The notes below the pieces were generated by a model. That model ran no database searches. It was not told where the DNA came from and saw nothing but the letters and a program-made list of their open reading frames with translations. A stretch of DNA of 64,000 bases from Hysterangium stoloniferum (Eukaryota > Basidiomycota > Agaricomycetes > Hysterangiales > Hysterangiaceae), in NCBI GenBank assembly GCA_015178975.1, contig WHVD01000027.1, positions 1-64,000 on the forward strand, in the 5' to 3' direction. Positions 1-64,000 of this stretch are shown piece by piece. The position numbers were made by a program, and so were the translations under genes. Each line of letters starts with the position of its first letter. Within the stretch, counting starts at the first letter, position 1.

Positions 1-159
1 GTTTACCGAGAGGTTTACTCGACAGGACTAGTTTCTGCCTGCCCGAAATTTAAGGACACCCGACGGTAACTTGCGAGGGCGCAGCACATAAGCTGAAGCC
101 AAGTCCTTCCGTTCGGTCCCCGTCGGTCTGCCGACATCCGTCAGTTTCTGCTCTTAACA
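1..159 (+). repeat. 3' end of left LTR, family A
   Basis: This stretch matches the last 159 bases of the LTR at 4662-5514 and ends in the same TTAACA. It is the tail of the 5' LTR of a Ty3/gypsy element whose left edge lies outside the window. It carries the conserved U5 block (GAGGGCGCAGCACATAAGCT) about 55 bases before its end. Confidence 0.9.
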
Positions 160-1109
160 GTATATTCTGATTTCTACTCGCAAACCCATCCTTATATCTA
201 TTCATTTGTTCATCACTCCACATCGGCATCGCATTACTTTATTTTACAGAACCCTTTTGTGTTTTCAGACATCATTCTGATTTCCAGATGCAAAGATAAG
301 TTAATGGCCAAAGCTGATCCTGTTTTACTCAGATTCCACTCATTTTGCCCTGCTTCGATCCTTGTTTTCGTCCTGCCCCTGGTTTGCTCGGCTCCCGATT
401 ATCTCCGGATATTCCGAAAGGACTAATTTACCACTAGTCACCATACTATCGGAATCCGTCAGCCTCCGGAAATATGCTTTGCCTGTCATTTACCTTGATG
501 GTATATTATGGATTCAAGTTCGCAATGTGTTGACCACCTAGTGCTTGGTTTTCTTTACAGATATACCTTCCTAAACCATTGCTCATAACTCCAAATCGAC
601 ATCGCCTTGCTTACCCTTGTTCTTTGCCTCGCTTTCGGACCTTTTTCGGGTCCCGACCCTTTTCCGAACTTTTGTTTGGACCCTTTTCCGACCTACCCTT
701 TGGTCCATGCTGTCCCATGCATGTTCCTTGCCTTGTCACTACCTTCCGACCCATTCTCCGACTATTCTCCGACTATTTCGGATTCCTCTCAACCTCTGCA
801 TTGATTCCTACAATGACTCTCCAGACTTTCCGGTTTTTTCGGCAGGTTGGACTCCGAGTCAGGAAGATTTTATGCAGTACCCATCTCTCATCGGCTTTTG
901 CAACCTGGATACATTCCAAACTGCAATACGCTTTCCGGTTCCCTTCTGGGACATTTTCTGGCTCTTTTCAGTTTCTCTGAGGAGCATTTATTTTGTTTCC
1001 CTTTGTGGAACAAATCTGGACGTCACCCCTTTGACTAGCAGTATGAGTTGCTTGATTATTTCTAGGATACCACTGTCTCACCCACTATAATCCCGTTGAT
1101 TTCCGGGTA

Positions 1110-2330
1110 TTGAGCAGTAAATTTTCCGAAACTTCCGATGCCTCTCATTTGACTGTATTGGTCTGCTCTGAATATTTTCAGACATCTCTGGCCTTCGGGC
1201 AACCCTTTGCCTTTCTGGGCTTTTCTGGCCTTTTGGTACCTCTGGTCCCTTTTGGCATGTTCTACTCTTTCAGTCAACTTTGGATTCTTCGGATTCCTTG
1301 GATTTCCGGACTTTCCGGAATCTTTGGACCCTTTGGATTTCAATTACCTGTTGAGTATAATGCTCGTGAAGATCAGTTTAATCTGGCTTTTCAGGCATCT
1401 CTGGCCTTTGGGCACCCATGGCCCTTCTGGGCCTAGCCTTTTCGGCATCTCTGGTCTTTTGGCTTACCACTCTCTCACTTAAACTCGGATTCCATGGTTA
1501 TTTCTGAACTTTCCGGAACCCTCGGAACTTTTGGATTCTTCGGACTTCCAGACTTTCCGGAATTTCCAGACCCTTTGGATCCTACTTATTCGTTGAGTGA
1601 TTGTTTGCCAAGATCAGTTAATCCAGCCTTTCAGGCACTTTTGGCCTTCGGGCAACCCTCAGCCCTTTTCTCGGGCACCCCTGGCCTCTTTTGGCACTCT
1701 TGGCCTTCGGGCAACTCTCGGCCCTTTTGGGCACCTCAAGCCTTTTGGCATATTTGGCCTTTTAGGCATTTATGGCTGTTTTCGGCATGTTCAACACTTT
1801 CACTTAACTTTGGATTCCTCAGATTTCCGGACTTTCCGGAATCCTTGGACCTTTCCGTTCCCAATTATCTGTTGAGTGTTTGCTTGCCAAAAATCAGTTT
1901 AATCCAGCCTTTTCAGGCAAACTTTGGCCTTCGGGCAATCCTAGCCTTTTGGATCCCTGGCCTCTCTTCCGGCCTTTTCAGCCCTTTTGTCCGACTTCAA
2001 ATTCTGTGAATTTTCCGACCTTTCTGGAAACTTCGGACTTTCCAAAACCTTTGGATTTTCGGAATTTCTTGGACTTCCGAAATCCTCAAATTTTCAGGAC
2101 CCTCGGACTTTCCAAAAACCTTGGACTCTCCAAATTTTAACTCTTTATTGAGTTTTCCCTTCTTGCCATGATTGTTTTTATCTTGGTTTTTTTAGCATAT
2201 ATGGCCTTTTGCGCCATTCCAACCCTTTTAGCATACTTGGTCTTTTGGCACCAATGTTTCGACTCAATTTCAGATTTCCGGATTTTCCGACCTCTTCGAA
2301 CTTTTGGAAACTTCGGATTCCGAAAATGCT
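1110..2330. repeat. Degenerate tandem repeat where gag/RT should be
   Basis: Units of about 240-280 bp recur. The anchor TTGAGT, usually followed by TTGCCA and ATCAGTTTAATC, appears at 1351, 1594, 1872 and 2148 (spacings 243, 278, 276). Between anchors are many copies of a short motif of the type TTTCCGGACTTTCCGGAATC. No retroviral domain can be read in any frame; short open frames here are low-complexity translations of the repeat. Similar TTTTCGGACTTTCAGACC-type words occur at 4330-4600, so the array may be an expansion of sequence from the 3' part of the same element. Confidence 0.7.
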
Positions 2331-2363
2331 GTCACCCGGCCCTTCTCCAAATACCTTTCTGCC

Positions 2364-3653
2364 TTCAATATGGTCATTCTGCTTCCGTCCTGGCCGCCTT
2401 GGTGGAAAACCTGACGCTATGACTAGACGATGGGACGTCTATCCTAAAGAGGGGAGTAGCGACTACACCACAGTTAATCTGGATAATTTCAAGCCTATGT
2501 TTTCATCCGAACAACTGTCCGAGTTAATCCGAGCTACTTACCTTATACATCCAGTCATGTGCAGTGTTATCCTTATGGACACCGAAAAATTACATCAAGA
2601 CATACTATCGGCAATTCCATTAGACCCAGTCACCAAAGCACACCTCAATAACCCGTCCGACCCCGATCATTCCCGATGGTCACTCGACCCGCAAGGTTTC
2701 ATTAAACTTGACAATTGCATATATGTTCCGGACTCCGACACTCTCCGACTTCGAGTTTTACAGCATAAACATGACCACCAGATCTCGGGACATTTTCAGT
2801 ATCAATTTACCATTGGACTTATCCAAAGAGAAAATACATGGCCCGGTCTCCGAGATTTTGTCAAGCATTATTGTAAATCATGCACCAACTGTGCACGTTC
2901 CAAATCAAGACGTCACACACCACATGGCCTACTCAACAACTCCCAATACCGGAAAAACCCTGGAATTCAATATCAATGGATTTCATCGAACACCTACCGG
3001 CATCCAACGGCCATACCGCAATTCTCGTTGTTGTGGATCGGCTTACCAAGCAAAGTATTTTCATTCCAACTTATGATACAGTAACATCCATACAGTTGGC
3101 CGAATTGTTCATCACTTATGTATTCTCCAAGCATGGCATTTCCGTTGCATGTCACTTCCGATTGCGGATCCGAGTTCATCTCTCACTTTTTAGGTCACTC
3201 GGAAAAGCACTTGACATGAAACTCCATTTCACTTCCGGCTACCACCCGGAAAGCAATGGCCAAACCGAACGCACTAATCAAACATTGGAACAGTACATCC
3301 GAGTCTATTGCAACTATCAACAAGACAATTGGAAATCACTTCTACCGCTTGCCGAATTCGCATATAACAACATCCCAAATGCTACTACCGGCATTTCGCC
3401 TTTCTTCGCAAATAAAGGCTACAACCCAAACATCGCTATCCATCCGGAATGCGATCTCACTTCAACCTGTGCTCAGGACTTTGTCACAAACCTCAACGAG
3501 CTACACCAAGAACTTCGAAAGAACATCACATCGGCCCATGAACATTACCAACACTCCACAGATAAAAATCGGCTGCCGCCCCCTGAACTCAAGATCGGTG
3601 ACCGAGTATTTGTCAAAACCGAGTTCTTCCAAAAGCCGAGTTCTTCCGAATGA
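2364..3653 (+). pseudogene. Pol remnant: RNase H end, integrase zinc finger and core
   Basis: Reading resumes near 2364 with the RNase H/linker sequence RPGRLGGKPDAMTRRWD. An integrase HHCC zinc-binding module follows at about 2750-2910 (HKHDHQISGH, then CKSCTNC). The integrase core begins at about 2970 (MDFIEHLP with the first Asp) and contains ESNGQTERTNQTLEQYI near 3248-3300. The frame shifts between the zinc finger and the core (around 2930) and again near 3150, where the expected TSD-CGSEF block with the second catalytic Asp is out of frame. This is a dead Ty3/gypsy polymerase fragment. Confidence 0.85.
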
Positions 3654-3689
3654 CTAGGCCATCCAAAAAGCTCGCCAATAAGTACTTAA

Positions 3690-4010
3690 GACCTTTTTGA
3701 AATTATAGCACAAGCAGGCACGCTCTCTTGAACGTTTCAGCTCCCCGAGAATATGCGTGCAGTACACCTAGTACAACCTTCGCCTCGACCCATGGTTAAT
3801 TGATGGGGAACCCGAATTCGAGATATCGGAAATCCTAGATTCAAAGATGGATAATCACCGACGTACCTGCAAACTACTCTATTTGGTCAAGTGGACAGGT
3901 TACAAAGGTACCGATGAATAAGTATCCTGGATTCTTGCCACAGAACTCGGAAACACATCGGACATCATCAAAGACTTCCATCAAGCATATCCGAACATAT
4001 CCGGACCCCT
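3690..4010 (+). pseudogene. Chromodomain of the LTR-A element
   Basis: The integrase C-terminal GPY/F-like part leads into a chromodomain. Recognisable pieces are EFEISEILDSKMDNHRR, LLYLVKWTGYKGTDE and SWILATELGN, with the aromatic-cage residues of the KW-GY type. A TAA at about 3918 replaces a Glu codon of the expected DEE-SW block, so the domain is truncated. Chromodomains in these elements are thought to direct integration to heterochromatin. Confidence 0.8.
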
Positions 4011-4621
4011 ATCATCTACAGCATCCTGACATTTTCCGACACCCATATTTGTGTATCCTGTTCTCTTTTCCTTCACTTCCTCCTCGGCCCTCTCAGTGGC
4101 TGCCAGCAACTCGGCATTCCCTGTTTGCCCCCAGTTAACACTCCAGCCCCTCATAGGCAATTTCCAGTCCATTCGGACACCTTCCAGCCTTTCCGGCACC
4201 TTTCTGTCCTACTGGTTAGCATTTATTCTCGCACTGCCTTGCACCCTCTGCATTTTGGCATCTTCGGACTTTCGTCACCCCTGTCCCCCTTGCCCTGTTT
4301 GTCTGCTCCCACATTGTCAGTGTGCTCGGATCCCTCAGAACTTCCGGACTCTGTCCCAGACCTTTTCGGACTTTCAGACCTTATTGGATTTTCGGAATTT
4401 TTAGGTTTCCAGACCTTTTCGAGGTTTGAACTTACATTCAAGTATCCAAATATGACCATGGTCTCGTCCTGACCTTCATCTTGATCTTGACTTTCCGAAT
4501 CCTCTCCGAATCCTTTCTGAATCCTTTCTGAACTTTTCCGAACCTTTTCCGAACCCTTTCCAGCACCTTGCCAAATCCCATCCCCTTCCGACCTTCCTGC
4601 CTTCACCTTATTCTTCAGCAC
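3981..4621 (-). pseudogene. Antisense open frame behind the chromodomain
   Basis: On the strand opposite to pol, a 132-codon frame (4621-4223) is followed by a 72-codon frame (4199-3981). The first is rich in Lys, Glu, Ser and Pro and ends with a small Cys motif (MPKCRGCKAV). The second contains a heptad-like helix (LLAATERAEEEVKEKRTG). No known domain is recognised. The location (after pol, antisense) and the charged helix plus Cys motif resemble the antisense gene of the LTR-I chromovirus at 31890-32994. Chance translation of the low-complexity region remains possible for the 5' half. Confidence 0.4.
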
Positions 4622-4647
4622 TTTTCGGCCTCCTTGGGATTTCGGCC

Positions 4648-4660
4648 AAATGGGGGGATA
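4648..4660 (+). promoter_or_regulatory. Polypurine tract
   Basis: AAATGGGGGGATA lies directly before the TGTTAC start of the right LTR. Such a tract primes plus-strand DNA synthesis in LTR retrotransposons. Confidence 0.7.
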
Positions 4661-4661
4661 C

Positions 4662-5514
4662 TGTTACAACCGTGTCGTAACCCATGTCGCAACCCGATGG
4701 TCTCCGAGAATACTACAGTCTATCAATGTTCGAAGTTATGGATCAAGTCATCATTTCGGCAACCTTCGGAACACCGACACTGACGTATACCTTCACGGCG
4801 ATCAAACCTCGTTTACGCCCCTGTCAAATATACTCTACCATCTGGTTATGCTTTGATACGTCCCCTTTCATTATGATGATCTGTTTTACTCTATGTTTCA
4901 CATATGCCCATATATACCTGTAGCCCGTGGACTATTCCCTTTTCTCGTAATTCCGCTCTTGGCTAAATCTCGGCTTCCGAACTTATTGTAACTTTCTGGT
5001 TCCTAGGCAAGCTTATTTGTCAATGCCGTTTTCCGCTCTTCCCTTAGTTAGTAGTTTCTAGACGCCGATAACTCGTATATAAGACCCATTGTAATGTAAC
5101 TACTAGACAATCAGAATATCGACTTAGATCGACTTAGATCGACTTAGATCGACTTAGATACCCCTCTAATTTCCGACTCCATTATCTATTCACGACCACC
5201 ACATTCCGACTCCCTCCGATTTACGATTCAACCTACATTTACGACCACAACCTCTAATCTCCGACACTCTCAGTCTCCGACTGTCTCAGTCTCCGACTCT
5301 CAGTCTCCGACTCTCCAACCCCACCCTTGACTTATCCTTCGGTTTCCGATCGGTAGTTTACCGAGAGGTTTACTCGACAGGACTAGTTTCTGCCTGCCCG
5401 AAATTTAAGGACACCCGACGGTAACTTGCGAGGGCGCAGCACATAAGCTGAAGCCAAGTCCTTCCGTTCGGTCCCCGTCGGTCTGCCGACATCCGTCAGT
5501 TTCTGCTCTTAACA
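4662..5514 (+). repeat. Right LTR, family A (853 bp)
   Basis: The LTR starts TGTTACAACC and ends CTCTTAACA, a TG...CA repeat with short inverted ends. A TATA-like TATATAAGACCC lies near 5076. Downstream are CGACTTAGAT repeats (5121-5160) and a CTCAGTCTCCGA minisatellite (about 5265-5320). The U5 block GAGGGCGCAGCACATAAGCT lies near 5430. Solo copies of this LTR occur at 8391-9162 and 10095-11065. Confidence 0.92.
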
Positions 5515-5635
5515 GCCTCGTGCTTTATCAACAGGATGAATTAATACTTTGTCAAATGAGGCATCTTTATTCGATATTGTTGAATATTCTTCGATTGTTT
5601 ATTCGACTTTATTGAGTAAAATTCGATTCATGACA
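5515..5635 (-). repeat. LTR-F terminal fragment
   Basis: These 121 bases are the reverse complement of 35542-35662, the end of the solo LTR-F, with a few substitutions. The fragment runs from the LTR-A boundary to its own terminal TGACA, where the truncated Tc1-A copy begins without a spacer. Confidence 0.8.
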
Positions 5636-6650
5636 AAATCCATCTCTGCTGAAAAACATTCTTCTATTGTTTCTCTCCTCAATGAGGGGTATTCCCATCA
5701 TCAAATTCAAGCTAGGACTGGCCTGGGGAAGGGTACTATTGGCAGGATCAGTAGGGAGGTAGAGGGGGATAAGGAAAATCATCCTGGTGGCTATCCTTCC
5801 AAGCTTTTCCCTTATGATAAACAGTCAATTATCTGTCAAATCAGCTCTGGGAAGCTTGACAATGCTGTCCAAGCCACCTAATTCATAAATTCCATCATAT
5901 CTACCTCTGTCACTCCTCAGACTGTTAGGAATGTGTTGAAGGAAGCTGGCTTTAGGTCAGAACAAAGAAGAAAGTCCATATGCTCAAGGGGTCTCATCAT
6001 CAGCAATGTCTAAAGTTTGCCCAATACCATGAAAATTGAACTATGGAGGACTGGAAGAGGGTGTTGTGGACTGATAAGACAAAAATCAATAGGATTGGGT
6101 CAGATGGGAAGGTAAATGTTTGGAAGCAACAAGGGGATCCAGTATCATACAGGACCACCACACCAACTGTCAAACATGGAGGGGGGAATAACTTGATGGT
6201 TTGGGGGTGTATGGGCTGGAATGGGGTGGGGAAGCTGATAGAGGTGCAGGGGAATATGGATGCAGTGCAGTATTGTGAGATTTTGGAGGAGGGAGTGGAG
6301 GAGAGCATTGAAAGTTTGGAGATGGCTGAGGATAAATGGTACTTCCAACAGGACAATGATTCAAAACATACCTCAAAAAAGGCAGACCAGTGGTTTTCTG
6401 ACAATAACATCATTTCCATGAAGTGGCTGCCCAATCCCCTGATCTAAATCCCATTGAACACTTCTGGAAACACCTCAAGGCCAAACTCCAACAATTTGAT
6501 ATACCACCCAAAGGAGTACATGAATTATGGGACAGGGTGGCAAAGGAGTGGACTGAAATACCATTAGAGACATGCCAGAAGCTAATAAAAAGCATGCTTA
6601 GGAGGATACAGGCAGTTTTAAAGGCAAAAGTGGGTCATACAAAGTATTAG
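5630..6650 (+). pseudogene. Tc1-A transposase, copy 1
   Basis: The frame opens in LTR-F sequence (ATGACAAAATCC) and continues as a helix-turn-helix Tc1 transposase (SISAEKHSSIVSLLNEGYS). It has a TAA at about 5879, a frameshift near 5955-5965, a TGA near 6039 (a Trp in copy 3) and another frameshift near 6420. The first catalytic Asp is kept (LWTDKTKIN), as are QQDND and SPDLNPIEHFW for the other two acidic residues. The C-terminus ends in GHTKY as in related copies. It is inactive because of the stops. Confidence 0.88.
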
Positions 6651-6878
6651 ATTGTAAAATAATAGAGGGTCAAAAAACTGCCCCAATGAGTGATTATTTT
6701 GTTTGATTTATTGAGCAATAAGTTTTGATTGGAATCACATGATTTCTTAAGTTGGTAGATAGCCAACATGTTCTTGTATATCATGTGAATTCTTCAGAAT
6801 TTTTGCTGATGTCATTCCTTCACACAATATCAATATTTCTAAAATGCACAAACATTGGGGCAGTTTTTTGACCCACTA
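5636..6878 (+). mobile_element. Tc1-A copy 1, 5'-truncated
   Basis: This Tc1/mariner element lacks its left terminal repeat and the first codon of its transposase. The right end (6663-6878) is present, with GGGTCAAAAAACTGCCCC at the inner edge and its inverse at the outer edge. The final base of the terminal repeat is mutated (CCCACTA instead of CCCACTG) and is followed by TA. Confidence 0.85.
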
Positions 6879-6880
6879 TA

Positions 6881-8374
6881 TGTACTTCTGCACTGCCACA
6901 ATGGTCTCATTTTGCTTTTGCTCCATGGTACACCAAACTGGGCAGATAAGGTGATAAAGTCCTCATCTGTTTAAATCTGCCCTGGAAGGCAAATGGCTAG
7001 AAAGTCATCCACCCATTTGAGTAGCCATCCAAAGGCCACCCTCCAATATAATACTATCAGCATATCTGTGATGCTGTCAAAAACTCTGGCACTGGAGGCC
7101 AAACCAAATGCTACTGCTCAGTTAATGTATACCAGACCATCCCAAAAAATGCAGCAAGTGTTCTGCTGGTCCAGTCTTATGGGTATGACCCTGTAAGCTG
7201 TAGAGATGTTGAATGTGGCTGCTACACAACCATCTGGTAATGATAGGATTAGTGCTGCAGCATCTGTAAAGGTGCCCACTCTGTGGGGAAGTTGTCTGGG
7301 TTTATTATACTGTTTATGGAAGGGTATTCTGTGTCTCCCCAGGGAAAGAAAGGTCCTGGATTAGGTGGTAAGTGTTGGAATTCAGTTTGGAGATGAGACC
7401 CAATGGTGATGTCTGGAATGGGCCTATGATCCATTCCAGCTCCTGTGGTGTGAAGCCTTGGGAGTAGCTTCCAGCCTCTTGTTCACTTGCTATGTACTTG
7501 TTTATAAAGTCCATGCCTAACAAAGATGATCTGTGATTTTTGAAAAATGATAGTGCATGATAAGCAGTCCTTCACTCCAATATCAAAGCCATTCATTAAA
7601 CCTGAAATAATGTTTTCCCAATCTTCAAGTATACCATATCCACTCAATGTACATGCCACTTTGATTGGATTGAGCGGCATTGTGACCTTTTGCAGGTTAG
7701 AGCAGGCTGCTGCTCTATAGTCATTCCTGAAGCAGATACTGCAAGTGTGTGCATTGGTGCAGCTGTTGTCCCATCAACACTGATTGCATTGCCCACTTGA
7801 AATAGAATTGTTTTCCATCAGGGGCTGCCAAGGCATGTTTATTTCTGGCATTGTAGGTGATTGGGGTGGCATTCTTCCCTGCTGATGTGAGTTTTGCAGT
7901 GTAGTCAGCTGGAAAGTGCCCTTGTGCTCCATACTGAAAGCAGTGCATTTTTTCCCTATCTGTGTAGGATTTTTTTTGAGGTGATGTAAGGTGTGGTGGT
8001 CCTGCTGACCAAGGGCATTTAGATGGTGAGGATGAGGTGCTAGTGGATCTTGAAGCCTGCAGTGTGGCACATGTTGAGATGATTGTCAGGGCATTGGTGT
8101 CTAGCTCAAGTCATGCACCAGGTTGCAAGTAGCTGCCTCATGCTGTTGCACATTGTACTCCATGGCTACCTCCTAGCTATGAGATTTTGCAATGGTCATC
8201 ACAATTGAATGATGAGCTGATAGCACATCAGCTCTAGTGTCACTGCTATATACAGTACAATTGACTGCTGCTGCTCCTGCTGATAGCCAGTCAATAATGT
8301 TAATGCCTCTCTCATTATCACAATCCAGACCTTTGGCCATGAATTCTTCCATGCCTCTCTCTGCCTTCCACCAC
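6881..8374 (-). pseudogene. Degraded Ngaro gag/RT relic
   Basis: Read on the minus strand, this matches about 59.1-60.65 kb of the better Ngaro copy on the plus strand. The parts are the gag segment with the CCCH-like stretch (8374 down to about 7690), then RT N-terminal sequence (YSQGFTPQELEWIIGPFQTS, near 7430) and further RT codons down to 6881. Numerous stops and indels are present, and the differences are dominated by C to T and G to A. The left edge is cut by the Tc1-A end, and the right edge by a short piece resembling LTR-G. Confidence 0.8.
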
Positions 8375-8390
8375 TGTAAGGGAGTGAGAC

Positions 8391-9162
8391 TGTTAAGAAC
8401 AGAAAACTGACTGATGTTGGTAGACCGATGGAGACCAAATGGAAGGACTTGGCTTCAGCTTATATGCTGCACCCTCGCAAGTTACTGTCAGGTGTCCTTA
8501 AATTTCGGGTAGGTGGAAAACTAGTCCTGTCAAATAATCTTCTCAGTAAGTCACCGATCGGAAGCCAAAGGATAAGTTGAGGGTTGGGTTGAAGGGTTGG
8601 AGACTGAGAGTGAGCAAATGCAAGCAGAGGTGAAGAGTGGGATATTTAGAGTGAGGCTATGAGAGATGTATATAAGTATTCTGAGTCAATATTCTGATTG
8701 CTTTGTAGCTACATTACAGTTGGACTTAAATACTAGTTATTGGCATCTCAAAAATACTAACTAAGGTAAGAGTGGGAATATCCAATTAGAGACAAATAAA
8801 CTTGACTAGGAACGGGAAGGTTACAATAAGATCGGAAGCTGTGATTAACTGAGAGCAGAATCATGAGAAAAGGGAATAGTCCAAGAGCTACAATATATAT
8901 GGGCATATGTGAAACATAGAGTAGAACAGATCATCATAAATAAAAAGGGGATGTATCAAAGCATAACCAGATGGTACGAGTATAACTTGACAGGGGCATA
9001 AATGGGGATTGATTGCTGTGAAGGTATATGTACATTGTACATCAGTGTCAGTATACCAACAGTTGCCGATATGATGACTTGGCCAATAACTTGAAATGTA
9101 GGCAGACAATAGTATCTTTGGGGACCATCGGGTTGCAACAGGGTTGTGACACCATCATAACA
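8391..9162 (-). repeat. Solo LTR, family A, target duplication GAGAC
   Basis: This is a reverse-oriented LTR-A (starts TGTTAAGAAC, ends ATCATAACA) with many CG to TG/CA substitutions. The 5 bases before it (8386-8390) and after it (9163-9167) are both GAGAC. An exact duplication with only one LTR shows a complete insertion followed by LTR-LTR recombination. The target sequence TGTAAGGGAGTGAGACTCCC matches one end of the LTR-G repeat at 41181-41418. Confidence 0.88.
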
Positions 9163-9167
9163 GAGAC

Positions 9168-9700
9168 TCCCTACACTGCAATCTTTGTTGGTTTTAGTTA
9201 TATTATGTTGTAAGTTGTTGAAGAAACTCATGATTTACTAAATACACACTTTTGTAGAATATGCTCAGCTAAGATGTACTTTACAGTAGCTTAGTCATAC
9301 ATACAAAAATTTGTCCATTTTCATTATACTGTCAACATCTAACAATCTTGTCATCAATACCTGTGATGTCACATGTCTATTATCATGCACTTGCCTAGAT
9401 TGTACCACTCTCAGTTCTTTTTTTATGTATGTATATACATACATAGACTGAGGCCAATGTCCTGACCCTATCTGGAAGTTCAGTTCCTGGTTATTTTCTG
9501 ATAGTTCTGGAATAAGTTCCTGACACAGCACTTAACACCTATCACCATTTCCATGTATACATTCCATTTGCCACCTCATACCTTTTTAGAATACTTTGTT
9601 TATATTGTATTTAGTCTCATTTGGATCTCTGTTCCTTCCCATACTTCTTTTTAACTCATCATTACTCTCACTTCTCTGATCAGCCCCTGATTATCCATCT
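9168..9700. other. Unassigned AT-rich interval
   Basis: No coding region, repeat with an identifiable partner or RNA gene is recognised. The first bases resemble LTR-G. The short open frames lack any known motif. Confidence 0.5.
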
Positions 9701-9705
9701 CATTA

Positions 9706-9944
9706 TGTTAGATTTCAAGCATTATCCAAGCTTATGTCTCACTTCCAAGTTCCCTTTGTTCATTTATCCATTGTTCCCCTTATTGCATATTTTAGCATTT
9801 CCATTGTTCCCATTGTCTTCCCTTCCTAGTATTCTATTGTTTCTTTTAGTTTATATATGTAGCTACATGTGAATATAGCTCCCTGCACAATTGCGAGGGT
9901 CTTCTACTACCTGAGTATATGATAGAGACACATGTATTTTAACA
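9706..9944 (+). repeat. Left LTR, family C
   Basis: The LTR begins TGTTAGATTTC and ends TATTTTAACA. It is about 90 percent identical by eye to 12887-13118, and a divergent solo copy lies at 14700-14892. Confidence 0.88.
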
Positions 9945-10094
9945 CAATCATGCAGCATACCCTCTATTCTTCTTCATGACATTCCAACTTGCCTGGTCTT
10001 AATGGTTGCAGCACCTTCAAGCTGTAGAGGCCCAAGAGAACTTTTATTTCAATTAAAATTTGAAGAATCAAAGAAGATATCCACTCACGCATTC

Positions 10095-11065
10095 TGTTAC
10101 GACCGTGTCGTAACCCATGTCGCAACCCGATGGTCTCCGAGAATACTACAGTCTATCAATGTTTGAAGTTATTGATCAAGTCATCATTTCGGCAACCTTC
10201 GGAATACCGACACTGACGTATACCTTCACGGCGATCAAACCTCGTTTACGCCCCTGTCAAAATATACTCTACCATCTGGTTATGCTTTGATACGTCCCCT
10301 TTCATTATGATGATCCGTTTTACTCTATGTTTCACATATGCCCATATATACCTGTAGTCCGTGGACTATTCCCTTTTCTCGTAATTCCGCTCTCGGCTAA
10401 ATCTCGGCTTCCGATCTTATCGTAACTTTCCGGTTCCTAGTCAAGCTTATTTGTCAATGCCGTTTTCCGCTCTTCCCTTAGTTAGTAGTTTCTAGACGCC
10501 GATAACCCATATATAAACCCGCTGTAATGTAACTACTAGACAATCAGAATATCGACTTAGATCGACTTATATATCCCTCTAATTTCCGACTTTATTATCT
10601 ATTCACGACCACCACATTCCGACTCCATCCGATTTACGATTCAACCTACATTTACGACTTCAACCTCTAATCTCCGACTCTCAGTCTCCGACACTCTCAG
10701 TCCCCGACACTCTCAGTCTCTGACTCTCAGTCCCCGACTGTCTCAGTCTCCGACTGTCTCAGTCTCCGACTGTCTCAGTCTCCGACTCTCAGTCTCTGAC
10801 TCTCTCGGTCTCCGACTCTCTCAGTCTCTGACTCTCTCAGCCTCCGACTCTTGGTCTCCGACCCCTCAACCCAACCCTCAACTTATCCTTCGGTTTCCGA
10901 TCGGTAGTTTACCGAGAGGTTTACTTGACAGGACTAGTTTTCGCCCGCCCGAAATTTAAGGACACCTGACGGTAACTTGCGAGGGCGCAGCACATAAGCT
11001 GAAGCCAAGTCCTTCCGTTCGGTCCCCGTCGGTCTGCCGACATCCGTCAGTTTCTGCTCTTAACA
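10095..11065 (+). repeat. Solo LTR, family A (971 bp), target duplication CATTC
   Basis: This copy is well preserved. It begins TGTTACGACC and ends CTCTTAACA, with CATTC at 10090-10094 and 11066-11070. It exceeds the 853-bp copy mainly through extra CTCAGTCTCCGACTCT units at about 10675-10860, so the LTR holds a length-variable pyrimidine minisatellite. It sits in the leader of the gag-only Copia element. Confidence 0.93.
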
Positions 11066-11078
11066 CATTCCATTCTCA

Positions 11079-12774
11079 ATGTCTGAAACTACAACCATCC
11101 ATTTCCCATGCCTCAATGACACAAACTATGCAGAATGGGCTGTACGAATGGAAGCCTATTTGATCAGAAGAAAACTTTGGAGAGTGATTAACATTGTGGT
11201 ACCAGTGCCAGAGCAGGAGAAGTCAGCTAGCACTCTTGACAATGAGTTGAAAGCCAGAGATCAAGATAAAATGAAAGAGGCTTGGGTGGAAATGATATTG
11301 CTAGTCAATGATGGACAGCTATCACATATTGTTATGACCGGAAATCCCGCCAGACTCCAGGCACTAACTTATATGCACCCGCGCCCTACACGCACCTGTT
11401 ATCAGTTCACCGGAATTCCCACCGGACTCCATACATCAGACTCATCTACATTCATCTTCGTTATGTTGTGTTTCAGTCACTGGAAAACCCACCAGACTCC
11501 GTCTCTGTCTATATCTGACCTCGTCCCACACATCAGTCACCAGACCCCGCTCAGAAAACCCGTCACCTCCCTAACCGAGCCCCGTTCCTGTTTTAGTCAA
11601 ATGACCTGTCACAATTCGGACTCCGTTCCCACTCCATTTCCCATTATGGTTTATGATTTGTCACTATTCGGACTCTGCTCCATTCCGTCCCATTCCTAAC
11701 ACCAAATTGGTGTTTACTATTCCCATTTTATGTTTTGCTTGTTCCATTTCATTATTACTGGATTTGGTATGACATTTACTCCACGGTCTATTTAAACTGA
11801 CAGATGTTGTACATACAATCCAGTCAGAAAATCAGCTTAGATTCCCCCCAGTAATCTAATACATTTTCCACTCTAAAACCCTACTTGATTCACACCACTT
11901 GCACTAGTTGGAGCCCACAGGCTCCAGCGCATCTATCTCTCTCACTAATCTCGACTCACAACCCACGACCTCTGACCTACGACCTCCCGACCCACGAACC
12001 CCGCCCAGACTCCCCGGGTTTCCCATCCGCCCGTCTGAAATTGGACGACACGATCTAGCGAGGGCGCAGCCTATAAGCTGAAGCCAAGTCCTACCGGATA
12101 TTCCGTGGGTTTCTCCGGAGACCTGCCCTGTACGTATCCTAACACATATGCACTTCCAGGATCTGAGGGAAATTTGGTTGACACTGGAGTGTGTTCACCG
12201 TGCTGCCAATTTTGCCACTAGTCCCGCACTATGCTGCAAATTCTTGACGATGAAGAAAACAACAGATTTGTCAATACAGGCATGGATTGGAATTGTGAAG
12301 GGATTGGCCTTCAAATTGCAGCAAGCTGGGATTGAGGGTTCAGAGCAAGATATAATTCTCACATTGATGATGGGACTTCCAACGGTTTACAATGCAGTCA
12401 TAATTAACTTCAATGCTACTGCAACGGAGCTGCTGACACTGGATCATGTCATTACTCACCTTCTTAATGAGGAAGCTCATCAGGAGTCTGGAAAGCATAC
12501 CGATGTAAAGGGTGAGGCCGAGGAAGAGGCAATGGTTATTTCCAGCTCCCATGGGAGTGGACAACGTCCTGGAGGTAGCAATGTGAAGACTGTGCCTTTG
12601 GATATTATTTGTTTTTGGTGTGATGGGGCTGGGCACTACAAGTCAGAGTGTCCAGACAGATTGGCCTACTTAAAGGAGAAGGAGAAGAAACAAACAAACA
12701 TGAAACCTTCCAGGGCTGCATTAGCTATTATGAGCAATAGTGACAGTGATTCCAAAAGTGAAGGAGTATTTTAA
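11079..12774 (+). pseudogene. Copia-type gag interrupted by a solo LTR
   Basis: The 5' part (11079-11329) encodes MSETTTIHFPCLNDTNYAEW and the UBN2-like capsid start. The 3' part (12150-12774) contains the rest of the UBN2 region (DLSIQAWIGIVKGLAFKLQQ, LTLMMGLPTVYNAVI) and a CX2CX4HX4C zinc knuckle (CFWCDGAGHYKSEC). Without the LTR and one CATAT duplication the codons join in frame (LSHMHFQDLRE), giving a 291-residue Gag with no stop. The frame is therefore intact apart from the insertion, which is unusual among the degraded elements around it. Confidence 0.85.
11330..12144 (+). repeat. Solo LTR, family B (815 bp), target duplication CATAT
   Basis: The LTR begins TGTTATGACCGG and ends GTATCCTAACA. 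CATAT flanks it at 11325-11329 and 12145-12149. It contains a CACGACCTACGACC-type minisatellite near 11955-12005 and the U5 block GAGGGCGCAGCCTATAAGCT about 60 bases before its end. Confidence 0.93.
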
Positions 12775-12886
12775 TCCTTATATGATTTGTGGGGTGCCTA
12801 CAGATATTTTCTTATTTTGAGGAAGCTGTATTTGTGATTCTATTTGGTTATTTCCTTTTTCTCACTTGTATGAGCTCATGGAGGTG

Positions 12887-13118
12887 TGTTAGAGTTCGAG
12901 CATCATCCAAGCTTATGTCTCACTTCCAAGTTCTCTTTGTTCATTTATCCATTGTTCCCTTTATTGCATATTTTAGCATTGTTCCCATTGTCTTCCCTTC
13001 CTAGTATTCTATTGTTCTTTTAGTTTATATATGTAGCTACATGTGAATATAGCTCCCTGCATGATTGCGAGGGTCTTCTGCTACCTGAGTATGTGATAAA
13101 GACACATGTATTTTAATA
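12887..13118 (+). repeat. Right LTR, family C
   Basis: The LTR starts TGTTAGAGTTC. Its last dinucleotide is TA where the left copy has CA, a C to T change. It is followed directly by the duplication CATTA. Confidence 0.85.
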
Positions 13119-13123
13119 CATTA

Positions 13124-13594
13124 TAGTATATGTAAAGCCTTTCCATGTATGCTACAGTTCTCCAGTTTGAGTATTGACTTAGTTTACCCCTGTCTAGTTC
13201 TCAGTCCTATTACTCCTATTCTAATACCCTTGAAGGTGTCTTCAGCAAGCTACAACCCCTTACCCTACAACCATTAGTAATTTGGCCCTCTGGTCAATTG
13301 AACTAAGTGTTGATCTTTGTTCCTATCATACTATTTGCTCTGTTTGAGACAGAATGGAAGATCAATGCAGAACAAAATGCCTGGTTGACATGAGGCTAGA
13401 CCAAAATGGAAAGTGGTATTAAAAGTCACATGACAGGTACCAGAGCACACCAAAGACCAATACCATGTGGATAAGACCTATTTTTGGAGGCGTGAGAATG
13501 CTACATTGGGCGCCCTGTCACCTAATGAAATATTCCTAATGCGGGGTACCCATATATAACGCACAGCTCCCATCTATGCTCACTTTATGAAGTC
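13124..13594. other. Intergenic, upstream region of the LOG gene
   Basis: No gene is recognised. A TATA-like TATATAACGC at about 13553, some 40 bases before the start codon, is a plausible core promoter element for the following gene. Confidence 0.45.
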
Positions 13595-14590
13595 ATGTCC
13601 CAGTCTTATCCCAACGCAGTAGCAGTCTTTTGCGGATCCAATTCGGGCGACGAACCAGCGTATATACATGCAGCCAAATGTGAGATCAATCTGACAATAA
13701 GTGGCTCGAGCTTCCTAATAACAAGAACATGTAGCACTTGGGGTTGCGATCGGGAAATCAGGCATAGACTTTGTTTATGGAGGCGGCGGCAAGGGATTAA
13801 TGGGCGTCTCTGCGGGGGCTGCTCTCGAGGTTGGGGCTAAGGTTCTAGGTAGGATTTATTAATCATGAGTGTACATTCTGACGGGTTTAATTGAAGGTGT
13901 GAGGCCTTATGCAATGATAGAGGATGGTAAGGCTATTGATCATGCTTCGGGAAGTTCGGTGTTTTTAAATGAAGATGGCAGAGAAAAGGTACTCCCACGG
14001 GTCTCAATTGCCTCTCTGGAAACATAGTACTAACGATAGTTATTCATCTAAAGGTGGAGACTATTGTAGTTAATTCGATGCATGAACGCAAGGTAGAAAT
14101 GGCAAAACGTGTTCGAGGGTTTTTCGGTCTTCCTGGCGGTTTCGGTACCTTTGAAGAGGTAGTTATACCTAAATTCCATTATTATTAAAGACGATCACAT
14201 ATCAATTGCTCAGCTACTAGAGATGACCACTTGGACCCAACTTGAAATTCACGAAAAGCGTAGGTTGTTTATTTCACCATCATTTTTCGTCGACAATTCA
14301 TGGTACAAATTACAGCTGTAATTATACTGAATGCTATGGGTTTCTACAACCCTTTACGCGATCTAATCCAAGCTGGCGTCCGGGGCGGTTTCATTAGGCC
14401 GGAAAATGAGGGCATAGTAATCTTTATAGATGGACCGAGCGATTTGCATGAACATGGCACCTACGATTGGGGGACTGCTGCTATGGATGTGCTTTTATCG
14501 TGGAAGAAGCCTCGAGACCTATTCCCCCGTGGATTCAACTGGAAGAAGCAATTAGGAGGAAAGCCACAGGATGCCTTGCAAGCCACTTAA
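13595..14590 (+). CDS. LOG-family cytokinin riboside 5'-monophosphate phosphoribohydrolase-like protein
   Basis: Six exons fit splice rules and sum to 236 codons: 13595-13679, 13735-13848, 13897-13988, 14054-14158, 14223-14259, 14316-14590. The protein has the Rossmann-like start [16 protein letters not shown], the glycine-rich [20 protein letters not shown], and the family signature PGGFGTFEE that forms the nucleotide-binding active site. In plants and several fungi this family removes ribose 5'-phosphate from cytokinin nucleotides. Fungal members may act in nucleotide clean-up instead, so the substrate is inferred only. At 235 residues the length is normal for the family. The second intron (13849-13896) is the least certain. 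Confidence 0.88.
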
Positions 14591-14699
14591 TAGCTGGCTT
14601 ATGTCATGAAACACCATAGATGCAATTTGCAGAGTACTTAGGTTCCTATTATTGCATATAAGGCATGAAAGCACTCTAGTACTCTTGAACTTTGTAAGG

Positions 14700-14892
14700 T
14701 GTTGGATTTCGAGCATCATACAAGCTCCTGTTCCTTTCCCTATTGTCCCATTATCCCCTTTTTTTTCACACTCCAAGTATCTAGAGTTCTGTTGTTCTTA
14801 AGGATTGTATACGTAGCTACATGCGAATACAGCTCCCTGCGCGATTGCGAGGGCCTACTCGAGTACGTGATAGAGACACCCGTATTTCAACG
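14700..14892 (+). repeat. Solo LTR, family C, target duplication TAAGG
   Basis: This is a shorter, divergent relative of the Copia LTR (starts TGTTGGATTTCGAGC, contains TACGTAGCTACATGCGAATA, ends TATTTCAACG). TAAGG precedes (14695-14699) and follows (14893-14897) it. It lies 110 bases behind the LOG stop codon, in the interval before PDX1. Confidence 0.82.
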
Positions 14893-15120
14893 TAAGGTCG
14901 ATCGACATGAAAAATGAAAATTGCGGTGTATATACTAACTTCCATGCTCTTTATCCCAGGTCAATGCGCGTAAAATGTATACTATGTACAGTAAATGCGT
15001 TCTAATCTTGGCGATTGAGCGCTATGATCACATGATCCAAACCAAATATTAACCGTTCCAGACGTTGCATCTGTTAGACTCAAACTTGCCCAAGCTGTTC
15101 GGCATCATATACGAGGCACA

Positions 15121-16395
15121 ATGATGGCTGGTATAGCTCTAAGAAGGGCCCTTATTGGTCAATCCCGCAGATGTTGGTTTTCTTCAAGTACATGGCTGGC
15201 TGTAGTATTTGACAACCAAATTTGAATATAGTCTTCCATGGAACGTCATATAGTGCGGAAATCTCAAAGTTACAAATGCCAGCGATGTCACCCACCATGA
15301 CGGAGGGAGGAATCTCAGAGTGGAAGAAGAAAGAAGGAGAGTCGTTTTCAGCAGGAGATGTCCTGCTGGAAATTGTGAGTGTTTATCTGCTAATCATTCC
15401 ATTACCTTATCTCCATCTTGCCAGGAAACCGACAAAGCGACAATCGATGTAGAAGCTCAGGGTGATGGAATAATGGGAAAGATTATTGTCTGTTACTTCT
15501 AATATTGAATGGTCACTATGTATCTAATGTCTTGTCCATATCAGGCAGCAAATGGTTCGAAGAATATCGCAGTTGGCACAACTATAGCATTATTGGCACA
15601 GGAGGGAGACAATATCTCAAACCTTGAGATACCCGCGGAAGAGCCCAAGCCCTCTTCCGAGTCCTCAACCTCAGCCCCGTCCCCGCCGTCACAGTCCCCC
15701 ACCAGAGAACTCCCACCTTCGCCATCCCCCTCTTCATCAAGTGCCGGGTCACCCGGCGATAGAATCCACATAGACACATCTCGTCCATTATTCCCATCTG
15801 TCATGCGTCTTTTGGGAGAGCACCGAATTACGGATTTGACCCAGATCAAAGGTATGGATGGTGCAAGGCAATCTAATGCTACATTATAATCAACTCTTCT
15901 TTCAAGGAACCGGCATTAGAGGCATGCTCACAAAGGGGGACGTACTTACATTCCTCGGTAAAGCCAGTGGACCGACCGGGACATTCAAAGACACCACGCC
16001 GACACCTTCCGTCTATAAATCGCAAGCAATTATCGCAGGAGGTGCTTCAGCACCGAAGAAGGTAAAATGCATGCATGATGTAATATTCTTGTTCTTACAA
16101 GTCAATTCTTTTACCATTATCTCCAAAGGCGCCACTGGATCCAGCTGGAATACGTCGGGCCATTTTGACTACTTTCCTTGCAAAATCATTACAAGATCGC
16201 ACCCCTGCGCCTTCGCCCAGTATGTCGTATCATTTTCGTAAAACCTACTATATTCAACTCAGTATAGTTAATCACACACCGGATTCTATCCTGGCGGATT
16301 ATTCTCCTTCCATTCCCGTAGCCGCTAACGCTACTCCTACAATATCAACAATGCCGCCGACGCCGCAACAAGATTACTTAGACGGGTTACACTAA
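15121..16395 (+). CDS. PDX1: Pyruvate dehydrogenase complex protein X (E3-binding protein)
   Basis: Seven exons (15121-15187, 15232-15374, 15425-15487, 15545-15851, 15907-16061, 16129-16219, 16268-16395) sum to 318 codons. An Arg-rich amphipathic presequence (ALRRALIGQSRRCWFSS) predicts mitochondrial import. A lipoyl domain follows at residues of about 35-115, with the lipoylated Lys near residue 74 in ETDKATIDV. After a Ser/Pro-rich linker comes a peripheral-subunit binding domain (about 165-205, RPLFPSVMRLLGEH ... GTGIRGMLTKGDVLTFL). The large acetyltransferase domain of E2 is absent and the protein ends soon after, as in fungal protein X, which anchors dihydrolipoamide dehydrogenase to the E2 core. 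The third intron uses a GTCTGT donor. RAD1 converges on it with 62 bases between the stops. Confidence 0.9.
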
Positions 16396-16457
16396 ATTTA
16401 CAAATAGACTTATATATCTGCTTTGAATAGAAGGTGATACATTACAAGGTTCAAAGA

Positions 16458-18055
16458 TCATCTTGTAAAGGTTGACACTGCAGGAAAGGAGTTAAAAATT
16501 CCTCGATATAGGGAGAAACTGCCTACTCGGAATTCAATAAAAGCGTTGGGACCACCTGTCGCCATCATGAATTGTAAACTAATGAGGCCTTCATGGTCTA
16601 TCCTTAGGGACGTTTTTGTTGAAGACTGTAACGCTCTCAAAGTGTATGCGATACGAGACAGTCGATACCTAAACTTAACTGGCGTGAGACATTCGAAACT
16701 CTCCAGAACCTCGCGGTCATTCGGATAGTCCATCTGCCACAGTCGGATTAAGCCAACTACGAGTAGTGATTTGGACATACTTGAGTGCTACCAAATGTAC
16801 CCTCTGCAGATAGTCTGAACGTAGGTTTAACGGGACCTTTCCGATTGCCATTGACGCTGCCTGGGGGTGGTTCGGATGGTGGCATAAAGGAAAAGGTCAA
16901 TATATCGCAAGATGGGTCGAGCTCAGAGATTGCATCGCGAAGCCAAGAAGACTATCGAAAAATTATTAATAAGATTAAGCCTACTCGGCCAGACAAATTC
17001 CTGACACGTAATATCATTTTTACCGCTCTGGAGAAGCATGTTGGTTAGACAATGACTGTAGGTACTGATACGGAACGTACGTCTGAGAGTTATCAAATGG
17101 AAGTTCTATGGATGAATCATTATCGAATGTTTGTATTTCACATGTAGTAGTAGGGCCAGATGCATCTTCGGCTCTTAACACAAGTAAGTAAATGCTGCAA
17201 ATCAGACAAAAATCCACACACAATATTAACACCAGAGGATGTCCCACCCCTGCGTAAGACATCCGCATTCCGGTCTTTTTACCGCCACTGCTGAAAAAGA
17301 ACTGTTCGATAGTGGCATTATTCTTTGGGGGCACAGTTTTCTTGTTTCTGCCCAAGCCGGTTTCTTCATCAGATTCATCAGAGCCCTGTTTCCATTTCCT
17401 TCTCTTCTTGTTGTCAGTTACTGCCACAGAAAATCCTGTACCGAAGATATTTAAACATTCCAATAGAGTATTTATGGGGATATCAAATGTTGCCTCAGCA
17501 TCGCTTTCGTTATCAGAGTCCTGATCTCGTTCTTGATCCGGATCTTGCTCCTGCGATACATCTGTTGTGTGGCGCTTGTATTTGAATTCATCGAACATAG
17601 ACATTGGAATATATGCCTGCCCTTGGATAGAAAGGAACATAGAGTCATTTCCTGGAGCAAATGCCATTCCGATTCCCCCATACCAGTCAAGGTCTTCCCA
17701 TCCTCCACGGATACTTTTAAACCAGCGTCGGCAATACTGATGGTAGCATTCTATTCATAATATTGTCTGGACAACATCATAGATATCAGATTAATCTGCC
17801 CACCGATCCGAAACTTAAACCTCGCAAAATTGTTGCGAAAGGACGGACATCGTGAACAGCAGCTATCAGAACCTGGACTTGATTGAGTGAGTGATTCGGA
17901 GACTATCGCTGTATGAGCTGAACGTATAAATAGACATATACCTGTTCTAGCTGTTCTTTCTGCGGGTTCTGTAGTAACATACTCAGCGTGAGAACGGTTT
18001 CAAGACAACCGCGCAGAGAGCCCCAAGCCCGCTCCCCAGAATTCCGGTGTAACAT
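16458..18055 (-). CDS. RAD1: RAD1 subunit of the 9-1-1 DNA damage checkpoint clamp
   Basis: Proposed exons, in transcript order: 18055-17942, 17872-17804, 17750-17684, 17621-17222, 17173-17081, 17055-16995, 16951-16781, 16733-16458 (417 codons). Conserved stretches are GLKVSVEDGKTLTGQAYIP with MSMFDEFKY, TLLECLNIFG, MRMSYAGVGHPLVLIL, RDAISELDPS, MDYPNDREVLESFEC and DHEGLISLQFMM. Together they cover the clamp fold of the Rad1 family. Rad1 joins Rad9 and Hus1 in the nucleus as a sliding clamp that activates checkpoint kinases. An acidic/basic insert (EQDPDQERDQDSDNESD and a Lys-rich loop) makes it longer than the human protein. The sixth exon end uses a GTCTGG donor and is uncertain; it adds about 10 residues not expected in the family. 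Confidence 0.87.
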
Positions 18056-18544
18056 CACCGATTTTCCAAGTCAAATTTTCTGGTAATTAATAAATTGATT
18101 CTTTTTATCCCAAATCAGAACTATTCGCAAATATTTCGCCAGCCATACCTTCCGAAACGCTAGTGGAACAGAATGAGTGCTGGTGCAGGCCTCTGCCAAT
18201 GTGGTTACAGGGCGAAAATGCGCTGAAAACAGAATTATAATTATAATTAACAAATTGAATAATGTTAGTGCAACTGTCGGTTCAAAGACCAGGGCACACA
18301 GGCATGGTAAGTTTGCAAAGACGTAATGCATTTCGTTGTTACATGGTTATTAGGTAGGCACATTTCTTATCAACTAGCTGCATTCCCGCGATATTCCCAA
18401 GTAAAAGAAAAGGAAAAGATGGAGCCTACGAAAACGAAAACAACCCTATTTTTGTAGATAGATCTAGAGACGGCCACAATCAAGTCGCAGATACAAGTAC
18501 ATATAAAAACTGATAAATAAATTATACTAATGCCAGGTGATATC
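18056..18544. other. Intergenic between RAD1 and the gene at 18545
   Basis: The interval contains the upstream region of RAD1 and the downstream region of the next minus-strand gene. No further gene or repeat is recognised. Confidence 0.5.
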
Positions 18545-20235
18545 CTATGAATCGATGGATGAGCCGCATGAGTATTGTGAACGCGGTGATCTAGTCGAAG
18601 AAGCATCCGATTCCAAGACGGAGAGGCGTGAAAATTGTACATTGCCGTCACTTCGTCCCCACACAGGTGAAAGCGTCGGTCCCAACCCCGAGCGAGCCGT
18701 GTGCGGGTGGCGCCCGAAAAATGACGGTGTGAAGGGAGAAAACGGTGCGCCCTGCGGGCGAGAAATCTGCCATGCAGGGGCAGAGTTAGAAACATCGGGG
18801 GTGGATAGATCGAGCATGCGGGGAGACATGGACGATAAACTGAAGGGATATGAGAGATGAGAAGGCGCTTCTGCGTCCAAGGATATGAGTATTGATTGGG
18901 AGCTGGGCGAGAATGGCGTGGGTGGCGCACTTAAAGCGCTTTCTGGTATGTCCATTGGAGGCATCGAACGGGATGGCGCATCCGCCGGGGAGTCGGTGCA
19001 AACGTGTACTCCCTCAACGTGTGGTCCAGGAGGGATTGTGACACTCAACCTGGGAAGTGTGCGTGCCTGTTTTAGTCCGCGTTTTGGTCTGGACGGGATG
19101 TTGTCACCGTGGGGCTGAGTAGCAATCACGGTTGGGGATGATGGGGGGACTAGATCTCCTGGTGTGAAGACAGGCGACGAAGGCGATTCAAGGGAAATAT
19201 AAGAGAGTGTGATATCATTCTCCGACGATGCCTGCACATAGAATTCAATTACGGTGGTTAATATAACCTCGGTGACATCATCTGCAGTCGGCGAGGCAGC
19301 CTCCTGCAGAAACCTCATGATAAAAGTATGTTCCCCGATTTCCTTGCGGCCTGCCTCGCCTCTGTTTGCTGTATCGTACAGCCCATAAACAAGCTGCTGA
19401 GGAAGCATGGAAGAAAATTGTGCACTGCCGAACGGCGATTGGGACTCCTCCGTCATTTCTTCCTCGTATGAGCCGACTAGCACTCCTTGCTTGTAGATGT
19501 CAAGAATAAGATATACCGCATTGCTGCTGTTCGCTGATATGGTAACGAGGGAATTGATCCCCCTGCGGTGACGATAAGGCAACATAAGGAGTGGGATGGA
19601 AAGATGTACTAATGGGGACGATAGACCGGCCAGTGTTGCCTGGACAGCGGGTGAAGGAGGATTGAGTGTTAATGTATGTAAGGGGACCGTTGGGTCTGAT
19701 GATATATGAGCGTAAATATGCCGCGACTTCGTTGTGGTATCGTCGCGCCAGATCACCAAGCGTTCGAGACAGGGAATTGGCAAATCGTCGGACTGCGGAC
19801 TGCGTTCTAAGTGCAGAATAGCGCCTGAGCATGGAATGGGTGCATCGGGTTCGGCTTCTGAGAAGGACACTTCGCTGTTAAAAGATGATAAAGGACTTGT
19901 AGTACTCGGGGAATAGTCTGAACCCGAGGAGCAGAAAGAGGCCCCGCTCTCCATTGTAGGTGAATTGAACGGTTGAATGAGGACTGTAAGAATGATTCAG
20001 AGGCTGTCTCTTGCCACAATCTTAAGGCATACGACTCACCGTCCTCGGAGGCCTTGATATCGAAATTGCGATTACGCTGTAACTCCTTGCTTCTCTGCGG
20101 GTTAGTGGAAAGGGATAGGGACTGCACGGGCTTGTACCCCGACTCCACCATTTCAGGATGGCACCTATCCTTCGCGTTCGTTATATGCATTAACATCGCT
20201 TGCGGGGATGAAGGTGTGGAATGTGGGGGGTGCAA
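18545..20235 (-). CDS. Unrecognised fungal protein, Ser/Pro-rich C-terminal half
   Basis: The large exon 19983-18545 is uninterrupted over 479 codons. A short upstream exon (20235-20040) joins it in frame through a 56-nt intron with a GTGAGT donor and a TTCTTACAG acceptor, for 544 residues in total. The alternative is a start at the internal Met near 19954. The middle part (about residues 100-310) looks folded, with alternating hydrophobic strands (LIWRDDTTT-type, VILTTVIEFYV). The last 220 residues are rich in Ser, Pro and Thr and probably disordered. No transmembrane segment or known motif is seen. No family is proposed. Confidence 0.65.
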
Positions 20236-20595
20236 GTTCTTAACGTGAGGTTTTCATAGATGGATGGGTTTTCTTAAATCCAGCGAGTTGTGGGGCTCCA
20301 TAGTATCTCATTTAGCCCCGAGCAAGATCCGCATGTACATTCCGGGCTTGGCACTGCCTACTCTGGCGATAACCATTCGGAGAAACTTATGTTCTACATC
20401 ATCGTTACCTATGCTGTGAACTGAGAGCAACCACGGCAACGCTTGGGCGTGTCCTGCCAAGGAGCAAAATATTATGATCTTGATCGCTGACACATAGCCA
20501 CCAGTCCACCATCAACTCATCAGCCAAAAATATCCTTCATATAATTAAAGAAAGCTATTTCCCCGCTTGGGTATCTAATAATAGTGTTCTTCTCG
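20236..20595. other. Intergenic between two minus-strand genes
   Basis: It holds the upstream region of the gene ending at 20235 and the downstream region of glucosylceramide synthase. A 61-codon minus-strand frame (20493-20308) has no recognisable motif and is not called. Confidence 0.45.
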
Positions 20596-22003
20596 CTAAT
20601 GAGAACTCGTGCCAACTCTTTTTGCCAACCCATTCCTCAATATACGGTACCTCTGTCCACGCCAGTCCACTTCATTTCCAATAACTGCAAACACCCATAT
20701 AGGGAATGCGAGTAACTCCCTATACACCCAAGCTTGGATAAAAGACCAGCGACCTAATTGAGGTCCCGAATCACCAGAAAGTTTTGAGAAGATGTCGAGA
20801 TCAACCAACAACCATGCACCGAAGTGAGCTGGAACGAAAAACCACCATGGAATACCCACAAGGAAGTGAGCCGCCCACGCTCCCAGAAGGCCTAGAATTA
20901 TGGATTCTGTAAACGGTTCCATTATAGTAGCTGGAGGAACCATATATTTTCGGACTCTGATCCAGCGAACCCGTCTCCAAATATATCCTGCAAGATCCAT
21001 ATCTCCAATAGCGTTTTGGGCAACGTCACAAGAAAGATCGTGTCGAAGTCCAAGCTCATGCCATAAAGCGGTTGCAATCATGTTATCTTCGGCGAGAAAG
21101 TTGGAAAAAGCCTGCAGACCTCGCGGCTGCAACGGAGAAGTTGAAGATAATGGCTTCAACGTGGCTGTGAGGCGGTCGAGATCCGAGCGACGATACATGT
21201 TTGATTTTCCCACAACACAAGATTCAATAGCAAGCGTGTTGATTCCAAGGTACATTTTTGCATGGTTAGTGTTAAGAAAAGCTTCATCTATTCGAGCGCC
21301 AAGGACATTTTCGGTTGCAAAGCCTAATGGTATATGGTGGACAAGCCCTATTCGGCGCTTGATCCGATTGGTGGGAATAAATGAGGACTCTGGAGGACTC
21401 AGTGCGTCAACAGCACGAGCCAGAGTGCCATGTGTGACTTGGACATTCGAATCCATGACCCAAAGTATATCGTATTTAGCCTGCTTATACGGTCGCATTA
21501 AATTGTTGACTTTGGGATTGACCCCGACAACCTCCTCGCCTGAGTTTGGCGGTTGAGTGGCCTATATCAGAGGGAGGAAGGATAGCATACCGATCACGAT
21601 AGAAGCATCGATATGGGGATATTTGGCAAGTAGGTCTTTTACCACAGGAATGGCTTGATCGTCTTCTTCCGCGACCGCGAACAAGACTTCGAACTTGGGA
21701 TAGTCTTGGGTAAATGAAGACTCTAAATTTTCAAAAAGATTCGCGTCCAGTCCTTTTAATGGTCGAATTATAGTCACTCCAGGGACCTGTTCGGGAGGTG
21801 ATGATGCCAGCGGGGACCTTGGACGCACGGTGTATCGTTTTCGTCTAGAGACCAAATGCACAAGAAGTGAGCTTCCAGTTTATATGGTAAACTAATTGCA
21901 AACTCACGTACGCGGTATGCCACCCGATGATACCAACAAACCATACTAAAAGGTACCATGTGAGAGCAACAAGGGCGGCCCAAAACTGCGCTGAGGAAGA
22001 CAT
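20596..22003 (-). CDS. GCS: Ceramide glucosyltransferase (GT21, glucosylceramide synthase)
   Basis: Three exons (22003-21912, 21844-21591, 21539-20596) sum to 430 codons. An N-terminal membrane anchor (AALVALTWYLLVWFVGIIGW) precedes the catalytic domain. The GT21 D1, D2, D3 and (Q/R)xxRW motifs are visible as EEDD (about residue 90), MDSNV (about 144), AEDNMIA (about 265) and RRVRW (about 305). Hydrophobic C-terminal segments follow (IILGLLGAWAAHFLVGIPWW). The enzyme transfers glucose from UDP-glucose to ceramide at Golgi or ER membranes. In many filamentous fungi glucosylceramide is important for hyphal growth and is the target of plant defensins. It is transcribed away from SCAP across a 555-base interval. 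Confidence 0.92.
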
Positions 22004-22558
22004 GCGTAGATACGAGCACGCGTAAATAGATGAGTTTCGCGGGAACAAATAATTGATTAAAGATTACTTCGTTCATTTCTACTGCTTAAATATATTCTCG
22101 GCCATCATTTACAGGATTTGACTGCTTTCCAGAGTCCACTGTAAATTTCTCTAGCTCGAAAGCACCCCCGTCCCCAGTTTAAAAATATTTCCCTGGTGGT
22201 AAGGGTTCAAACTCAGCCAGGTTCCAAACAGCGCGCGTGTAGTGCGTCTCTCCTAGATGGGTTCTACACGGCGCTTACAGGCGAGAGTATGAGTTACTTT
22301 AGTCTGGCGTTGGACAAGCCTGTAAGCCTGGTGCCCCTGCTTCCACAAATCGTCAGAGGATTGTCACTGCCTGTACGAAGCCGTTAAGACAACATGCATC
22401 TAGTATTCCTCATACTTCACTGACATGCTGCTCGTCCCTCAGCACAAGCACGGTCGTAGAATTCCTTATCCGACCTAAAGATGCTTAACCCAGTAAGATT
22501 ACCCCACCGTCTTCGAAGCTTAATATCTAGTGCTTTTCATCATTTCGGAATGTAAGTT
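22004..22558. promoter_or_regulatory. Divergent promoter region between GCS and SCAP
   Basis: These 555 bases separate the start codons of two divergently transcribed lipid genes. ATTACCCCAC at 22498-22507, about 50 bases before the SCAP start, differs in one base from the sterol regulatory element ATCACCCCAC. This hints at feedback control of SCAP by the SREBP it escorts. The site is a motif match only. Confidence 0.45.
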
Positions 22559-25500
22559 ATGGCTTCTAGTCCCCCGAACATCAAACTCATACAACTTTGC
22601 AGCCATTGTGCATCCCATCCCAAGCGCGTCATCCTAATCTCTTGCGTCGTCATTACCTCACTTTTCTACCCGGCGCTGGCGGTGTATTCCTTGTCGAATC
22701 CACATGCCCTTAGCTCATTACATTCTATCTTCGACGTTTATCGATCCGATATACAGGAGGTTTGGGAGGGCCACGACGCTTTACATGTTCTGGAAGATTC
22801 AACCACCAGAGCCAGATGTGGAATGGAAAGGACTCTTCGGATCGAGAGGGTTCTAGTTCATAGCTCAAAGTACATCTCCCCCGGTGCAGCTACACCCGAA
22901 ACTTTTGAGTTTGCAACCAAGCTAGATGATGATCTTCGACGTAGATTATCTGACAAGAAATCCACTTTGTCATGTCTCCGCATACCAACAAAAGAGTGCT
23001 TTTCATTATCTCCCCGCCTGCTATTTCCTGATGGAACGCCTCTCACATCTAATCACATCCTTAATGTTATAAACAATCCGCCTAATGTCTCCCTAGCTGA
23101 AGTTCCAATACATGTGCCCATGCTCTTCTCGTGGCGATCCGCTCCGGAAGATAATCCCGATTTGCTATTTAGACACATCGGTTTCATTGTTTTGACATAC
23201 TTTTTTGTTGAGAAGGACTGTATCAACCAGGACGGACATGACGAATGGTTGGAAGCACTTCAGGCCGTCTCATTGAAGGCCAGACCAGTGACGCCCTTCA
23301 TATGGCAAAAACCGAGTTTTCTTGCTTTGCAGTATGACCCCACGTTATCCCGACCGACACATTTTTCAGTTATATCGCTCTTCCTCTATCTAAGCTACCT
23401 TGTCGTTTTCCTGTCATTTTCCGGATCTTTACGTCGGATGGATACAGTTCACTCACGCTTCGGATTGACATTCACGGCTCTCATCGAAATTGCCGCTAGC
23501 ACAATTACCAGTGTCAGCGTTTGTGCTTTGGCCGGATTTCGAGTGACTATGGTTCCATGGTATAATCAATACTTGAAATAATATAAATTTGATTTCTTAA
23601 TCCATGTCGTTCTTACAGGGGGATCCTTCCACTGATCATTGTTTTTGTCGGTGCAGAAAACATGTTTCTTTTAGTCGATGCAGTCACTTCCACGTCAGTA
23701 GCCCTATCCGTAAAGCAGCGCATCGGGAACGGACTAGCCGTAGCGGGTACAACAAACACTCTCAACACAGTATCGTATAACACAATTCTCGGGATCATCG
23801 CGTTTTTCGCATCCGGTGCGATTCGTCAATTCTGCTCTTTTGCTATCGTTCTTCTAGTTGCCCATTGGTTTCTAATCCATACCTTCTTTGTCGCTGTGCT
23901 CTCTATCGATTTACAACGGCTTGAGGTCAGTATAAGCTGTTAATGTTTGTGTGACGTTTCCTATAAACCTTATAATTTAGTTAGGAGATATTCTCAGCCA
24001 GGACAAGGCATTGAAACCCGTCGTCCCACCTGTATTACAGAAACAAAACAATGAACCACCTCCTTCGATACCCAGGCAAACCATGAATCGTATTCAGCAG
24101 CGGCTTCGGGTAGTGCCCTCTAAAAACGGTAGCCTTCTTCTGGTGTGTTTTCTCATTCTTACGTTATTACTCTATACCGAGCCTCACTCTATCTTAAGAT
24201 GCTTGCGGTGACTCTAATTCTGTATTACATCACCTACCCCTTTCCTTCCCGGCCGAAGCATGAGGCTGATGCACTGGCGTTTCTGCAGCATGCCATGCGA
24301 CGTCCAACTGCCCCGGCTGAACAATTACTGTCGCCCGCCTACAACCTCTGGGATATTCTTAATCCGGATCGTGATCCATTCGTTCATATCCGGGTGGAGA
24401 CTCCCATGCTTATGGCTTTGAACTCGGAAGACTCGACTGAAGCCATACGAAATGGCCACCGACAAGATCCTCGCAGTCATGGTTCTATGATGCGACGAGC
24501 GATTTGGTTATTCAAGATCATGCTTCTTCCAATCGGTACAACCACAGGATTCCTTTATCTCCTTTTGGGATACCTTTTAAAAGGCACTGATATATTGGAG
24601 GCTCAACGGACAAGACCAGAGACCGGATTCGATGATGGACGATATCCTGTTCCACCAACTATCGAGGATCAAATTACATTTGCAACACTTCCTCGGGTAT
24701 TTGCTAATGATGTGGAGCTCATCTCGGCAAATCATGATGCATCCGTCATTGCCCTTCTCAGCATTGAGAATGAGGTCATTGTCTGGAATGGCGGATATCA
24801 TAGGCTAGATGTATTGGCAGCAGGGTCCAAGAGTTCAGGGTCCAAAGTGGCGGTCACGAGTGTTGCATTGGATCATGGAGGACACTTATGCGCTGTTGGG
24901 GCAGGCACTGGTGTACTGGCCATTTTCAACATCCCCTCGCGCAAGCTGTCGTTGGACAAAGTCCCTCATGCTCTAGCCATCACGCTCCCAGGCGCCGTTG
25001 TTGACGTATCTTTTGTCCCAGTCACTACCCGTCCCTCTAAAGATTTAGCCGATAATTCCAACCTGAAATCCGAGCATTCATCGGAACCGTGTTTCTCCGT
25101 TATAGCTGCATGCGATGATGGGATGTTTTACCTATTAAGTCCAGATCGTGGCGTTGAGTCTCTACCTCCATCTCATTCGGGCCCCGTCTTGCGGCCTCAC
25201 ATCCAAGATCGAATTCATGTCGCCTATACATACCATGATGGAGCAGTGGAACTCTTTTCTTACAGTGTTGAAGACAATGCCTGGTCATCAACTTGTATCG
25301 TACATGCAGGCAATTCATTCGAGCCTGTCACAGAACTGTCAGTGGGGTTCATTGATATTAATGGTACTACATTTTTAGTCCTAGGAGTCGCCACTAGTGC
25401 TGGTGGTGTCTCCATCTGGGATCCTAGCAAAGGGGAACGTATACATGTCCTGGATGGTCCGTTCGGGCGTATCACCCGATTACGACTTGCCCCTATGCAA

Positions 25501-26376
25501 TCTCAGGCTTGTCATCTCTGTGGCAAGCTGACCCCAAATGCCTTCGCTTTAGCCTTCTCTGTCAGTCATACAGTGTTCATATACCGTTTCACTGTACCAT
25601 CAACAGCCCAGTGTTGTACTTGTACCGGCACGAGAAAACATTTTACACGTGATGGTTTTGGATATCGCTCTCGAAGCGGCAGCATGGCATCTTTGGCATC
25701 ATCATCGCCTTCAAAAATTCGCTCAAAATTGCCAAATGGTGCCGTAGGAGCAGCATCTGCCGATGTTTCGGAATTCCCTGTTTCGGCCCATGGCGTCCAT
25801 TCCCGTCGAGCAGGTTCAGAAAGGGATTCAGGCCGCCGAGCTTCGGAGTCGTTGATGATCCAGCCTGAAGAAGATGATTCGATATCTCCTTGGTCATCTA
25901 CATCATGTAGAATCCCACTGCTTAAAACAGTTTCCGCGGACTCTGTTTGGGCAAATGTTATGGTCGACTACATCGCCGATATCAGCTATGAGCGCGGGGG
26001 TTGGGATATGATTGATGGCCATAGAGTTGTTGGTCTTCGCCGCCGCCCACGACTTCCGCAAAAAGGGCCAAACGTAGGTTCCCGCCCTTCAATATCTACC
26101 CCTACCTTCGCTGGTAAGGGGGAGCTTACGCCAGCAGTTCTCGACAGATGGGAACTTTGGACATTTAATCCCTGCCAGTTTGATTCCGTTGTGAGGGTGT
26201 CAAGTTTATTAGCTCTGGACTATGTATCGATTCCCAACTCCGTGTTAAAAGGCCCTATGTACCCACGACTTCCCTTTACCCGCATCTCCCCAGTGGTTAT
26301 ACGGTCCTCTGCCTGTATTGCGGGGTTCGGTAATACAACGGGGATCATAGACTTATCGCAATATACTGGTGCATGA
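22559..26376 (+). CDS. SCAP: SCAP-type SREBP cleavage-activating protein
   Basis: Four exons (22559-23559, 23619-23925, 23981-24142, 24199-26376) give exactly 1216 codons. An N-terminal membrane segment (VILISCVVITSLFYPALAVY) and a long lumenal loop precede a sterol-sensing domain spanning roughly residues 275-440. Diagnostic blocks there are SRFGLTFTALIEIAAS, IVFVGAENMFLLVDAV and VLSIDLQRLE, which align well with animal SCAP. Further membrane segments occur at about 485-505 and 590-615. The C-terminal half (about 655-1215) carries degenerate WD40 repeats (VIVWNGG, VSIWDPSKG) with a Ser-rich insert. SCAP escorts SREBP from ER to Golgi when sterols, or oxygen in fungi, are low. The YIYF-like stretch reads FLYLSYLVVF. 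Confidence 0.92.
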
Positions 26377-27590
26377 TTTCATCTCTAGAATATGTAACAA
26401 CAGATTGTAGCAATTTAGTCACTATTAATAAGCATCGAAGGAAATAGCTATAATTCAGAAGTCCTACATACATAGATTATTACACCTGGAAATGTTCAAG
26501 TTGTTTTGCTTGAGGATTTCATAATTTATGTTGGGCAGCATAGAAATATTACTGTAAGCGATTGAAGCGGTCATGATGCTGGTGCTGAAAGCTCGTGAAA
26601 AATAATCCAAGTCGAAAATCGACTCTATCAAGCTTCCTCCTAATGGAAAACAACTTTTTCGGTAGAATATATCGACTCGTCAAATACCTAGATGCGTAGA
26701 TCGGCGTTGATATTTGCGGCTAAGCCTTGGCTAACCTTGGCTTCATGAAATATAGATTGGGTGTGGCGATGACTTGGGAAAGCCATGAGGAAATACTCTC
26801 GACAAGTATATACATAGTTCAACCCAATGTGGTATCCCTCTATATTGGACATGGGCATACAGACGGTAGCTGATCGCGCAGTTCCTGGTACCTTCGGGCC
26901 AAGCTAGCCGGCGACCTTCAAATTTGTTCTTGGCTAATGACAATCAGATTGACAAGTTATATTTGGCCTGCGCTGCCGTAAACGTGGGGCAGGCACATGG
27001 ATACATAGATGAAGGTTTTTTTTAGCTTTGCAACTATTCAAAATACCAAAATGTTTCAGTCTATGCATGCTGGGGGATGTCATAAAGACGATAAAGAGGA
27101 TGGAAGCAAGGAAACGATAGGAGAAGCTTCCTGACTTGTCCTACGTCGGCCAGACTTATCGTAGGTAGCTTTGCCAAATTTCAAACATTGGAATTTTATA
27201 AAACGCTCAATCTACTACCCACGGCAAAAGCGACATGATCCATCATTTTGTTCAGCAGTTATATTGACGGTTATTCCACAATAGTACTTACAATCTCTAT
27301 GGGCGGATCCAGTAGGCTGGGGGGCACAGTAGTCTACTCCTTTAGTAGTTCTGTAAATGTCAGGCAAAGAAGAGTACAATGGAGATAAAACTAGAAGTGA
27401 CAACATAGAAGTACGTATACAAGGATAAGTGGGCGGATCGTGCCGATGTCGCGCATAGGCGTCAGGCCATCTCCCCGGATATATCCTGATGATTCCGAAA
27501 GCCCACGAATGAACAGCACAACTGCTTGTAGAAACTGTTTTTCAGCCTGAGGCGGTAAAAAATTACACACCGTTTCATACCACCACCACC
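26377..27590. other. Gene-free boundary between host genes and transposons
   Basis: No conserved coding sequence, RNA gene or repeat with a partner in this window is seen over 1.2 kb. It marks the right edge of the host gene island. Confidence 0.5.
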
Positions 27591-27599
27591 ATTGTATGG

Positions 27600-28363
27600 T
27601 GCCAAAACCAATGCCATGCAAGCCCAATCTGTGTGTTGCTGGAACACCTGTGGGGTCTGCTTATTGAGCCTCTTACCACTGCCCAACTTCTTGAGCAGTG
27701 GGAAAAACAGAAGAAGCTGTGGGAAGAGGCTGACAAGAATGCAAGGGAAGATGAGGAGGAGATGGAGTGGGAGTATCAGGCTGCTTTGGCTGCAGAGAAG
27801 GCAGAAGAGGAGTGTCAGAGGAAAGAGCAGGAGGACAAGGCAGAGGCTGCCTAGGTCATGGAAGAGCATACCTGGGTAAGGTTCATTCAGTTTTTATTGT
27901 TTGTTGAATCCCTACTGATTTGTTTCCTTAGCACAAAGTGGCAGATGTTGAGTTGGAGTCCAAGGGTGAGTCTGAGACTCCCCAGAACAAAGTAAGTGGT
28001 GAGGGTTCCATGGTGCAGCTGGTACTGATGTATAGATATAGAGAAGAAAACTGCCACCTATGCACCTGGACACCAAGAATGACCCATGGTGTTCTGGTTG
28101 TCAAGACTGGAACATGGGGTGGCCAATGTCCAGGATATTACCCATGCACCTGTCTGAAAGCAAAGTACTCTCTGGTGCAGGACACCATGGGGTCTGGGAG
28201 CTGGGATGCAGGGGTGACCATGGAGAAGTCCAGGGCCTTGGAGGAAGCCCTGGGGCAGATTGTGGTGGGCATAGAGGCCCAAAACTTTCTTCTAGAGAAT
28301 AATAACTCATGGCAGATGTTCTTTTTATACCAGGGACAAAGCTCTTCCAATGTGATTTATTAG
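27600..28363 (+). pseudogene. Acidic coiled-coil / Cys-rich transposon-type ORF
   Basis: A heptad-rich, acidic helix (EQWEKQKKLWEEADKN ... EEEMEWEYQAALAAEKAEEE) occupies about 27670-27850. It is followed by a possible intron (donor GTAAGG near 27875, acceptor CCTTAG near 27931), a short segment (VADVELESKGESETPQNK), another GTAAGT donor, a Cys-containing stretch (WCSGCQDWNMGWP) and a helical tail (RALEEALGQIVVGIEAQN). Frames change between parts. The order helix, short linker, Cys motif, helix is the same as in the antisense ORF of the LTR-I element at 31890-32994. No function can be assigned. Confidence 0.5.
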
Positions 28364-28438
28364 TGTTTTGTTTATAGCATGGGAAATACTAATGCTTATG
28401 TCATAATATTTTAAGGACATATAGATAGCATATATGTA

Positions 28439-30042
28439 CAGTGGGTCAAAAAACTGCCCCAATGTTTGTGCATTTTAGAAAGATTGATATTGTGTGAAGG
28501 AATGACATCAGCAAAAATTCTGAAATATTCACATGATATACTAGAACATGTTGGCTATCTACCAACTTAAGAAATCATGTGATTCCAATCAAAACTCATT
28601 GCTCAATAAATCAAACAAAATAATCACTCATTGGGGCAGTTTTTTGACCCTTTATTATTTTACAATCTAATACTTTGTATGACCTCCCTTTGCCTTTAAA
28701 ACTGCCTGTATCCTCCTAGGCATGCTTTCTATTAGCTTCTGGCATATCTCTGGTGGTATTGCAGTCCACTCCTTTGCCACCCTGTCCCATAATTCCTGTA
28801 CTCCTTTGGGTAGTATATCATATTGTTGGAGTTTGGCCTTGAGGTGTTGCCAGAGGTGTTCAATGAGATTTAGATCAGGGGATTGGGCAGGCCACTTCAT
28901 GGGAATGATGTTATTGTCAGATAACCACTGGTCTGCCTTTTTTGAGGTATGTTTTGGATCATTGTCCTGTTGGAAGTACCACTTATCCTCAGCCATCTCC
29001 AAACTTTCAATGCTCTCCTCCACTCCCTCCTCCAAAATCTCACAATACTGCACTGCATCCATGTTCCCCTGCACCTCTATCAGCTTCCCCACCCCATTCC
29101 AGCCCATACACCCCCAAACCATCAAGTTATTCCCCCTCCATGTTTGACAGTTGGTGTGGTGGTCCTGTCTGATACTGGGTCCCCTTGTTGCTTCCAAAAT
29201 ATACCTTCCCATATGACCCAATCCTATTGATTTTTGTCTCATTAGTCCACAACACCCTCTTCCAATCCTCCATAGTCCAATTTCATGGTATTGGGCAAAC
29301 TTTAGACATTGCTGATGATGAGACCCCTTGAGCATAGGGACTTTCTTCTTTGTTGCTGACCTAAAGCCAGCTTCCTTCAACACATTCCTAACAGTCTGAG
29401 GAGTAACAGAGGTGGATATGATGGAATTTATGAATTGGGTAGCTTGGACAGCATTGTCAAGCTTCCCAGAACTGATTTGATGGATAATTGACTGTTTATC
29501 ATAAGGAGAAAGCTTGGAAGAATGGCCACCAGGATGATTTTCCTTATCCTCCTCTACCTCCCTACTGATCCTGCCAATAGTACCCTTCCCCAGGCCATCC
29601 TAGCTTGAATTTGATGATGGGAATACCTCTCATTGAGGAGAGAAACAACAGAAGAATGCTTTTCAGCAGAGATGGATTTCATAGTGGTGGTAAGGAGTCA
29701 AGGAGATGAATGAACAAAGTTCAACATGCCAAATTGATACAAATAAGGTCACATGACATGTTGATGATTCACATGACCTACTCCTACCTTATACTAGTGT
29801 GTAACATTGAAAATCAGAGAAAATAATAGAGGGTCAAAAAACTGCCCTGATGAGTGATTATTTTCTTTGATTTATTGAGCAATGAGTTTTGATTGGAATC
29901 ACATGATTTCTTAAGTTGGTAGATAGCCAACATGTTCTAGTATATCATGTGAATATTTCAGAACTTTTGCTGATGTCATTCCTTCACACAATATCAATCC
30001 TTCTAAAATGCATAAACATTGGGGCAGTTTTTTGACCCACTG
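28439..30042 (-). mobile_element. Tc1-A copy 2, full length (1604 bp)
   Basis: Both ends are present: CAGTGGGTCAAAAAACTGCC at 28439 and its inverse ending at 30042, flanked by TA (28437-28438 and 30043-30044). Each terminal region of about 215 bases also carries an inverted copy of the end motif at its inner edge (near 28635-28655 and 29831-29852). The element encodes a mutated transposase on the minus strand. Confidence 0.92.
28667..29682 (-). pseudogene. Tc1-A transposase, copy 2
   Basis: The start (MKSISAEKHSS at 29682) is intact, but a one-base deletion near 29600 breaks the frame after QARM. The downstream frame 29383-28667 is open for 238 codons and ends in GGHTKY. Within it, about 29285-29150 is read in a shifted frame between two compensating indels, so the WTNETKIN-type block of copy 3 becomes CGLMRQKSIG and the first catalytic Asp is lost. 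QQDNDPKHTS and SPDLNLIEHLW keep the other two acidic residues. An open frame alone would wrongly suggest activity. Confidence 0.88.
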
Positions 30043-30059
30043 TAGACCTAACCAACCAC

Positions 30060-31121
30060 CAAATTTCAGGTCTGTATCTACAGTGGTTCTTGAGTTATTC
30101 AAGAATCTTTTCACAACGAAAAATCATTGGAAGGGTTTTGTCCCTCATTGTAGCACAAACAGGCTCAGTATCATGGACCCTCTGGCTCCTGGATAGTATG
30201 CAAGTGGTACACCTGGTGTAAGAGGTACCCTTTACAGATGAGAATATATCTATCTGGTTAGACTATATTCCTTATATTTTTTCCTATTTTCTACTATTTT
30301 TTCTATCATCTAATTCTTCAATTATATGCCTTTATTGTAGTTTGAAGATCTATGTATGTACACCCATGGGTACATAGACCTTATTAGTGCTTACCTCTTG
30401 TCACATCTATGTATGTACACTAGTGGGCATAGTAAAAACTCAGACACTTTTTACCCCAAAACCACAACTTACCCAGATACCCTGTTAGTGTCCTGTAAGT
30501 TGTGGGTATCATCTCAGCCATCCTGAACAGCTTCCAACTTGAATCCACAATCACTATCTAGCTTTGTACTAAATAGTTGAAGCTTGAACTACTGCTGGTT
30601 TTGACTCACACTTCACAGTACTCATATCAACTTCCTTCTCTTTCAACTTGTTACTAAGTTAACTTGTTTCTCAGAATCATACTGTTAAGTTGATTCTATT
30701 CTCCTTTAGTTGTCTTAGTTGTCCTACAGGCACTAAGCCAACTAGAACTATTTTATTTCTTATATTGTACTTCAATAGTCAATATATTGTCATGTTGTAC
30801 CTAAACAGTCAAATATAGAATGGTCAGAACATCCACAACTCTTCACACCTGGTATTTCATATCTCTATGCTACTAACACTATCCCAAACCACATATAACC
30901 CCCATCTTCTCTGGTCAGTATTGACAGATAATCTGATTTTGAAATCTCACAAATTTTAGACTTAAAAATTGATAAACATTGGTGCACTTGTAAACTGCTT
31001 TACTTAGTCAACTGGGCAGGATATGAGGGTACTGATGAAGAAACCTTTTGGATTTTGGCCATGGAACTTGGGAATGCCATGGAGATTGTATTTGATTTCC
31101 ATATGGCTCACCTGGACAAAC
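30060..31121 (+). pseudogene. Older chromovirus remnant: integrase end and chromodomain
   Basis: The integrase C-terminal part reads IVAQTGSVSWTLWLLDSMQV at about 30150-30215 and continues after the solo LTR-M as VHLVFHISML. The chromodomain follows at about 30930-31121 (SDFEISQILDLKIDKHW, LLYLVNWAGYEGTDEET, WILAMELGNAMEIV). Its last codons lie beyond the inserted LTR-I element at 39056-39083 (DKPGPLSSL, stop). Removing both insertions with one duplication each restores a continuous reading of this tail, although upstream frames are broken. Confidence 0.8.
30217..30847. repeat. Solo LTR, family M (631 bp), target duplication CCTGG
   Basis: This TG...CA unit (TGTAAGAGG ... CTCTTCACA) is flanked by CCTGG at 30212-30216 and 30848-30852. 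It splits the integrase tail between the codons for HL and VFH. No second copy is seen in the window. Confidence 0.82.
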
Positions 31122-31685
31122 TGTTAAGTGCTGTGTCAGGAACTTATTCCAGAACTATTGGAAAGTCACTGGGAACTCGGGAACTATCAGATGGGGTCAG
31201 GATGTTGGTTTCAGCTTATGTGCTGCGCCTCTACGCAAACACTCAAAAGTTCTTAATTTTAAAGGTGAGACTTACAATGGAAGATATGGATATTCAGGGT
31301 TCCGAAGAGTTCCAAATATCGAGCATACAGAAAGACGGAAGAGGGAATAAGAAACTAAGTCGATATCAGATCTAAAGTAAAGTATAAATTCATGGAAACT
31401 AATATAAGTCTTCTCGTTATTGTACTACAAACTAAGACCACAGTAAGATGGAAATAGAAGTATTCTGAAATGGGAATACAACAAGACGAATTGGGGAGAC
31501 AATATTCTGAAATGGGAATATAATAAACAAACAAGTGAATACTTGTCAACAGACAATTACCAAATGTAGAACAAGGGAAGAATGCGGAAGATACGGTAAC
31601 TATGATGTTCCGTAGTCAGAGGTTGGAGGTTGGAAGTTGGAGGTTGGAAGTCGGATATTGAAACATCTGGGAATGGGTCGTAACA
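31122..31685 (-). repeat. 3' LTR, family I
   Basis: In window orientation it starts TGTTAAGTGC and ends GTCGTAACA. It shares the U5 block with families A and B (TTCAGCTTATGTGCTGCGCC near 31210). It is similar to 38513-39055, with scattered CG to TG/CA differences. Confidence 0.9.
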
Positions 31686-31698
31686 GTACCCCCTTGTT
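31686..31698 (-). promoter_or_regulatory. Polypurine tract of the LTR-I element
   Basis: GTACCCCCTTGTT here reads AACAAGGGGGTAC on the element's strand, directly before the 3' LTR. It is similar in place and composition to the tract of the LTR-A element. Confidence 0.65.
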
Positions 31699-31889
31699 AG
31701 GCTGAAGTCCTATAGAGGCGATTAGGTACTGAGTGATTGAAGCGATGGCTGATTGTTACGTGTTATAAAATTTATGCAATTCTGGAGGTGAGAGTTTTGG
31801 CTGCTGGTCTGAGTATAAAAACCTCCAAATATACAAATTAACAATTTTGTTTCTTTATCCACAACTTGCATGTCAATTTGTCAACCATT

Positions 31890-32994
31890 GTTCATCACTA
31901 CCCCAGAAGATTCAGATGCCGAAATTACCATACTCCAAAAAATGTCAAAGGTCGAAGAACTTCAATGAAAATGACAGAGGATGGAGGAGATGAAGCGATG
32001 ACAAGAGGAGGAGGAAAAGGTGTTGATGTGGGAGTTGAAGGAGGCTGAAGAGGCGGAAAAGTGGGAGTTGGAGTGGGTGAAGGCAGAAAAGGAGGTGTGG
32101 ATGCAGAAGATGGTGGAGGATCAGAGGAAGAAGGAAGAGGCAGAGAAGAAGCAGTGGGAGTCTAAGGTGGTGGAAAAGAGAAAGGAGATAAGGGAGGGAA
32201 AGGTAAGTCTAAACAATAAGTTTCCATATTTTCATCTGATAATGATTGGATACAGCGAAAAGCTGTGGAGGTGGAGGTAGAGGCTGGGCCTTCAAGTCCA
32301 AAAGTAAGTGACTTTGTAAACAGTTGGAAGTTGACTAATTTCCAAGACAGAAACAAAAAGTCAAAGCTCCGGAACAGATGGAGGTCATCCACAACAGTCC
32401 ATGTTACTGCTGTTCAATTTGGAAGATGACATGTTGGAAACAGAAGGTAAAATGGGGTGGCTTGCTATCCCTGCACAGCTCTCAAACTTCCGTGCACTCT
32501 CGCCGTGAAGAGTTTTGAAAGGTGAGAAGGCTCAGAAAACTGGTGATGTGGAAAATTCAGAAATGGCCAAGATTATGGAAACTGAAGTGCCGAATACGGA
32601 TAGTACTGGCATCAAGCTCCTCAAGGACACCATTGACGTGTTAGTTTTTATTGGGACGGAACTTATGAAAATACAGGATGCACTGCAGCACCATAATGAT
32701 ATCCAGGAAAAAGGTTTCCATTCAATGACCTGGAATTTCTGGAGGCAAAACGAATTTCTAGAGAAGGTAATGGTTAGCATTGGCGTTATTGCAGTTTCCA
32801 AAAGATTTTCCGATAAGGCAAGGGACCAGCCAAATAATCTGTTGGCAGAATATGTCGAGAAAATGTGGGAGTCAGGAAAGGGGCCCGAAAGTGAGGATGA
32901 AGAGGTGCAGGATATGGTGGAAAGTGCAGAGATTGTGGATAATATGGGAGTTGAGGTGGAAGGAGGATTTGGAGTGTCAGAAACTTTAAAATAG
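31890..32994 (+). pseudogene. Antisense accessory ORF of the LTR-I chromovirus
   Basis: Opposite to gag-pol and behind the chromodomain lies a coding-like stretch. It opens with an acidic helix (TPEDSDAEITILQKMSKVEE, then many Glu/Lys heptads to about 32198). A GTAAGT donor, a short piece (RKAVEVEVEAGPSSPK) and a second GTAAGT donor follow, then a Cys-rich piece (NSPCYCCSIWKMTC). A final 159-codon frame (32515-32994) is predicted helical (FIGTELMKIQDALQHHNDIQ) and ends acidic. Stops at 31966-31974 and 31997 are of the CAA to TAA or CGA to TGA type, so an earlier version was probably open. No known domain is recognised. Confidence 0.6.
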
Positions 32995-33091
32995 TGACAA
33001 TAATATTTTTTTGACTTGCATAATCCAAAACGAGTGTGATATTGGAAGCATCAGAAGTGTTGGAAACTGAACAGAAAGAAAACAGAAAAAG

Positions 33092-33364
33092 TTAGAGTGA
33101 GGATAAAGGTCCGGATTTACTCAGATAAACTGTGTGGAAGTCGGTAACAATTTCCATAGTGTGTATAAGTTCCATAGCCAATATCCATGAAGTTTCCTCA
33201 TCGGTGCCTTCATAACCTGCCCATTTGACTAGATAGAGCAATTTACAAGTACGTCGGTGATTGTTGATTTTTGAATCCAAGATCTTGGAAACTTCAAATT
33301 TAGGTTCTCCATCAATGATGACCAGAGGAGGTGGAGGTTGAGTACAGTATGTTCCGAGGAACAC
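33092..33364 (-). pseudogene. Chromodomain of the LTR-I element
   Basis: A 90-codon open frame contains EFEV-type start sequence (KFEVSKILDSKINNHRR), LLYLVKWAGYEGTDEETSW and a C-terminal helix, ending PLSSL and stop. The aromatic and acidic residues expected for methyl-lysine binding appear kept. It is cut off from integrase by frameshifts upstream. Confidence 0.85.
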
Positions 33365-33449
33365 AAGGTTCTAACATGGAAACGTGGAAAATGGGGTGGA
33401 CTGCTCGCATACTATCAGGAAGTCGGAGAGTCCATGAAAGTGAACCGGC

Positions 33450-34590
33450 TTATGCTATAATTTCAAAAGGGCCTAAAAATTTCTCAGCAAGTCTTTTAGA
33501 AGGTTGGGTGGTACAGAAGAATTGAGCTTTTACAAAAACCTGATCACCAATTTTAAAATTAGGAGGTGGGATCCTGTTTTTGTCTGCAGAACATTGATAA
33601 TATTCCTGGGTGGAAGAAATAGCTTTCCGAAGTTCTTGATGTAACTCGTTGAGATCGGTAATTAATTCTTGAACATGGATAGAAGCCAAATCTCATTCAG
33701 AATGTACTGTGAGATTCAGATTATAGCCTTTGTTGGTGAAAAAGGGAGAGAGATGCCAGTAGTTGCGTTCAGAGAGTTATTGTAGGCAAATTCCACGATT
33801 GGAAGAAGGGATTTCCAGTTGTTCTGTTGATAGTTGCAATAGATGTGGAGATATTGTTCCAATGTTTGATTAACACGTTCTGTTTGTCCATCACCTTCCA
33901 GGTGATATCCTGAGGTGAAGTGTAGTTTCATGTCAAGGGCTTTTCCGAGGGCCTAGAAGAAATGGGAGACAAACTTGGAGCCCCGACTGGAAGCCACGCG
34001 AGACGGAACACCATGCCCGGAAAACACGTGAATAATGAAAAGTTCCGCTAATTGTAAGGATGTGATTGTATTGTGAGTGGGTATGAAAATGCCTTGTTTT
34101 GAGAATTGATCCACAACAACTAGAATGGATGTAAAGCCTTCAGAAGTCGGAAGTTGTTCGATAAAATCCATGGAAATTGAGTTCCAGGGTTTTTCCAGTA
34201 TCAGAAGTTGCTTGAGAAGGTTGTACGGCTTATGTCTTGGGTTTTAGAGTGTAAGTAGGTGGTGCATGACTTACAGAACTGGGTTACGAAATCTTGGAGG
34301 TTCGGCCAAGTAAATTCCCTACGGATTAGACCAAGAGTATTGTTAATGCTGTAATGTCTGGAGATTAGATGATCGTGTTTGTACTGAAGTATGCAGAGTC
34401 GGAGATTATTGGAATCTGGAACGTAGATACGTCCATTGAGACGGATAAAACCTTGAGAGTCTTGTGACCATTGGGGTTGGTCGGGATTATTGGGAACTTC
34501 TAGGTGTGGCTTGAGAGCCAGGTCGGAAGTGAGTGCGGAAAGGATATCTTGATGTAATTGCTCAATGTCCATAATCATAATGCTATGCAT
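33450..34590 (-). pseudogene. Integrase of the LTR-I element
   Basis: The zinc-binding module (about 34590-34201) has the two His (HKHDH ... RH) but reads CKSCTTYLHSK, so one zinc Cys is replaced by Tyr. The core starts MDFIEQLP with the first Asp near 34165. The second Asp is missing (SSRGSKFVSHFF). GQTERVNQTLEQYL with the Glu lies near 33880. The C-terminal part (about 33689-33450) ends LAEKFLGPFEIIA, leading to the chromodomain. Frameshifts near 33710 and 33945 split it. It is inactive. Confidence 0.87.
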
Positions 34591-34689
34591 AATTGGATAG
34601 TAGAGGGAAGTCGCTTAAATAGATGCAGAAAGTTGCTGTGTTGTAAAAACTGGTTTCAAGTTATGTGGATTAACAATGGCGTAGTTACT

Positions 34690-36899
34690 TTCCCCTCGTT
34701 AGGATGGACGTCCCATTGTTGAGTCATGGCATCTGGTTTTCCACCAAGATGTCCAGGTCAGAAACAGATAATCATGTTGAAAGTGGAAAGGAATTCGGAC
34801 CAGCGGGCTTACTGGTGGGTCAAAAGTTTAGTGGTAGAAAAATATTCAAGATTTTTGTGATCAGTAACAATGTCAATGGGAGTTGCAGAACCTTCGAGGT
34901 AATGACGCCAATGTTTGAAAGCTTCAAAAATTGCCAAAAGTTCCTTATCATAAATGTCATAGAGTTTGGACACTTTCAGTGTCTGAGAAAGGAATGCAAC
35001 TGGATGAATTTCACTGTTGGAATCTTGAATGGAAAGAATTGTGGCAATTGCATAATTGGAAGCATCGGTTTCCACAATAATCAGAATGTCAGGTTTCCAA
35101 TGAGAAAGAATCAGGGTGGAAGTGAAAGCATTTTTCAAAGTCTGGAAAGCAGAGTGGCATTTGTCGTCAAAGACCCATGGTTGAGACTTACGGGTAAGAC
35201 AAGTAAGCGGTATTGTAATATCTGAGTAATTCCGAATGAAATGATGGTAAAAGTTTGTGAAACCTAAAAATGACTGAATGTCTTTGACTTTCTGTGGTTT
35301 GGGCCAATCATGGACAACTTGAACCTTGGTTTCGTCCATACAGAGACCCTTGGGTCTAATAATGAAACCTAAGTGTTCAATAGAATCCATGTCAAAGTAG
35401 CATTTTTTACCATTGGCAAAAAGACTGTGTTTTTGGAGTCTTTGGAAGAAGACTTCACAGACTTGTTCATCATGAAGAGTGGGATCCTCGGAAAATACCA
35501 AAATGTCATCCAAATAGACTATAACACATACATCAAGCATGTGTCATGAATTGAATTTTACTCAATAAAGTCGAATAAACAATCGAAGAATATTCAACAA
35601 TATCGAATAAAGATGCCTCATTTGACGAAGTATTAATTCGTCCTGTTGATAAAGCGTGAGGCAAAGATAGGACACAGAGGCTCACAAATAAATAAGTTGA
35701 AGAAAGGCTAGGAAAAAGTTTGATGATTATATAATACAGTAATAATATAATATAATACAGGTTTTCTGACTGACTTCCTTCATTCCTATCATTGCCCTTA
35801 TATACTAAATATCATTTACCTATGATGATAATATGATATCAAAGTGAAATCATCAATGACATCAACCTGAGACAAGTTGAAGATATTCAAGATTGTTGAA
35901 GATATTGTTGAAGAATAGTTGAGTCGGAAGTTGAGTCGGAAAGTTGAAGGAATGTCGAAGAAATATTAAATTGAATATTATCAAAATTTGAGTTTGTACA
36001 TTCATGACAGCATGTCAGAAAATATATTGTTAACAAAACGTTGAAAACCGGAAGGGGCGTTGGTAAGGCCAAATGGCATAACCAACCATTCAAAGGATCC
36101 ATAGCGAGTCTGAAAAGCAGTTTTCCATTCATCACCCTTGGCAATTTAGACCAAATGATAGGCATGTTTAAGGTCTATTTTGGTGTAGATCCGAGCTTTC
36201 CATGGGGCATTGAGTAAGTCAGTAATGAGTGGAAGTGGGTACTTATCTTTCTGTGTGATGGAATTTAATCCTCTGAAATCGACACAGAGTTGAAGGGAAT
36301 CATCCTTCTTTCTGATGAAAATGACAGGTGCTCCATACAGAGACTTTGAGGGACAGATAAAACCTATCAACAGATGTTCATCCAAGAACTCCTGAATAGA
36401 TGAAAGTTCCAATTGGGATAACAGGTAAATAGGTCCTAACGGAGGGTTTGAACCAGGCTCAATATCGATTTTTAAGTCGTAGGGCCTACATATGTGGTGC
36501 AAGCCGGTCAGCTTTTTGCTTACTGAAAATATCCATGAAATCATGGTATTTTTTGGGAACTCCTTCCAGGTTGGCTTTTAGCTCGGATAATTCTGGAGTC
36601 GCAAAACGTCCAGATGCTTCATCAACTTTTAAGTTGGTCGAAAAACACTGTGATCTGTCCAGTTTACTCACCCTAACAAATGCTGAAGCATTGATGAGAG
36701 AGATTCTTGGAGGCTCGGAGGTTTCAGTAGAAGCCGGAGGTGCTGTTGAGGCCGAAAAAGCTCTGGCTGGAAAAGATGCTGCAGGAGGAACAGAAGTGTT
36801 GGGAATTCGGAAATTAATACTGCCCAATACCCAGTCAATCAATGGATTATATTGGGTGAGCCAGTTGTATCCAAGAACTACTGAACAGCTAGAGTCCAA
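34690..36899 (-). pseudogene. Reverse transcriptase and RNase H of the LTR-I element, split by solo LTR-F
   Basis: Upstream sequence 36899-36486 includes VVLGYNWLTQYNPLIDW, the usual protease/RT linker. RT proper has SLYGAPVIFIRKKDDSLQLC, CVDFRGLNSIT, TKIDLKHAYH (near 36170) and [20 protein letters not shown]. The solo LTR-F separates FVNNIFSDM from the catalytic YLDDILVFSEDP at about 35510. RNase H follows with VETDASNYAI and SKLYDIYDKELLAIFEAFK. Stops interrupt it near 36150 and behind 34809. It would be a conventional chromovirus RT without these lesions. Confidence 0.9.
35542..36009. repeat. Solo LTR, family F (468 bp), target duplication GCATG
   Basis: The unit begins TGTCATGAA and ends TTCATGACA, with GCATG at 35537-35541 and 36010-36014. 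Its first 121 bases recur reversed at 5515-5635. It is AT-rich and lacks coding sequence. Confidence 0.92.
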
Positions 36900-36904
36900 C
36901 TGTG

Positions 36905-37174
36905 TTATGAAAAAGTAACTGTCTGGGATGTTCCATACGGGAACTGGATAGACATGTCGCAGGCTTGGGTAATTGCCGTATTGCTAGTGCCGTCAAACAG
37001 ATGCAAAGAAATTGCGGGAACAGAATGGAGTTTCAGATTATGTTTCATGGCAAAGGTGGTATCTACAAAACAGTGTGTGGAGCTGGAATCTATCAGAGCT
37101 TGGAACACTACATTTCCAAGAAGGTCAGAGATGAGTTTTACAAATAATGAGTCGGGATTAGAGAGAGCGGACAC
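36905..37174 (-). pseudogene. Aspartic protease of the LTR-I element
   Basis: A 90-codon frame contains FQALIDSSSTHCFVDTTFA, matching the retropepsin active site, where the usual D-S/T-G triad reads DSS. The Gly to Ser change would probably reduce activity. A beta-rich sequence follows (LHLFDGTSNTAI). It is separated by a stop from both gag and RT. Confidence 0.75.
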
Positions 37175-37248
37175 ATTGAGATGGATAATCTTGGAAACAC
37201 GGAGAGAGTCAATGCAACCCTCTGTCCATGCAGATTTTGGAGGGTTGC

Positions 37249-38487
37249 TTACTCTTTTTTTGACTCTGTGGTGGGTTTTTCCTTGGATGTCGTAGTTGTA
37301 GTGGAAGTTGCCATGTAGGCCTTGGAAGAGTTAGACTTAATGGTACAGTCAGAAACCTTGTGTCCACCTTTCCCGCAGAAAAGGCAGAGGTCGTTATCCA
37401 TGCATCGTTGTTTCTCCTTTGGGGTGAGTTTACCGTTGGTGCCCAACAAATGGGAAATGTCAGGTTTGTCAGAAGTTGACTGTTTATCCTTGTTGGATTT
37501 TTTGTCTTTTTTCCAATTGGAATTTGATTTGCCAGTATTAGTGCCAGAGTTGCCAGTGTTATTGCCTGAGTTATTGCCGGAAGACTTGCTAGTTGACACC
37601 TTGTTGTTCTGAGAATGTTCCATCAGATTCTCTCGGGAGACCTTGGCTTTTCATTCCCAATAATGGGCATCGGATGTCTGAGCTTTAATCTGCATGAGTT
37701 GGAGAGTTTTCAGCTTCCCATCTTTGCAGATCTCGTCTTTAAGGCGTGATGGAAGTCCCATATAGAAATGGTGCCTGAGGGCGGAATCGTCCCATCCACA
37801 TCATGTGGTGAGGGTATTGAACTTGATGAGATAATTGGAGACTTGTTGATTGTCCTTCATCTTAAGTGTCATTAATTTATTTTCTGCTTCGCTGGATTGA
37901 TTGTAAGGTCTGAAATTAGTTTCCAGTTCTTCCACAAATGCATCCCAGTCGTCAAGCCATACGGGTGTCTTGTCGGATATTCCGGATAGTCCAGGTTCGA
38001 ACCAATCCTGAGTGGTATCCTTGAGATAAGAGAGCATGAAATTGACTTTTCGACTGTCAGACTTAAATGCAGCAGGTTGATCACGGAAACTGAAACAGCA
38101 TTGGAGAAGGAAATTCTTCAATTTTTTCAGATCCTTGCCGGTAAATGGTTCAGGTTCTTTGACTCTGGTTTGGGATGATTCTTTGCTTTCCTCAGCAGAT
38201 TTCAAATAGTCAGCGAATTTCACAATGGAGTTGACAAACAACAGTTCAGTTGGTTCATCAGGAGATTTCTTTTTCGATGTCACCGGCTGTTCTTCTACTT
38301 CATTGTCGGAAGTGTTGGGAGCGTTGGGATCCTTCGCTGCCTCAGTAACTACCTCAGTAACTTCTTTGACAGAAGCTGATGTTGTCGGCTGATTTAGGGT
38401 TTTGGGTTGGGCAGTATAAAGTTGCAACGGGGATTGAAGTTGAGATGGTCCTTTGGCAGCTTTGCATTTGGGACCCATGATGAGCAA
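37249..38487 (-). pseudogene. Gag of the LTR-I element
   Basis: The N-terminal frame 38487-37801 (start MGPKCKAAKG) contains a retrotransposon gag capsid block (FMLSYLKDTTQDWFEPGL, WDAFVEELETNFRPYN). After a stop near 37800 the sequence continues through a degraded middle to 37623-37249. That part has an Asn/Ser-rich linker and the zinc knuckle CLFCGKGGHKVSDC. This is the normal domain order for chromovirus Gag. Confidence 0.87.
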
Positions 38488-38512
38488 GTTGCAGAATTGA
38501 GATCTGATATAC

Positions 38513-39055
38513 TGTTAAGTGCTGTGTTGGGAACTTATTCCGGAACTATCAGAAAGTCACCGGGAAGTTGGGAACTATCAGATAGGGTCAGGATGTTGGC
38601 TTCAGCTTATGTACTGTGCCTCTATGCAAACACTCAAAAGTCCTTAATTTCAAAGGTGAGACTTACGATGGAAGATATGGATATTCAGGGTTCCGATGAG
38701 TTCCGAATATTGAGCGTACAGAAAGATGGAAGAGGGAATAAGAAACTAAGTTGATATCAGATCTAAAGTAAAGTACAAATTCGTGGAAACTAATATAAGT
38801 CTTCTCATTATTGTACTACAAACTAAGACCACAATAAGACAGAAATGGAAGTATTCTGAAATGGGAATACAACAAGACGAATTGGGGAGACAATATTCTG
38901 AAATGAGAATATAATAAACAAATGAGTGAATACTTGTCAACAGACAATTACCAAATGTGAAACAAGGGAAGAATGTGGAAGATACGGTAACTATGATGTT
39001 CCGTAGTTGGAGGTCAGAAGTCGGATATTGAAACATCCAGGAACGGGTCATAACA
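38513..39055 (-). repeat. 5' LTR, family I
   Basis: It matches 31122-31685 with an approximately 20-base net length difference. The U5 block is near 38603-38623. It ends TCATAACA where the partner has TCGTAACA, one of several CpG losses. Confidence 0.9.
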
Positions 39056-39060
39056 CAAAC

Positions 39061-39083
39061 CTGGCCCATTGTCCTCTCTCTAG
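39061..39083 (+). pseudogene. Last codons of the older chromodomain
   Basis: CCTGGCCCATTGTCCTCTC continues the chromodomain frame interrupted at 31121, giving PGPLSSL and a stop. This matches the end of the LTR-I chromodomain and confirms the insertion site. Confidence 0.75.
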
Positions 39084-39811
39084 CTGCACTACCCATAAGA
39101 GGATAACCCAAAACTTTAAAGTTATTTGTCCACTAAAGTATATATATTCATATTGTTTGCTGTAGAATTAATATTTAATCAAATTCAGTTGATTAGGTAT
39201 CACTCTGAAGAATGCAAAAATATTAATATTAATCCTATATTTGACAAAATTTAGTCAAACAATCATCTGTAGATTATTCTTTTGGAATAAATTGCACAAT
39301 GGGGATTGGTACCCCAGATAGTTCTGGTTAACTCTCTAAACCAACTAAATTTAAATTATATGAAATATATTTGAAAGTTTGCTTGTATACAAGAGAATAC
39401 ATCATAACCCAAAGATTAAGTCATAACCCAAATAATCTAGGTTAACCCAAATAATTTTGTGTAACTATGTCATTTGTGTGTATTTTAAAAGGGCATGCAC
39501 ATTTTAAAGATGAAATTTCAGGTAATTAAATATAAACTCATAGAATAAGTTGTCATGGCCAGAAGGAATAGTCTCACTTAAAAAATATGAGGATTATTCA
39601 GTAAAATTTTGTATATTCAATAAAGTGTGACCATCCTCCATAGACCCATACCCTCTGGACTCACATCATTTTTCCCTGCCACCCTATGTCTCTCTTTGCT
39701 TTACAGGTTTCTACTTGTCCCTTTTTGTCTGCTTAAGTGGATTTCCTGCAGATTTCCCATTTTTCACACATTTTGATTAAATATATATATGTATATATTA
39801 TTATAATTACC
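39084..39811. other. AT-rich interval without recognised features
   Basis: No coding sequence or repeat partner was found. It may be the untranslated 3' part of the older chromovirus. Confidence 0.45.
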
Positions 39812-41010
39812 TGTTAAGGGGCATGCAGACTCATGGAGGGTTTCTGGAGAAACCCACAGATATTCCAGTAGGACTTGGCTTCAGCTTATAGACTGTATCC
39901 TTGTGAGATTGTGGTGTCCAATTTTAGACAGGCGGATGGAAAACCCAGGGAGTCTGAGTGTAGTTGATTAGGTCAATAGGTTGGAGGTTGATAGGTCGAG
40001 GTTGATAGGTCAGAGGTTGATAGGTCAGAGGTTGATAGATCAGAGGTTGATAGGTCAGAGGTTGATAGATCAGAGGTTGATAGATCAGAGGTTGATAGGT
40101 CAGAGGTTGATAGGTCAGAGGTTGATAGGTCAGAGGTTGATAGGTCAGAGGTTGATAGGTCAGAGGTTGATAGATCAGAGGTTGATAGGTCAGAGGTTGA
40201 TAGGTTGGAGGAGGTTGATAGGTGGTCAGAGGTTGATAGGTTGGAGGAGGTTGATAGGTTGGAGGAGGTTGATAGGTTGGAGGAGGTTGATAGGTTGGAG
40301 GAGGTTGATAGGTTGGAGGAGGTTGATAGGTTGGAGGAGGTTGATAGGTTGGAGGAGGTTGATAGGTTGGAGGAGGTTGATAGGTTGGAGGAGGTTGATA
40401 GGTTGGAGGAGGTTGATAGGTTGGAGGAGGTTGATAGGTTGGAGGAGGTTGATAGGTTGGAGGAGGTTGATAGGTTGGAGGAGGTTGATAGGTTGGAGGA
40501 GGTTGATAGGTTGGAGGAGGTTGATAGGTTGGAGGAGGTTGATAGGTTGGAGGAGGTTGATAGGTTGGAGGAGGTTGATAGGTTGGAGGAGGTTGATAGG
40601 TTGGAGGAGGTTGATAGGTTGGAGGAGGTTGATAGGTTGGAGGAGGTTGATAGGTTGGAGGAGGTTGATAGGTTGGAGGAGGTTGATAGGTTGGAGGAGG
40701 TTGATAGGTTGGAGGAGGTTGATAGGTTGGAGGAGGTTGATAGGTTGGAGGAGGTTGATAGGTTGGAGGAGGTTGATAGGTTGGAGGAGGTTGATAGGTT
40801 GGAGGAGGTTGGAGGAGGTTGATAGGTTGGAGGAGGTTGATAGGTTGGAGGTTGATAGGTTGGAGGTTGATAGGTTGGAGGTTGATAGGTTGGAGGTTGA
40901 TAGGTTGGAGGTTGATAGGTTGGAGGTTGATAGGTTGGAGGTTGATAGGTCAAAAGGTCAAAAGACCAGTTGGAAAGCCTATGGGCTCTAACAAGGTCGA
41001 TAGCATTGTG
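39812..41010 (-). repeat. LTR-B copy containing a huge minisatellite
   Basis: The left part (39812-39960) is reverse LTR-B: it starts TGTTAAGGGGCATG and contains TTGGCTTCAGCTTATAGACT. The right part (about 40950-41010) resumes LTR-B (GAAAGCCTATGGGCTCTAAC). Between them the short CACGACCTACGACC repeat of normal LTR-B has grown to about 1 kb. The right end is lost at the LTR-A boundary. Confidence 0.75.
39965..40955. repeat. Minisatellite of 15- and 18-bp units
   Basis: There are three homogeneous blocks. One has about 13 units of 15 bp (GAGGTTGATAGGTCA, 40000-40200), one has about 34 units of 18 bp (GGAGGAGGTTGATAGGTT, 40235-40845), and one has about 8 units of 15 bp (GGAGGTTGATAGGTT, 40845-40945). 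Because both unit lengths are multiples of three, several frames on both strands are open, but these are not genes. Confidence 0.95.
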
Positions 41011-41180
41011 TGAGATGACAGGTGGTGTTATGACCGTGTCGCAACTGTGTCACAACCTGATGGTCCCTGATGATACTACTGTCTGCCTACATTTCAAGTT
41101 ACTGCCAAGTCATCATATTGGCAACTGTTGGTAAATTAACACTGACATATACCTTCACAGCGATCAAACCCCATTTACAT

Positions 41181-41418
41181 TGTAAGACTAGTATCTGCTG
41201 CAGGTGCAGACAGACACTAGAATGAGTGATGAGGAATAAACCACTACTGTATTGAAATCCACATGTACATAATACATATATGTATACTACTGGAGAACAA
41301 TGGGATGTGAGCAACAATGGGATGTGGACTACAATGGGATGTGGACAACAATAGGATGTGGACAACAGTAGAACTAATTATTACCAAATCACAGTGTAGG
41401 GAGTCCCACTCCCTTACA
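41181..41418. repeat. Short LTR-like unit G (238 bp)
   Basis: This TGTAAG...CTTACA unit interrupts LTR-A and is flanked by ACAT on both sides (4 bases, imperfect). It contains several ACAATGGGATGTGGAC tandem copies at about 41300-41365. One end recurs around the LTR-A solo at 8375-9180. Confidence 0.6.
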
Positions 41419-41650
41419 ACATCCCTATCAAGTTATACTTGTACCATCTGGTTATGCTTTGATACGTCCCCTTTTATTATGATGATCTGTTCTACTCTAT
41501 GTTTTACATATGCCTGTATGTACATATATACTTGTAGCTTTTGGACTATTCCCTTTTTCTGTAATCCTGCTCTCAGATAATCATGGTTTCTGATCTTATC
41601 GTAACCTTCTGGTTCCTAGTCAAGTTTATTTGTCACTAATTGGACATTCC

Positions 41651-41940
41651 TGTTGAGATTATTTGCGCAGTTCTAAATAATACTCTCAGTGAGTGATAAA
41701 CCTTCACTATAACATCTATTGTTATCTACCTAAATAATACTGAATTAATAGTAAGTAAACTATTAATGTAGAACTAGGGAAAATTGCATACCTCTCAGTG
41801 AGTGATAAACCTTCACTGAGAGGCTACGCGATCGGTCTCTATACTAATATAGTATCCATAAGCGTAATGTAACTATACAGTTACCCTACACTGCATTCCA
41901 GCTTACCAAAGGTAGCTTACGTAATGCTAATATTTCAACA
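41651..41940. repeat. Solo LTR, family H (290 bp), target duplication ATTCC
   Basis: It begins TGTTGAGATT and ends TATTTCAACA, with ATTCC at 41646-41650 and 41941-41945. An internal CTCAGTGAGTGATAAACC occurs twice. Confidence 0.87.
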
Positions 41941-42054
41941 ATTCCTGCTTTTACCTTAGTTAGTATTTTGAGACACTGATAACTAGTATTTAAGTCCAAC
42001 TGTAATGCAGCTACAAAGCAATCAAAATATCAACTCAGAACACTTGTATACAAA

Positions 42055-42567
42055 AGATGACCACCAGAGGACTTAGAAAGGTGGAAATGATGTTTAGAAT
42101 GAAGTCTAGAGATAGTAGCAAAGTTATATCCAGTAGAAACTGAAATATGTTTGGCAGAATGGCCAGCATCAAATAGAGAAAGGATCTCATGCTGGATAGC
42201 AGAGGACAGAGGATGCATAGTTGAAATTAGAAGAATCTTAGCTGTGAGAGCCCTTCTTCTTATACTTTAGCACAGCATGATCACATGACATGTTGAAAAA
42301 TATAAACAAGTGCAAACAATCAACATTGTCATATGATTTTCATGCAAAAGCCTGTCAGTTACAAAAGGTATCCCAATGACCCCTCTCTATTAAAATATTC
42401 ATATTGTTACCATATATGGATATTACATAATGACCTTATGGTTCCTTGGACTATACATGATAGAGCATGTTGGAAAATATTTTGGTGATTGTTATGATTT
42501 TATCTACTGGGGTATAAGCTATACAAGCTGAAACTGCAAAACATTGGATATGTTTTGTAAGTCACTG
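42055..42567 (-). pseudogene. Tc1-B, truncated to its 5' third
   Basis: Only the transposase N-terminus (MHPLSSAIQHEILSLFDAGH, start at 42218) and the terminal region remain. The terminal repeat ends TTTTGTAAGTCACTG at 42567, followed by TA. It belongs to the same family as the copy at 46195-47798. Confidence 0.85.
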
Positions 42568-42569
42568 TA

Positions 42570-42891
42570 CGATCGGAAGCTGTGATTAACTGAGAGTAGA
42601 ATTATGAGAAAAGGAAATAGTCCAAGAGCTACAAGTATATACAGGCATATGTGAAACAGAGTAGAACAGATCAACATAATAAAAAGGGATGTATCAAAGC
42701 ATAACCAGATGGTACGAGTATAACTGACAGGGGTGTAAATGGGGTTTGATCGCCGTGAAGGTATATGTCAGTGTTGGTATACCAACAGTTGCTGATACAA
42801 TGACTTCACTCATGATTTGAAACATAGGCAAACCATGGTATCGTTGGGGACCATCAGGTTGCAACGGGGTTACGACACGGTTGTAATATAT
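42570..42891 (-). repeat. LTR-A fragment, reverse
   Basis: Starting right at the Tc1-B end, this is LTR-A in reverse from the region CGGCTTCCGATC to the LTR start (GGTTACGACACGGTTGTAA). The terminal CA appears as TA. Confidence 0.8.
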
Positions 42892-43266
42892 GGTATCAAT
42901 GCAGCTAAAGGTCACCCACAAATCCAAGACATCAATTAAAACTACAAGCACAGCCAATTTCAAGGAACAGCAATGTGAAGCAGAATGCAATTATTTACCC
43001 TTTGACATCATACTCAAACTCCCCTCCAATGCTACAAAGGTTGGTTGGTTTCCCTATAGTGTTGAAAACTAAGTGAATGGAATGAATGGTTGACTGAATT
43101 GAGACCCACCTTTTTTCTTGATCCACTGATTCCTTCAAAGTACTGTGGTGAAATGAATAGAATGAATCAAAGATAGGCAAAGATACTTTACATTTCCTAT
43201 CCTCATCCTGCCCACCACTCCTGGAATGCCTTTGTCAAATGAACATGTTAACCACCTTAAACCAAC
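42892..43266. other. Unassigned interval
   Basis: No gene or repeat partner is recognised between the LTR-A fragment and the LTR-D solo. Confidence 0.4.
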
Positions 43267-45308
43267 TGTGAGGTATCAGCATTATCTCATAAGGTTCTCT
43301 TAATTTTCTTTGAATTATTTAATATTTTCTTGAATTTATTGTATTTTTATTATATTTCTATTGTGAAATATAAGGCCTAGTTCCTTAACTTCACATAATA
43401 ATAGCATATATGAGCTCATATAATGCTATTATACATATCTTAGTTAATTTATTATAATTTTTAACTAATTATTTATATTTTATTTACTTAGTTATTGCTT
43501 TTCGGCACATTGCTTGCTCCTATGTGCACATTTTTGGAGTCATGTGACTTATTAGATAAGCCCCTGACCTGGGGATATCATACAGTCATGAATGTGACTG
43601 TAATGACATACTCGAGTCATTATTTGATTCCACTGACTCAGCAATTGCTTCCATCCTGGGACCATGGCTTTTGTTAAGGGTGCATACACAGCGGGTTTCC
43701 GGAGAAACCTGCGGGGAATCCGGTAGGACTTGGCTTCAGCTTATAGGCTGCACCCTCACGAGATTGTGTTGTCCAATTTCAAACAGGCAGATGGGAAACC
43801 CGGGGAGTCTGGGTGGAGTTTGTGGGTCGAGGGGTCATAGGTCAGAGGTCGTGGGTTGAGAGGTTGGGGAGTCAAGATAAATAAGTCAGAGGTTAAGAGA
43901 TAGATGTGTTGGAGCCTATGGGCTCTGACCAGCGAGAGTGGTGTAATTCAGAGAGGAGTTTAGAGTGGAAAATGTACTAGATTACTGGGGAGAATCTAAG
44001 CTGATTTTCTGACTGGATTGTATGTATAACATCTGCCAGACTATATAGGCTGTGGAATGAATAACATACCAAATCCAGTAATAATGAAATGAAACTAGCA
44101 AAACATAAAATGGGATAAGTAAACACCAAATTTGGTGTTAGGAATGGGATGGAACGGAGAGGAGTCCGAATTGTGACAAATCATAAACCATAATGGGAAG
44201 TGGAGTGGGAGCAGAGTCCGAATTGTAACAGGTCATTTGACTAAAATGGGAACAGGGCTCAGTTAGAGGGATGATGGGTTTTCCGAGTGGGGTCCGGTGA
44301 CTGATGTGTGAGATGAGGTTGGACATAGACAGGGACAGAGTCCAGTGGGTATTCCAGTGACTGATACAGGATGTAATGAAGTTGAATGTGGACAAGTCTG
44401 ATGTACAGAGTCCAGCGGGAATTCCGGTCATAACAGCCTTGAACCTTTATGTTCAAGCAAAAGGTTGGAACCCTTGTCTCAGAGAGGGGAGTTATATGAT
44501 AAATAAAGGGTAAAAAATAAGTAGAATATGAGGTCATTATGACCTAAATAATGATCTCATAAAATAAATAAAGAGTTAATTATTTAGTTATCAAAATGTA
44601 TATAAGGAGGGCCAAGTTTCCAATAAAATCAATTATATCACACATATTTTACTGCACCAGCATTGAGCTTATCTCATCATCCTAAGGACAAATATAGCCT
44701 TAGTTTGATATACTTACTGCAAGCACCTACACTTGCAGATTCTGGAATTCTTTGTCATCTCTCTTGAACTTAGCTAATCATCTAAGTTCTATCAGCTTCA
44801 CAACAACTCTTAGGCTTATTAAATCCTTAATAAATCTAAGAAGACTCTTACTGAAATCCCTGCCAACACTTGGATTATTCAAGGCCCATCCCTTAAGCTA
44901 GTGAATTAATCAAGTACAAGCACACAAGAAAATCCAACATAAATTATCTTATCTATTAATAAATTATTTAACTCTTTGTTAAATATCTATTAATAGTTAC
45001 AAATAAGCATACAAGAAACCAAAGCTTTATATCAAGTCTCTGCTCAGTTACTGTGCATATACTCAGCTTCTAGTTCCTGTTCTCAAGGAAGAGTTGTTTA
45101 TTTGCTAAAAGAGTTACATATTGTTCTTTTGAACCTTTCAATAATTAAAATAAGCATTGATTTGAGTTGTTTAAGCTTAATAGTGCAGCTCATTAATCTA
45201 TCAGTATTTAAATTACTGGACCTTTGCTTATTTTATTGTTGAAGCTCTGTAACACTAGCATACATATGTATATTGAGCTATCTGAGAGAAACCCCTAAAT
45301 ACATTACA
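43267..45308 (+). repeat. Solo LTR, family D, target duplication CCAAC
   Basis: The unit starts TGTGAGGTATCAG and ends AATACATTACA. CCAAC flanks it at 43262-43266 and 45309-45313. Without the nested LTR-B it measures about 1.27 kb. It shares CATCCTAAGGACAAA and CTGCAAGCACCTACACTTGC with the copy at 45898-48758. Confidence 0.88.
43672..44435 (-). repeat. Solo LTR, family B, nested in LTR-D
   Basis: Reverse LTR-B starts TGTTAAGGGTGCAT and ends CGGTCATAACA. The flanks GCTTT (43667-43671) and GCCTT (44436-44440) are a duplication with one C/T difference. Confidence 0.88.
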
Positions 45309-45837
45309 CCAACCATCTGCACCAAGAGGTCTAAGAATGCATGACATAACACCAGACTATTGCTCAACTGGCCTGAATGAGAATGAGTGGTGGTAGAAAA
45401 AAGGGGTGAGCATGGTGCACTTGCTTTGTGCTGCAGAGTGAGGACATGGGTTCCTATTGTATGTTGAAGTCAAGATCATGCATACCAGGTGGTACCAATA
45501 CTATTGCTGGTGAGATATGAAGGTAGCTTTGAATTACAATTGTACTCACTGGCTGCCAGATGATGACTCACTGTATATGCAAGAGAAGACTTGTGAGTTG
45601 TTATAGTACCCTCCTACTAAGAGAAGGAGCATGAGGTGGAATATGGCAATACAGGGTAAAAGACACTATGTTACACTACAATTTGTGAGTTGATGCTGAG
45701 TTGATGTCTTATATAATGTGTCACAACTTACCATCAATTCATCAGATTGCCAGGCATCTGTGCAGATCCTGATCAGACTGCACAATCCTGGGCAGGTCCA
45801 TACAGAGCCTGGCCAGCCTGATGTCTTGGCTGTACAA
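45309..45837. other. Unassigned interval
   Basis: No coding sequence or repeat partner is recognised before the C-rich minisatellite begins. Confidence 0.4.
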
Positions 45838-46194
45838 TACCCCTCCAATACCCTCTAAATACTTTCCTACCCCCCCAATACCCCTCCCAATCTCCCCTGT
45901 GATGTATCTAGTATATCTTCACAAAATTACTCTTAATTTTCTGGGATTTATTTCTCTTATTTTATTCTATTTTATTTTGTTTATTATTTCAAGAATTAGG
46001 CTGTTTCCTTTTAACTTTGAATACTCAAAGCTTCGAATGACATCACATTATGTAATTGAAGCCTAGAGCAGTCGAAATATAAATATAATAAAGCCGGGTT
46101 ATCTAATTTCGAGAGGCCAGGTTTTTATTATATTATATTACTACATATATGTGGATTATTATCGCGTGATCACGTGACATCACATGATGACGTA

Positions 46195-47798
46195 CAGTGA
46201 CTTACAAAACGTATCCAATGTTTTGTAGTTTCAGCTTATATATGCTATATCCCAGTAGATAAAATAGTAGAAATCACCAAACTATTTGTGAACATGACCA
46301 ATCATGTATATATTTATATGGTAGAACTATATTATGTAATATCCATATATGGAAACACTATGAATATTTTAATGGAGAGGGTTCATTGGATACGTTTTGT
46401 AACTGACAGGTTCTGGCATGAAAACCATGTTCCTATGTTGATTGTTTGCATTTGTTTATGTTTTTCAACATGTCATGTGATCATTCTATACAACAGTATG
46501 AGTAGAAGGGCTTTCTCAGCTAAGATTCCCTCAATTCTAACTATGCATCCCCTTTCCACTGCTGCCCAGTATGAGATTCTTTCTCTACTTGATGCTGGCC
46601 ATTCTGCCAGACATATTTCAGTTTCTACTGGCTATAGTTATGCTACTATCTCTAGACTTCGTTCTAAACACCATTCCCACCTTTCTAAGTCCTCTGGTGG
46701 TCGTCCTTCCAAACTCTCCACAGCCAACATCCATTTTGCACAACGCCTTATCAGCTCTGGAAAGGCTGATACAGCTGTAGATGCAACAAAGGCACTTTGC
46801 ACTATCACCAACCAGTCACTCAACCCTCAAACAGTGCGTCATGGACTCAAGGCAGCTGGGATGAAGCCTGTGGTAAAGAAGAAAAGGCCTCTTCTTTCTA
46901 AGAGGCATAGGAAGGAGAGGATGGATTTTGCTTTGGCACATCAGGATTGGACTGTGGAGGATTGGAAGAAGGTGGTGTGGTCTGATGAGACCAAAATTAA
47001 TAGGCTGGGGTCAGATGGCAGGAAGTGGGTGTGGAAAAAGGCAGGGGAGGGCTTGAGTGACAGACTGGTTGAGGGAACCCTGAAGTTTGGTGGTGGATCT
47101 TTAATGGTTTGGGGGTGCATGCTGTGGGAGGGGGTTGGGTATGCATACAAGATTGATGGAAGGATGGATGGGGATCTCTACATCCAGATTCTGGAGGATG
47201 ACCTGCAAGCCAGTCTTAAGGACTATGGTAAATCTGCCAATGGTATCATCTTCCAGCAGGACAATGACCCCAAGCATACCTGCAAGAAGGCCCAGAATTG
47301 GTTCCAAGAAAATGGTTTCAGGGTTCTCTCATGGCCAGCACAGTCTCCTGACTTGAATCCCATTGAACACCTATGGAATCACTTGAAGAGGAGGTTGGCA
47401 GGGTATGAGAATGCACCCCAGGGGATGGAAGAGTTGTGGGAGAGGGTGGTGGATGAATGATACAGGATTGATGCAAAGGTGTGTCAGGATTTGATTGAAA
47501 GTATGCCTAGGAGGGTTTCAGATGTATTAAAGGCAAAGGGTGGCTACACTAAGTACTGAATACTAGTAATTTCCTGTCTAAATGTGTCAGTTACAAAACG
47601 TATCCAATGAACCCTCTCCATTGAAATATTCATAGTGTTGCCATATATGGATATTACATAATATAGTTCTACCGTATAAATATATACATGATTGGTCATG
47701 TTCACAAATAGTTTGGTGATTTCTACTATTTTATCTACTGGGATATAGCATATATAAACTGAAACTACAAAACATTGGATACGTTTTGTAAGTCACTG
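46195..47798 (+). mobile_element. Tc1-B, full length (1604 bp)
   Basis: Terminal repeats of about 215 bases begin CAGTGACTTACAAAACGTAT and are flanked by TA (46193-46194 and 47799-47800). As in Tc1-A, an inverted copy of the end motif marks the inner edge of each terminus (about 46384-46408 and 47587-47612). The element lies within LTR-D and encodes a nearly complete transposase. Confidence 0.93.
46543..47559 (+). pseudogene. Tc1-B transposase with one premature stop
   Basis: A 339-codon frame holds two N-terminal helix-turn-helix regions (HISVSTGYSYATISRLRSKH). The DDE triad is complete: WSDETKIN with Asp at 46984-46986, QQDNDPKHT, and SPDLNPIEHLW. The only lesion is TGA at 47458-47460, in a position where Trp is expected (VVDE-W-YRIDAK). 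The frame then continues to LKAKGGYTKY and a TAA-less TGA stop at 47557-47559. A single G to A change could have produced the defect, so this is the best preserved transposase of the window. Confidence 0.9.
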
Positions 47799-50061
47799 TA
47801 TTTACAAATCATCACGAGTAGTTTTTGCAGCCGCCTGGCCATGTTTATTTCCGTTTCAGCCACCCAGCTTATTTTGCTTCCACTCTCGGCCATCCTGGGT
47901 TTATTTTCTGACTCAACCGGTTCAGATCTTCGGTTCAGATCTTTGAGTCGGGTGATAGCTATGACATCATAGCGGAATTATAGAACCTTTAGAAGCTTCT
48001 AATAATTTCCTAATTAGTTATTTAGATATTATTAAGCAAAACTCTCTACTTGTATAAAAGAAGGCCTAAATCACTGAATAAAACAATCTATTTTACTACT
48101 ATTAACAGCACCAGCTCAAAGCTTATCTAATCATCCTAAGGACAAAAATAGCCTTAGTCTGATATCTAACTGCAAGCACCTACACTTGCAGCATCTTAAA
48201 CTCTTTGTCAGAACTCTTGAACTTAGCTAATTCATCTAAGTTTCCTCAGCTTCCCGGAAAACCTTTAGGCTTACTAATCACCTAAGTAAATCTAAATTCT
48301 CATTACTGAAATCCCTGCCCATTTAGGTTATTCAAGAGCCCATTTTAACAGCACAGTTAATTGATCTTTAAACAAACGCTTGGATATTCGACTCTCAGAC
48401 AATCTCTCTATTTATAAATTATTTAACAGCTTGTTAAATCTTTATAAATAGTAAACTAAAAGGCTACAAGAAAGTGAAGGCTTACAACAAGTTTCCGCCA
48501 ACTTATTGCGCATACATTCAGCTCCCAAACCTTTATTCTCAAAGAGAACTTAACTTTCGTAGAGCACGTCACTACAAGTTCATCTGAATTTGTCAAGAGA
48601 CCAAACAAATATTGACTTTAGTTGTTTAAGCTTAATAGTGCAGCTAATTAATCTATCAGTATTTAAATTACTGGACCTTTATTTATTTATTTCTTGAATC
48701 CCTTGCCATGTCAATGTTTGTTAATTATTTGAGAGAGTAAATAGCCGGATACCTTACACCCCCCCCAATACCCCTCCCAATACCTCTCCAATACCCCCCA
48801 ATACCTTCCAAATACCTCTCCAATACCCCCAATCCTCCTCCCATCTCCTCCCAATCTCCCCAATAACTTCCTAATACCTCCCCAATACCTCTCCAACATC
48901 CCAATCTCCCCCCAATACCTCCCAAATACCTCTCCAATACCCCAATCTCCCCCCAATACCTCCCAAATACCTCTCCAATACTCCCAATCTCCCCCCAATA
49001 CCTCCCCAATCCTTCTCCCATCTCCTCCCAATCTCCCCAATACCCCCCTAATACTCCTCAAATATCCTCCCATCTCCTCCCATCTCCACCCAATACCACC
49101 CAAATCTCCCCCCATCTCCCCCCAATACCCCCAAATCTCCTTCTAAATCACCCCCCATCACCCCCATCACCCCCAATACCCCCCAAATCTCCTTCCAAAT
49201 CACCCCCCATCACCCCCATCACCCCCAATACCCTCCAAATCTTCTCCCAAATCATCCCCTATCACCCCCCAAATCTTCTCCCAAATCTCCCCATCTCCCC
49301 CCAATACCTCCCAAATCACCCCCAATCACCCCCAATACCCCCCAAATCACCCCCCAATCACCTCCCCATCTCCCCCAAATCACCCTCCATCACCCCCAAT
49401 CACCTCCCATCTCCCCAAATTACCCTCCCATCACCCCCAATCACCCCCAATACCCCCCAAATCACCCTCCCATCACCCCCAATCACCCCCAATACCCCCA
49501 AATCACCCCCAATCACCCTCCCATCACCCCCAATCACCCTCCCATCTCCCCCAAATCACCCTCCCATCTCCCCAATCACCCCAATACCCCCCAAATCACC
49601 CCCAAATCACCCCCAAATCACCCCAAATCACCCCCCAAATCACCCCCAAATCACCCCCAAATCACCCCAAATCACCCCCAAATCACCCCCCAATACCCCC
49701 CAATACCCCCCAATCACCCCTCAATACCCCCCCTAAATCTCTTCAAATCTCCCCCAATACCCCCATTTCCCCCTACCCCTAAATCCCCTCACCCCCTAAA
49801 TCCCCTCCCATTTCCCCTCCCCTACCCTCCAAATCTCCCTCCCATCTCCCCAATACCTCCCAAATCTCCCTACCCCCAAATCCCCTCCCATCTCCTCCCA
49901 ATACCCTCCAATACCCCCAATACCCCCAAATACCCCTCCCATCTCTCCCCCAATACCCCCAATATCCCCCAAATTCCCCTCCCATCTCTCCCATCTCTCC
50001 CCCCAATATCCCCCAATATCCCCCAAATTCCCCTTCCATCTCTCCCCCCAATACCCCCCAC

Positions 50062-50457
50062 TGTAAGGGCTACCTCTAACAGGACCTGTGGTACTCACAC
50101 TAGGCTAGCAGAGGGATATCCAAAGTATATTAAGTACCTAATATATACAGGAGACTAAACTACTCACCTAGCAGAGGGATATCCAAAGAGAAAAGGATAA
50201 GGGCGGCCTCTGCTAGGCGATCCGAAACTAGGGGGTGGCTAAAAATAGAATGACAGCTCACCCCAACGGTCACTAACTACCTACTCTACCCTGGAGATAT
50301 TCCTAGGGAGTGTTAGAAGTCATGGAAAAATACGAGAAGATTACAGGAAACAGTACTAATAACCCTCTTGGGGCTAGATTACTCAGAGGAACTTATTGGG
50401 GTTTTAGCAATATATATATCAACCATATTGAAGGCACAAATTGAATGTCCCCTTACA
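50062..50457. repeat. Solo LTR, family J (396 bp), target duplication CCCAC
   Basis: It starts TGTAAGGGCTACC and ends CCCCTTACA. CCCAC flanks it at 50057-50061 and 50458-50462. The internal sequence CTAGCAGAGGGATATCCAAA occurs twice. It interrupts the C-rich minisatellite. Confidence 0.87.
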
Positions 50458-50644
50458 CCCACCCCCAAATCTCCCTTCCATCTCTCCCCCCAATACCCCC
50501 CAATACCCCCCAAATACCCTCCCATCTCCCCCCCCAATTATAGCCACCAACATGCGCACTCCTCTGTATGTGTATACTGGATTTCAGAAATACTGGGACA
50601 GAGTGTAAGTCTCTCATTCCAACCTGCTGCCTTTGGATTAACAC

Positions 50645-51482
50645 TGTTACGACCGGACAAATCCCGCCGGACTCTGGGCACTAACTCGTACGCCCCCACA
50701 CGCTACAAGCACCAATTGTCTGTTTATAGGATTTCCCGCCTGGATTCCGTTACATCAAGACTTGTTACATTCGACCTCATTAAGACACATATCAGTCACC
50801 GGACTTCCCCTGGACCCCGTCTCTGTCTATGTCCGTCTTCGTCCCACGCATCAGTCACCGGACCCGCTTAGAATCCCGTCACCACTCTAATCGAGCCCCG
50901 TTCCCGTTTTAGTCAAATGACCTGTCACGATTTAGGACTCCGCTCCCACTCCGTTTCCCGTTATGGGTTATGCTTTGTCACGATTCAGACTCTGCTCCGT
51001 TCCGTCCCGTTCCTAACACCAATTTGGTGTTTACTATTCCCGTTTTATGTTTTGCTTGTTTCGTCTCATTATTACTGGATTCGGTATGTCATGCATTCCA
51101 CGGTCTATATAAACTGGCAGATGTTGTACATACAATCCAGTCAGAAAATTAGCTTAGATTCCCCCCAGTAATCTAATAATATTTTCCGCTCTAAAACCTT
51201 ACTCGATTCACATCGCTTGCACTAGTCGGAGCCCACGGGCTCCGGCGCATCTATCTCTCTCAACCTACTCGACTCACGACCCACGACCTCCGACTTACGA
51301 CCCACGACCCGACTTACGACCTACGACCCACGAACCCCACCCGGACTCCCCGGGATCCCCGTCCGTCCGTTTGAAATTGGACAACACGATCTAGTGAGGG
51401 CGCAGCCTATAAGCTGAAGCCAAGTCCTACCGGATATCCCGCGGGTTTCTCCGGAAACCCGGCCTGTGTGTGTATCCTAACA
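50645..51482 (+). repeat. Solo LTR, family B (838 bp), target duplication AACAC
   Basis: This is a well-preserved copy (TGTTACGACCGG ... GTATCCTAACA) with AACAC at 50640-50644 and 51483-51487. It keeps more CpG sites than the other LTR-B copies and is probably the youngest. Confidence 0.92.
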
Positions 51483-51487
51483 AACAC

Positions 51488-51804
51488 TTACCTTCCTTCA
51501 ATTAGAGATGTGGAAGGAAATTGTGCCTTTGGAGATCCTTCAACTACTTATGATGTCTAGGAGACCATTAGTACTGTTTGGAAGAAGGATGGTGAGGATG
51601 GAATATGGACATACTCAGGAGCAATGTCACTGCAGTACTTGGAACACATATATACCTGGCCAAGGCAGTAATATTCCATGCTGACATCACTTCTACCAAC
51701 AACAACAATGTGACTTACAGAATGCTATAATGTTCATAAACACCTTGGCTAGTGGGCAATGTCTTCAATTGGTTGGACAGCATGGACAAGATACTGTATA
51801 TATA
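51488..51804. other. Unassigned interval
   Basis: No gene or repeat partner is recognised between solo LTR-B and Tc1-A copy 3. Confidence 0.4.
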
Positions 51805-51806
51805 TA

Positions 51807-53413
51807 CAGTGGGTCAAAAAACTGCCCCAATGTTTGTGCATTTTAGAAAGATTGATACTGTGTGAAGGAATGACATCAGCGAAAATTCTGAAAAATTCAC
51901 ATGATATACTAGAACATGTTGGCTATCTACCAACTTCAGAAATCATGTGATTCCAATCAAAACTCATTGCTTAATAAATCAAACAAAATAATCACTCATT
52001 GGGGCAGTTTTTTGACCCTCTATTATTTTCTCTGATTTTCAATATTACACACCAGTATAAGGTAGGAGTGGATTATATGAATCATGAACATGTCATGTGA
52101 CCTTATTTGTATCAATTTGGCATGCTGAACTTTGTTCATTCATCTCCTTGACTCCTTACCACCACTATGAAATCTATCTCTGCAGAAAAGCATTCTTCTG
52201 TTATTTTTCTCCTCAATGAGGGGTATTCCCAGTGTCAAATTCAAGCTAGGACTGGTCTGGGAAAGGGTACTATTGGCAGGATCAGTAGGGAGGTAGAGGG
52301 GGATAAGGAAAATCATCCTGGTGGCCATTCTTCCAAGCTTTCCCCTTATGATAAACAGTCAATTATCCATTAAATCAGCTCTGGGAAGCTTGACAATGCT
52401 GTCCAAGCCACCCAATTTATAAATTCCATCATATCTACCTCTGTCACTCCTCAGACTGTTAGGAATGTGTTGAAGGAAGCTGGCTTTAGGTCAGCAACAA
52501 AGAAGAAAGTCCCTATGTTCAAGGGGTCTCATCATCAGCAACGTCTAAAGTTTGCCCAATACCATGAAAATTGGACTATGGAGGACTGGAAGAGGGTGTT
52601 GTGGACTAATGAGACAAAAATCAATAGGATTGGGTCAGATGGGAAGGTATATGTTTGGAAGCAACAAGGGGAACCAGTATCAGACAGGACCACCACACCA
52701 ACTATCAAACATGGAGGGGGGAATAACTTGATGGTTTGGGGGTGTATGGGCTGGAACGGGGTGGGGAAGCTGATAGAGGTGCAGAAGAACATGTATACAG
52801 TGCAGTATTATGAGATTTTGGAGAAGGGAGTAGAGGAGAGCATTGAAAGTTTGGAGATGGCTGAGGATAAGTGGTACTTCCAACAGGACAATGATCCAAA
52901 ACATACCTCAAAAAAGGCAGACCAGTGGTTATCTGACAATAACATCATTCCCATGAATTGGTCTGCCCAATCCCCTGATCTAAATCCCATTGAACGCCTC
53001 TGGCAACACCTCAAGGCCAAACTCCAACAATATGACATATCACCCAAAGGAGTACATAAATTATGGGACAGGGTGGCAAAGGAGTGGACTGAAATACCAC
53101 CAGAGACATGTCAGAAGCTAATAGAAAGCATGCCTAGGAGGATACAGGCAGTTTTAAAGGCAAAAAGGGGTCATCAAAGTATTAGATTGTAAAATAATAG
53201 AGGGTCAAAAAACTGCCCCAATGAGTGATTATTTTGTTTGATTTATTGAGCAATAAGTTTCGATTGGAATCACATGATTTCTTAAGTTGGTAAATAGCCA
53301 ACATGTGCTAGTATATCATGTGAATTTTTCAGAAATTTTGCTGATGTCATTCCTTCACACAATATCAATCTTTCTAAAATGCACAAACATTGGGGCAGTT
53401 TTTTGACCCACTG
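51807..53413 (+). mobile_element. Tc1-A copy 3, full length (1607 bp)
   Basis: The ends CAGTGGGTCAAAAAACTGCC (51807) and the inverse ending at 53413 are flanked by TA (51805-51806 and 53414-53415). Inner inverted copies of the end motif lie at about 51996-52020 and 53199-53221. The transposase is on the plus strand. Confidence 0.93.
52167..53192 (+). pseudogene. Tc1-A transposase, copy 3
   Basis: The frame starts MKSISAEKHSS and is continuous except for TAA at 52371-52373 (Gln codon in relatives, C to T). The first catalytic position reads Asn (WTNETKIN, AAT at 52608-52610) where copy 1 has Asp. QQDNDPKHTS and SPDLNPIERLW keep the other acidic residues. A one-base deletion near 53173 changes the last residues from GHTKY to GHQSIRL. 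It is inactive on two counts. Confidence 0.9.
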
Positions 53414-53601
53414 TATGCTCAGATATTGCAAAATGTACCTAAATGACATTGCCATTGCTATCTCTAGAAATTTTGAAACTTTACAGCTGAAATGGAACTA
53501 TCTCATTTTTAATTATATAACAGAGGATTGTTTCTAAATACCATATTGGCAAATCAGCTTGGAACAATGAAAAAACTGGCAAAATAAAATGAGTAAAGAA
53601 T

Positions 53602-54544
53602 ATGAACTTCAAGGTCTGGTATTCTTTCTATGAGAGTGTAAAAGTTAATTTATATAAAATTTCAGATCCTAAATATGAAATTTATCTCCAGCCTGAATTG
53701 CCTGCAGCAGATCTGGATTATCACATGAAGGTCTGGATCAATTATTTAGAAACTCATGTTTATGGGGAGCATTGCAAGATGAGAACTATCTCTTTCCTTC
53801 CATCAGTGTAAATAGAATGGCACATCCTGAGAAACCAATGTCACATCACATTGTTCAAAAAGGGATTGATGAGTTCACAGCAAACACAAGAATCAATAAT
53901 TCAAAGGCTAGGCTTACAACTCACTGTCTCAAGAGGGATGGAGCTCAATATCAGTTTATATTTGCTCCTATTGGAAAATGATAGACATTGACCACAATCC
54001 AATAGTGGGGTGGTTGGGTAGAAGGCAAACATATAAGATACATCTGTAGCTGCAATTATATACATACAATTAACATATTTTAGAGAGATACACTTATTCA
54101 ATACCTGTTGAACGAACTGCACTATTATAAAGTGTCAGGGTACTGAATATTTTACCCTTTTATTTTAATATTTTAGTAATGTGAGGGTACCACAATTTCT
54201 GTGTTATGCATGACTGATGCTGTGCTATGCATGACTGATACTGTGATATCATGCTATGCTCTCAATAGTATAAATACTTTACATGTACAGTAGTTAGCCT
54301 CAGTTTCAATCTCTTAGGAATCCCACTAAAACAAGTGTGATCTCCCCTGTCATTGAGCTATCTCCTCTTCACTTCATCTTTCTAATTCTATCTTGTGTTT
54401 GGTAGCCTTGTTAGTGTTGCCCTAACATAAAGAGGGTCATGGTGATACTTTGTATCCTATCAAGCATGAAGTAGATATATCTTTCATGGAAGAGTACACT
54501 GACCTGCAGAATGTGACTGTTGAAGAGATAAAGGCACTGATTGT
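53602..54544 (+). pseudogene. Crypton-like tyrosine recombinase relic
   Basis: Pieces in two frames resemble the basidiomycete recombinase with HCFRRGGAQYRFMFAPIG and WWGGWAEGEH blocks (family recalled, not searched). Here they read ARLTTHCLKRDGAQYQFIFA (about 53905-53965) and WGGWVEGKH (about 54005-54035). The presumed nucleophile Tyr is in DTLIQYLLNELHYYK-type sequence at about 54085-54132. A solo LTR (family K) interrupts the gene, after which the frame continues EGHGDTLYPIKHEVDISFME to a stop near 54544. A frameshift lies near 53775. Confidence 0.6.
54133..54427. repeat. Solo LTR, family K (295 bp), target duplication TAAAG
   Basis: It begins TGTCAGGGTACTG and ends TTGCCCTAACA, with TAAAG at 54128-54132 and 54428-54432. 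It contains short CATGACTGATRCTGTG repeats near 54205-54245. Confidence 0.88.
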
Positions 54545-55910
54545 TAAGATCTAAGCAAAGGGGTAAAAGGCAGCTCTATGTTGGGGGACCAATAATAGAG
54601 ATTGTACTAGTTGGGAGGTCCAACTCTATAAAACAGGTAGAGCTTGGTTTCTGTTAAGATCTAAGCTACAAGAGGAAGGGAGGCTCTAAGTCAGAGGTCC
54701 AATAATTGGAAATTGTCATGTAACAGGTAAACTTAATATCAATCACTCAAGTCTCCAACTAAATTGTCATGCTACAGTCCATTTTACCACCCTCAATGTG
54801 ATCACTAGGTTTGATCAGTCTGCATTTCCTTTTCCTATTGACAGGGGCAATTGTTATGATACATGTATTCAATATACAAATATTACCAGTTATTTGAACT
54901 ATTGTTGTTTGATACATATAGTTAGGGTAGCTATTTATGAATGAACAGTAAGACGTAAGGTGCATATCTTTTCTTAGTCAAATTAGTTTAAGATGGTTGT
55001 AACTGTGCATGTGCAATTATGCACAGCTGTGCTATATTTTGATAATATGCAGTTATCACATAAGCAACTGTAATTCTATATGCAGTAATGTGCAGTTACA
55101 CAACATCGTCTCTATGTATTCAAACAGCAGAACTGAATTACAAAAATATAGCCTTCTTGAACCCCCTAAACTAGACAACCTTGTCCCATTTACATTTATA
55201 CAGCTTATTCCATCTGTTCTAGGTTTACAGGATATTACCTTTCTCAGGTTAATGAGAATCACTCTTATCATTAACATGATTTATCTTAGTTATGCACTCC
55301 AAATAAGAATTATTCATTCATTTTCCAATATTTCATTTTATCTTTAACTACTATTAAATAAGAACCTAAAATAATAGTCTACTGACACAACCAAACTTGC
55401 CTCTTTCATATATTGCAAGTTAGTTTCTTTACATAAGTTACTGCTAAGTACCTAAGGATTTCTAGCATAAGCAATATGTCACAGAAATGAGCTAATTGGG
55501 GGGCTGACAATAGGGATTGTACTAGTCAGGAGGTCCAACTCTATTGGCTTCAACCTATGTGTTGCATCCTCCTGTTAGAGTACTCTGGTATTTCAAATAG
55601 AGTAAATAGTACAATAGGAATGAAGTTCAATACTTAGCTCAATCAGCCAGGGGGTTGAAAATACTAAGAGTCATAAGTAAGAGTTTGCAGCTTGCCAAGA
55701 ACATCTTCAAGAGTACTGAGAAGGGAAGAACAAGGCTGGGAACGAGGGTAATCTAAGTCAATTTTCAAACTCAAGAACTGTAGTATATATGAAGAAGATT
55801 TATACTACAACAAGACAGATGACTGGAGGGCCAATCAAAGAAGCAAAGAATGAAGTGGATCATGAGAAGTCAACGACAGGGTGGGGAGACTAAATGTAAT
55901 ACAGTGGGGG
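54545..55910. other. Fragments of a further LTR family, otherwise unassigned
   Basis: GTTAAGATCTAAGC occurs at about 54542 and 54654, and ATTGTACTAGT-GGGAGGTCCAACTCTAT occurs at about 54600 and 55514. TTGGCTTCAACCTATGTGTTGC near 55545 is a degraded U5 block of the kind seen in LTR-A, B and I. The pieces appear to belong to one degraded LTR type interrupted by unidentified sequence. Confidence 0.45.
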
Positions 55911-55911
55911 A

Positions 55912-56256
55912 CAAAACAGTTCCAATGATTTTTTATATGTCAAAGAATGTTGAATAACTCAATGAGTACATCAGTAAAGTGGTTTAGCTGCTGGAGCTGC
56001 CAGCCATGATCCAGTTTGCTCACATCCCTTTTTTTGGCTGTAAAGGATAGGTGCTGGCTCCCAGAGGGTCTCAGAGGGACTCAAAGTGTTCAAAGTGAAA
56101 GCATCAATAATATGTATTATTTTACAACACATATTGTACCAATATCACTTCTAGAGTATTTAAAGCAGAAATATGACAAAGTTTCATTATAGACACCAGG
56201 ATTATTCCCACAAACCCAACTTTGGAGCACCAGGCAGGAAAGGCCCCATAGGCCCC
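55912..56256 (+). other. Possible end of a third Tc1-like element
   Basis: CAGTGGGGGACAAAACAGTTCC preceded by TA resembles Tc1 ends. The sequence is cut by LTR-D at 56257, so no other end or transposase is available for support. Confidence 0.3.
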
Positions 56257-56888
56257 TGTGAGGTATCAGTATTATCTCATGAAATTCACTTAATTTTCTT
56301 TGAATTAATTAATATTTTTTCAAATTTATTGTATTTTTATTATATGCATATTGTGAAAATCAAGGCCTTATTTCTTTTAACTTCACATAATAATAGCATA
56401 TATGGGCTCATATTATGCTATTATTACTTATTTAATTTATTATAATTTTTAAGTAATTATTTTGCCCTTATTTACTTAGTTAGTGTTTTCTGAAGTGTGG
56501 GAACACATTATGTCATCATTTGTACCTGGTGCTTCAAATTTGGGATTGAGGGAATGATTTGTCAGCAGGTGACAATTACAACATGTGACAGCACAAGTCA
56601 TTGGCTTTTGCTCCCATCCCAGATCTTAGCTTCTAAACTTTCAAGTTCAGGCTTAGTTAGATTGGAACCCTTGTCTCAGACATGGAAGTCATAGGATAGA
56701 AAAAGGATGATAAGTAGTTAGACACGATATCATAAAATAATTAAATAATTAAATAATTAGTTATCAAAATGTATATAAGGAGGGCCAGAAATCCACAATA
56801 AAATAACTTATCACACACATATTTTACAGCACAGCTCAGAAACTTATCTCATCATCTTAAAGACAATAATAGTCTTAGTCTGATATAC
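56257..56888 (+). repeat. LTR-D fragment
   Basis: The start TGTGAGGTATCAG and the first half of LTR-D are present. At 56888, within the CTTAGTCTGATATACT segment, it passes abruptly into the interior of LTR-B. Confidence 0.82.
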
Positions 56889-57900
56889 TATATGCACCCG
56901 CACCCTATACGCACCAATTATCAGTTTACCAGAATTCCCACCAGACTCCATACACCAGACTTGTCCAGGCTCAACTTTTGTTACTTCATGTATCAGTGTG
57001 AAGAGTGGCAGAAGTTCAGACCGTTCTATATACGAAGAAATGAGTAGAAGAGAAGGATATTGACCTATTCGGTGCAATATAAGAGAAAGTGAGAGAAAGA
57101 GCACGAGATGACGAAGGAGTCAACGAGTGCGATGGTTCGAGTGGAGGCCTCGACTATTACAGTTCGAGGTCAGAAGTGTTTAGTAGTTCAGATATTGCTA
57201 CTTATGTAGTAGCTGACACGTTACCCTGATCACTGCTCGTAGTAGACCTAGTTTGTGTCTTACGAGTGGTGGTTCTTGGGTTAAAGTGTGTCTGAGTTCC
57301 AATTGGTGCTGAGTGCACCCACAAGTATACACAATGCTTCGAACTAATGAAATATGCAAGATTCGAAGAATATGAAAGATAGAAAAATATGAATAAAATA
57401 TGTAAAATATAAATGAAATAAAAGGAGTGTTTTACCACAATGATACTGTGGTAAAAGCATACTCCTCACAATCAGTCACCAGAATACCTGCTGGACTCTG
57501 TCCCTGTCCCTGTCTGACCCTGTCCCACGCATCAGTCACCAGACCCTGCTCGGAAAACCCATCAGCTCTCTAACTGAGCCCCATTCCCGTTATAGTCGTT
57601 CCCATTATAGTCAAATGACCTGTCACGATTCGGACTCCGCTCTGTTGTGTCCCATTCCTAACACCAAGTTTGGTGTTTACTTATCTCATTTTATGTTTGT
57701 TAGTTTAGTTTTCATTATTCCTGGATTTGGTATGTTATTCATTTCACAGTCTATATAGTCTGGCAGATGTTGTATATACAATCCAGTCAGAAAATCAGCT
57801 TAGATTCTCCCCAGTAATCTTAGTATATTTTCTGCTCTAAATTCCTCTTTGAATCACACCACTCTTACTAGTCAGAGCCCACAGGCTCCAACACATTATA
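56889..57900 (+). repeat. LTR-B fragment interrupted by LTR-E
   Basis: LTR-B is recognised from its TATGCACCCGC segment to CAGAGCCCACAGGCTCCAAC near 57895. It lacks the first 40 or so bases and the U5 end. LTR-E lies between 56996 and 57471. Confidence 0.82.
56997..57470. repeat. Solo LTR, family E (474 bp), target duplication ATCAG
   Basis: It begins TGTGAAGAGTGG and ends ACTCCTCACA, with ATCAG at 56992-56996 and 57471-57475. Confidence 0.9.
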
Positions 57901-58036
57901 TTGAGGTAAAGCCTTTGAAGAGCTTGACCAGAAATAAGTGCCAAAAATTAGCAAATAGACAAAAAAAATCAAACAAATCACAGAGATATATTAGTCAAAC
58001 ATTTTCTAGATTATCCCACTGAAAGCAGCTCTCAAC

Positions 58037-58223
58037 TAGTGTCGAGTGCTGCATGATCCCTGGTGTGCTGGGAGTAGTTTGGCACTCAACGTCCAGCTAA
58101 GCATATGTAAGACTCGCACGCCTTTTGTTCTCTTACAATGTCACTGTCGATCCTCAGTCCTTTCTGTTTTCTCAATACTGACTTCTGATCCTTATCTCCA
58201 CATATCTACACAATTAATTTTTA
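58037..58223 (+). repeat. Ngaro repeat A1
   Basis: TAGTGTCGAGTG to CACAATTAATTTTT is shared with 62545-62731 at roughly 90 percent identity by eye. Confidence 0.9.
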
Positions 58224-58234
58224 GAGCTCACTCG

Positions 58235-59833
58235 ATGACATCTGGGACCCTACCTCAAGGCGTGTTCGCCCACTTGGGTATCAACCTAAACACCGAAGGG
58301 CACCCGCCCCACCCCAAAACAGGACTGGAACCTCCTCTTTCGGTGACAGCTGGTATCCCACATTCCCCGGTCATCCCACAACTGGAAGCCACCAGCAGCA
58401 ATCGGGGAGATCACCAGTCCCCCCCCCCCCTCACGAGATCGATCAACTAGAGGCTCAGATTGCACAATTGGCTGCACGACAAGACCTCCTGCTGGCTCAG
58501 GGCAGACTGGACATTCATGGCAGCAGGGTCCTTTCAGACATCTCACCAGGCGTAACAAGATTATTCACTGACCTGGATATGATCCAGCTGGCCAACGTAC
58601 GGGCCTCCATGGCTGGTGACACTAGGACCACCAAGAAGGCAGCAGTCCCAGATATAATTCCAGGATTCAAGGCAAATGCCTTAGAGATCCGTGAGTTCAT
58701 CTATCTCTCTCTTTGGCCCAATTGGACACAGCCGCAGCACTCTCAGTGTGCAGCACCATTCAGACAGCTCAGGGGCTGGCCAGTAGGCAGGTGCCCCATT
58801 ACAGACAGTCCATCACAGGGAGCTGCTGGCACCTGGGAGGAGCATGAGTTAAGCCATCATGTGGCTGGCCTGCAGAGTCCCATGGCAGTCTAACAGATGC
58901 CAGGCTCTGGGCCAGTCATACAGCACAACCCCCCCCCCCCCCCCCTTTTCTTTTTTGTTGCTTGTTGCACCTTCTATTCATTATTATACCTTGTGTCAGG
59001 GGCCAACCAGCTCATTGATATTGTATCCATTCACAGCCATTCCACAGAAGGTAGAGGAAGCCTTCAGGAACCTACACTATGTCCCTTATACAGCCCTAAC
59101 TACAGAGGCACGGCGGAAGGCAGAGAGAGGCTTGGAAGAATTCACCTTCTTGCCTTCAGGCAACATTGTGGCCAAAGGGCTGGACCATGATAATGAGAGG
59201 AACATCACCATTATTGACTGGCTCTCAGCAGCAGCAGCAGCAGCGGTCAACCGTACTAGGATTCATGGTGGTGACACCAGAGCTGATGTGCTTTCGGCCC
59301 ACCATGCAGTTGTGACAACCATTGCAAAATCCCATAGCTGGGAAGTGGCCATGGAATACGATGTGCAACAGTGTGAAGCAGCTGCCTGCAACCCGACTCA
59401 CGACTTGAGCTGCCTGGACACCAATGCCCTGACAATTATCTTGACATGGGCAGCACTGCAGGCATCAAGATCCAGCACCACCTCAGTCTCCTCAGTGAAA
59501 CATCTCGGGCCAGCTGGGCCACCATCCCTCTCCACTTCTCCTCGAAAGAGGCCTCGCATAGATGGGGAACATTCACATTGCTTTCGGTGTGGGACACAGG
59601 GGCACTTTCTGGCCGACTGCATGGCAAAACTCACATCAGCAGGGAAGAACACTGCCCCAATCACCCATGATGCCAAAAACAAGCACGCCTTGGCATCCCC
59701 CGACGGAAAGCAGTTTTGTTTCAAGTGGGCAACGGGATCACAGTGCTGGTGGGGTGACACCTGCACCAATGCACACACGTGCAGCATCTGCTTTGAACAA
59801 GACCATGGAGCAGCAGCCTGCAGGCATCTCTGA
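58235..59833 (+). pseudogene. Ngaro Gag-like ORF
   Basis: Coding sequence starts near MTSGTLPQGVFAHL (58235). It shifts frame at a run of ten C near 58420 and continues as EAQIAQLAARQDLLLAQGRL with a helical region. A second C run lies at 58927-58945, where an intron or frameshift must intervene. From about 59035 it is open again and carries a CX2CX4HX4C zinc knuckle (CFRCGTQGHFLADC) and a CCCH-like finger (CFKWATGSQCWWGDTCTNAH). Zinc fingers at this position are usual for the first ORF of Ngaro/DIRS elements. It ends CRHL and stop at 59833. Confidence 0.8.
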
Positions 59834-61203
59834 CCCAAGAAGGGTCACGATGCCACTCGATCCAATTGAAGTGGCACGTACATTAAGTAAATATAGTATA
59901 CTCAACAGGTGGGAATACATTATCTCAGGTTTAATCAATGGCTTCGATATTGGGGTGAAGGACTGCATATCACGCACTGTCATTTTTTGAAAATCACAAA
60001 TCCTCTTCATTAGACACAGACTTTATATACAAGTACATAGTGAGCGAACAAGGGGCTGGACGCTACTCTCGGGGCTTCACCCCAGTGGAGCTAGAGCAGA
60101 TCATCGGCCCATTTCAGACCTCCCTGCTGGGCCTCATCCCAAAACCAAACTCCAGCACTTACCACCTAATCCAAGACCTTTCCTTTCCCCAGGGAGACCC
60201 AGAATGCCCTTCCATAAACAGTGGAATAAATTCAGATGATTTTTCCACAGAGTGGGGCACCTTCACGGATGCTGCAGTACTAATCTTATCCTTACCAGAT
60301 GGCTGCGTAGCAGCCACATTCGACATCTCTGCAGCATACAGAGTGACTCCCATAAGACCAGATCAACAGAATGCTTGCTGCATATTGTGGGACGGCCTGG
60401 TATACATCAACCGAGCAGTAGCATTTGGTCTGGCCTCCAGTGCCAGAGTTTTTGGCAGTATTGCAGATATGCTGATAGCACTGTATCGGAAGGCAGGCTT
60501 CAGATGGCTACTCAAATGGGTGGACGACTTCCTAGCCATTCACCTTCCAGGTCAGATTTGGACAGAAGAGGACTTCATCACCTTGTCTGCCCAATTCGGG
60601 GTCCCATGGAGCAGAAGCAAAACACGACCATTTGCAACAGTGCAGAAGTACATCGGCTTCCTATGGGACTTGAACTCCAAGACAGTTACTGTGCCACCAG
60701 AGAAACTACGTGCAACCCTCACCTTGATTGGGCAGTGGATGGCAGAGGGTGCACAGTTCTCAGCAAATGAGGTGGAGAAGCTACATGGGAAGTTGGTGCA
60801 CTTGTCGGCCATCTTCCCATGGATAAGGCCCTTTCTCCGGTCCATCACAGCATTCGCAGTAGAGCTGGGCCTGAGATTGGCACTGCAGAATGGCTTACTG
60901 TGCCATCAACTCCCTTCTCATTCAACGTTCTTGGTGCGCTCCAACAACAGTGGGGTAGTCGCCGTTATAAACAAGGGTCGTTCCCGCAGCAAGGAAACAA
61001 ACAAGGTCCTAAAAGAGATTTACAGCCTACTAGCCACACACCAAATACATTTGAAAGCCATTTACATACCATCAAGAGACAACGTGTCAGATGCCCTCTC
61101 ACAAGGACACATCACCGAATTTCTCAGGGGTTTCCTGAGGGCACACACCCATGCTGAGATGGATATTCCCATCCATTTGTGTCATCAGATCCAATCATTT
61201 TAG
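59834..61203 (+). pseudogene. Ngaro reverse transcriptase and RNase H
   Basis: A 387-codon frame (60040-61203) contains STYHLIQDLSFPQGDP, TFDISAAYRVTPI, LASSARVFGSIADML and the active-site block WVDDFLAIH, as in DIRS-type RTs. GFLWDLNSKTVTVP and KLVHLSAIFPW follow. RNase H is incomplete: the first catalytic segment seems deleted near 60890, and the SDN block reads RSNNSGVV (Asn for Asp at 60943-60945). The end has PSRDNVSDALSQG. Upstream (59834-60039) the frame is broken by stops. Confidence 0.88.
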
Positions 61204-62393
61204 CACCAGCATTGCTACCAGCACCATTTACCCGAGCATCAAATATATCATCATCTAATCACAGGCACCTAGCCCCATCCCCACTGAGACCTCCATGCAA
61301 AGCAGTAGAGAGGCTGTTCAAGTGGATAGGTGTCAACACACCCCCACTGGCTACTATACAGTACCTGGTCCTGCAATTAATCACGACGATCGTGTCAGAG
61401 GCCTCTTTAAGGGAACCCAAAGCCTACAGTGCTGGCCTATGAAAATTTCACATCTTCTGTGACATCTTCTCGATTGCAGAAGTGGACAGACTACCAGCAT
61501 CCTTCCCAGTGATCCATTCCTTCGCTCTCTGTGCAGCTGCAGACCCATCATTTCTTGGAGATGGCTTGGCCGCTGGAACCAGATTCGAGACAATTTCCGT
61601 CAGTGTGATGAGGAAATACCTTTCATCAATCAGGGCATGGCATATAGCACAAGGCTAGCCACCACCACTGTCTGACGATGAACGCATAAAAATTGAATGG
61701 TCACTACGAGGATTGGAGAACTTACAAGGCACGGCACAAAAGTGACCCCAATGACCCCCAGTACAATTGAGGATGTTATTCACACTGAAGTCAATCCTGG
61801 ACCTGAGCGGTGCATTCAACGCATGCATTTGGGCAGTGGCTTCATGCACCTTCTGGGGACTAATGCATTTTGGCAAGGTTACCGTGACATCCAGACCACA
61901 CTTTGACACCACCAAACACCTGAAATAAAAGGATGTTCTAATTAGTCGTGACAATGATGGAAAATGCTACGCACGTTTAGACCTGCTATCTGCGAAGACA
62001 GCCAAAGTCAGAGAGATTCAGGTAGTATTCATAACAGACCAACAGGGAGTCTGCCCGATCAATGCCTTGATCAATTTAGCCAAGGTCATCCCAGCAGGGC
62101 CAGACGATCCTTTATTTTGCTGGAGAGATGACAAAGGAGAGGTCGGACCAATAGTTAAAAAGGTGGCACTTTACCGGATTAATTCAATCCTCCAGGCTTG
62201 TGGATGGGGAACAACCTTTGGCCACTCTTTCTACATTGGTGGCACCTCCTTCTTAGCACAAGGAGTTGATCCCGAGATAGTACAACTAGCAGGCAGATGG
62301 AAATCCTTAGCATACGAAACATACATAAGGGCCTTCGAACAAATCGTGTCACGGCATATATCGAACCTGTCCACCAGAAATGCGGCTGCCTAG
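61204..62393 (+). pseudogene. Ngaro tyrosine recombinase
   Basis: Three or more frames must be combined. The first catalytic Arg is replaced by His (GLMHFGKV, CAT at 61866-61868). The HxxR box reads GHSFYIGGTSFLAQGVD, so its Arg is Tyr (62232-62234). WKSLAYETYIR keeps the nucleophile Tyr. The last open frame is 62067-62393. The enzyme would have recombined circular cDNA into the host genome and is clearly dead here. Confidence 0.87.
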
Positions 62394-62445
62394 GTTGGGT
62401 GAGCGGTGTAGTCTCACCACGGTAGTAGGCAGGCCTTTTTCAGGT

Positions 62446-62544
62446 GAGTGGTGAGTCTTCCCATGCACACACGGAGAGCTAACACTCTTCCTCTACCCAA
62501 CCACTCAGCTCTTCACTGTGTAGTCTGTAATAGTCGACGCTGGA
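62446..62544 (+). repeat. Ngaro repeat B1
   Basis: GAGTGGTGAGTCTTCCCATG to GTCGACGCTGGA is repeated at 62865-62965. Confidence 0.9.
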
Positions 62545-62731
62545 TAGTGTCGAGTGCCACATGATCCCTGGCATACCGGGAGTAGTTTGGCACTCAACAT
62601 CCAGCTCAGCATATGTAGGACTCACATGCCTTTTGTTCTCTTACAACGTTGCTGTCGATCCTCAGTCCTTTCTGTTTTCTTAACACTGACTTCTGATCCT
62701 TATCTCTACATATCTACACAATTAATTTTTA
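62545..62731 (+). repeat. Ngaro repeat A2
   Basis: This is the second copy of A1, directly adjoining B1. Confidence 0.9.
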
Positions 62732-62864
62732 CCCACCCACCCTAGCTCTATCTTTAGACAGCGACAGTAATCAAGTATCAATATTTCGATGTGATATATT
62801 TACCGTAGTTAGCAGATTATACAGTAACAAGAGCTGTTAATGTGTTATGATTACCCACCCTCCC

Positions 62865-62965
62865 GAGTGGCGAGTCTTCCCACGCACACACAGAGAGCTA
62901 ACACTCTTCCTCTACCCAACCACTCAGCTCTTCACTGTGTAGTCCATAATAGTCGACGCTGGATT
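62865..62965 (+). repeat. Ngaro repeat B2
   Basis: This is the second copy of B1. The 133 bases between A2 and B2 begin and end with ACCCACCC and may be a small insertion, since A2 and B2 normally adjoin. Confidence 0.87.
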
Positions 62966-63290
62966 ACTGTACTCTGTTCTTGGGTCTTACAGATAGCAAC
63001 AACATTGTGGACTCAACTGTGGAAAAAAAGAAACCAATATACAACACTATCCTCTGATGCTAAACATATGGCATTCCATTAAGTAATCACTATCTAGAAA
63101 ACTGTCTGAACAAGTTGTTCTTGCTGCTCACTTGATTTGTAGTTCTATCTTGTTGTGCTCCCTGTTTGTATTGTTGTATTATAGAACAATTACTCCAAAA
63201 TCTATATATGTTAGGATCCAACATCAACCACCATTCTTGGGCCTGAGTTGGATCCTATCCTTCATCCCTCACATACCTGTGTCACTGAAT
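62966..63290. other. Unassigned interval
   Basis: No gene is recognised between the Ngaro end and the relic at the right edge. Confidence 0.4.
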
Positions 63291-63299
63291 GTGAATACT

Positions 63300-64000
63300 T
63301 ATTTGTAAACATCATTTTAACTCCTATGTTATCACCTTTTTCAATGTATCAGATGGTGTTTTAATGAAAACCTTGTCAAGCACTTTACTGTCTGCAGCAT
63401 TCAGGTTATAATGGAAAATATCAATTCTAAAATACAGTTTGTAGGTAGACTTGGTGTGAAATGAATTAATCCGAAATATTTCCACATTTTCTATGCAATT
63501 CTCTCCAGTTATTTGTATTCCAATTGGATCTAGATTGACTCCCTTTTGTCCAAATTTGGAAGAGAGGGGGCATGGTTGAACAATATCTTCAACTTCAATA
63601 ATGCCTCCCTTCCAATTACCCTTATCATCATAGATTTTTTTTCACACTGAATATATTTGTATCTTGGTCAATAGGATTGAGGTGAAACCATTCAACATAT
63701 GCCAGGTGCTTGGAATGTGGGTTTGATTTGGTCTTATCCAATTGTGCTGGATGGAATATAAGGCATAACTGGCCAACCTGATACCCTTGAAAGTCTTGAA
63801 TTAGTTTAGGTGTCACCTAAAATAATCAGAGTACTGACCTTGGATTCCAATTTGCATAGCAGTTGATTCAGGGTTTGTATCTATAAAAACTACATCAAAT
63901 ACTCTAGGATTGGATTCAGTTGGTAGAACAGCTCAAAGGATTTGTTTTTCAATCTGATCATGAATACATATCATCAAGAATTGGTAGTGTTATTCTGATC
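63300..64000 (-). pseudogene. Plavaka-like transposase C-terminal relic
   Basis: On the minus strand an open segment 63816-63628 reads LIQDFQGYQVGQLCLIFHPA and HLAYVEWFHLNPIDQD. Downstream, in another frame, are PLFPKFGQKGVNLD and RINSFHTKSTYKLYF. These recall the GYRVGQVRVIF ... AYVEWF ... HLIPKFG ... VNPFTDRHTY blocks at the end of Plavaka transposases of basidiomycetes. The family call is from memory of these blocks. The N-terminal part lies beyond the window edge. Confidence 0.5.

Follow-up and report, generated by a model that had tools for sequence, protein, structure and literature searches.

An inverted inner copy of the end motif in the long terminal repeats of a Tc1 transposon clade from Hysterangium stoloniferum

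Two Tc1 elements in a 64,000-nucleotide stretch of the Hysterangium stoloniferum genome (contig WHVD01000027.1, positions 1 to 64,000; here called the window) raise the question of why a transposon terminus should contain a second copy of its own end motif pointing the opposite way. Element A (46195-47798) and element B (51807-53413) have terminal inverted repeats (TIRs) of ~215 to 220 bp each, and their arms are 96% complementary, both in A (46193-46423 versus 47570-47800) and in B (51804-52029 versus 53191-53416). A preliminary description of the window had placed the end motif at the outer edge of each terminus and, at the inner edge, a second copy in inverted orientation. This layout was confirmed for every terminus of A and B, and the coordinates given for it were right. 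The claim that the inner site is a copy of the end motif held for the core repeat but not for the tip (CAGT) and the adjoining TA, both of which are absent from the inner copies of A and B. The features of the two elements, and of their relatives in the window, are as follows.

46195..46408, plus strand: left terminal inverted repeat of A, 214 bp, flanked by TA
46195..46220, plus strand: left outer motif of A, including the CAGT tip
46384..46407, minus strand: left inner motif of A, an inverted core without the CAGT tip and without TA
47585..47798, minus strand: right terminal inverted repeat of A
47586..47609, plus strand: right inner motif of A, inverted relative to its outer motif
47773..47798, minus strand: right outer motif of A, including the CAGT tip, with TA next to it
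51807..52029, plus strand: left terminal inverted repeat of B
51808-51844: left outer motif of B
51985..52021, minus strand: left inner motif of B, inverted
53191..53413, minus strand: right terminal inverted repeat of B
53199..53235, plus strand: right inner motif of B, inverted
53376-53412: right outer motif of B
28439..30042, minus strand: a further complete B element showing this layout, with inner motifs that match at 20 and 22 of 22
5636..6877, plus strand: partial copy of B whose right end survives, with an inverted inner motif matching at 22 of 22
42053..42567, minus strand: fragment of an A-like element, ~84% identical to A, with one end and an inner motif matching at 17 of 22

The window also contains other repetitive DNA. 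At 40088-40941 an 18-bp unit is repeated ~50 times with 95% matches, and this array can be read through in several frames of either strand; a second array, with a 17-bp unit, lies at 41291-41367. By eye, frames at 2209-3653 and 34201-38487 resemble pieces of LTR retrotransposon reverse transcriptase, integrase, and gag.

To place the two elements, we examined their coding regions.

46498..47460, plus strand: transposase frame of A, 320 aa from ATG to TGA, with HTH_Tnp_Tc3_2 and DDE_3 domains and DD34E spacing
52467..53192, plus strand: longest open stretch of B transposase coding sequence, 241 aa, with DDE_3 above the cut-off and a piece of HTH_Tnp_Tc3_2 below it

DDE_3 thus scores above the cut-off in both elements and HTH_Tnp_Tc3_2 in A. 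The A frame starts ~90 bp after the left inner site, and its product seems to be C-terminally shortened, since most of its relatives have at least 338 aa. A structural model of the A transposase, of moderate quality (mean pLDDT, 75.7; pTM, 0.51), shows two three-helix HTH units (helices within residues 21-58 and 75-119) followed by a DDE fold. The solved chain nearest to the A transposase is the catalytic domain of Sleeping Beauty SB100X (E = 1.4e-50), and the top Foldseek matches for the model are 5cr4 and Mos1 paired-end complexes. With a DDE_3 domain, two HTH units, and TA plus CAGT at the tips, A and B belong to the Tc1 (DD34E) group of the Tc1/mariner superfamily. Proteins resembling the A transposase number 7044, mostly on short contigs. 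Scans of prokaryote genomes and viral contigs returned either IS630-type relatives, whose best segments are 24 to 51% identical, or no match at all, and no second eukaryotic element.

To determine how well the inner motif is kept among independent copies, we searched the 111-Mb assembly. Fetching by likeness to the left terminus of A gave 30 loci, which represent 27 distinct elements, three of them viewed from both ends. TA adjoins the element in all 60 end views (30 views of the 27 elements), and an unchanged inner 23-mer is present in 45 of the 60. The weakest inner motifs belong to L006, one end of which has lost a single base of the motif, and to L028 (21 of 23). The preliminary description had named lack of conservation of the inner motif among independent copies as a finding that would refute its reading; the motif turned out to be conserved. 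Genome-wide, the exact outer-to-inner terminus of A occurs 216 times (111 + 105), against none for a reversed control pattern. The exact outer tip of A occurs 295 times. The 79 exact tips not followed by an exact inner copy at the spacing expected (295 versus 216) may stem from mutation of the inner copy, from truncation of the end, or from other causes, and could reveal whether elements without an inner site still moved. One A copy (L002/L008, G000:C263:30245-31846) is inserted at a TA in a terminal repeat belonging to another A-like element. Recent activity of A is suggested by this nesting and by the 27 copies that are flanked by TA at both ends.

To determine how broadly the layout is distributed, we surveyed 55 loci, comprising 5 in the window and 50 from a DDE_3 search of the genome. 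This search listed 150 matches among 1664 candidates; the 50 loci comprise 30 given as loci and 20 hand-picked from the other 120 so as to avoid obvious A copies. Eleven loci (L031-L036, L038-L041, and L043) were set aside: tblastn with the A transposase gave no match in them, and their fetched flanks contained no TIR or ends. They form a separate group that includes the best-scoring DDE_3 matches of the genome among those listed. The remaining 44 loci are referred to here as the clade.

In 41 of the 44 clade loci, at least one terminus carries an inverted inner copy matching the outer motif at no fewer than 16 of 22 positions. Counting L078, in which the copy scores only 15 of 22 because it is shifted, the number is 42. 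The 27 two-ended loci, whose selection required TA and CAG/CAA tips, carry such a copy (at least 16 of 22) in 48 of their 54 ends, and 26 of them do so in at least one end, L078 being the 27th. The six ends below this threshold are the 3′ ends of L045, L053, and L066, both ends of L078, and the 5′ end of L080. The other 17 clade loci are incomplete, missing one end or both. A single end survives in 15 of them and carries an inverted copy of at least 17 of 22; L072 and L073 have no end and showed nothing above chance. A scan of the 27 two-ended loci for direct inner repeats gave best matches of 10 to 14 of 22. A direct match of 22 of 22 on the upstream side of L070 was rejected, as it falls in an unrelated repeated stretch outside any terminus. 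The inverted layout is more general than A and B alone.

We then compared outer and inner motifs across the clade. Grouping the two-ended elements at 80% DNA identity over 500 bp yields nine families, whose transposases are 43 to 68% identical to one another and show DD34E spacing in all nine representatives. Over bp 9-26 of the motif, the best inverted match in the nine representatives is 16 to 18 of 18, compared with maxima of 12 to 15 of 18 in 500 shuffles per representative; the best direct match over the same positions is 9 to 12 of 18, the level expected by chance. The motif varies between families, and within each family the outer and inner copies are identical at bp 11-26 (9/9). The mean outer-inner match over bp 9-26 is 17.6 of 18 within families versus 12.1 of 18 between families, the inner copy of a family's own termini is strictly the best fit in 9/9 families, and none of 200000 permutations reached the observed sum. 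Because the inner site was found through its similarity to the outer motif, this comparison carries a risk of circularity, which is limited by the fact that the outer motif of each family was searched in the same way against the termini of all other families. Such parallel change of the two copies, seen in all nine families, suggests a function for the reversed inner site. All nine belong to a single clade of a single genome and so speak for long conservation of one design, not for nine origins; the flipped orientation itself may have been inherited once, by accident.

The tip and the spacing behave differently from the core. Agreement between outer and inner copies drops to 1/9 families at bp 1, 2/9 at bp 2, 5/9 at bp 3, and 4/9 at bp 4, and among the 48 scored ends neither CAGT nor a preceding TA was found at an inner copy (0/48 for each). 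The spacer between outer and inner motif is 163 bp long in 5/9 families and 161, 164, 166, and 166 bp in the others. Its sequence is A+T-rich (25 to 40% G+C) and nearly saturated for change, with 0.53 identity between families versus 0.48 for shuffles. Strict helical phasing cannot be claimed, because the 6-bp range of spacing exceeds half a helical turn. The preliminary description had argued from two divergent families that the shared layout is functional; with motif co-variation and a fixed spacing, the layout indeed behaves as if selected.

These data also bear on the possibility that the likeness of outer and inner copies arose within each family by recent duplication or gene conversion, and not through selection for binding. 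Near-perfect matching within families would fit such an origin, as would the clear homogenization of left and right TIRs seen in the complementary arms of A and B. However, the inner copies occupy the same position in all nine families while the spacers around them are nearly saturated, which makes repeated independent duplication unlikely. Conversion, for its part, would have had to end before the tip every time, given how rarely bp 1 and 2 agree. We therefore regard this origin as very unlikely.

The inverted layout had led to a further proposal in the preliminary description, namely that each ~215-bp terminus is a potential MITE that could move alone. A related possibility is that the whole element arose when two such units came to enclose a transposase gene as a composite. 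Each terminus really is bounded by inverted motifs. Nevertheless, neither TA nor CAGT is present at the inner copy of any scored end, and the exact tip-to-tip unit of ~215 bp expected for family A occurs nowhere in the genome, whereas the outer-to-inner pattern, serving as positive control, gave its 216 matches. No lone unit was present among the 100 listed of these 216 exact A termini. Facing pairs within 5 kb, with spans of 1161 to 3265 bp, account for 68 of the 100. Of the other 32, 31 were fetched, and all extend beyond the inner motif into the interior of the element; the last is L006, already known as a two-ended element. Four unpaired termini keep little interior (~30 bp in L104 and 81 to 122 bp in L087, L103, and L108), but they stop beyond the inner motif and are thus truncated copies, not units. 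For family A, then, as far as exact patterns and the 100 listed of 216 termini extend, we reject the solitary terminus as a MITE, there being no TA-flanked unit with two cleavable tips. The search that the preliminary description had recommended, for solitary ~215-bp units with TA duplications, thus came out against its own proposal for the exact family A termini that were covered. We consider it extremely improbable that a terminus moves alone or that the element is a composite in this sense; a very old composite origin, with the inner tips lost since, may be envisaged.

We favor the reading, to which we assign a probability of about 80%, that the inner copy is a non-cleavable docking site for the transposase, like the inner repeat of Sleeping Beauty but flipped. 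In Sleeping Beauty, according to the excerpted text of the source, core recognition by the PAI subdomain takes place at inner and outer repeats alike, and RED contacts DNA at the outer repeat only; the inner repeats are the tighter binding sites, and cleavage occurs at the outer repeats alone (PMC7827188). The kept core and the lost tip and TA of the clade's inner copies parallel this division between PAI and RED, which is why we take the inner copy to be bound and uncut. Each terminus would accordingly hold two putative transposase sites in opposite orientation with 161 to 166 bp between them. The outer site, which combines the recognition core with the TA|CAGT tip, would be the place of cutting. 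The inner site retains the core (bp 11-26) without the tip, so that transposase could bind there but, for want of the tip, not cut. Docking at the inner site would probably load transposase and aid the pairing of ends, a role ascribed in Sleeping Beauty to the inner direct repeat.

A rival role for the inner motif is regulatory: transposase or a host factor bound there would act as a repressor of the transposase promoter (autoregulation), and the motif would not contribute to the pairing of ends. The short distance between the left inner site and the A frame, ~90 bp, would suit an operator. The right terminus, however, needs no promoter and keeps an equally conserved inner site, an objection tempered by the fact that the two repeats, being TIRs, are maintained as similar sequences. 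A fixed spacing of 161 to 166 bp to the outer site would also be unexpected for a promoter operator. A purely regulatory site is therefore, in our judgment, improbable.

If the inner copy is a docking site, its flipped orientation has a geometric consequence, since it relates the outer and inner sites of one end by a two-fold axis. This pair of sites lies about 180 bp apart, and such symmetry means that a symmetric transposase dimer could bridge both sites across the A+T-rich DNA between them as a loop. A differently arranged dimer, as the preliminary description had envisaged, may therefore occur. A more far-reaching proposal gives the clade a transpososome geometry of its own: a dimer would first close each end outer-to-inner, in a mock synapsis that cannot be cut, and an exchange of partners would then produce the cleavable outer-outer pair. 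We regard this as tentative and rather unlikely. If it were true, the flipped layout would act as a built-in safety catch, with a topology unlike that of the direct-repeat checkpoint of Sleeping Beauty, kept through nine families.

Tc1 elements with long TIRs are described as having direct repeats at each end, and models of end pairing rest on that arrangement. A large clade with many young copies in which one site is reversed is a natural control for the role of orientation in end pairing. The nine motif pairs make it possible to test how the DNA-binding domain and its site change jointly, and the clade may supply new vector backbones with other regulation.

Several known systems share parts of the design. 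piggyBac combines short terminal repeats with subterminal repeats in inverted orientation, and it belongs to another superfamily, with a TTAA target and asymmetric ends. The Tc3 element of Caenorhabditis elegans has, unlike the clade, a TIR of 462 bp, and a second transposase binding site was reportedly located ~180 bp inside it by Colloms et al. in 1994. Two HTH regions and an AT-hook-like linker of the Tc3 transposase bind the terminal repeat, as stated in the excerpts of PMC2170065. TRT elements carry a 23-bp subterminal inverted repeat on each side, and fungal TRT elements have TIRs of >100 bp; they are DD37E elements, whereas the clade is DD34E, and the available excerpts describe their subterminal repeats as a left-to-right pairing, so that this comparison is one of descriptions without TIR sequence (PMC5630946). 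Bari of Drosophila resembles the clade in being Tc1-type, with ends of ~250 bp and several 18-bp transposase sites, but has three sites per end, which the accessible portion of the source calls direct repeats (PMC4877112). The same text ascribes Bari-related MITEs, with one site at each of two ends, to internal deletion, and so not to a single terminus moving alone (PMC4877112).

Descriptions of fungal Tc1 elements with long TIRs make no mention of inner motifs in the excerpts available. Our literature search, in which subscription papers were thinly covered, found no description of an inverted inner site in Tc1 elements, and we present it as new with the reservation that an earlier description is possible.

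The closest comparison is with the IR/DR elements represented by Sleeping Beauty. As far as the excerpted source goes, they share with the A/B clade a DD34E Tc1 transposase, TIRs of ~220 bp, and a TA target (PMC7827188). Sleeping Beauty has an outer cleavable and an inner non-cleavable site at each end, and the clade shows the same two-motif plan in its sequence; in Sleeping Beauty the outer repeats exceed the inner ones by 2 bp in length (PMC7827188), whereas the inner copies of the clade lack the whole tip. By the features that define IR/DR elements, the clade has long TIRs that contain both outer and inner motifs, as sequence motifs, and departs from them in lacking the direct-repeat orientation. 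The sites of one end are direct repeats in Sleeping Beauty (PMC7827188) and inverted in all scored cases in the clade, so that the motifs read > < ... > < along the plus strand here, versus > > ... < <.
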